This document shows positions 1-34,684 of a stretch of DNA of 34,684 nt, piece after piece. This DNA comes from Leptolyngbyaceae cyanobacterium M33_DOE_097 (GTDB taxonomy: Bacteria > Cyanobacteriota > Cyanobacteriia > Leptolyngbyales > Leptolyngbyaceae), in contig DVDV01000281.1 in the NCBI GenBank assembly GCA_015296075.1, positions 1 to 34,684 on the forward strand. The letters run 5' to 3'. The notes beneath the pieces were generated by a model. That model made no database searches and was not told the origin of the DNA. It saw only the letters and a program-made list of their open reading frames with translations. The translations under genes and the position numbers were made by a program. Each line of letters opens with the position of its first letter. Position 1 is the first letter of the stretch.

Positions 1-86
1 CGCTCAATTCCTGCTTTCGCTTGGCGATAGCGCTGTTCCAATTCCTCCAGGCTTAAGTGAGGGGCAATTTGAATCCGTCGTGGCAT
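1..86 (-). CDS. IS630-type transposase, N-terminal end only
   Basis: This minus-strand reading frame starts with ATG at 84-86 and runs off the left edge of the window. The first 20 residues read MPRRIQIAPHLSLEELEQRY and continue with RQAKAGIER. I recognise this as the usual opening of cyanobacterial IS630/Tc1-type transposases, a helix-turn-helix region with an LSLEELExRYRQAK pattern; this is from memory, not from a search. The catalytic DDE domain would lie outside the window, so intactness cannot be judged. The upstream side abuts a truncated sensor gene, which suggests that the element inserted into it. The frame is short, so the call rests on the family pattern alone. Confidence 0.7.
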   Translation of the reverse strand, partial: MPRRIQIAPHLSLEELEQRYRQAKAGIE

Positions 87-116
87 TACTTTTTCCAAAC
101 CCGCTACTCTTATTAT
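1..116 (-). mobile_element. End of an IS630-family insertion sequence
   Basis: About 30 bases separate the transposase ATG (84-86) from the point where the neighbouring sensor frame breaks (113-116). Elements of this family insert at TA dinucleotides. The sequence around 112-116 is TA-rich (TATTA on the plus strand), so a TA target at about 115-116 is plausible. The terminal inverted repeat cannot be confirmed because the other end of the element lies outside the window. The boundary is inferred from where the sensor frame stops making sense. Confidence 0.55.
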
Positions 117-625
117 GTACGTTCAAGCGGATTTGATATAACAAGTTGCGCCGGAAAGCCCCGCTTGTCTGGGAGGTAGGCGTAGTAATAACCATCTGTT
201 TTAGTGCTGACTAAATCAACGGTGATTCGCTGCCCGTCACGAGATGCACCTAGATACTCCCCATTGGCGCGACCAACATAAATCAAACTCATCAGCTCAA
301 AAGCTTGAATCTGCTGCCAGAGATGGCTCGCTGTTGCGTTTGCGTCGTCTAAATTTAACGTACCATAGCGAACTGCATTTGTATTGATGCGGTTGATCGC
401 ATGAGGTGTTTCGAGATAAGTGTAGAGCCGTTCTCGAATTCGAGCGTTAATTTCATTGCGCAAAGTTGAAGCGACAGCATTGACACTTTCTTGTCCGTTA
501 CGAAATGAAAGATACCCAGTTAGCCCAACTGCCCCAGAAATAAGTGTCACAAAGGGAATCAGAAGTAAAGCTCTGAGAGCTGGTTTGGAAGCTTGTTTTT
601 TCAAACGATGAAAGTGCGTGACCAA
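113..625 (-). pseudogene. Truncated membrane sensor (N-terminal TM + Cache-like sensing region)
   Basis: The 170-residue frame has a basic N-terminus, one transmembrane helix at about residues 18-41 (ALLLIPFVTLISGAVGLTGY) and then an extracytoplasmic helix and strands typical of a Cache/PDC sensing domain. It contains the pattern YVGRANGEYLGASRDG and ends in VISNPLERT. In cyanobacteria such N-termini precede HAMP and then histidine kinase, adenylate/guanylate cyclase or GGDEF output modules, none of which is present. The frame stops at 113-115, directly beside the insertion-sequence end. I therefore read it as the 5' remnant of a gene cut by the element. It is divergent from gvpA and could once have been a neighbouring regulator, but nothing shows a functional link. 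The output domain cannot be identified. Confidence 0.65.
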
Positions 626-996
626 TCGAACTCCCGTACAATTTCAAAGTACCTTCTAGGCATAACCTGTCAATCTGAATTGATACACCGTATTTGAATA
701 CAATCGCAAAACAAATATCATCCAACTTCAATGTAGAACGACAACTTGCAAAGACTATGGAATGTAAAGTTATGTGAATCCCGATAGATTCATACGTGTG
801 TACGTCAATTCCCATAAGAATCAATTCTAATATCAGTGATATTGCTGGATATTTTGCGTACAATCTAAAAACTTTCCGTGTTTGCGACGGGTTCTTATTC
901 CTGGGGGATGCCTATTCTATTGATTGGAAGCCAACCCCTACAGATTCAATCGAGGGACGGCACCAGGTTCCTACTATCTACAAAGGGAATAGAACA
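626..996 (+). promoter_or_regulatory. Upstream region of gvpA with two inverted repeats
   Basis: This 371-bp stretch between the sensor remnant and gvpA has no convincing gene. An in-frame extension of gvpA back to about 796 does not resemble GvpA and is ignored. It holds a perfect odd-centred palindrome, AATATCAGTGATATT, at 829-843. It also holds a weaker inverted repeat, TGAATC (775-780) / GATTCA (787-792). A ribosome-binding site AAAGGGA lies just before the gvpA ATG. The palindromes could be operator sites, but no regulator can be named and the promoter hexamers are not clear enough to place. Confidence 0.4.
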
Positions 997-1215
997 ATGG
1001 CAGTTGAAAAAGTAAACTCCTCCTCTAGCTTGGCTGAAGTTGTTGATCGCATTTTAGACAAAGGCATCGTTGTAGATGCTTGGGTTCGAGTTTCGCTCGT
1101 GGGTATTGAATTGTTGGCTGTTGAAGCTCGGATTGTGATTGCATCAGTTGAGACTTACCTCAAGTATGCCGAAGCAGTTGGTTTAACTGCTCAAGCTGCT
1201 GTACCTGCTGCTTAA
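997..1215 (+). CDS. gvpA: Gas vesicle major structural protein GvpA
   Basis: GvpA is the small hydrophobic protein that polymerises into the ribs of the gas-vesicle shell and gives buoyancy. The 72-residue product matches the family almost throughout. It has the N-terminal [15 protein letters not shown] amphipathic helix, the beta-strand pair [20 protein letters not shown] and the second helix [14 protein letters not shown]. Usual cyanobacterial length is about 71 residues. The start at 997 is chosen because it gives the canonical MAVEK beginning and follows a purine-rich AAAGGGA; an upstream in-frame ATG at 796 would add 67 unrelated residues. Only one gvpA copy is present here, whereas some cyanobacteria carry two or more. 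A terminator-like structure follows before gvpC, in keeping with the large excess of GvpA needed over the other proteins. Confidence 0.97.
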
Positions 1216-1226
1216 TTACTTCTCTC

Positions 1227-1354
1227 ACTGGGGAGTAGATGCTGGAGTTAAAGATACAAAATCAAACCTAAAGTTGAAGTTTGCGACCTCTTTCTTCAAT
1301 TTGAATTTGAACTTATTAACTTTCTAGTTCACCATCTGCTACCCCAGTTTTTTT
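1227..1354 (+). terminator. Partial (read-through) terminator between gvpA and gvpC
   Basis: ACTGGGGAGTAGATG at 1227-1241 is complementary, with about two irregular positions, to CATCTGCTACCCCAGT at 1333-1348. A run of seven T (1348-1354) follows at once. The arms are separated by about 90 bases that contain shorter nested complementarities (for example TTGAAG/CTTCAA). This looks like a branched intrinsic terminator placed between the first gene and the rest of the cluster. It would yield abundant short gvpA mRNA and less gvpA-gvpC-gvpN-gvpJ transcript. The long loop makes folding less certain than for a compact hairpin. Confidence 0.6.
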
Positions 1355-1506
1355 AACTCTAAAAACAAGCTTCATACCACCTGGACAACAGAATTGAAAC
1401 TATAAGAGAACCTGTTTCTCAAATTACTATTTGATTTTTCAATTCTTCGTTCCTTCCTTTTTACTTCAATTCCTCACCTATTCTTTGTTAGGAAGGAGTT
1501 CCACAG

Positions 1507-2598
1507 ATGCCTCTTTACCATTCCTGGCAGCAGTCGCGGCAACAACGACAAGCCGCTGTATCTCAGCTTCTTACAACAGCACAACAAAACCGATTGGCGA
1601 TCGCGGCTCAACTGCGCGATGACTTGAGCCTCTTTCGTGAGATGTTAAATCAGCAAGACATCACACGGCGAATCGATGCTCAGGCATTTCAAGCTAAACT
1701 GCACGAATTTAAACTATCTCTGCAAATCGAGACACAGGCTTTTTTGGCAGACGCTACAAATCAACGTCAACTTGATGCCGAAGCCCTTGCGCAAGATTTA
1801 GCAGATTTTGTTGCATCTCTCCGCATGAGCGTTGCTGACCTGCGCCAAGATTTACAACTAGAGCTGGCTGCTAACGCTGAATCAATCCAACAGTTTTTGG
1901 CCGATCGCCGTGATTACCGCCTCTCCATGCATTTACAAACGATGCAAGACCTGGCTGATTTCATGGAAGGGCTAAGATCACAGGTACAAACTTCTTTGGC
2001 GAATAGCCAGACTGAGCGTCAGGTTAAAGCAAATGCGTTGCGCCAAAACTTGGCTCAGAGTCGAGCAGAACTAGCGGCTGATACACAGGCAAGGTTTGCG
2101 CGACTAGCAGATTTTCGAGAGGAACTGCGCCAATTTCGGACGGAGTTACGGCAAAACGTGTGGGGAAATGCCATTCCCCTAGCAAAACCAAGTTCAGTCG
2201 TTGCTAAGCCAAAGTCAAGCAAGCCCACAACTAGCGCAGTAAAACCAATAAAACCAGTTTTGAAAGCGCCTGTATCTCCAAAACCATCTCCAAAACCTGC
2301 TTCCGCGAAAACTGCCGTACCACCTAAAAAGTTACCTGTGCTTGCTCCACCTGTTGGAGCCTTTCAACGCGGGCAATCACTCGTTGTTGTACCAGCTCCG
2401 GAACAAGATGCTGTGGCTTTTGAGAAAGAGGTTTATAACCACATCCATGCTGTAAACGGTGCTCGCCTAACTGAGATTGAATCGGCTCTAGAGATCAATC
2501 GTTTTCAAGCGGTTGATGCGCTGCGATCGCTGATCAAAAAAGGTTTGATTACCCAGCGCGATCGCGTCTATCTGACCCAAGAACCGGCCCATCTGTAG
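1507..2598 (+). CDS. gvpC: Gas vesicle protein GvpC with extra C-terminal winged-helix-like domain
   Basis: GvpC coats the outside of the gas-vesicle shell and stiffens it against collapse. Residues 1-216 are charged, Gln/Ala-rich and helical. They carry degenerate repeats anchored by F-L-A-D and D-F-x-x-x-L-R patterns (FLAD at 79 and 130, LANS at 164, LADFREEL at 200), in keeping with the 33-residue GvpC repeat. Residues 221-285 form a Lys/Pro/Ser/Ala linker with 12 Lys and no Asp or Glu. Residues 305-357 form a small helical domain, GARLTEIE...NRFQAVDALRSL...GLITQRDRVY, also found at the end of GvpN next door. At 363 residues it is much longer than the ~190-residue Anabaena protein because of the linker and tail domain. 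The ATG at 1507 has an excellent GGAAGGAG site 8 bases upstream. Assignment as GvpC rests on repeats, composition and position. Confidence 0.9.
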   Translation: MPLYHSWQQSRQQRQAAVSQLLTTAQQNRLAIAAQLRDDLSLFREMLNQQDITRRIDAQAFQAKLHEFKLSLQIETQAFLADATNQRQLDAEALAQDLADFVASLRMSVADLRQDLQLELAANAESIQQFLADRRDYRLSMHLQTMQDLADFMEGLRSQVQTSLANSQTERQVKANALRQNLAQSRAELAADTQARFARLADFREELRQFRTELRQNVWGNAIPLAKPSSVVAKPKSSKPTTSAVKPIKPVLKAPVSPKPSPKPASAKTAVPPKKLPVLAPPVGAFQRGQSLVVVPAPEQDAVAFEKEVYNHIHAVNGARLTEIESALEINRFQAVDALRSLIKKGLITQRDRVYLTQEPAHL

Positions 2599-2644
2599 TA
2601 GGCATCAGCCCCTTATCTTTAACCCACATTACTGAGGAATCACC

Positions 2645-3904
2645 GTGACTACCGTTCTTCGAGCTAGCCCCCGCCGATTCGTTAGCACACCAGCAGTTGA
2701 GCGAATCATCACCCGTGCCCTCCGCTATTTGCATTCGGGGTATTCGGTTCACCTACGTGGACCTGCAGGCACCGGCAAAACGACACTGGCCCTGCATCTG
2801 GCTGATTTGCTAGCCCGCCCGATCATGCTAGTATACGGTGACGATGAGTTCAAAACATCGGACTTGATTGGTAATCAATCTGGTTATACGCGTAAAAAAG
2901 TTGTAGACAACTTTATCCACAGCGTTGTTAAGGTTGAGGACGAATTGCGGCAAAACTGGGTTGATTCTCGCTTGACCTTGGCCTGCCGAGAAGGGTTTAC
3001 GCTGGTATACGACGAGTTCAACCGATCGCGGCCTGAAGTGAATAACGTGTTGCTCTCAGCTCTAGAAGAAAAACTTCTAGTGTTGCCACCCAGCAACAAC
3101 CGAAGTGAATATATCCGAGTTAATCCTCAATTTCGGGCAATTTTCACTTCTAATCCTGAAGAATACGTTGGGGTGCATGATACTCAAGATGCATTGTTAG
3201 ATCGTCTGATCACCATTAATATTCCTGAGCCAGATGAGTTGACGCAGCAAGAAATTTTGGTGCAAAAGACCGAAATCGATCGTGCTAGTGCATTGTTAAT
3301 TGTGCGGCTAGTGAAGGAATTTCGGACGCGGACTAAGAGTGATAAGGTGTCAGGTCTACGCTCTTGTCTGATGATTGCCAAAATTTGCCATGACCACGAG
3401 ATTATAGTGAATCCTGGTAATGATGAGTTTCGCGATGTCTGTTGCGATATTCTGCTATCGCGTGCAGCCACTTCACTTAAAGAAGCAACAACAACATTGT
3501 GGGAATTATTAAATAGCTCGATTGGGCTAGGTTTAGGGCAGTCAGAGCCACTCAACCACGTTTTGGAAGAAACTGTTGAAGTCGAATCTGAGCCAGGTGA
3601 ATTACCAGAAACAATTGTTGCTCAAGCAGAAGTGATGGAAGTTGTTGAAGCGACTCCTGAACCCGTTCAAGAAACTTCTGAGCCGGAAGCCGTGTCACCA
3701 GAAGCCCCACTTGAAACCGTTCAACCCTGTACCGAAATTGTTTTGAGCTATTTGAAGCAGGCAACTGGGGCACGACTCGTAGACATTGAACAAACGTTGA
3801 ACTTAGATCGATTCCAAACTGTTGACTCACTCCGACTTTTGCTAAAAGAGGGACTGGTTGAGCAACGCGATCGCATGTATTATGCCCGGGAGATTGCCTC
3901 ATGA
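2645..3904 (+). CDS. gvpN: Gas vesicle AAA+ ATPase GvpN with acidic linker and C-terminal winged-helix-like domain
   Basis: GvpN is a MoxR-type AAA+ ATPase needed for full-size gas vesicles. Visible motifs are Walker [10 protein letters not shown] at residues 39-47, Walker B LVYDEF at 120-125, a sensor-1 Asn in FTSNPEE near 170, and the arginine-rich DRLITI region near 186. The ATPase core ends near residue 300. It is followed by a 60-residue acidic linker (301-360; 17 Glu, no Lys or Arg) and then a domain at 362-416, GARLVDIEQ...[10 protein letters not shown]...[10 protein letters not shown], matching the end of GvpC. The 419-residue length therefore exceeds the usual size for the family. 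The start is GTG at 2645, preceded by GAGGAA at 2633-2638. The stop overlaps the gvpJ ATG by four bases (ATGA), so the two are translationally coupled. Confidence 0.95.
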
Positions 3905-4260
3905 GTACCGCAGCACTTGCTTCACGCGATAGCGATCGTGCTATACGCACTGGCACTCAAGGGTCTACCCTGGCCGATGTCTTAGAGCGCGTCCTAGACA
4001 AAGGAATCGTGATTGCAGGAGACATCTCTGTTTCAGTCGCAAACACCGAGCTACTGAATATTCGGATTCGCCTGCTTATTTCTTCAGTCGATAAAGCTCG
4101 CGAGATCGGCATCAACTGGTGGGAAAACAACCCCCACTTTAATGCTCAAACCCACGAGCTAATCGAAACAAACCGACAACTCTTGCAGCGAATTGACCAC
4201 TTGGAAAGTGAGCTGCGCGAGTTACGTCAGTTAGCCCCTGCAAAACCTGAGTTGATGTGA
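3901..4260 (+). CDS. gvpJ: Gas vesicle minor structural protein GvpJ (GvpA family)
   Basis: This 119-residue protein has a GvpA-fold core at residues 22-70: [20 protein letters not shown], then [27 protein letters not shown]-terminal extension with WWENNPHF and a coiled-coil-like tail ([20 protein letters not shown]) follows. GvpA paralogues with such extensions are GvpJ/GvpM-type minor proteins, thought to act at vesicle initiation or in the caps. The ATG at 3901 overlaps the gvpN stop. The cluster ends here at a strong terminator, so genes that follow gvpJ in Anabaena-type clusters (gvpK, F/L, G, V, W) must be elsewhere if they exist. GvpJ fits better than GvpM by its position after gvpN, but the two names are not separable from sequence alone. 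Confidence 0.9.
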
Positions 4261-4275
4261 TTATCCGTTTGATTC

Positions 4276-4302
4276 AAGCCCTTCTGAGAAGGGCTTTTTT
4301 TT
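4276..4302 (+). terminator. Intrinsic terminator of the gas-vesicle cluster
   Basis: A perfect 9-bp stem AAGCCCTTC (4276-4284) / GAAGGGCTT (4288-4296) with a 3-base loop is followed by an unbroken T run to 4302. The T run reaches into the stop codon of the convergent DUF2839 gene. This is a textbook rho-independent terminator reading rightward. Confidence 0.92.
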
Positions 4303-4513
4303 ACTGAACCTGCCACCAACCAAAAGCAGGACCGACAAACCGGATTGTTAACCAAACAGCTACCAGTAAGACAATCCCTCCCCATGCACCACGGGTTGTC
4401 CACTTCACAAATTGCTCTGACTGTCGCTTGGTAATTGGGATACCTGGCAGGATTGGTTTTTCCTGACCGTACTTTTCTCCTAGTGCTTCTTTACGCCGCT
4501 TTGACTCACCCAT
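4301..4513 (-). CDS. DUF2839 small membrane protein
   Basis: The 70-residue product starts MGESKRRKEALGEKYG and contains LPGIPITKRQSEQFVKWTTRGAW. One hydrophobic helix follows (about residues 45-62), then the ending FGWWQVQ. I recognise the MGExKRRK start, the TK-QxEQFVKWTTRGAW block and the VGPAFGWW end as the cyanobacterial DUF2839 family, whose function is unknown. Length is normal. The C-terminus would face outside or the lumen if the basic N-terminus stays in the cytoplasm. It converges on gvpJ with the terminator T run overlapping its stop codon, so the two transcription units nearly touch. Confidence 0.85.
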   Translation of the reverse strand: MGESKRRKEALGEKYGQEKPILPGIPITKRQSEQFVKWTTRGAWGGIVLLVAVWLTIRFVGPAFGWWQVQ

Positions 4514-4584
4514 AGCCCACTCGTATCTTATAAATAGTTTGACTTTTTGATTTTAGCTCTCTGGTTCGCCCATTTCTTACTTCT

Positions 4585-5208
4585 TTAGTAGCTGTCGCGA
4601 TCGCTCGTTACTGGAGTAGGTGAAGCTTGTTTGTCAGGGCTAAGACGGCGTTTATTGAGATCGGGTAGAGTGCGTAAGTCTAGCGAATTTGCTGGTGCAA
4701 CAGTATTTGGGCTAGGCGACGAAACTGGGGTATTTGAGCGAGATGCTTGGAGCGTATTTACCACCAAGGTGTAGGCTAAGTAAGCAGGCAACAATGTGGC
4801 AATTAAAAATGCAACTGGCACCCAAAACTTGGCAGATTGATTAGAAGCCCCATAATGAGTTCGGTAAGGGTCAAACGTTAGTAGCTCTGGGTTGAGCATC
4901 TCTCGTACAGCGGCGGGTCTTTTAAAGCGAACTCGGCAGTCATCAAATTTTTCCAGCAAAATCCAGCCTGCTTGAGCTTCTTCTTCGCAAAGACGACGAA
5001 AGATAGCTGGATCACGAAATAGATTTTTGTTGGCTCTAACAATCTTAAATTCCCACCCAGAAAGGTGAGGTTCTTTTTTAGGTACAATTTTTTCAATCTT
5101 CGAGGTTGCGCCTGAAGCATGCGAATCTTTTGATTCGTAAGGAGTCAACAGTTCTTCCTCCTCGTGCAATTGATTTAGTTGCTGGCGCGATTGCAACCCT
5201 TTGCTCAT
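4585..5208 (-). CDS. One-pass membrane protein of unknown function
   Basis: The 207-residue protein has a variable, acidic N-terminus and a conserved-looking soluble segment at about residues 50-98 (GWEFKIVRANKNLFRDPAIF, then RLCEEEAQAGWILLEKFDDCRVRFKRP). One transmembrane helix lies at about residues 128-148. The tail is Ser/Pro/Thr-rich and probably outside or in the periplasm. The segment with paired GW motifs resembles a short domain I have seen in several cyanobacterial hypothetical proteins, but I can give it no name or function. The start is ATG at 5206-5208. It sits 71 bp upstream of the DUF2839 gene on the same strand and may be cotranscribed with it. Confidence 0.7.
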   Translation of the reverse strand: MSKGLQSRQQLNQLHEEEELLTPYESKDSHASGATSKIEKIVPKKEPHLSGWEFKIVRANKNLFRDPAIFRRLCEEEAQAGWILLEKFDDCRVRFKRPAAVREMLNPELLTFDPYRTHYGASNQSAKFWVPVAFLIATLLPAYLAYTLVVNTLQASRSNTPVSSPSPNTVAPANSLDLRTLPDLNKRRLSPDKQASPTPVTSDRDSY

Positions 5209-5512
5209 AGCTAATTTAGATAGGTAAGTGAAACTGTTGCTTGGAGTCAGGCAGTCATCTTCTCACAATTCTCAAAGTGACTACTGCTGTATGCATAGCA
5301 ATTTATGCAAAATAAGACTTTGGACTAATGTATAGATTCTAGAAGAATTTAATCATCCCGCTAAAGACATGAATTCTTGACTTTGAAGTTTTAGGATACA
5401 AGCTTTACTGCCTAATCTCTATAGAAAAAGCAGGCTTCTGCACCATTTTCCAATCAAGTGACGGAAGTCTGGGAAAGCGAGTAGAGCCTAATGAAGCTAG
5501 CGGAGTATATGC
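5209..5512. other. Gene-free gap between two minus-strand genes
   Basis: This 304-bp AT-rich gap separates the start of the one-pass membrane protein gene from the end of the tandem-GNAT gene. It contains short imperfect repeats of TATGCATA/TTTATGC near 5290-5310. I see no open frame with a ribosome-binding site, no RNA gene and no convincing terminator. It presumably carries the promoter of the gene at 4585-5208. Confidence 0.5.
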
Positions 5513-6490
5513 TTATAAATATTTACAAAACACTGTGTTGGTCATTTGAATAGTAAACCCTACCGATTCGTACAAGCGGAATGCGTGACTAGGATTTTGT
5601 TTATCCACACCTAAAAGAGCAATATCGGCTCCTGTGGTTTTGAGTGCTTCTAACCCAGCAAGTAACATGGCACGCCCCAACCCAATCCGCCGATAACCTC
5701 GGCGCGTGCCTAAAACTGCGATCCAACCAGGGGTATGCTGCTCTGTGCGATCGCCCGGATTCATTCGACAGTCACAAAAAGCAGCGAGCGTTCCATCTTC
5801 GGCGACGGCAACCAGGTCTAACTCTGGTTGATAGTCAGGTTGATTGACATCTCGCAAAAACTCCTCAACGGTCAACGGGTGAAAATCCCAGTGATCGATG
5901 AAAGACTGGTTGAACATTTCAACCCAGGCCACAGCCTCTTGCTGATGGTTGACCCTTCGAATCGAAAAGCCCGGAGGTAACTGCACTGGAAGAATGGGAT
6001 CCAGCAAAGACCGCTCCATCCGATCAAAGTAGCGTTCAGGGATGAAACCGTTGGCAGTCAAAAATTGCATGCGATCGCGTTGACTATTGCGAACGGGTGA
6101 ACGCAGCTTGACTACTTGAGTTTGGCGAGCGCTGCCTACGGTTTTAGTCCGTTCTTCAGCCCAAGCTAAAAAGCTCATCTCAAGATTTTGCCCCCGTTGC
6201 TGCGGATGAATGTGGAGTGCCAACCCTCCAACGGTTTCATTTTCTTTAGGAGGAAACCACATTTTGCCGCAGGCAACTAACTCTCCTGCGGGTGAAAAAG
6301 CTAACAAAATATCTTGCTCAGGATTCGTGTCAGGATCCTCTAGTGCCTGCTTTAACTCATGAGTTGTGACCGTCGTCTCAAACTGATCAACTATGTGGCA
6401 ATGGTTGATCAACGCGGCGATCGCAGCTAAGTCATCAGGTTCGCTATAGTTTCGTAGAGAAATTGTTGGGGGCGTCTGAGTTGCAGTCAT
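5513..6490 (-). CDS. Tandem GNAT-domain N-acetyltransferase
   Basis: The 325-residue protein consists of two GNAT folds. The first (about residues 10-160) has a degraded acetyl-CoA loop, HIHPQQRGQNLEMSFL. The second (about residues 173-325) has a good loop, LGTRRGYRRIGLGRAML (the Q/R-x-x-G-x-G/A motif), and a typical GNAT ending, NPSHAFRLYESVGFTI. Tandem GNATs of this type include mycothiol synthase relatives, in which only one half is catalytic. Here the C-terminal half looks like the active one. The acceptor substrate cannot be told from sequence. The ATG at 6490 has AGGAG upstream on the minus strand. It is divergent from the ABC ATPase gene with a 161-bp shared upstream region. Confidence 0.88.
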   Translation of the reverse strand: MTATQTPPTISLRNYSEPDDLAAIAALINHCHIVDQFETTVTTHELKQALEDPDTNPEQDILLAFSPAGELVACGKMWFPPKENETVGGLALHIHPQQRGQNLEMSFLAWAEERTKTVGSARQTQVVKLRSPVRNSQRDRMQFLTANGFIPERYFDRMERSLLDPILPVQLPPGFSIRRVNHQQEAVAWVEMFNQSFIDHWDFHPLTVEEFLRDVNQPDYQPELDLVAVAEDGTLAAFCDCRMNPGDRTEQHTPGWIAVLGTRRGYRRIGLGRAMLLAGLEALKTTGADIALLGVDKQNPSHAFRLYESVGFTIQMTNTVFCKYL

Positions 6491-6651
6491 AGTAGGCTCC
6501 TGAGTGAAAGGCGGTAATGTTGGAAACCTAAATAGCGCTAGAGACTGAGACTACACATAGACCGAGAGACATTTCGGAAACCTCTCATTTTTTGTAAAAC
6601 ATGTCAGGATGAAAGCAGCATTCGCCGTGACTTTGAGATTGAGAGATTTGC

Positions 6652-7635
6652 ATGTCCGACATTCTGGTTGAAAGTCTAAGCAAGACTTATCCCGTTGCGG
6701 TCAAAGAAGCAGGACTGAGGGGAACCTTCCAACACTTTTTTAAGCGTAACTACCGTCAAATTAAGGCGGTAAAAGATGTTTCATTTCAAATTGCGCCTGG
6801 TGAAGTCGTTGGTTTTTTGGGCGCAAATGGTGCCGGAAAAACAACCACTCTAAAAATGCTGACGGGGTTGATTCATCCCTCAGATGGGCGGATTAACGTT
6901 GCTGGGCACGTTCCTTTTCAGCGAAAAGCCGCTTTTTTAAGAAAAATCACACTCGTGATGGGGCAAAAACAACAGCTCATTTGGGACTTACCTGCAATGG
7001 ATTCATTGCGGATCAATGCGGCTGTCTATGGAATTAGCGAACACACCTTTCATCAACGAGTCGGCGAACTGAGTGAAATGTTGACGCTCAACGGTAAGTT
7101 AACGCAGCCAGTGCGAAAGTTGTCGCTAGGTGAGCGGATGAAAGCTGAATTGCTGGCAGCGCTGTTACACCAACCGCAAATTCTGTTTTTAGATGAGCCG
7201 ACAATCGGGTTAGATGTGAATGCCCAGGTCAGCGTGCGTAATTTTTTGCAGGAGTATAACAAACGCTACCAAGCGACGGTCTTGTTGACTAGCCATTACA
7301 TGGCCGACATTACCGCCCTTTGCCCCAGAGTCTTAGTGATCCACCAGGGCGAGTTGATTTATGACGGTAGCCTTGACCAACTTGTGGGTCGCTTTGCTCC
7401 CTGCCGAGAAGTCAAAGTCGAGTTAGCACACGCTTATAATCCCGAACAGTTGAAGCTCTATGCTCCGGTGCAAGCTTGGGAGGGGCAATCAATTCGTTTC
7501 TTAGTGCGCCAAGAAAACTTGACGCAAACGGTTGGCAAAATGCTGGCTGAGCTGGATGTCTTGGATTTAGCTGTAACCGAACCCCCGATTGAAGAAGTGA
7601 TTGGGCGGGTACTTCAGGGAGGAGCGATCGCGTGA
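6652..7635 (+). CDS. ABC-2 type transporter ATPase (COG4586-like)
   Basis: This 327-residue ATPase of an ABC-2 export system has Walker A GANGAGKT (residues 57-64), signature LSLGERMKAE (157-166), Walker B ILFLDEP (177-183) and the switch His in LTSHYM. A C-terminal regulatory segment of about 100 residues follows. The form of the N-terminus (AVKEAGLRGTFQHFFKRNYRQIKAV between the first strand and Walker A) and the tail match what I know as the COG4586 ATPases. These usually pair with two related permeases (COG4587 and COG3694 types). Substrate is unknown. Its stop overlaps the start of the permease gene (GTGA), so the products are coupled. Confidence 0.9.
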   Translation: MSDILVESLSKTYPVAVKEAGLRGTFQHFFKRNYRQIKAVKDVSFQIAPGEVVGFLGANGAGKTTTLKMLTGLIHPSDGRINVAGHVPFQRKAAFLRKITLVMGQKQQLIWDLPAMDSLRINAAVYGISEHTFHQRVGELSEMLTLNGKLTQPVRKLSLGERMKAELLAALLHQPQILFLDEPTIGLDVNAQVSVRNFLQEYNKRYQATVLLTSHYMADITALCPRVLVIHQGELIYDGSLDQLVGRFAPCREVKVELAHAYNPEQLKLYAPVQAWEGQSIRFLVRQENLTQTVGKMLAELDVLDLAVTEPPIEEVIGRVLQGGAIA

Positions 7636-8465
7636 AGAAAATTCAAGCACAGTCACAGCCTGAGCGATCGCATGGGCTTGCTAGATTTGCTCGCATTGGG
7701 CGGACTCTTGTCTCGGTTTACTACGCCTACATGGTGGAGTATCGTGCCGAATTAATTTTGTGGGTTTTGTCGGGTTCGCTGCCGATCATTTTAATGGGGG
7801 TATGGATCCAGGCATCCCAGAGTGGAAACTTTGCTCTGTCAGAGATCGATTTTTCACGCTATTTTCTAGCCGTTTTTGTTGTACGGCAATTTTCGGTGGT
7901 GTGGGTGATTTGGGAGTTTGAGCGAGAAGTGGTAGAAGGCAAACTCTCCTTTCGGTTGCTGCAACCCCTTAACCCTATCTGGCACCATTTTTTGTCTCAC
8001 TTCGCTGAGCGCTTTGCCCGGATGCCGTTTGCTGTCTTTTTGATCGCTTTGTTTTTCGTTTTGTATCCTCAAGCTTTTTGGATACCTGCCCCCGGACAAT
8101 TGCTGTTAGCGCTCTTTGTCACGTTTCTGGCCTTTTCTCTGCGTTTTTTGATGCAGTATACGATGGCAATGTTTGCCTTTTGGACGGAGCGTGCAACTGC
8201 TCTGGAGCAGTTTAGCTTTCTCTTTTTCCTTTTCCTTTCGGGGATGATTGCCCCACTGGAGGTATTTCCCCCACAGGTGCAGGCGATCGCCGAATGGACT
8301 CCATTTCCTTATTTGATCTACTTTCCTGCCAGTTTGTTGGTCGGGCTACCCGTCGATCTTGGGAAGGGATTGTTGGTAATGCTGATCTGGAGTGTTATTT
8401 TCTTTGTGCTTTATCGGTGGCTCTGGCGAAGAGGACTGCGCCAATATTCTGGTATGGGTGCTTAG
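7632..8465 (+). CDS. ABC-2 type permease (COG4587/COG3694-like)
   Basis: The 277-residue integral membrane protein has about six hydrophobic segments, beginning around residues 45-60 (LWVLSGSLPIILMGVWI) and ending with LLVMLIWSVIFFVLYRWLW. The motif FEREVVEGKLSFRLLQPLNP is typical of this permease group. The start is GTG at 7632, overlapping the ATPase stop. The family normally works with a second, related permease. None follows here, because the next gene is the convergent clpX. Either the second subunit is encoded elsewhere or this one forms homodimers. Substrate unknown; it would sit in the cytoplasmic membrane. Confidence 0.87.
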   Translation: MKKIQAQSQPERSHGLARFARIGRTLVSVYYAYMVEYRAELILWVLSGSLPIILMGVWIQASQSGNFALSEIDFSRYFLAVFVVRQFSVVWVIWEFEREVVEGKLSFRLLQPLNPIWHHFLSHFAERFARMPFAVFLIALFFVLYPQAFWIPAPGQLLLALFVTFLAFSLRFLMQYTMAMFAFWTERATALEQFSFLFFLFLSGMIAPLEVFPPQVQAIAEWTPFPYLIYFPASLLVGLPVDLGKGLLVMLIWSVIFFVLYRWLWRRGLRQYSGMGA

Positions 8466-8493
8466 AGCCTCAAAGGCAAATCCTTAAACAGAA

Positions 8494-8522
8494 AACCCTG
8501 AAATCACAACGATTCCAGGGTT
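8494..8522 (-). terminator. Hairpin terminator between clpX and the ABC permease
   Basis: AACCCTGAAATC (8494-8505) pairs with GATTCCAGGGTT (8511-8522), giving a 12-bp stem with one mismatch and a 5-base loop. Read on the minus strand, the hairpin is followed by TTTTCTGTTT, so it most likely ends the tig-clpP-clpX transcript. Placed between convergent genes, it may also stop the ABC operon from the other side, although the plus-strand side lacks a T run. Confidence 0.75.
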
Positions 8523-8543
8523 CTAAAAATCTTTCAAACTAAA

Positions 8544-9887
8544 TTAAGCAGATTCAGGCTTGGGAATTGAAGAGGGATGCAATAGCAACTCAGCAGTTGA
8601 ACGCTTCTCAACCATGTCACGGGTGATCACACAGCGAGTCACATCCTTACGAGAAGGCAACTCATACATCACATCCAACATCAACTCTTCAACAATGCTG
8701 CGCAGAGCGCGTGCCCCGGTCTTACGACGATAGGCTTCTTGAGCGATCGCTCGAATTGCATCCTGACGAAACTCAAGCAGCACATTATCCATCTTCATAA
8801 GCTTCTGATACTGCTTGACCAGCGCACTCTTAGGCTCGGTCAAGATAGCAGTCAGAGCTTCTTCATCAAGCGGATCGACAACAGCCATCACCGGTACGCG
8901 CCCGATAAACTCAGGAATCATACCAAACTTGACTAAATCATCTGGCTCTAAATGCTTCAGCACATCGGCAGCACGTTTCTCTTTAGAGTTGTTGTCACCA
9001 GGCTGAATAAAGCCAATCGATTTCTTGCCAATCCGCTGTTCAATCTGCTTCTCTAATCCAACAAAGGCACCACCGCAGATAAAGAGAATATTGCTGGTAT
9101 CAATCTGAATGCAGTCTTGGTAGGGGTGCTTGCGTCCTCCCTGCGGGGGAACGTTCGCCACTGTACCTTCCAACATTTTCAGGAGTGCCTGCTGAACCCC
9201 TTCACCAGAGACATCGCGCGTAATCGAAGGATTCTCACTCTTGCGAGCAATTTTATCGATTTCATCAATGTAGATAATGCCGCGTTGCGCTTCTTCTACA
9301 TCTAAGTCAGCAACCTGTAATAGCCGTAGCAAAATGTTCTCGACATCTTCGCCGACGTAACCCGCTTCAGTCAGAGTTGTAGCGTCAGCAACAGCAAAAG
9401 GAACATCTAGAATTTCGGCTAATGTTTGCGCCAGTAGAGTCTTACCGCAACCCGTTGGCCCAATTAGAAGGATGTTTGACTTTTGTAGCTCAACGTTATC
9501 TTCGGGGGGAACTTTGCCAGCACCTTTTGATTGAGTAAAACTCAGCCGTTTGTAGTGGTTATAGACAGCAACCGAAAGAATTTTCTTCGCTTCGTCTTGC
9601 CCAATCACGTGCTCGTCTAGATACTTTTTGATTTCCCGTGGTTTGGGAATTTGATTAAGCGAAATATTAACCGATCGCGTTTTGCGCTTTTCGGGTGGCT
9701 GCTCACGTCGAGGGACAGGTTGAGGAGCTGTTGCACTGGAGTCAAACAACTCCTCGTCCAAAATCTCGTTACATAAATCAACACATTCATCACAAATGTA
9801 GACTCCCGGTCCCGCTATGAGCTTGCGAACTTGCTCTTGGGACTTACCACAAAAGGAACATTTGAGATGGGAGTCGTACTTAGACAT
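8544..9887 (-). CDS. clpX: ATP-dependent unfoldase ClpX
   Basis: ClpX recognises and unfolds substrates for the ClpP protease. The 447-residue protein has the N-terminal zinc-binding domain (C10, C13, C32, C35), Walker A GPTGCGKT (about 143-150), Walker [11 protein letters not shown], and the ClpP-docking IGF loop in [11 protein letters not shown]. The arginine-finger region FIGRVPV and the C-terminal AAA+ lid ([20 protein letters not shown]) follow. I place the start at the ATG at 9885-9887 ([10 protein letters not shown]), which gives the usual beginning and has GAGG upstream. A GTG at 9906-9908, touching the clpP stop, would add seven residues. It is the last gene of tig-clpP-clpX and ends at the hairpin at 8494-8522. 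Confidence 0.97.
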
Positions 9888-9907
9888 AAATGCCTCTGCC
9901 TCGTTCA

Positions 9908-10600
9908 CTAGACTGCGGCGACAGGCTCTCCAGTTTTAGGAAGATTCTGTCGAGTAATGACCTGGTCAATCAAACCATAGTCTTTAGCTTCTTGAGCGGA
10001 CATAAAGAAGTCACGCTCAGTATCAGCTTCGATACGTTCTAGGGGTTGCTTAGTGTGGAAAGCCAAAAGCTCATTCAGCTTACGCTTATGGTAAAGAATT
10101 TCTCTGGCTTGGATCTCAATGTCAACAGCTTGACCTTGAGCACCTCCGAGAGGCTGGTGAATCATAATCCGAGAATTTGGCAAGGACATGCGCTTGCCAT
10201 GGGCACCTGCCGCTAGCAGGAATGCCCCCATACTAGCAGCCAGACCAAAACAAATCGTCACAACATCACAACGAACTTGTTGGATGGTGTCATACATTGC
10301 CATACCAGCCGTAACAGAACCACCAGGTGAATTAATGTAAAGCTGAATATCTTTCTCAGGATCTTCTGCTTCGAGGAAAAGAAGCTGAGCCACGATCGAA
10401 TCTGCAACTTCGTCGGTAACTTGAGTACCTAAAAAGACGATCCGCTCACGAAGGAGCCGTGAATAAATGTCGAAGGCACGTTCGCCCCGACCCGACTGCT
10501 CAACAACCATTGGAATCATGGCGTTGGGGGTAGCCGATGAAAGCTCGAAACCAGTTGAACTGGTAATAGCGTGGTTGAGTGAGCGCGATTCAACAAACAT
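9908..10600 (-). CDS. clpP: ATP-dependent Clp protease proteolytic subunit ClpP
   Basis: This is the serine peptidase chamber partner of ClpX. With the ATG at 10598-10600 ([10 protein letters not shown]) the product has 230 residues. The catalytic triad is visible: Ser123 in GLAASMGAF, His148 in IMIHQPLGG and Asp197 in TERDFFMS. It retains the Gly-rich segment [10 protein letters not shown]. The N-terminus is about 30 residues longer than E. coli ClpP before [20 protein letters not shown], which is normal for the cyanobacterial ClpP encoded next to clpX. A start further out at 10651 adds a Cys-rich leader unlike the family, and a later ATG at 10520-10522 (MIPMVVEQ) is also possible. The catalytic residues indicate an active ClpP, not a ClpR. 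Its stop lies 20 bases before the preferred clpX ATG. Confidence 0.96.
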
Positions 10601-10772
10601 AGGGTCCGAATAGTTGCAATTAGCGAAATAACAGTCGGGAGAATCACACAACGAAGGAGATCGCCCTTCCTACTATTATGCCTCAATAAATTTGAGACTC
10701 TATGGAGGAGTGCAACGCTATTTTAATCGCTGCTTTCAAGTTGAGCACGAATCCTTCGGCGTTTTTTTTAAT

Positions 10773-12320
10773 TTATTCCTCAGTTGATTCAGAACTCTCT
10801 GACTTTGCCTCTTTTTTCGACTTCTTAGATTTTTTCGCTGGCTTAGTTTCACCTTTCTCGGCCTCAGCCTCTTCAGTGGCATCAGCAACAGGTTTCACAT
10901 CGGCTTCTGGTTCAACCACAGGGGTTTCAACGGACTCAGCGGTCACTTCAATCGCCTCATCTGCGGCGGGCTCTGCGACCTCTTCTGCTTTTTGCAGCGT
11001 CCCTTCGGGTACGAGTTCAACCGTCGCGTTACTCAACAACCAATCAACAATCTTTTCACGCAACAAATCTTCAGAAACAACTTCTCGTAGACGGTCTTGA
11101 TCGATCGAGGAAGCATCTTGTAAACCTGTCAAAATCTCTTTAATTTTGGCGTTCACTTCCTCAGCAGAGACTTCGAGTGACTCCTTCTTAGCGACTTCGC
11201 CCAGGGCTAACGTGCGCTTAATCCGAGCGATCGCGTCAGGGCGCACCTCTTCACGGAATTTAGGAATCGACTCTTGCGTGAAGATTTGGCGCAGGTCAAT
11301 ACCACGATTTTGCAACTCCATCGCCGTCTGATTCAGCATGTAGTTGGCTTCGCGCTCGATCAACGTTTCAGGTAGATCCGCTTCGACCTGTTCCAGCAAG
11401 GCATCTAGAATAGCTTCTTCCTTGTTGGCATTGGTTTGATCTTCCGCTTCTTTGCTAAAGCGCTTTTCGAGTGATTCTCGCAGCTCTGCCATTGTCTCAA
11501 ACTCGCTGATTTCTTGCGCTAAATCATCGTCGAGTTCGGGCAACTCTTTTTCTTTTAGCTCTTTGAGCGTCACGGTAAAAGTTGCGACTTTGCCAGCCAC
11601 CAACTCAAGCGGATAACTTGCCGGGAAAGTCGCATTCACTTCCTTGGTTTCACCGGGATTCATCCCGATAATGCCATCTACAAAGCCTTCAACAAATCGG
11701 CCTTCTTCTAACTCAAGCTGAAAATCTTCAGCCGAGTTGCCAGGGAACTCAACGGGTTCCCCGCCTTCTTCGTCACTTGGCACGACACCTTTAAAGTCGA
11801 TTACCGCTAAATCTTTCTTCTGAGCCGAGCGATTTTCGACAGGAACCAGCGTTGCAACCCGCTCGCGGCTACTTTCGATCGTCTCATCAACGCGCTCAGG
11901 CTTATATTTCACCTCTTCAGCTTGAATACTTAACCCTTTATATTGCTTGAGCGTCACGTCGGGTTGCACATCCACAGCCGCCGAGAAAGTGAGGGCAGAA
12001 CCCGGCTCAAACTTTTGGATTAACTCTTCAAAGGAAGTCCGCAACTGAAAATTTCCGATCGCCTTGATTTCTTCTTGCTTAATTGCGGCTTGCAGCGTGT
12101 CATCAATTAAGTCTTCTAGGGTTGCCGCCTTAATGCCTGATGCACCAAACCGCTGCATGATCACCTGTCGAGGCACTTTACCTTTGCGAAACCCAGGAAT
12201 GTTAGCCTGCCGCATGAACTTCTGAATTGTCTGCTCATAAGCTTTCTGGGCAGTTTCTGCCGGGATCTCAATCTCTAAACCAATTTGACTTGCGGGGAGC
12301 TTTTCCTGCGTGACTTTCAT
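10773..12320 (-). CDS. tig: Trigger factor, ribosome-associated chaperone and prolyl isomerase
   Basis: Trigger factor binds nascent chains at the ribosome exit tunnel. The 515-residue protein begins MKVTQEKLPASQIGLEIEIP and carries the ribosome-binding signature GFRKGKVP. The middle FKBP-like PPIase domain (VIDFKGVVPSDEEGGEPVEF through LKELKEKELPELDDDLA) and a helical C-terminal chaperone domain follow. After about residue 440 there is an acidic, Lys-ending low-complexity tail of roughly 70 residues, longer than in E. coli. Charged tails are common in cyanobacterial trigger factors. The start is the ATG at 12318-12320. An upstream in-frame start at 12401 would add 27 residues unlike the family. 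It leads the tig-clpP-clpX operon, with 172 bp before clpP. Confidence 0.96.
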   Translation of the reverse strand: MKVTQEKLPASQIGLEIEIPAETAQKAYEQTIQKFMRQANIPGFRKGKVPRQVIMQRFGASGIKAATLEDLIDDTLQAAIKQEEIKAIGNFQLRTSFEELIQKFEPGSALTFSAAVDVQPDVTLKQYKGLSIQAEEVKYKPERVDETIESSRERVATLVPVENRSAQKKDLAVIDFKGVVPSDEEGGEPVEFPGNSAEDFQLELEEGRFVEGFVDGIIGMNPGETKEVNATFPASYPLELVAGKVATFTVTLKELKEKELPELDDDLAQEISEFETMAELRESLEKRFSKEAEDQTNANKEEAILDALLEQVEADLPETLIEREANYMLNQTAMELQNRGIDLRQIFTQESIPKFREEVRPDAIARIKRTLALGEVAKKESLEVSAEEVNAKIKEILTGLQDASSIDQDRLREVVSEDLLREKIVDWLLSNATVELVPEGTLQKAEEVAEPAADEAIEVTAESVETPVVEPEADVKPVADATEEAEAEKGETKPAKKSKKSKKEAKSESSESTEE

Positions 12321-12774
12321 TGTTATGTGGGTGACAACCGCTCGAAGATGGACAAAAATTAGTGAGCGATCGCTATTTTGCGCGATCGCTGCAATATGCA
12401 ATGTTAACTGATCATGCCTCGGCTCTGCCGCTGGTTTTTTCTGAACTTAAGATTTGGCAAGCAAAATAAAAGCTTTAAATTGCTTGTAATTCAATCAGGG
12501 CAACAAGTATAAGGATTCTTCTTCAAGGATCTGACGATGACGGCAACAAAATCCGCTAAAATCTGAGAACTAAAGCAACAAGTCGGTTTACGATAACGTC
12601 ATTTCCTAGAGAAAAGCTGTTTCTGGCTGCAAGCTGGATCGAAAAGTATTTATTTAGATTTGTTATCAAAAAGAGCTTAAACGATTTATCTTTTGCTTTT
12701 ACTGTCACTAAAACCGCGATCGCTTCTTTAATAGCAGGCATTTACGCATTGAAACAAATCGGAGGAATTGTAGT
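12321..12774. other. Divergent intergenic region between tig and asd
   Basis: This 454-bp AT-rich region must hold the promoters of both the tig operon (minus) and asd (plus). Two HIP1-type GCGATCGC cores lie close together near 12366-12390. An inverted repeat, CAAGCAA (12458-12464) / TTGCTTG (12480-12486), flanks a palindromic AAAGCTTT; it could be an operator or a cruciform but is unassigned. GGAGGAA at 12761-12767 is the ribosome-binding site that fixes the TTG start of asd. I see no credible gene here. Confidence 0.5.
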
Positions 12775-13830
12775 TTGACCCAAACTTATCGAGTTGCCAT
12801 CCTCGGCGCTACGGGCGCGGTTGGCACTGAGTTGCTTGCGCTACTAGACGAACGAAACTTTCCATTGGCCGAATTGAAACTGTTGGCTTCGCCCCGCTCT
12901 GCTGGGCAGACACTTGACTTTAAAGGCGAGTCTCTGGTGATTGAGGCCGTAACGGCTGACTCCTTTAAAGGAGTTGATATTGTACTGGCGTCGGCGGGCG
13001 GTTCCACTTCAAAAGCCTGGGCCGAAACCATCACAGGTGCGGGGGCCGTCATGATTGACAACTCTAGTGCCTTTCGGATGCGGCCAGATGTACCATTAGT
13101 TGTACCAGAAGTGAACCCTCAAGCGGCTTCTGAGCATCAGGGCATTATTGCAAACCCCAACTGCACCACGATTTTGATGGCGGTTGCAATCTACCCTCTC
13201 CACCAGGTTCAACCCATCCGTCGGATTGTGGCAGCCACCTACCAGTCAGCGAGCGGGGCAGGTGCGCGCGCCATGGAAGAAGTCAAACGTCAGTCACAGG
13301 CGATCTTAAATGGTGAAGCTCCAGTAGCAGAAGCGTTCCCCTACCCCTTAGCCTTTAACCTGTTCCCACACAACTCTCCATTGACAGATGTGGGTTACTG
13401 CGAAGAAGAATTGAAAATGGTGAACGAGTCACGCAAGATCTTTGGTGTTCCTGATTTGCGGGTTACGGCAACCTGTGTGAGGGTGCCCGTACTGCGTGCT
13501 CACTCGGAAGCGCTCAACCTGGAGTTTGACAGCCCCTTTGCGCTTGAAAAAGCCAGAGAAGTTTTGAGTCAGGCGCCGGGCGTTAAGCTAGTTGAAGATT
13601 GGCAGGCCAACTATTTCCCTATGCCAATTGATGCCAGCGGTAAAGATGAAGTGTTAGTGGGTCGGATCCGCCAAGACCTTTCGCATCCGAATGCGATCGA
13701 TCTCTGGTTATGTGGAGATCAGATTCGTAAGGGTGCTGCCTTAAATGCAATCCAAATTGCTGAGCTGCTGACTCAAAATGATTGGGTCAAACCCTCTAAA
13801 TCGTTACCATTAGCGAACTCTATTGCATAG
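12775..13830 (+). CDS. asd: Aspartate-semialdehyde dehydrogenase
   Basis: The enzyme reduces aspartyl phosphate to aspartate semialdehyde with NADPH, the branch-point step to lysine/diaminopimelate, threonine and methionine. The 351-residue product has the nucleotide-binding GATGAVG (residues 11-17), the catalytic Cys130 in ANPNCTTI, and downstream substrate-binding residues in VTATCVRVPVLRAHSE. Length is normal. The start is an uncommon TTG at 12775, supported by GGAGGAA seven bases upstream and by the family-typical beginning TQTYRVAILGATG. It lies 71 bp before dapA, which uses its product. Confidence 0.96.
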   Translation: MTQTYRVAILGATGAVGTELLALLDERNFPLAELKLLASPRSAGQTLDFKGESLVIEAVTADSFKGVDIVLASAGGSTSKAWAETITGAGAVMIDNSSAFRMRPDVPLVVPEVNPQAASEHQGIIANPNCTTILMAVAIYPLHQVQPIRRIVAATYQSASGAGARAMEEVKRQSQAILNGEAPVAEAFPYPLAFNLFPHNSPLTDVGYCEEELKMVNESRKIFGVPDLRVTATCVRVPVLRAHSEALNLEFDSPFALEKAREVLSQAPGVKLVEDWQANYFPMPIDASGKDEVLVGRIRQDLSHPNAIDLWLCGDQIRKGAALNAIQIAELLTQNDWVKPSKSLPLANSIA

Positions 13831-13901
13831 CTTCAGCTTTAATACTGAGCATTTTCAGTGATGATTGGTTATAACCAGAAAGGTGAGGAGCAAGATAACG
13901 C

Positions 13902-14786
13902 GTGGCAAGGTTTGGACGAGTATTAACGGCAATGGTGACCCCTTTTGATCAGGAGGGGCACGTCAATTATGTGGTTGCCGAAGCATTGGCGATTCATCTT
14001 GCAAAAAATGGGACAGATACCCTGGTTGTTTGTGGCACCACTGGTGAATCGCCTACCCTGACCTGGGATGAGGAGTATGAACTATTTCAGGTTGTGAAAA
14101 AAGCAGTACAGGGTCAGGCTAAAGTTATGGCCGGTACTGGGTCAAACTCGACACGAGAAGCGATCGCAGCGACTCAAAAAGCCGCTAAACTAGGGTTAGA
14201 TGGTTCGTTACAAGTTGTTCCCTATTACAACAAGCCACCGCAAGAAGGCTTATATCAGCACTTTCGGGCGATCGCAGAGGCGACTCCTGAGATGCCGCTG
14301 ATGTTGTATAACGTGCCAGGGCGCACAAGCCAGAACTTGGCACCTGAGACAGTTGTGCGTCTAGCAGAAGTATCAAATATTGTGGCGATTAAAGAGGCAA
14401 GTGGTAACCTTGACCAGGTGAGCCAGATTCGACGGTCTACCCCACCCACATTCGATATTTATTCGGGTGACGACTCTTTAACCTTGCCAATATTATCAGT
14501 TGGTGGCTGTGGTGTTGTCAGCGTTGCCAGCCACCTCGTTGGAAACCAGCTTCAACAAATGGTGCAAGCTCATTCATCTGGCAATGTTTTAGAAGCAAGT
14601 AAAATTCATCTAGAGCTACTACCTTTGTTCAAAGCTTTATTCGTTACGACAAATCCGATCCCAGTTAAGGCAGCCCTGCAACTGCAAGGTTGGCAGGTTG
14701 GAACATTGCGATCGCCGCTCTGTGAAGCATCTGATTCTGTTGTGGCGACTCTCAAGACAGTGATGGCAGAGTTGTCGCTGCTATAA
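13902..14786 (+). CDS. dapA: 4-hydroxy-tetrahydrodipicolinate synthase
   Basis: DapA condenses pyruvate with aspartate semialdehyde in the diaminopimelate/lysine pathway. The 294-residue product shows the TTG motif in CGTTGE (Thr46, Thr47), Tyr136 in MLYNVPGRT, Arg141, and the Schiff-base Lys164 in IVAIKEASG. The start is GTG at 13902, with AGGTGAGGAG a little over ten bases upstream. It follows asd directly, so substrate and enzyme are made from adjacent genes. The rnj gene follows after 133 bp. Confidence 0.97.
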
Positions 14787-14919
14787 GCCAAGTTTTTGAA
14801 AATTGAATATTTTTCAGGTCAGTTCGCCGTATCCATGATTTCCTAACCCATCCAATGTGATAGGCGACCGACACCTGAACAAGACTAAAGCCCAACCTTT
14901 ATTTGTTCATAGGAGACAC

Positions 14920-16668
14920 ATGAGTCCAAAAACAACGTCCCCCTCTCTCAAAATTATTCCCCTTGGTGGTTTACACGAAATTGGCAAGAATACCTGCGTA
15001 TTCGAGATCAACGACGAAATCATGCTACTTGATGCAGGTTTAGCCTTTCCAAGTGATGGGATGCATGGCGTTAACATTGTGTTGCCCGACACGACCTATC
15101 TACGGGAAAACCGCCACAAAATCAAGGGCATGATTGTCACCCACGGTCACGAAGATCACATTGGTGGCATTTCTTACCATCTCAAACAGTTTGATATTCC
15201 CGTTATCTACGGTCCTCGGCTAGCGCTCACCCTACTGCGCGACAAACTTTCAGAAGCCGGCGTTTCAAAGCGCACCGAGTTGCGTATGGTGCAGCCGCGT
15301 GAAGTTGTCAGAATTGGCAATTCGTTTTTGGTTGAGTTTATTCGCAACACCCATTCGATCGCTGACAGTTTTAGCGTTGCCATTCGTACTCCAGTTGGGG
15401 TTGTGATTCATACAGGAGACTTTAAGTTTGACCACACCCCGGTCGATGGCGAACGGTTTGACCTGCAACGCCTAGCCGAGTACGGCGAACAGGGGGTGCA
15501 CTGTCTAATTAGCGATTCGACTAACTCTGAGCTTCCTGGTTTTACGCCTTCTGAGCGGGCTGTTTACCCCAATCTAGATCGGGTCTTTGGCCAAGCTTCC
15601 GGACGCTTGCTGGTAACAACCTTTGCATCGTCGGTGCATCGGGTCAACATGATCTTAGAATTGGCGAAAAAGCACGGTCGGGTTGTGTCGGTTTTAGGGC
15701 GATCGATGCTGAATGTGATTGCTCACGCCCGTAACCTTGGTTACATCAAATGTGAAGATGGGTTGTTTCAGCCGTTGAATGTAATCCATAAGTTGCCCGA
15801 CGAAAATGTGTTGATCTTGACGACGGGTTCTCAGGGTGAGCCGATGTCTGCCCTGACGCGGATTGCGAATGGCGAACACTCAAAAATCAAAATTCGCGAA
15901 GGAGATACGGTTGTCTTTTCTGCGAATCCTATTCCTGGCAACACGATCGCGGTTGTCAACACGATTGACAAGCTGATGATGTTAGGGGCGAAAGTTATCT
16001 ACGGTCGCGAACAAGGGATCCACGTTTCTGGTCACGGCTGTCAAGAAGACCAAAAGTTGATGTTGGCATTGACTAAGCCCAAGTTCTTTTTGCCCGTCCA
16101 CGGTGAGCATCGCATGTTGGTCAAACATAGCCAAACAGCTCAGAGTATGGGCGTCCCCGCTGAGAATATGGTGGTGATCGACAATGGCGATGTGGTTGAG
16201 CTGACTGAAAACTCGATCTCGAAAGCAGGGCGCGTTCCATCTGGGCTAGAACTGGTCGATGCATCTCAAGGTGGTATTGTCAGCGATAAGGTTCTCAAAG
16301 AGCGGCAACAGTTGGCTGAAGATGGTGTTGTGACCGTTGCACTCACCCTCACCCCGGATGGTGAACTGGTTGCAGCTCCAGAACTGCACTTGCGTGGGGT
16401 TGTCACAACCGTCAAGAAAAAAGAACTGCAATCCAAGGCGACGGATACTGTAGAGCGAGTCGTGCGCGAACGCTGGACAGAGTTTGCTCGCTCGTTTGAC
16501 GGTAAAGCCATTGATATGGATTGGGGCGGACTTCAGACCGAAATCGAGAAGGAACTAACCCGCGCATTTAAGCGTGAACTGCAAGCAGAGCCGTTGCTGG
16601 TCTTGTTGATGCAGTTGGCAGATGTGCCGATTGAGCAGAAGCGACCGATTGAAGCGATCGCCTCTTAG
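14920..16668 (+). CDS. rnj: Ribonuclease J
   Basis: RNase J is a metallo-beta-lactamase/beta-CASP ribonuclease with 5'-3' exonuclease and endonuclease activity in mRNA decay and RNA processing. The 582-residue product has the metal-binding HGHEDH (residues 75-80), further His/Asp ligands in NTHSIADSF and HTGDFKFD, the beta-CASP segment (SNSELPGFTPSE through TTGSQGEPMSALTRIA) and the C-terminal HGEHRML motif. The ATG at 14920 is chosen because AGGAG sits four bases upstream. An in-frame GTG at 14857 would add 21 unrelated residues. It follows dapA on the same strand. The asd-dapA-rnj order is, from memory, common in cyanobacteria. Confidence 0.95.
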   Translation: MSPKTTSPSLKIIPLGGLHEIGKNTCVFEINDEIMLLDAGLAFPSDGMHGVNIVLPDTTYLRENRHKIKGMIVTHGHEDHIGGISYHLKQFDIPVIYGPRLALTLLRDKLSEAGVSKRTELRMVQPREVVRIGNSFLVEFIRNTHSIADSFSVAIRTPVGVVIHTGDFKFDHTPVDGERFDLQRLAEYGEQGVHCLISDSTNSELPGFTPSERAVYPNLDRVFGQASGRLLVTTFASSVHRVNMILELAKKHGRVVSVLGRSMLNVIAHARNLGYIKCEDGLFQPLNVIHKLPDENVLILTTGSQGEPMSALTRIANGEHSKIKIREGDTVVFSANPIPGNTIAVVNTIDKLMMLGAKVIYGREQGIHVSGHGCQEDQKLMLALTKPKFFLPVHGEHRMLVKHSQTAQSMGVPAENMVVIDNGDVVELTENSISKAGRVPSGLELVDASQGGIVSDKVLKERQQLAEDGVVTVALTLTPDGELVAAPELHLRGVVTTVKKKELQSKATDTVERVVRERWTEFARSFDGKAIDMDWGGLQTEIEKELTRAFKRELQAEPLLVLLMQLADVPIEQKRPIEAIAS

Positions 16669-16695
16669 CCGAGGATATAAACCTATAAAACGACT

Positions 16696-16730
16696 AAACT
16701 GCCTCTCTCCAAGTTGGAGTGGGGCAGTTT
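16696..16730 (+). terminator. Terminator after rnj
   Basis: AAACTGCC (16696-16703) pairs perfectly with GGCAGTTT (16723-16730). An inner CTCTCC/GGAG pairing extends the stem around an AAGTT loop. Only a short T-rich tail (TTTGGTTT) follows. Position just downstream of rnj and before a convergent gene supports a terminator role. Confidence 0.7.
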
Positions 16731-16787
16731 GGTTTAAGTGGAATAAACGAAATTCAGTTGTTCGTCATAAACATGGCTAGGAGCGGT

Positions 16788-17282
16788 TTACCAACCCCAA
16801 GAGCCTGCTTCACCTTTGAAAGGCCCAACGATGTCGCTGGTAATCCAACCGCCATAGAATTCCCCCGGTTGGGGTTGCACCTGTTCACCGTCTACCAGGC
16901 ACGCATCCATCGGACGGGGGTAAAACGCAACGTAATTTTGCATACTAGCAAAGGCGGGCGTTGGCTTTGGGTAATACCAGGCAACGTGATCGACCCGCTT
17001 ATCGCCCACAAACAAGTTGTAGTAAGCTCCCTGCCCTTTCCATTCGCAGAACGTTGTGCGAGGGCTGGCTTCCAGATACTCCATCCGAATATCTTCAGGG
17101 GGAATGTAGTAGACCGGGGGGTGGCTCGTTTCTAGCACTCGCTTGGCTCGCTTCGTGTCAACGATCGCCACACCGTTAAAAATAATTTGAATATGCTTTG
17201 AGGTATCTTCGAGTCGGGGTGGACGGGGATAATCCCAAACGGACTCTTGATCGGGTTGAGGCGGAATGGGAGTTGGTCGCAT
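16788..17282 (-). CDS. DUF427 domain protein
   Basis: The 164-residue protein has the DUF427 pattern: IIFNGVAIVDTKRAKRVLET, then PPVYYIPPEDIRMEYLE, TTFCEWKGQGAYYNLFVGDK and AWYYPKPTPAF...YVAFYP. This small beta-rich fold is widespread in bacteria and its function is not established. An N-terminal Pro-rich stretch (PTPIPPQPDQESVWDYPRPP) precedes the fold. It would be cytoplasmic. It is the downstream member of a minus-strand run with the small membrane protein at 17300-17542 (17-bp gap), so the two may be cotranscribed. Confidence 0.9.
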   Translation of the reverse strand: MRPTPIPPQPDQESVWDYPRPPRLEDTSKHIQIIFNGVAIVDTKRAKRVLETSHPPVYYIPPEDIRMEYLEASPRTTFCEWKGQGAYYNLFVGDKRVDHVAWYYPKPTPAFASMQNYVAFYPRPMDACLVDGEQVQPQPGEFYGGWITSDIVGPFKGEAGSWGW

Positions 17283-17299
17283 AAAAGTGAAATACCTGT

Positions 17300-17542
17300 T
17301 TATTGAGAACTCAAGCGTTTATTGACCCAACTGACTACCCCACTTAAGATTGCCCCTGCCATCAAAATGCCTAAAGCAGGTTGCACAACGGGTTGCCAGA
17401 GAGAGTACCAGAGGTTAAGCCCCAGCGGAACATCGATTGCTTTGCCTACAACAGCGATCGCAAACCAAAAAAAGCAAAACAGCACAAAGAAAAGATCTGC
17501 CATGAGTGCCCAATTTAGCCATTGGAGCAATTTTTCACGCAT
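17300..17542 (-). CDS. Small two-helix membrane protein, function unknown
   Basis: The 80-residue product has two strong hydrophobic helices (about 12-33, ALMADLFFVLFCFFWFAIAV, and about 53-70, ALGILMAGAILSGVV), with an amphipathic start and a basic C-terminus. The start is ATG at 17540-17542. It lies 17 bp upstream of the DUF427 gene on the same strand and 59 bp downstream of the SufU-like gene. Frame, composition and context make a real gene likely. I do not recognise the family. Confidence 0.7.
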   Translation of the reverse strand: MREKLLQWLNWALMADLFFVLFCFFWFAIAVVGKAIDVPLGLNLWYSLWQPVVQPALGILMAGAILSGVVSWVNKRLSSQ

Positions 17543-17601
17543 GAGTTTCCTGCCTCAGTCCAAAGGTCACACTTTGCTGACAGCCATCATAGGGCAAATC
17601 G

Positions 17602-18069
17602 TTACTCGTTGCTGACAAAACCCGCTGGCTGTGGAGTAGCAGCCTCAAGTGCAGCCCTTAGAGTATGCCAGGTCAGCGTCGCGCACTTAATCCGCACGGG
17701 GAACTGAGACACCCCTTGCATCACATTTAACTTGCGAAACTCGTGGGGAAACTCATCTTTACCCTGCATCATATTTTGGAAGCGTTGGATCATACCGAGT
17801 GCTTCTTCGACACTTCTGCCACGCATCGCTTCTGCCATTAAGTCAGCCGATGCCATCGCGATCGCGCAGCCCTCACCTTCAAACCGCACATCTTCAATGC
17901 GATCGCCCGCTTCGTTGAGGTGGACTGTCAACTCGATCGTGTCGCCGCACGAGGGGTTATGGCCTTTTTGGTAGCGGTCAACCGGATCCGTCTTGCCCCG
18001 GTATCGAGGCTTTTTGTAGCGTTCTAGAATGACCTGCTGATACAGGTCGCGGAGATTATCAAGAGACAT
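17602..18069 (-). CDS. sufU: SufU/IscU-type iron-sulfur cluster scaffold
   Basis: The 155-residue protein is of the IscU/SufU/NifU-N fold that holds nascent Fe-S clusters or relays sulfur. Conserved ligands are visible: Cys41 and Asp43 in NPSCGD, Cys68 in EGEGCAIAMASADLM and Cys129 in RIKCATLTW. The insertion between the second and third Cys (MIQRFQNMMQGKDEFPHEF) marks the SufU rather than the IscU type. No sufS-like desulfurase is adjacent. The start is ATG at 18067-18069. Cyanobacteria generally assemble clusters with SUF proteins and NfuA, so the role of this SufU-like protein is open. Confidence 0.9.
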   Translation of the reverse strand: MSLDNLRDLYQQVILERYKKPRYRGKTDPVDRYQKGHNPSCGDTIELTVHLNEAGDRIEDVRFEGEGCAIAMASADLMAEAMRGRSVEEALGMIQRFQNMMQGKDEFPHEFRKLNVMQGVSQFPVRIKCATLTWHTLRAALEAATPQPAGFVSNE

Positions 18070-18135
18070 AGCCGTGTTGCAAATCCTTCATCTTTCTTCA
18101 ATGTAGACGATTTTTGCGCTCTCGCGGTTAAGAGG

Positions 18136-19764
18136 TTACCGACCATTGGTTGTGCTGGAAGGGCGGTTGCCTGCATTGCGTGCCCCCACCACTTTTTGAA
18201 TCAGGTCAAACCAGAACGGCGCACCCATCGCGATCGCAATGCCAGTCGTTGCCCAGCCCACAACAAGGTAAAAAACACTGGCAAAAATACCTCGTCTATT
18301 TGGCTGCCACTGCTCTTGCCAGTTATTGTTGGCCCAGCCTAACGGTAAATCAGTCGCCTGGTCGAGGGCTTGACTTAAATCTGTCGCACTGGCGTTAATT
18401 CCCCCTTCTTTAAGGCATTTGTTCTGCTCAGCCCGGTTATCGGTTGCATTAAAGCAGGCGATCGCTTCTGGGTTTCGCTCTACCAGAGCCGTGGCTGCTT
18501 GTGAATAGGTTTCTCGCAAGGTTGGCTCTTTTGCTAACCGCTGAATAACGTGCAGAGTGTCCGTATTCGTCGCCACGGCTAACAAGAAACCAATGATCAG
18601 CGCGACACCCTTCGCATTCCGCCGATAAACGCCAGAAGCCCGATCCATCGCGCGATCGTACCAGGCCGCAATCTCTCGTTGTAGCTCGTGCAACCCCGCT
18701 TGAATATCGGTCAGCGTGCGGTCTTGCACCAGTTTTGCCATCGTTTCTAAGCTGCTTAAGACATGGGGCGGTGTTTGCACCAGAATCTGGTCATAGTTCA
18801 CACTTTTTTGATCAGGGCTTTTGATCGCTTGATTCATTGCTTGCAACAAGGGGTAACCCTGCTGAAAGCGAACTCGCTGAGCTTCATCTGTCATACGAGC
18901 AAGCATCAATCGGGGGTCGCCTCCCTGTTGAAGCTTTTGAGCAACCCAACTCAAATTTTTCAACTCACCAATCACTTCTGACACACTGGGGATCATTTCT
19001 TCGATCAGTGAAGGAATATCACGGTCAAAGCTACCTAAACGCTTGAGAAATCGCTGGCAGAGGTGGTCGGCCTCTGGCAAGGTTGCTTCGGCAGCGGCGA
19101 TAAATCGTTTGAGCGAAGCAGCAGTTCGTTCAAAGGCAACAGCCAAGCTCAGTTGGCGACCTGCAAAGTCTTGGTAAACATCATCTAACTCAGTTGCTAG
19201 GATTTGTAGCTCACGTTGGAGGAGTCGCCCATTTCCTTTGCTATTACGCAGGTCATCAACCAACTCGGTAATCGTCGGTAACAGCTTGTCATGAATGAAT
19301 TGGTAAAGCTTGATCTCACTCAACTTTTGAGTCAACTCATCCAAATGCAGGGTGTTAATTAAAGTGTCAGCAAACGTTTCCGAGGGAATGTACGAAGGCC
19401 CACTACTTTGACCATCAAAAACATTGACTAAACCCATTGCACGGCTCACAAATTGACCGAGTTGACCAACCAACCCTTTCGCTTCTTGGTTCAGCGATTT
19501 CAACAGAGGATGGTTGTAGAGCGTCGTTGCGAGTGATCTGGAATGCTCGATTTCAGCACTAATTTCTTGAGTCTGACTGGCATTTGAGTCGAGCGGCGGC
19601 TTGCTTTCTCCGGCAATCAAAATCTCGATCGCCTCACGTAAGTGCTTTGCACGCCACTGCAAAACAGTTGTCAGCAATTCTTGAAACTCTGAGGCGAGTA
19701 AGCTGAGAGTTAAGTAAATGAAAAGAAGACCAATGCCAACTTCAAGAATAAAAGGCAAATTCAT
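18136..19764 (-). CDS. Large membrane-anchored coiled-coil protein, function unknown
   Basis: The 542-residue protein has an N-terminal transmembrane helix (about 7-25, LEVGIGLLFIYLTLSLLA). A long charged, helical region (about 30-375) follows and is probably cytoplasmic. Two further hydrophobic helices lie at about 383-402 (GVALIIGFLLAVATN) and 493-516 (SVFYLVVGWATTGIAIAMGA). The block WYDRAMDRASGVYRRNAK, followed by the helix and NTDTL, resembles a widespread but uncharacterised bacterial family I know only by pattern (N-terminal helix then ExxEL; MDRxSGxY before the second helix). The region between helices two and three has two Cys about 13 apart. Start ATG at 19762-19764. No partner is evident; neighbours are the SufU-like gene and a small membrane protein. 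Confidence 0.8.
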   Translation of the reverse strand: MNLPFILEVGIGLLFIYLTLSLLASEFQELLTTVLQWRAKHLREAIEILIAGESKPPLDSNASQTQEISAEIEHSRSLATTLYNHPLLKSLNQEAKGLVGQLGQFVSRAMGLVNVFDGQSSGPSYIPSETFADTLINTLHLDELTQKLSEIKLYQFIHDKLLPTITELVDDLRNSKGNGRLLQRELQILATELDDVYQDFAGRQLSLAVAFERTAASLKRFIAAAEATLPEADHLCQRFLKRLGSFDRDIPSLIEEMIPSVSEVIGELKNLSWVAQKLQQGGDPRLMLARMTDEAQRVRFQQGYPLLQAMNQAIKSPDQKSVNYDQILVQTPPHVLSSLETMAKLVQDRTLTDIQAGLHELQREIAAWYDRAMDRASGVYRRNAKGVALIIGFLLAVATNTDTLHVIQRLAKEPTLRETYSQAATALVERNPEAIACFNATDNRAEQNKCLKEGGINASATDLSQALDQATDLPLGWANNNWQEQWQPNRRGIFASVFYLVVGWATTGIAIAMGAPFWFDLIQKVVGARNAGNRPSSTTNGR

Positions 19765-19974
19765 AACAACCTATGAGCGATGGCAAACCTGACGAACCCC
19801 TTTGACACAAATTGAGAAGCTTCACCACTCCCTTGCAACGCCGAGAGCATCGAAGCTAGGCGGGGGTTAAGGGATTTATAATCTGACAGCTACCCAATTT
19901 CGCGCCCCTGAAACCAGTGCGGTGCAAAGAGGCATGGGTAATATACGCGATCGCCGATCAAATGATGAAACTTC

Positions 19975-20337
19975 TTAATCAATTGAAGGATCCTTTAGTC
20001 GCGGTTCCATCGCCAACCGCCGCGATCGCTTTTGGTAGAGCCGGGTCATCAACCACAAATTTGTCAGAAAGTAGCCTGAACTCAACATCGTATTAGTGAT
20101 TAGCAATGGCACCTTCAGGCTCGTAGAGGTCTCTGCCCCAAGCCCTAAGAGAAAATAGCCAGCTAGCCAACCCAAAGCAAGCGTCACCGCTAAGCGGCTA
20201 AGATTGCGTTGCTGACGGGTGCCCGACTTACAATAGAGCGTCCAGAGGGCCGGAAAAAAGCCAAATATGGGAATCAAGTACACCAAATTTTGCAGATGCA
20301 CCGTATCGTCATTGTCAAATGGGTTTTGATTAGTCAT
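19975..20337 (-). CDS. Small membrane protein, three predicted helices
   Basis: With the ATG at 20335-20337 (MTNQNPFDNDD) the product has 120 residues. An in-frame TTG at 20346 would add three. Hydrophobic segments at about 20-35 (LVYLIPIFGFFPALWTLY), 50-68 and 80-97 predict three membrane helices, with a basic C-terminal tail (RLYQKRSRRLAME). The form recalls small DUF4870-like proteins, but the match is too loose to name. AAGG upstream of the ATG is a weak ribosome-binding site. Confidence 0.7.
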   Translation of the reverse strand: MTNQNPFDNDDTVHLQNLVYLIPIFGFFPALWTLYCKSGTRQQRNLSRLAVTLALGWLAGYFLLGLGAETSTSLKVPLLITNTMLSSGYFLTNLWLMTRLYQKRSRRLAMEPRLKDPSID

Positions 20338-20469
20338 GACTAACAACCTTGAAGCGGAGTTTAGGGTAAACCAATTAGAGATCTCTATCTTGGGCAGGAG
20401 TTTGAACTTCTTCCTATTCTTCCCCTGTCTCTCCTAGCATATTCAAATAGGCTTTGTGGAACTAATACT

Positions 20470-21051
20470 ATGCGTGTTGCCTCACCCATCTTATACACCC
20501 GCCGCCTGATTGTGCGCATGGCTGACTACCGCGATGCTGGGGCGATCGCGCAATTTTATCGAACCAATCGAGCGTTTTTGCAGCCGTTTGAACCCGATCG
20601 CCCCGATGAATTTTTTACAGAGGCTTACTGGCAGTTCCAAGTCCAGCACAACCAGCTAGAGTTTGAGAGCGGTCATTCCCTTAAGTTATTTTTGTTTGAG
20701 CAAGACAAGCTTGACTCAGTGATTGGCACCCTCAATTTTCATCAAATTTTTCGCGGGGTATTTCACTCATGTGTGATGAGCTACTCACTGGCCGAAGCTG
20801 AGCAGGGCAAGGGGCTGATGTATGAAGCTACATCCAGCGCGATCGCCCATCTATTTGAAGAGCAAAATTTGCACCGAATTATGGCAAACTACATGCCCCA
20901 TAACCGACGCAGTGGCAACTTGCTCAAACGCTTAGGGTTTACCATCGAAGGCTATGCCAGAGATTATTTACAAATTAATGGAAAGTGGGAAGACCACATT
21001 TTGACCAGCTTGATCAACTCTGCCTGGAAACCCGAATTAAGCCATTATTAA
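20470..21051 (+). CDS. RimJ/RimL-type GNAT acetyltransferase
   Basis: The 193-residue single-domain GNAT has the RimJ/RimL pattern. It opens TRRLIVRMADYRDAGAIAQFY and has VIGTLNFHQIFRG. The loop YSLAEAEQGKGLMYEAT is the acetyl-CoA-binding motif (EQGKGLM), and HRIMANYMPHNRRSGNLLKRLGFTIEGYARDYLQINGKWEDHI is the typical ending. Such enzymes acetylate ribosomal protein N-termini or small amines; the substrate here is unknown. Start is ATG at 20470. It converges with the kinase gene at 21065-22087, leaving only 13 bp between the stop codons. Confidence 0.92.
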   Translation: MRVASPILYTRRLIVRMADYRDAGAIAQFYRTNRAFLQPFEPDRPDEFFTEAYWQFQVQHNQLEFESGHSLKLFLFEQDKLDSVIGTLNFHQIFRGVFHSCVMSYSLAEAEQGKGLMYEATSSAIAHLFEEQNLHRIMANYMPHNRRSGNLLKRLGFTIEGYARDYLQINGKWEDHILTSLINSAWKPELSHY

Positions 21052-21064
21052 AGTTCGCAGGATT

Positions 21065-22087
21065 TTAAGGCTTTGCAAACTGCATCTGTGGTTTACACAC
21101 GGGTAACAAAGCAGCTTTCTTTGTCTCTGGTAAACGATAAACGGCCTCAAGTTCATCCACCCAGGTCTTAGCACACTTTACAAACCATTCGAGGGGGAAG
21201 CACTCTAGATTCATTGAAAGATAACCTAAAGCTGCCATAAAGTAAGAGCGCGCATCATCAAAATGACAATCTAAAATACAGCAATGAGCATTTAACTGAG
21301 TAAACAACGCTGTCGGTTTTGTGCCCATCGAGTGAGCTAATCGAATTAAATCATAGATGGGATATCCCTTTACATTCGATCCGGTCCAATCAATGATGAC
21401 AAAGCGATTTTGCCAATTTTTTTCTGTTTGGGGCACATCTCGGTTGAGGAGAATGTTGCCCTTCCAAAAATCGTTATGCATCAATACATGCCGAGGCTTC
21501 CATTCGCCTGTCTTTAAACGTTTCAAAGCATCTTTTGCACTTCCCCGAATCTGCTCAGGCATCACTTCTAGCTCGATTAAATGCTCTAGAGGACAGACAA
21601 AATTTGTTTCTACCTCTTCAGCGCTTGCTGGTGTACATGTCAGTTCCGTTATTTGATGCACGAGCTTAAACATTTCAGGCGATCGCTGAAGACGCTGCAA
21701 ATACCAGCCTAATTTGTCTTCACGTAGTGGCTGATGGTAAGGCAACACTGCATAACTTAAGCCACAGACCTCTCCTTCAAAAAGAGGAGTTAACACAATG
21801 TGTGACAGCGTTGGAGAGAGGGCCGCTTGGGCTAGACGAGTTTTCTCCATATAGTGAGCAACCAGCTGTGGAAAAGCAGTTGGCGAACACAAAATAACCA
21901 CTGCTGGTTTCCCTTCTTGGTCTTTTACGAGCAACTTGGTTAAATCATCGGCGATCGGTTTAGGCGGACAAAGCAAAGAGATTTCTTTAATAGAACAAAA
22001 ACTTGGCATTTCAGCAAGATGGTTTAGCAGGGCAGACCGCAGTTGCTCGAAGGTCACTGGCTGACAATTCTGCTGAATAGTGCGCAT
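21065..22087 (-). CDS. APH/choline-kinase-fold phosphotransferase
   Basis: The 340-residue protein has the aminoglycoside-phosphotransferase/choline-kinase catalytic core. The catalytic loop is HNDFWKGN (residues 204-211), and the metal-binding segment is IIDWTGSN (231-238), followed by YPIYDLIRLAHS. The N-terminal lobe is weakly conserved, and I do not see a clear Lys-binding strand. Trp in the catalytic loop in place of the more usual Leu or His recalls sugar- or lipid-linked kinases, but the substrate cannot be told. The start is ATG at 22085-22087. A long gene-free region lies upstream. Confidence 0.8.
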   Translation of the reverse strand: MRTIQQNCQPVTFEQLRSALLNHLAEMPSFCSIKEISLLCPPKPIADDLTKLLVKDQEGKPAVVILCSPTAFPQLVAHYMEKTRLAQAALSPTLSHIVLTPLFEGEVCGLSYAVLPYHQPLREDKLGWYLQRLQRSPEMFKLVHQITELTCTPASAEEVETNFVCPLEHLIELEVMPEQIRGSAKDALKRLKTGEWKPRHVLMHNDFWKGNILLNRDVPQTEKNWQNRFVIIDWTGSNVKGYPIYDLIRLAHSMGTKPTALFTQLNAHCCILDCHFDDARSYFMAALGYLSMNLECFPLEWFVKCAKTWVDELEAVYRLPETKKAALLPVCKPQMQFAKP

Positions 22088-22864
22088 AAGCGATTTTACC
22101 TTCAGTTAATATATGGGGCAGGTGCTGAATCCTCTGAGAGTCTGACAGTTAACGATGCCGTCCTACTTTGAACATCTATCTAAGCGAGGCTTAGCCTTTA
22201 GCAATACGTTCGACAGCCAATCTTTCTCAGAGCAATCTCATTTAAGATTTCAGCTAAAGTTAAGAGACTTATATAAAAACGTTAACTTTAATTTAACCAG
22301 ATTATCCGGAAATTATTAGCAATTTAAATTTCTAGCACGAAAAACAAGGTTCTATAAAATCTTTTCGTCAATTCTGGATGGCCAAACCATAAGCCCCGTG
22401 AACCCAAATGAATGTCATAGACAAAAATCTATAACATTCATTTTTCAGATGCTATTCTTCTGAAAGCTGTTTGCAAGTTTAAGATCAAGAGCTGTGATTT
22501 TTAACCATTCGTTTAACTTTTCCATTTTAAGTTATGAAAAGTTTAAGTTCTGGCAAGAAAGTCAATTAGGGCCAAGTTACTTCAACAGTCCTAAACTGTA
22601 AAAGTCGCTGTCATCTTATTGCCCTAGCTAACATGCGCTGAGTTCATAGCACTGCTTTAAAGCCATAAAAAATCTGACAAACAAAGCCTGGAAGGTAAGA
22701 ATAGTTAAAGCAGAAACTCTTACCTCTAAAAAATCAAGGAGTTTTAACTGACCGTGTGAAACCCAGTGTTATGCGATCGCGGCATTCGTCTCATGAATCT
22801 CAAGATTAACCGGGCATTCAAATAAATTAAGTAAAAGTTAAGAAAAACATCACCTGATTAAGAC
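22088..22864. other. Long AT-rich gene-free gap with several hairpins
   Basis: No convincing coding frame occurs in these 777 bp. The main feature is the strong hairpin at 22406-22445 (listed separately). A second inverted repeat, GGTAAGA (22694-22700) / TCTTACC (22718-22724), is followed by CTAAAAAATC. Further short complementarities include TTAGGGC near 22567 and GCCCTAG near 22620. A TATATAAA-like stretch near 22270 could be a -10 element. The region could hold one or more small RNAs as well as the promoter of the kinase gene; I see no tRNA. Confidence 0.5.
22406..22445 (+). terminator. Strong orphan hairpin followed by T run; possible end of a small RNA
   Basis: AAATGAATGTCATAGA (22406-22421) is complementary to TCTATAACATTCATTT (22428-22443) over 16 bp with a single mismatch and a CAAAAA loop. 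The T run reaches 22445. On the plus strand this has the form of an intrinsic terminator, yet no plus-strand gene lies within the preceding 1.3 kb. The stem is AT-rich, so it is weaker than its length suggests. It could end a small RNA starting near 22280 or be a miniature repeat element. Confidence 0.55.
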
Positions 22865-23104
22865 ATGGCATTAAAGCAGGTTAACTGTTTAGTCCGTGTA
22901 GAGAAAAACAGCGCTTTATGTTTTAACGCAACCAATGATTTTAGTGTCGCTCAGGTCATCGCGACTGGGACCACTCAATTAATTTGCTTTACCCCAGCTA
23001 GCATCTTGACTCAAAAAAACTGCCAGAGGTTTGACAACCCTGAAGGCAGTGTCTTGATTATAGAAACTAAACCGCCAACAAGCTTGTTTGATACTTCTGA
23101 TTAG
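22865..23104 (+). CDS. Possible small protein of unknown function
   Basis: This 79-residue frame starts at ATG 22865 (MALKQVNCLVRVEKNSALCF). It has a protein-like composition with alternating hydrophobic residues (AQVIATGTTQLICFTPASIL) and four Cys. There is no clear ribosome-binding site upstream, the surroundings are AT-rich and gene-free, and I do not recognise a family. It may be chance. Confidence 0.35.
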   Translation: MALKQVNCLVRVEKNSALCFNATNDFSVAQVIATGTTQLICFTPASILTQKNCQRFDNPEGSVLIIETKPPTSLFDTSD

Positions 23105-23404
23105 CATCTTCAGACTTACCAGTTTTGTAGTTACTATTATCATTTCAACCTCATCTTTGAATCACTTTATTTCAAATTTGTTTACAGGTTATATTCAAAA
23201 TCTATCAAATGCCGTATTCCCCGTTTTTATCTATATTGTTATTCATATTAATCATCTGTTTTTCTAAAGGTTATTATCTCTTTGGAGATCTAAAAAACTT
23301 TAGGAAGGGTTGAGTATTCTCGCAAAACTTGATGGGTAAGCTCCCCTCCAAAATTCGGTTCCCATAACCAACTCATCTATCTACCAGAGGTATGCTGAGG
23401 TGTT
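23105..23404. other. AT-rich gap before the spore-photoproduct-lyase-like gene
   Basis: This 300-bp stretch has no open frame or obvious RNA. It ends with a GAGG a few bases before the GTG start at 23405, and presumably carries the promoter of that gene. I see nothing else in it. Confidence 0.4.
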
Positions 23405-24532
23405 GTGTCAATTGAGGTTGTCACTGTTTTGACTCCTTCCACTCTGCAACAGCACACCAACCAGCAGGAAGCGATCGATCGCCTGCTTAACATTCAAGAG
23501 ATTTATTACGAACCAGCTACTTTAGATTCCGCTCGTGGTCAGGCCATTTTTGCCAAGTATCCCGATGCTCAGCGGATCGAGGTCGCCTCTCATTGGAATA
23601 TTCCTGAACTGCACGGCAACGAGGGAGCCGTCGAAGACTGGAATCGGATTAAACGGACTGTTCTTGTTCTCGGTGTTAAGAAGTCGTTGCAAGCCCGCCC
23701 CAACTGCCGTAGCTCTGATTTTGTAGCTCCCTCTCACGCCAACGGTTGTGCCATGGCTTGCGCTTATTGCTATGTCGCCCGTCGTAAGGGCTTTGCCAAC
23801 CCGATTACAACGTTTGTCAATATTGAACAGATCACGCGTTACCTGCAACGGCATGTCGCCAAGCAGGGCATTAAGTCTGAGCCGAACCAGGTAGACCCTC
23901 ACGCTTGGGTTTATGAAATTGGTGAGAATAGCGACTGTTCAGTCGATGCGGCTATTTGTGACAACGTTAAGGATATCATCACCCTGTTTCGTGATCTTCC
24001 TAACGCAAAGGCCACCTTTGCCACCAAGCGAGTCAACCGTGACTTGCTGACCTATGACCCCCAAGGCAAGACCCGCATTCGCTTTAGTTTGATGCCGCAG
24101 TCCAAGGCGTCTGTGATTGATATTCGCACCTCCAACATTCGCGATCGCATTGAGGCTGTGAATGACTTTGTTGAGGCGGGCTATGAGGTTCACCTCAACT
24201 TTGCCCCAGTTGTTTACTACGACGAGTGGCTGCAGGACTATGAGGAACTGTTTCAGCAAATCGATGATACGCTGTCACCCCAGGCCAAAGCTCAGTTGCA
24301 ATCTGAGGTTATCTTTCTAACTCATAATGATCGGTTGCATGAGGTGAATCTAGGCTGGCATCCGCAGGCTGAGGAATTGCTGTGGCGGCCCGACTTGCAA
24401 GAGACAAAGTATTCTCAGACGGGTGGCAAGAATGTTCGGTATAAGCGGGGCTTTAAGGGCACACTTGTAGAGGCGTTTTGTCAGCTTTTGCAAGAGCGCC
24501 TGCCGTATTGCACAATCCGCTACGCCTTCTAA
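23405..24532 (+). CDS. Radical-SAM protein of the spore photoproduct lyase family
   Basis: The 375-residue protein carries CAMACAYC (Cys115, Cys119, Cys122), the CxxxCxxC cluster motif of radical-SAM enzymes, in the setting PSHANGCAMACAYCYVARRKGF. This matches the spore photoproduct lyase (SPL) family form found in cyanobacteria and other non-spore-formers. True SPL repairs the spore-specific thymine dimer, and its relatives here have no established substrate. Bacillus SPL has a hydrogen-donor Cys about 43 residues after the last cluster Cys. I see none at that place; the nearest are Cys178 and Cys185. A different chemistry or partner is therefore possible. The start is GTG at 23405 with GAGG just upstream; length is typical. 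Confidence 0.9.
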   Translation: MSIEVVTVLTPSTLQQHTNQQEAIDRLLNIQEIYYEPATLDSARGQAIFAKYPDAQRIEVASHWNIPELHGNEGAVEDWNRIKRTVLVLGVKKSLQARPNCRSSDFVAPSHANGCAMACAYCYVARRKGFANPITTFVNIEQITRYLQRHVAKQGIKSEPNQVDPHAWVYEIGENSDCSVDAAICDNVKDIITLFRDLPNAKATFATKRVNRDLLTYDPQGKTRIRFSLMPQSKASVIDIRTSNIRDRIEAVNDFVEAGYEVHLNFAPVVYYDEWLQDYEELFQQIDDTLSPQAKAQLQSEVIFLTHNDRLHEVNLGWHPQAEELLWRPDLQETKYSQTGGKNVRYKRGFKGTLVEAFCQLLQERLPYCTIRYAF

Positions 24533-24570
24533 GGCTAACTTAATCAGTTGCGTCTGTGATTTTTAGAAAT

Positions 24571-24596
24571 AAGGGTTGGGGGCAGACCTAACCCTT
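24571..24596 (+). terminator. Hairpin after the radical-SAM gene
   Basis: AAGGGTTGGG (24571-24580) pairs with CCTAACCCTT (24587-24596), giving ten pairs including one G-T wobble and a six-base loop, 39 bp after the stop codon. There is no T run, so it is either a terminator of the T-poor kind or an mRNA 3'-end stabiliser. Confidence 0.5.
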
Positions 24597-24733
24597 TCCA
24601 TCTTGCTGCGTCATATCGCAATCCTATTTGGATTATGAGGGATTTTTTGTAGGAAAAGCCTCTTGCAACTCTCTTTCTATCTCACAACTGATTTGGAGCT
24701 GCTATCCGATAGCGGGAAAAGCTTTGAGCATTT

Positions 24734-25282
24734 TCACTTTGCCCTATATTTAATTAACAAATCATCCAATGTTTGCTTTAGTTCTTCTGTTTTTGAATAA
24801 ATGTGAGACTCAAACTTTTGAGGCCATTTTAGATCCTGAATATTTGCAACATGATCAGGTAGATTGGGATCATCTTTACGTGTGCAATACATTCCCCAGA
24901 TCGTAGCTGAAGTCATAAACTGAATGAATTCAGGTGGAAATTCGCCTCCATCCATTAGATGGGCTTTCGTTTTAAGGATCTTTGTAATTTCGTCATTCTG
25001 CTGTTTGAATAAGTCAATCACATCATGATTGACTTCTTTGATTTTTCCTTCAATCCAGAGTGGATAAATTTGAGAATTCAACTTCAAAGACGCATAGATC
25101 GGCCCATAAAATTCCTCTATCTGACGTTTCCTAAACTCTAGATCGGTCTCTGTTAAAAGCTGCTCTTTGTGTAAAGCTTTTTGCAACCCTGTTTCGATAA
25201 TCTTTTCAGCAGAAAACTTAAGAAACGTCCCTGCCCCCAACGCACTTGCTAAAAAGACCCCTAATATTTGGATTAAGTCCAT
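24734..25282 (-). CDS. Membrane-anchored helical protein, function unknown
   Basis: The 182-residue protein has an N-terminal membrane anchor (about residues 3-22, LIQILGVFLASALGAGTFLK). A charged, mostly helical cytoplasmic part follows (FRKRQIEEFYGPIYASLKLN, IDLFKQQNDEITKILK, FESHIYSKTEELKQTLDDLL). GGAGG lies nine bases before the ATG at 25280-25282. The EFYGPIYASL segment recurs in small bacterial proteins with an N-terminal anchor, but I know no function. Codon use and GC are somewhat more AT-rich than in neighbours, and it stands alone between gene-poor gaps, so recent acquisition is possible. Confidence 0.7.
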   Translation of the reverse strand: MDLIQILGVFLASALGAGTFLKFSAEKIIETGLQKALHKEQLLTETDLEFRKRQIEEFYGPIYASLKLNSQIYPLWIEGKIKEVNHDVIDLFKQQNDEITKILKTKAHLMDGGEFPPEFIQFMTSATIWGMYCTRKDDPNLPDHVANIQDLKWPQKFESHIYSKTEELKQTLDDLLIKYRAK

Positions 25283-25506
25283 CTGAAAAAGCCTCCAAAG
25301 ACCAATTGAGCATTGCCTAACTGCGTCTAATCTAAGATTCCCAGTCGGTTGACCTTGATAACCTCAATTGCCGAAGCTAAAGATTCTGAAGTCGATTTAC
25401 TTAAAGTTGTGAGGCGTGTTTCTTCCGTCAATTAAAAGGGTGCGTTGCGTTAACTCAACCTGCTGGCGTATGCTAAGCACAGCCTGAGTTTTTGAGTGCG
25501 ATCGCA

Positions 25507-25767
25507 ATGGGTAGTCAATCAACCGCTAAAACCATCTTTCTGCTTGCCTCAATGGTGGGTTGGCTTATTGTCGGTGCTTCACTGATATATCTCTTTCCTG
25601 TAATTGCTGATCGGCTGGTGTCTTCTGAAATGACCCATGCCTGGATGACAACACTCAGTCGTGGAAGCTATAACCCTATGCTGGGCTGGGTTGGGGGTGG
25701 CGTTGCGCTGGCCGTGACAGCCCTGGGGAACCTGATCTGGTATCAACGCTTTGACGGTCGGCTGTAA
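25507..25767 (+). CDS. Small two-helix membrane protein, function unknown
   Basis: The 86-residue product (ATG at 25507; an in-frame TTG at 25492 would add five residues) has two membrane helices. These lie at about residues 9-31 (FLLASMVGWLIVGASLIYLF) and 56-75 (GWVGGGVALAVTALGNLIWY), joined by a loop with SSEMTHAWMTTLSRGSYNP. The start overlaps a HIP1 core and there is no strong ribosome-binding site, so its exact start is unsure. Family not recognised. Confidence 0.6.
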   Translation: MGSQSTAKTIFLLASMVGWLIVGASLIYLFPVIADRLVSSEMTHAWMTTLSRGSYNPMLGWVGGGVALAVTALGNLIWYQRFDGRL

Positions 25768-25937
25768 GTTTTTTTTGATCAACAATCCCCATGAGTTGCA
25801 GGGATCCACTCGCTCAGTGCAAGGATGGGATCGCGACAATAACAAGCATGGTGCTCAGGTCTTACCTACAGCAGGAGGGCACTTATCCCGGCTGCGATCT
25901 AAAGTTTGAGTAGAAGGAGATTTGAGCAGGGAAAGTT

Positions 25938-26735
25938 ATGTTACACCGCACGATCGCAGAAGACCGAATTTGCATCACTCAACCAACACATGCCTGGGTT
26001 TCTGGGCAACTAGCGCAGGCATGGGGCAACGAGCAATTTGGCGCGATCGCTCCCTATCACGCGGTTTGCCTGGGTGCCGAGCAACATGACATCGGCTGGC
26101 TCCCGTGGGAAGCAGCTCCTAGCTTCAATCCTGATACTGGATATCCACACAATTTCACTGAGGTTGCGCCAGAGGCGCATACTCAACTTTGGAAAGGTGC
26201 AAAACACCTGGCTATGCCGATGGGGCGTTATGTAGCGCTGTTAGTTTCCCTGCATGGCACAGGCTTGTATGAGCGGTTTACCCACTGGAAAGAGTCACCC
26301 CACTCAACCCAACTTGTTGAAGCTTTTCTAAAACAGGAAAAAGCATTCCAACAAGAACTAATCCATCGGTTAGAGCAAGACCCTGCTTACGCCCCCTATG
26401 TGACACCAGAGGCGATCGCTCGAAATCGGCATCTGGTTGCGACTTTAGATGCATTGTCGCTGATGATTTGCATGGCAGTCACAAAGCCGCAGCAATTTGA
26501 GCAAGTGCCAACAGCAACAGGTGAAACAACCTTAACATTAGTGCCGATCGCCAATGCCCCAACTCAGTTCACGCTTGAGCCGTGGTGTTTTCAAGCCGAT
26601 CAAGTAACAGTTACATTTGAAGGGCGAATTCTCAAAGAGAAATCACCGGATGAGTTAACTATGCGCGATCGCCTTGCTACAGCTCCCTGGGTCACGCTGA
26701 CTGCTACACTGCATCCAAGCACGAGGAAAAATTAG
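25938..26735 (+). CDS. DUF3891 family protein
   Basis: The 265-residue protein matches DUF3891 by its opening (a short strand, then [16 protein letters not shown]) and the [11 protein letters not shown] motif, followed by [13 protein letters not shown] and [12 protein letters not shown]. The conserved His/Asp pairs (HAW, EQHD, LHG, LDALS) recall the metal-binding HD-domain layout, so a metal-dependent hydrolase is plausible; this is inference and no substrate is known. It is cytoplasmic. The next gene, arfB, starts four bases after its stop, so the two form an operon. Confidence 0.85.
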
Positions 26736-26739
26736 AGTC

Positions 26740-27156
26740 ATGCTGAAGATCTCAAACACGGTGACGATTCCAGAACACGAGATTGAGCTGAGTGCTGTGC
26801 GATCTCAAGGGGCAGGCGGTCAGAATGTGAATAAAGTGGCAACTGCGATTCATCTGCGGTTTGATATTCTCGCATCCTCCTTACCTGAAGCTTACAAACA
26901 GCGATTGCTCAAGCTGAGTGATCAGCGCATCACTAAAGATGGAGTGATTGTGATCAAGGCGCAAGAACATCGTAGTCAGGAACAAAATCGAGATGAAGCC
27001 CTGCAACGGTTACAAGAACTGATCAAACGGGCGATCGCTGTTCCCAAACCGCGTAAACCCAGCATCCCAACACGGAGTTCTCAGCGAAAACGGCTCGAAA
27101 GCAAGCGCCAACGAAGTCAGGTCAAATCGCTACGCGGCAAAGTTATAGAAGATTAG
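26740..27156 (+). CDS. arfB: Peptidyl-tRNA hydrolase ArfB, ribosome rescue factor
   Basis: ArfB (YaeJ/ICT1 family) enters stalled ribosomes and hydrolyses the peptidyl-tRNA. The 138-residue protein has the class I release-factor GGQ motif at residues 26-28 ([20 protein letters not shown]). It lacks a codon-recognition domain and has a strongly basic C-terminal tail (about 100-135, [20 protein letters not shown] and following) that would occupy the mRNA channel. Length is typical. ATG at 26740 follows the DUF3891 stop after four bases, so the two are very probably cotranscribed. Confidence 0.95.
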
Positions 27157-27659
27157 CTCCATGCTCCTGTAGCAGTTCTAAAACAAATAGGATCGCTATC
27201 AGAAAAGCATCGGACAGAAAAAATGGCGCTACACAGAACAGTGGAATATCGTTAAATTTATTTCTTCATTCCAGAAATAAAGACAACCAAAGCAAGTCAA
27301 AAAGTTCAAAAAAGCAAGGTTTGATAAAGATGAGAGCATTCTCATGATTGCTTTTCTCGCCTATGCTAGCTTGGCTTGAGTTTTTAATTTAGAGTAACTT
27401 AGGTGAGTGTTTCTAGGAGTGATTTGAGTTAACTTTGATGATAACGGGTAGCGACAATAACTGGCTAGCTACCACCAGCGAACTGATGATGACAATTTTG
27501 AGCGATCGCGCTTTTGACCTTTTTTAAGGTAGCGTTCATCATAAAAGTATTCTCATTTCTAATAGTTTGTTTGCAAACTACTTTAATACTGGGTTCGACT
27601 GCTTCTTTATTCCCTATCGAAAATGCTTTGCAACCAACACTTTACTTGTTGAAACACTT
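27157..27659. other. Gene-free gap before the alpha/beta hydrolase, with inverted repeats
   Basis: These 503 bp have no supported gene. They hold a 9-bp hairpin TTTATTTCT (27257-27265) / AGAAATAAA (27273-27281), a hairpin ATGAGA (27330-27335) / TCTCAT (27340-27345), and an inverted repeat at 27563-27580 listed separately. In-frame upstream extension of the hydrolase to a TTG at 27567 is not supported by any family similarity. A promoter for the hydrolase is expected at about 27540-27600. Confidence 0.45.
27563..27580. promoter_or_regulatory. Perfect inverted repeat upstream of the hydrolase, candidate operator
   Basis: TAGTTTG (27563-27569) and CAAACTA (27574-27580) are exact reverse complements around TTTG, about 80 bp before the ATG of the alpha/beta hydrolase. 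The size and spacing suit a dimeric repressor such as the HxlR, TetR or MarR types. No such regulator gene is in the window, so this remains a candidate. Confidence 0.35.
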
Positions 27660-28340
27660 ATGAGCAAAGTTCAAAACGTCATCTTGGTTCACGGTTTTTG
27701 GGCAGATGGCTCTTGTTACAGTGAGATTGTTCCGATGCTGCTCGCAGAGGGCTATGAAGTCATTGCTGTGCAAAACCCGCTTACATCACTGGAAGACGAT
27801 GTTGCTGCAACAAAACGTGCTCTAGACCGGATCAAAGGGAAATGTATTCTGGTTGGTCATTCGTGGGGTGGTTTTGTTATCACCACAATTGGTAATGACA
27901 AACGAGTTGCTGGTTTGGTCTATATTGCGGCGCTTGCTCCTGATATTGGTGAATCAATGATTGATTTGATGAGCAAACATGGCTCCCCTTCACCCCATTT
28001 TCAAGAGCAAAATGGTTTTGTTTGGATTTCTAAAGAGGGAGTTGACGAAGTTTTGGCAAGTGATCTCTCAGAAGCAAGAAGGGCATTGATCCATGTGACT
28101 CAAACAACGCCATCCACATCATTAACGGAAGTAAAAGCAAGTTCGCCTGCTTGGAGAAGTAAACCAAGCTGGTATATCTTAACGACAAGCGATAAGGCTG
28201 TTCCGCTAGATTTACAACGTGACATGTCTCAACGAATGAATGCAAAAACCGTGACTGTGGACTCAAGCCATTTTCCTATGATTTCGCATCCGAAAGAAGT
28301 TCTAGAAATTATCAGGGAAGCGACAATAAGTAGTCAATGA
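27660..28340 (+). CDS. Alpha/beta hydrolase
   Basis: The 226-residue protein is a compact alpha/beta-hydrolase of the esterase / hydroxynitrile-lyase-like type. It opens NVILVHGFWADGSCYSEIVP and has the nucleophile Ser68 in VGHSWGG, probable Asp178 in TTSDKAVP and His204 in DSSHFPM. There is no signal peptide, so it is cytoplasmic. The start is the ATG at 27660, giving the usual position for the first strand; it lacks a clear Shine-Dalgarno. It stands alone, with a gap on both sides, and a candidate operator lies upstream. The natural substrate cannot be read from the sequence. Confidence 0.9.
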   Translation: MSKVQNVILVHGFWADGSCYSEIVPMLLAEGYEVIAVQNPLTSLEDDVAATKRALDRIKGKCILVGHSWGGFVITTIGNDKRVAGLVYIAALAPDIGESMIDLMSKHGSPSPHFQEQNGFVWISKEGVDEVLASDLSEARRALIHVTQTTPSTSLTEVKASSPAWRSKPSWYILTTSDKAVPLDLQRDMSQRMNAKTVTVDSSHFPMISHPKEVLEIIREATISSQ

Positions 28341-28558
28341 AAATACAGTTGAATAATGCTGGTACCGCGGATTGAACAGAACTGGCAGTGTCGCTTTTTT
28401 GGCAACTATTGACCAGAAGCGTTATTCGTCATTCTTTCAATACACAAGTCGCTTAGCTTAAATCTTTCTTCTACTTTGTATCAATCATCCATCTTTAGGA
28501 ATAGGTATTTATCGGCTAAGTCTGATTTACTCTCGGTTAGGTAACTAAACACATTGCT

Positions 28559-29404
28559 ATGCCGCCCGAAATCGTTCATACACCTGATAGTTTGTTGCGT
28601 CGTCCTCGATTTTTGTTCTGGACAATGTGGCAAGACTTACTTGCTGCGCGCGAGTTAGCTTGGCGACTGATGGTGCGTGATATTAGCGCTCAATATCGAC
28701 AAGCGTTATTGGGTATCGCCTGGGCTTTTATTCCACCGATCGCGACAGCTATTGGCTTTACCCTCGCTAAAGATGCCAACGTGTTTACCGTGGGTGAGAC
28801 AGCGATTCCTTACCCTGCCTATGTGATGTTCAACATGACGCTGTGGCAAACCTTTGCCGATGCGGCGACAGGGCCAGTGCAGGCGGTGATGCAGGCAAAA
28901 CCGATGCTGGCACGGGTCAACTTTCCGAGAGAGGCGATCGTTCTGGCAAAACTCGGTGAGGTCGGCTTTAATTTCTTGATTAAGCTCATTCTCATCATTG
29001 GTTTGTTTCTTTATTTTCGGGTGCCGCTGAGCTGGACGGTGATTCTGGCTCCGGTCGCGCTGATTCACCTGATCCTGTTAGGAACTTTAGTGGGAGTGTT
29101 ACTCGCACCCATTGGTGTGTTGTACCAGGATGTGTTCAAAGGGTTGAACATGATCATGGGTTTTTGGCTCTTTCTCACGCCAGTCATTTATCCGGTGCCG
29201 ACTCAAGGCGTATTTGGCGCATTGGTGGCATGGAACCCCGTTACACCGTTGCTCGTCACGATTCGAGAGCTGGCAACAACGGGGGTGCTGACGAATGCAG
29301 TTGGTTTTTGGGTGGTGAGTCTCTGCACCTTCGTCGGACTATTGCTGACATGGATTGGTTTTCGAATTGCGATGCCGTATGTGGTTGAGAGGGTAACGTC
29401 GTAG
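28559..29404 (+). CDS. Polysaccharide ABC exporter permease (Wzm-like)
   Basis: The 281-residue ABC-2 permease is of the O-antigen/teichoic-acid/capsule exporter type. It has the characteristic cytoplasmic opening ELAWRLMVRDISAQYRQALLGIAWAF and six hydrophobic helices. The QAKPMLARVNFPREAI loop after helix two and the late PVIYPVPTQG segment are typical. It works with the ATPase encoded one base downstream to move lipid-linked glycans or glycoconjugates across the inner membrane. The start is ATG at 28559, with only a weak ribosome-binding site. Confidence 0.92.
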   Translation: MPPEIVHTPDSLLRRPRFLFWTMWQDLLAARELAWRLMVRDISAQYRQALLGIAWAFIPPIATAIGFTLAKDANVFTVGETAIPYPAYVMFNMTLWQTFADAATGPVQAVMQAKPMLARVNFPREAIVLAKLGEVGFNFLIKLILIIGLFLYFRVPLSWTVILAPVALIHLILLGTLVGVLLAPIGVLYQDVFKGLNMIMGFWLFLTPVIYPVPTQGVFGALVAWNPVTPLLVTIRELATTGVLTNAVGFWVVSLCTFVGLLLTWIGFRIAMPYVVERVTS

Positions 29405-29405
29405 A

Positions 29406-30716
29406 ATGCTGCTGAATACTCAACAACAATCAATGACAGCTGATTTACCTGAAAGTCAGCCCGTCCTCTCGGTTGAAGGCGTGTCAAAAAAGTTTTGTCG
29501 TGACCTGAAGCGATCGCTGTTTTATGGCGTGCAAGATATTGCAGCCGATCTGACAGGTGGTAGACGACACAGCGATCGCCTGCGGTCGAGAGAGTTTTGG
29601 GCACTCCAGGCGGTCAGCTTTCAACTGCATCGAGGGCAAGCGGTCGGCCTGGTTGGTAGCAATGGCGCTGGCAAAAGTACCCTGCTGCGAATCATCAGTG
29701 GCTTAATCAAGCCGGACACTGGAAAAGTGCGAATTCGGGGTCGCCTCGCCCCACTGATTGCGCTGGGTGCAGGCTTTAACCCCATTCTTACAGGGCGGGA
29801 AAATATCTTTGCGAATATGTCGATCTTAGGGTTAAGCACCCGTCAAATTAAGCAGTGCTTTCAAGAAGTGGTGGAGTTTGCCGAAATCGAATCGGCGATC
29901 GATGCCCCTGTACAGACCTACAGCTCTGGCATGGCGGCACGTCTGGGCTTTGCCTGTGCGATTTACACCGAACCTGAAATTCTGCTGATTGATGAAGTGC
30001 TGGCTGTGGGTGATGCCCGGTTTAAGGCAAAATGCTATCGCCGACTTTACGAACTGCGCCAAAAAGGCGTCGCATTTATTCTGGTTAACCACAACTCTCA
30101 GGCCATTCTCAATATCTGTGATACGGCGCTTTACCTGTCTGGCGGCAGTCTGGTCGCTCAGGGCGACGTTAACCAGGTCATTGACCGCTATGAGTCAGAC
30201 TTGTTCTTAACTGGAACTGAACGCGCTGAAAATCGCCTTACTTTTCCGGCTAAGTCGCCGCAAGAAAGCACCGGAATGGATATCCGCGCGCTATTTTTTC
30301 GGGATGCCCAAGGGGAGTCAACTCAGACGTTGCTCACAGGTGAGCCATTGAGCTTTTGCCTGAGTTGCGAGTCGCACAACAGCCACAACGGTGTCACATT
30401 TGATATTCGAATTGTCAAAATCGGTGGAGAAGACAGCGTTGGGAATATTCTGACAATTAGAGGTCAAAACGATAATGCGTTTTTCCAAGTCACTCCTGGC
30501 TTATCTGAGTTGCGCTTGAACTTTCCCTACTTGGGTCTGGCACCTGGCAACTACTCTGCTCAGGTTCGGCTCAGAAAAGATTCCATCTATACATTCGATA
30601 TGGTGGAATCCTTCCGATTTACCGTTCTTGCCGATCGCGATGTCAACAAATGTCAGTTCTACCAGCCACGCAGTTGGAGTCTGGTGACTGAGACTCAGCC
30701 TATGCTTGAGAGTTAA
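29406..30716 (+). CDS. Polysaccharide ABC exporter ATPase with C-terminal substrate-recognition domain (Wzt-like)
   Basis: The 436-residue protein has an ABC ATPase domain: Walker A GSNGAGKS at residues 84-91, signature YSSGM at 172-176, Walker B LLIDEVLA at 193-200, and switch His229. It then has a C-terminal beta-rich domain from about residue 275 (MDIRALFFRDAQGE through NYSAQVRLRKDSIYTFD). This is the layout of Wzt proteins, whose tail domain reads the terminal cap of the glycan to be exported. Such a tail implies a specific, possibly capped glycan substrate. Start ATG at 29406, one base after the permease stop. It is followed by the glycosyltransferase 28 bp later, so the three are probably one operon. 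Confidence 0.93.
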   Translation: MLLNTQQQSMTADLPESQPVLSVEGVSKKFCRDLKRSLFYGVQDIAADLTGGRRHSDRLRSREFWALQAVSFQLHRGQAVGLVGSNGAGKSTLLRIISGLIKPDTGKVRIRGRLAPLIALGAGFNPILTGRENIFANMSILGLSTRQIKQCFQEVVEFAEIESAIDAPVQTYSSGMAARLGFACAIYTEPEILLIDEVLAVGDARFKAKCYRRLYELRQKGVAFILVNHNSQAILNICDTALYLSGGSLVAQGDVNQVIDRYESDLFLTGTERAENRLTFPAKSPQESTGMDIRALFFRDAQGESTQTLLTGEPLSFCLSCESHNSHNGVTFDIRIVKIGGEDSVGNILTIRGQNDNAFFQVTPGLSELRLNFPYLGLAPGNYSAQVRLRKDSIYTFDMVESFRFTVLADRDVNKCQFYQPRSWSLVTETQPMLES

Positions 30717-30744
30717 ACCCTAACCTGCCCACACCTTTGTGAAG

Positions 30745-31632
30745 ATGTCTAACCCTCAACTCAGCATTATTATTCCAACGCACAATCGTCCGCATCTGCT
30801 ACCTCTGGCAGTGCAAAGTGCCTTAAACCAGACCTTTCAAGATCTGGAAGTGGTGGTTGTCGATGACGCTTCGCGTAAACCTGTCAGCTTGCCTGAAGAC
30901 TCGCGTGTACGAGTCATTCGCTTAGAGCAGGGAGTCGGCGGAGCCGGGGCACGCAATGTCGGAACTACAGCGGCGCGTGGACGTTGGGTGACGTATCTGG
31001 ATGATGATGATCGGCTCTTGCCCAACATGGCTGAGCTTTCCCTGTCGGCACTCACAGCGGCAGATGTAGAACCCCCAGTGGGTATGCTTTCGGGATTGCA
31101 AAAAGTCAATCAACAGGGCGAAGTTCTGACCACTCGACTTCCACCCACCCTTTCACCCAAAGGTAGCCATTTCTTTTTAGAAATTCCAGAACCGGGACGT
31201 TCCTACCACACAAAACAAACGCTGGTTGTCGAGCGTGATGTCGTGCTAAAAATTGGTGGTTGGGATGAAACCTTTCGATCGCGAGTTCACTCCGAATTCT
31301 TTTTGCGGCTCAATCCTGCCTGTACTCTGATGGGTCTACCCACCGTGACTTATCAGCTCTTATCCCATAGCGGCACTCGTGTCTCAGGCAATCCAGCGTT
31401 ACGCCAAGAAAGCTTTAACCGTCTGATCCAAAAACACTGGCAGGCTTTTGCGGCTCATCCCAAAATGTTTGCTGAGTTTGTCTATCAGCATGCGTTAACC
31501 TCCTATCAGTTGGAACAAAACAAAGCCGCTCTGACTCACCTGCTCTGGGCATTAAGACTTTGCCCAACTCACATTTCCGGGGTGCTGTTTTGGTCAGTCC
31601 TTTCTCGTTTGGGAGTCGCACAAAAAGCTTAA
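30745..31632 (+). CDS. Family 2 glycosyltransferase
   Basis: The 295-residue GT-A fold enzyme has SIIIPTHNRPHLLPLAVQSA at the N-terminus, Asp40-Asp41 in VVVVDDASRK, GGAGARNVG, and the metal-binding DDDD (86-89) in YLDDDDRLLP. A C-terminal helical part (about 225-295) has no clear membrane helix, so it is probably peripheral. I use the ATG at 30745; a GTG at 30739 is two codons upstream in frame. It follows the Wzm/Wzt-type genes and probably adds a sugar to the exported glycan. Donor and acceptor are not known. Confidence 0.9.
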   Translation: MSNPQLSIIIPTHNRPHLLPLAVQSALNQTFQDLEVVVVDDASRKPVSLPEDSRVRVIRLEQGVGGAGARNVGTTAARGRWVTYLDDDDRLLPNMAELSLSALTAADVEPPVGMLSGLQKVNQQGEVLTTRLPPTLSPKGSHFFLEIPEPGRSYHTKQTLVVERDVVLKIGGWDETFRSRVHSEFFLRLNPACTLMGLPTVTYQLLSHSGTRVSGNPALRQESFNRLIQKHWQAFAAHPKMFAEFVYQHALTSYQLEQNKAALTHLLWALRLCPTHISGVLFWSVLSRLGVAQKA

Positions 31633-31820
31633 TTTCAGATGATTGAAAGAAAGCCATGAATAGAGTAAATGAACCTCAAGCCAGATTTAGAAGTGTCACT
31701 CTGAAGTATCATTTTCTCCTCTATCAGACCCTAAAAGAGTAGAAAGCATATTTTCTAGTTATTCATTGGCCTGCAAAAGAAATTGATAGTTTCATTGATC
31801 AAATATTAGACGGAGGTTAC

Positions 31821-33347
31821 ATGATTACTGACATTCTTGAACTGGGTGAACAGACAAAACTGCGAGGACAGGTTGTTGTACTCGGTTCTGGAATTGCAGG
31901 CGCTGAATTAGCAACTCATCTAGCCCGCAATGGTCGAGAAGTGGTGCTGATCGAAAGTGGACGCGATCGCTTTGATCCATCAATTCAAGCCCTGAATGAC
32001 GTGGTTTTTCTCGGCAAGCGACATCGCGAGCTAGACCCAGACTCTTACTACCATCGCTACCTGCCACCCGAATTGCGAGGAGTCAGCCGCTTACGTCAGT
32101 TTGGTGGCACCAGCAACGTTTGGACGGGTAAATGGAAGTACTTACAGCCCTTGGATTTTGAGGGCCGAGCGTGGGTCGAAAATAGTGGTTGGCCGATTCG
32201 ATTTGATGACTTATTAGAACATTATCGATCGGCTGCTAAAGATTATGGTTTTGGTGATTTAGAAGCAGAAGCAATCCGGCCTGAAATTACAGCCCTGCGA
32301 AGCAAACTAGCGGCAAATGGTTTGAAAATGAGCAGCTTCTATTGGGAGCAAACCCCCACCCGCACCGCCATTCGATTTGGCGATGAAATGCGTCGTTCAA
32401 AAAACTTGCATGTAATTCTGGGTGCAACCGCAACCGAACTCAAGCTTGATGATGCCTGTCAGCGGGTAACGGCAGTTCACTGTCGATCGCTGGAAGGACG
32501 CGAGTTAACCGTTGAAGGGGATATTGTGATTCTCGCCACGGGAGCATTTGAAGCCGCTCGTTTGTTACTCGCCTCCGATCGCCAGATTCCAGGCGGCATT
32601 GGCAATCAACATGAACTGGTGGGACGGTTTTACACCGACCATCCCAAGCACCATACGGGCACGCTTCAACCCGGTTCACTGGCACGGCAGTATGCTCACG
32701 AGTTGCAGTACGCACCAAAGCCACGGTTTTGCATTTGTTTTGCACTGGATGATGCTACCCAGCAAGAACATCGGTTACTTGAACACGTCCTCTACCTGAA
32801 GCCAATCTACGAAAAGCCGATGGAGCGGGTATGGCGCACCTTACAAGGTCGTCCTGCCTGTCGTGATGGCAATGGGGCGATCGCGTCTTACCGTGTCAAG
32901 TTTGTCACCGAGCAAGTCCCCCACACCCAGAGCCGCATTCAACTCGGTACTGAGTATGACGCATTAGGTCAGCGCAAACTGGAAGTTAACTGGTGTTTTA
33001 CTCAACATGACGAGCGATCGCTGGAAAAAACACTGCATCTCTTGACTCAACGGTTTGCTGAAGCTGGACTTGGCACCTTTGACTTTGGGGATGAACCGCC
33101 TAGCCTGGAAAATATGACAGATGCCGCACACCAGATGGGCACGACTCGCATGGCCTGCCGTCCCGAAGAGGGGGTCGTAGATATCAACTGCCGCGTATTT
33201 GGCACAGAGAATCTCTATGTTGCTAGCTCAGCCGTTTTTCCGACTGGCCCCTCCTACTCACCAACTTTCACTATCCTGGCGTTAGCCCGTCGCCTGGGGC
33301 AGCACATCCTACAAACAACACCAATTACGACACAAATCTGTGTGTAG
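31821..33347 (+). CDS. GMC-type FAD-dependent oxidoreductase
   Basis: The 508-residue flavoprotein has the dinucleotide-binding VVVLGSGIAGAELATHL with G22, G24 and G27, then VVLIESG. Other GMC markers are LRQFGGTSNVWTGKW, DIVILATGAFEAARLLLAS and a C-terminal block HQMGTTRMAC...VDINCRVFGTENLYVASSAVFPTGPSYSPTFTI. The usual Asn in the C-terminal NPTxTI motif is Ser here (SPTFTI), next to the active site, so its chemistry may differ from classical sugar or alcohol oxidases. GGAGG precedes the ATG at 31821. It lies 188 bp after the glycosyltransferase gene on the same strand and may act on the glycan or its lipid carrier, which is inference. No signal peptide is seen. Confidence 0.88.
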   Translation: MITDILELGEQTKLRGQVVVLGSGIAGAELATHLARNGREVVLIESGRDRFDPSIQALNDVVFLGKRHRELDPDSYYHRYLPPELRGVSRLRQFGGTSNVWTGKWKYLQPLDFEGRAWVENSGWPIRFDDLLEHYRSAAKDYGFGDLEAEAIRPEITALRSKLAANGLKMSSFYWEQTPTRTAIRFGDEMRRSKNLHVILGATATELKLDDACQRVTAVHCRSLEGRELTVEGDIVILATGAFEAARLLLASDRQIPGGIGNQHELVGRFYTDHPKHHTGTLQPGSLARQYAHELQYAPKPRFCICFALDDATQQEHRLLEHVLYLKPIYEKPMERVWRTLQGRPACRDGNGAIASYRVKFVTEQVPHTQSRIQLGTEYDALGQRKLEVNWCFTQHDERSLEKTLHLLTQRFAEAGLGTFDFGDEPPSLENMTDAAHQMGTTRMACRPEEGVVDINCRVFGTENLYVASSAVFPTGPSYSPTFTILALARRLGQHILQTTPITTQICV

Positions 33348-33418
33348 TTGTGGCTCTCAGCCTGCCTCTTTTTGAATGGGAAAGTATTACTTCAAAGCAG
33401 TCACAACTCGGCCACTTT

Positions 33419-33811
33419 TTACTCAGGACGGTAAACCTGCACACTTTCTTGCTCATTTGGGTCATTGCGCGAAACGAGGGCGATCGCGGGTTCACTATCG
33501 CTTAAATTGCGGGGTTGATGCGGCACCCCATCTGGAATAAAGATAAAGTCACCTGCTTCATTCACAACTGACTTGGCAAGATTTTCGCCATAAAAAGTCT
33601 CTACTCGACCTTTCAAAAGATAAATTGCAGTCTCAAAACCATTGTGAAAATGGGGTTCTGCTTTCGCACCAGGTGGAATCACCACAATATTCATCGAAAT
33701 CCCTTTAGCACCTGCCGTGGCTTCAGAGATGCCAACATAGTTTGGTAACTTTTGAATTGTGTCAGTCGTAACTTCAGGTCTAACAGTAACAATATCTTTA
33801 TCTAACTCCAT
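33419..33811 (-). CDS. Cupin-domain protein
   Basis: The 130-residue single cupin has motif 1 PHFHNGFETAIYLLKGRVETFYG (His54, His56, Glu60) and motif 2 GDFIFIPDGVPHQP (His98). This gives the usual 3-His/1-Glu metal site of this fold. The start is the ATG at 33809-33811 (MELDKDIV); an in-frame TTG at 33823 would add four residues. It converges with the GMC oxidoreductase, with 71 bp between stop codons. Cupins of this size can be isomerases, dioxygenases or binding proteins; no specific role can be given. Confidence 0.9.
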   Translation of the reverse strand: MELDKDIVTVRPEVTTDTIQKLPNYVGISEATAGAKGISMNIVVIPPGAKAEPHFHNGFETAIYLLKGRVETFYGENLAKSVVNEAGDFIFIPDGVPHQPRNLSDSEPAIALVSRNDPNEQESVQVYRPE

Positions 33812-34287
33812 ACAAAACCCCAAGCTTTCGTCTAAATTAATTCTACGTTTTCTACTAAGTCTAGTAGTTCACCAAAAGAGCTTTGCAGCGTCGATAATGA
33901 CTGAGCCATTGGTCATTGATCACTCGTTTTTTCTACCTGGCGAAGTTGGCTTGGCAGACCACTAGTTAGATGAAGTCGATTTTTCTGTTTTGCAAATTTT
34001 GCTTGACTTCAATCGCTGCTTACTCTTACAGGCATTATAGTTTCTCGTCTCTCAGTCATACGAATGCTTCAGACAAAAGTTAATAGCAACAGGTTCCAGT
34101 CAGGCTTGTCGATCGCACGAGTCGCACCAACGACACAGCATAGATCGCTTCACATCACAGATACAGAAAGTCTCTCACAATTCAAATAGGGTTACTACAT
34201 CAATTACCGACTTACAGAAAACCGGGTGAGCATAGCCCACCCTTACAGAGTTCTAGGGTCTGTTTTAAAATCTCTTGATCCTCGCTA
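33812..34287. other. Gene-free region with an interspersed-repeat-like hairpin
   Basis: No supported gene lies in these 476 bp. GGGTGAGCATAGCCCACCC at 34224-34242 is a near-perfect hairpin of the kind (GGGTGGGC...GCCCACCC) scattered through cyanobacterial genomes as short interspersed repeats. The stretch GGTCTGTTTTAAAATCTC near 34258-34275 could be the edge of a decayed insertion element, but I cannot confirm this. The upstream region of the cupin gene is at 33812-33900. Confidence 0.45.
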
Positions 34288-34358
34288 GCCCTCCTAAACC
34301 CCTATGGGGATGCGCCAAGGCGTAGAAAAAGGAGGGAACCGTTCGCGTAGCGTGTGCG
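34288..34358. repeat. Palindrome-rich repeat element disrupting the sbpA-like gene
   Basis: Nested inverted repeats are packed here: GCCCTCCT (34288-34295) / AGGAGGG (34330-34336), CCCC-TAT-GGGG (34299-34309), CGCC-AA-GGCG (34313-34322) and then GTTCGCGTAGCGTGTGCG. Segments such as GCGCCAAGGCGTAG and TTCGCGTAGCGT are familiar from multicopy intergenic repeats in filamentous cyanobacteria (from memory). The sulfate-binding-protein similarity of the adjoining frame ends exactly at the right edge of this block. Confidence 0.65.
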
Positions 34359-34684
34359 TTGTACCAGCTTGTTTACGTCTGCCCCGATCGCCAGGTGAAC
34401 CACATCGGCTTCGAGGCCATCAATAATGGCGCGGGTTTGAGAACCTGAACCACCATAGCTTTGCTTAAACGTCACATTTTGCCTTTTTCGGCCTTCCATT
34501 TCTCAACAAACTTGGGAATGATCGCATCATGCGCCACTTTGGAAACTGCATAGGCAACGAGGGTTAATTCCACATCTTGTTTTTGGGCTGTCGCCGTGCC
34601 CGCGCCTGGTACATTGGCATCGGTCGAGGCAGGATTGGATGAGCAAGCGGCGACCACCACACTGAGCAACGCCCCCAGCATAAA
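34359..34684 (-). pseudogene. sbpA: Sulfate-binding protein gene fragment, frameshifted and truncated
   Basis: The minus strand encodes the start of a periplasmic sulfate-binding protein. A lipoprotein-type signal ends in SVVVAACSSNP, and VELTLVAYAVSKVAHDAIIP then FVEKWKAEKG follow. In the next frame come QNVTFKQSYGGSGSQTRAI and DGLEADVVHLAIGADVNKLVQ. The two halves join if one base, most simply a C in GGC-CAA, is restored at about 34480-34481. After KLVQ the similarity stops at the repeat element, so roughly the last two thirds of the usual ~340-residue protein are missing. The 5' end is at or just beyond the window edge. Intact SbpA would feed the CysTWA sulfate transporter. Confidence 0.85.

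Follow-up and report, generated by a model that had tools for sequence, protein, structure and literature searches.

A winged-helix tail common to the gas-vesicle proteins GvpC and GvpN of filamentous cyanobacteria, with a possible role in protein docking

The coat protein GvpC and the ATPase GvpN of a gas-vesicle cluster in Leptolyngbyaceae cyanobacterium M33_DOE_097 end in the same domain, and sequence comparisons confirm that the two C-terminal domains are homologous. Alignments, structure models and a tree of the tails support a duplication of this domain among the gas-vesicle genes that filamentous cyanobacteria carry. With moderate confidence, we regard the tails as an anciently duplicated winged helix carried on flexible linkers, most likely a protein-docking module; the docking role, its partner and its place of action are what we infer. 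The tails offer a way into two questions, the means by which GvpN promotes growth of the vesicle and the placement of GvpC on its shell, as a gvp-specific domain that should be separable from the coat repeats and the ATPase, expressible alone and usable as bait.

The window, meaning the whole stretch of 34,684 nucleotides analyzed here, carries gvpA, gvpC, gvpN and gvpJ consecutively on its forward strand (997-4260), as indicated by open reading frames and family models. The first gene, gvpA (997-1215), encodes a shell protein of 72 residues that scores 136.5 bits against the GvpA model NF006874 (cut-off 100) and 59.6 bits against PF00741. The last, gvpJ (3901-4260), encodes a minor shell protein of 119 residues, with 61.4 bits against PF00741 and 56.5 bits against the GvpJ model NF046090, below its cut-off of 125. 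Upstream of gvpA, two elements (833-847 and 875-889) lie 42 bases apart, are alike at 8 of 15 bases and precede a TATTCT at 913. The pair is more alike in relatives and recurs across 14 aligned gvpA upstream regions of tailed clusters; a repeat search of the window did not list it, and a tandem site for an activator is one possible reading. For SigJ, the published J-Box consensus GGGaAtacT (PMC6495340) has no full match at 780-996, where the best site agrees at 7 of 9 positions (985).

Between these genes lie the two that carry the tails. The open reading frame gvpC (1507-2598) encodes an outer coat protein of 363 residues composed of helical repeats, a low-complexity linker and the winged-helix tail. 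No GvpC model of Pfam or NCBIfam matched it at E≤1; its identity follows from a 33-residue repeat signal and from its position between gvpA and gvpN. The periodicity at lag 33 has a z of 4.0 in the window protein, with lags 18, 51 and 69 higher, and lag 33 becomes the top lag when 49 tailed GvpC proteins are pooled; judged by this periodicity, the window GvpC is a 33-residue helical-repeat protein. Its linker (2167-2400), rich in Pro, Lys, Ala and Ser, has a net charge of +12 over the 79 residues counted, and its tail spans residues of about 299-357 in the model (2401-2577), the sequence match to GvpN covering 2431-2589. The 419-residue product of gvpN (2645-3904) is a GvpN by TIGR02640, scoring 399.9 bits (cut-off 266.8), with its AAA+ domain at 2678-3463 (model positions 1-261). 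An acidic linker follows at approximately 3530-3706 (net -16 over 59 residues counted), and then the tail, residues of about 361-414 in the model (3725-3886), with the match to GvpC at 3740-3898. Elsewhere in the same genome, where GvpK and GvpF/L were the further gas-vesicle families sought, one further contig encodes GvpK and a GvpF/L, another encodes a second GvpF/L, and the gene set looks present but split over contigs.

BLASTP of the window GvpC against GvpN yields a single significant match, between residues 309-361 and 366-418, which is gapless, identical at 26 of 53 positions and positive at 38 (57.8 bits, E 1e-13). The two proteins reach a Smith-Waterman score of 145, where none of 500 shuffles exceeds 71; removal of the tails lowers it to 33, within the shuffled range (maximum 53, 200 shuffles). 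Profiles built from 19 GvpC tails and 27 GvpN tails match each other with a probability of 99.9% (E 1.1e-31). When the source genome was searched with the GvpC tail, only the GvpC and GvpN tails rose above noise, the third match having an E of 0.27. The first-pass annotation had placed one homologous domain on both proteins, with a core more than half identical and unrelated remainders; these claims are borne out, with 23 of 38 positions of the GARL...Y core identical and the domain coordinates correct to within a few residues.

Its description of the domain as winged-helix-like agrees with AlphaFold2 models of the two tails, both with a core pLDDT of 93-97, each built from 57 sequences (the window protein and 56 others, drawn from 61 GvpC tails for one model and 62 GvpN tails for the other). 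The elements follow the same order in both models, three helices and then a two-strand wing: H3-20, H25-32, H36-48, E52-55 and E58-61 in GvpC, and H5-16, H22-29, H33-46, E49-52 and E55-58 in GvpN. Both have a single-residue bridge ahead of alpha2 and the order alpha1-(beta1)-alpha2-alpha3-beta2-beta3 in one compact domain, and the wing loop of the GvpC model consists of two residues. Both tails are therefore predicted winged helices. In VIA-align, the top Z is 10.8 for GvpC (59 residues, rmsd 1.5) and 11.2 for GvpN (60 residues, rmsd 1.6), with matches to MecR2, a Sulfolobus DNA-binding protein, Z-alpha domains, MarR proteins and RPA32C. Foldseek matches, none with E<0.001, include MarR, IclR and the winged helices of small-molecule methyltransferases, and a sequence search against proteins of known structure gave nothing significant. 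The structural matches listed are mostly DNA-binding regulators; the winged helices of small-molecule methyltransferases and RPA32C mediate protein contacts, and function is not readable from a fold match alone.

The DNA of the two tails is identical at 89 of 159 bases and at only 19 of 53 third positions, which excludes recent copying, as the first-pass annotation had held. In a tree of 62 GvpC and 63 GvpN tails, three label changes suffice, compared with about 42 under shuffled labels, and DNA identity and tree together reject both recent copying and gene conversion. A single old duplication inside the gas-vesicle gene set, followed by descent, fits these sequences best, in a tree whose alignment is short and many of whose forks are weakly settled. 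As an exception, the GvpC and GvpN tails of two close genomes (L160 and L168) adjoin each other.

Purifying selection acts on both tails, with dN/dS values of 0.105 (GvpC) and 0.193 (GvpN), compared with 0.41 and 0.33 for the respective linkers, all estimated from five pairs of relatives among 30 candidate pairs. Among 57 GvpC tails, R36, V40, L43 and L46 are invariant and R24, L25, E29, L32, Q38, D56, R57 and Y59 nearly so, whereas 57 GvpN tails have no invariant column. The wing is near-invariant in GvpC tails and frequently lost in GvpN tails. GvpN tails also diverge faster, with a mean distance of 1.42 versus 0.77 for GvpC across 47 genomes, and on the ATPase tree the tail was gained or lost 16 times in GvpN and 4 times in GvpC. 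Fewer gains and losses and slower divergence point to the GvpC copy as the main carrier.

To describe how widely the tail occurs, we refer to two samples. The phylum sample comprises 386 genomes, 56 of which have GvpN above the family cut-off (58 genes), and the tail is found on 27 of these 58 GvpN genes and on 19 GvpC genes, four of the latter being GvpC-like genes that sit out of place, at the cluster's far end. The first-pass annotation had noted that the link would be only local if all GvpN proteins had the domain and GvpC tails lacked it; the 19 GvpC tails speak otherwise. Searching the 386 whole genomes with the GvpC-tail profile returned 45 matches with E≤1.2e-6, namely 19 GvpC and 26 GvpN, and weaker matches begin at E 9.6e-6. 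Five of the weaker ones were inspected; by sequence, four look like MntR/DtxR-like regulators and one is an 87-residue open reading frame. At comparable score, the tail thus appears restricted to GvpC and GvpN within the genomes sampled.

The second sample, the best 80 of 419 relatives' GvpN loci and hence biased toward near kin, has the tail on 62 GvpN and 62 GvpC proteins, mainly of Leptolyngbya-like and other filamentous cyanobacteria. Both samples reject a tail confined to the source genome. The tail is absent from both Microcystis sampled, Anabaena CRKS33, Trichormus M33, two Calothrix and one Nostoc (L166), and occurs on GvpN only in Sphaerospermopsis, Richelia and two other Nostoc (L145, L158). 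Two genomes of one code family (f7) have a decaying GvpN tail, which in L079 stops at the tail start and in L071 is out of frame. Beyond the phylum, five GvpN proteins and some of their neighbors, encoded on plasmids of Halobacterium, Octadecabacter, Spartinivicinus, Methylosinus and Natrinema (5 of 25 matched records), gave no convincing match to the tail, the best having an E of 0.13 and lying inside the ATPase domain.

Several loci depart from the usual arrangement. Four f7 genomes encode a short tailed GvpC-like protein about 5 kb downstream of gvpN (L039 1295-2122, L040 2281-2913, L042 1609-2325 and L043 1722-2447), and no GvpC-like open reading frame of at least 110 residues lies directly upstream of gvpN in these genomes. 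GvpC-like proteins of one family (L050 8896-9948, L051 8896-9933) differ from the tailed proteins in the sequence that follows the linker at the C-terminus, and other lineages may accordingly carry other GvpC tails. A tandem gvpA-gvpC arrangement in L057 (8991-9731 and 10815-11351), with GvpC truncated shortly past the repeats and the GvpN tail kept, resembles that of planktic Planktothrix.

Gene content separates loci with and without the GvpC tail. The tailed GvpC family is present at 80 of 81 tailed and 1 of 49 untailed loci, and a classical family without the tail at none of the 81 and 37 of the 49. The latter is presumably the Anabaena/Dolichospermum type, to which we take the laboratory-model GvpC of Anabaena flos-aquae to belong, and its lack of a tail may explain why the tail has received scant notice. 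Genes labeled by sequence reading, in flanks of varying length, also differ between loci without and with the GvpC tail: 43 of 49 versus 6 of 81 have a second GvpF/L-like gene, 41 of 49 versus 12 of 81 an ArsA-like ATPase and 39 of 49 versus 11 of 81 a GvpV-like gene. These neighbor differences track lineages, and no candidate for a tail partner emerged from them.

The gvp-only spread, the constraint on the tails, an acidic residue in the recognition helix of GvpC, model matches to the winged helices of methyltransferases and RPA32C, and a precedent in Halobacterium favor a docking role; the predominance of DNA-binding regulators among the structural matches counts against it, as do R36, Q38 and R55-D56-R57, the most conserved residues of the GvpC tail that look exposed, which lie where a DNA-reading face would be expected if their placement is taken from the fold. 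In the mechanism we propose, the repeats of GvpC would cover the shell while its tail projects outward on the flexible linker, free to recognize another protein where the vesicle grows. The GvpN copy would let the ATPase use the same site in those lineages that retain it, and coat placement and ATP-driven growth would be brought to one spot. The common partner might be a neighboring GvpC tail, a further Gvp protein in the growth zone, or both. In this scheme GvpC bears the principal copy, and the copy on GvpN assists without being essential; because GvpN tails have often lost the wing, the two copies may also bind different things. The common docking site suggested by the first-pass annotation is plausible as a role, but the direct contact between the tails that it also considered is not supported by the loci with one tail.

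Under such direct contact, the GvpN tail would bind the GvpC tail and bring the ATPase to the coat, a reading that the presence of one domain on both proteins invites but that we consider unlikely. In Halobacterium, GvpN is described as binding the GvpC C-terminus, possibly in competition with the contact of GvpC with itself (PMC9372576), which speaks for this reading. All 19 rows of the phylum sample with a GvpC tail also have a GvpN tail, an apparent rule contradicted by the second sample, in which 11 of the best 80 of 419 loci carry the tail on GvpC but show none on GvpN. Among these, L152 is possibly a frameshift, with the GvpN tail in another frame; whole-genome searches of the other ten found no further strong tail carrier (next best E 5.8e-4). 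Conversely, a GvpN tail without a detected GvpC tail occurs in 15 of 138 rows (8 in the first set, 7 in the second), rows that combine two sets sharing at least 7 contigs, so that some genomes count twice, that include the doubtful L152 and L171 (a broken GvpC), and of which 7 are left undecided because the contig is too short.

A lack of co-evolution also argues against pairing. Once ATPase distance is removed, GvpC and GvpN tail distances across 47 genomes are uncorrelated (partial r 0.01, p 0.44). A double-centered permutation made the tails of one genome seem extra alike (p 0.002), but we attribute this signal to kinship, because the excess disappears once near relatives serve as the comparison (mean 0.003, 53% of 38 positive). 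Co-presence of the tails mostly follows lineage, with only three kinship-independent pairs behind the association. The linkers offer pairing some encouragement, since GvpN linkers are acidic in 73 of 78 cases and GvpC linkers basic in 45 of 73, counts covering 78 of 89 tailed GvpN and 73 of 81 tailed GvpC proteins and omitting linkers whose start was unclear or whose length fell below 15 residues. Opposite charges occur in just 27 of 54 GvpC-GvpN pairs, which include the omitted linkers, and charge complementarity is rejected as a general rule.

It is quite unlikely, in our judgment, that the tails bind DNA or RNA, acting in feedback on gvp expression or as a tether between vesicle and nucleoid. 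The listed fold matches, mostly DNA-binding winged helices (VIA Z of 11.2 and below), would suit such a function, and so would the invariant R36 and near-invariant Q38 of the GvpC recognition helix and the conserved RDR in the wing. However, the tails have a net charge close to zero or slightly negative, averaging -0.8 (GvpC) and -1.3 (GvpN) when all aligned residues are counted and only about -0.4 and -0.5 within the portion that matches the profile, and position 41, within the recognition helix, is D or E in 55 of 57 GvpC tails. The shortness of the wing loop and the lack of conservation of the GvpN wing also speak against it, as does the region upstream of gvpA (780-996), which yielded no candidate operator in the form of an inverted repeat of at least 10 bases. 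DNA binding had already been ranked below docking in the first-pass annotation, and the charge pattern agrees. A more specific version, in which unassembled GvpC and GvpN would sense vesicle demand through a nucleic-acid-reading domain and act by the same feedback or tether, has only a slim chance of being correct; if true, the coat of the float would double as its own regulator.

Equally slim is the prospect that GvpC tails pair with one another to cross-link the coat or cluster vesicles, the GvpN copy being a relic: the GvpC tail is the more conserved and stable of the two, and C-terminal parts of Halobacterium GvpC are described as binding each other (PMC9372576), but purifying selection persists on GvpN tails, and in the Planktothrix comparison reported in PMC5259702 a benthic strain with GvpC-40 and a planktic strain with a shorter GvpC, one of each, did not differ in how abundant or how large their vesicle clusters were.

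Among known systems, winged helices of the TrmB/MarR type share their fold and element order with the tails, and profile matches to them are weak: against the TrmB model PF01978 (cut-off 25.6), the GvpC tail reaches 22.9 and the GvpN tail 14.3 bits, outside the family, and the GvpC tail scores 15.5 bits against PF13463, below the curated cut-off of 22.2. Unlike those domains, the tails have a short wing and are borne by a coat protein and an ATPase. The GvpC of Halobacterium salinarum offers a parallel in that its C-terminal domain, described as self-binding and as bound by GvpN and GvpO (PMC9372576), is a binding site for GvpN. With sequence profiles, Halobacterium GvpC matched neither tail up to E 1000, GvpN and GvpO gave meaningless values (E 8 and 11), and the tails appear not to belong to the halobacterial GvpC C-terminal domain family. 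A GvpC on Halobacterium pNRC200 (L194) ends in a zinc-finger-looking CxxC...H...H, unlike the cyanobacterial tail.

The classical GvpC of the Anabaena/Dolichospermum type is likewise a repeat-bearing coat protein encoded beside gvpA, but without the tail. Tailed counterparts are GvpC-40 of benthic Planktothrix and the GvpC of Geitlerinema PCC 7407, which are similarly long, with degenerate 33-residue repeats and a GvpN-like end (PMC5259702). Near the C-terminus of GvpC-40, a 28-residue stretch is 64% identical to Planktothrix GvpN, and 60 residues of GvpC-40 resemble the Geitlerinema GvpC (PMC5259702). In the parts of that account available to us, the domain is not termed a winged helix or traced through cyanobacteria, and the GvpN copy appears just as the match to GvpC-40; it is also not described in the titles and abstract beginnings of the literature on gas vesicles, GvpC and GvpN that we searched, mostly outside subscription journals. 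The resemblance between GvpC-40 and GvpN is therefore already in print (PMC5259702), and to it our analyses would add the predicted winged-helix fold, the spread of the tail among cyanobacteria and its apparent gvp-only distribution.
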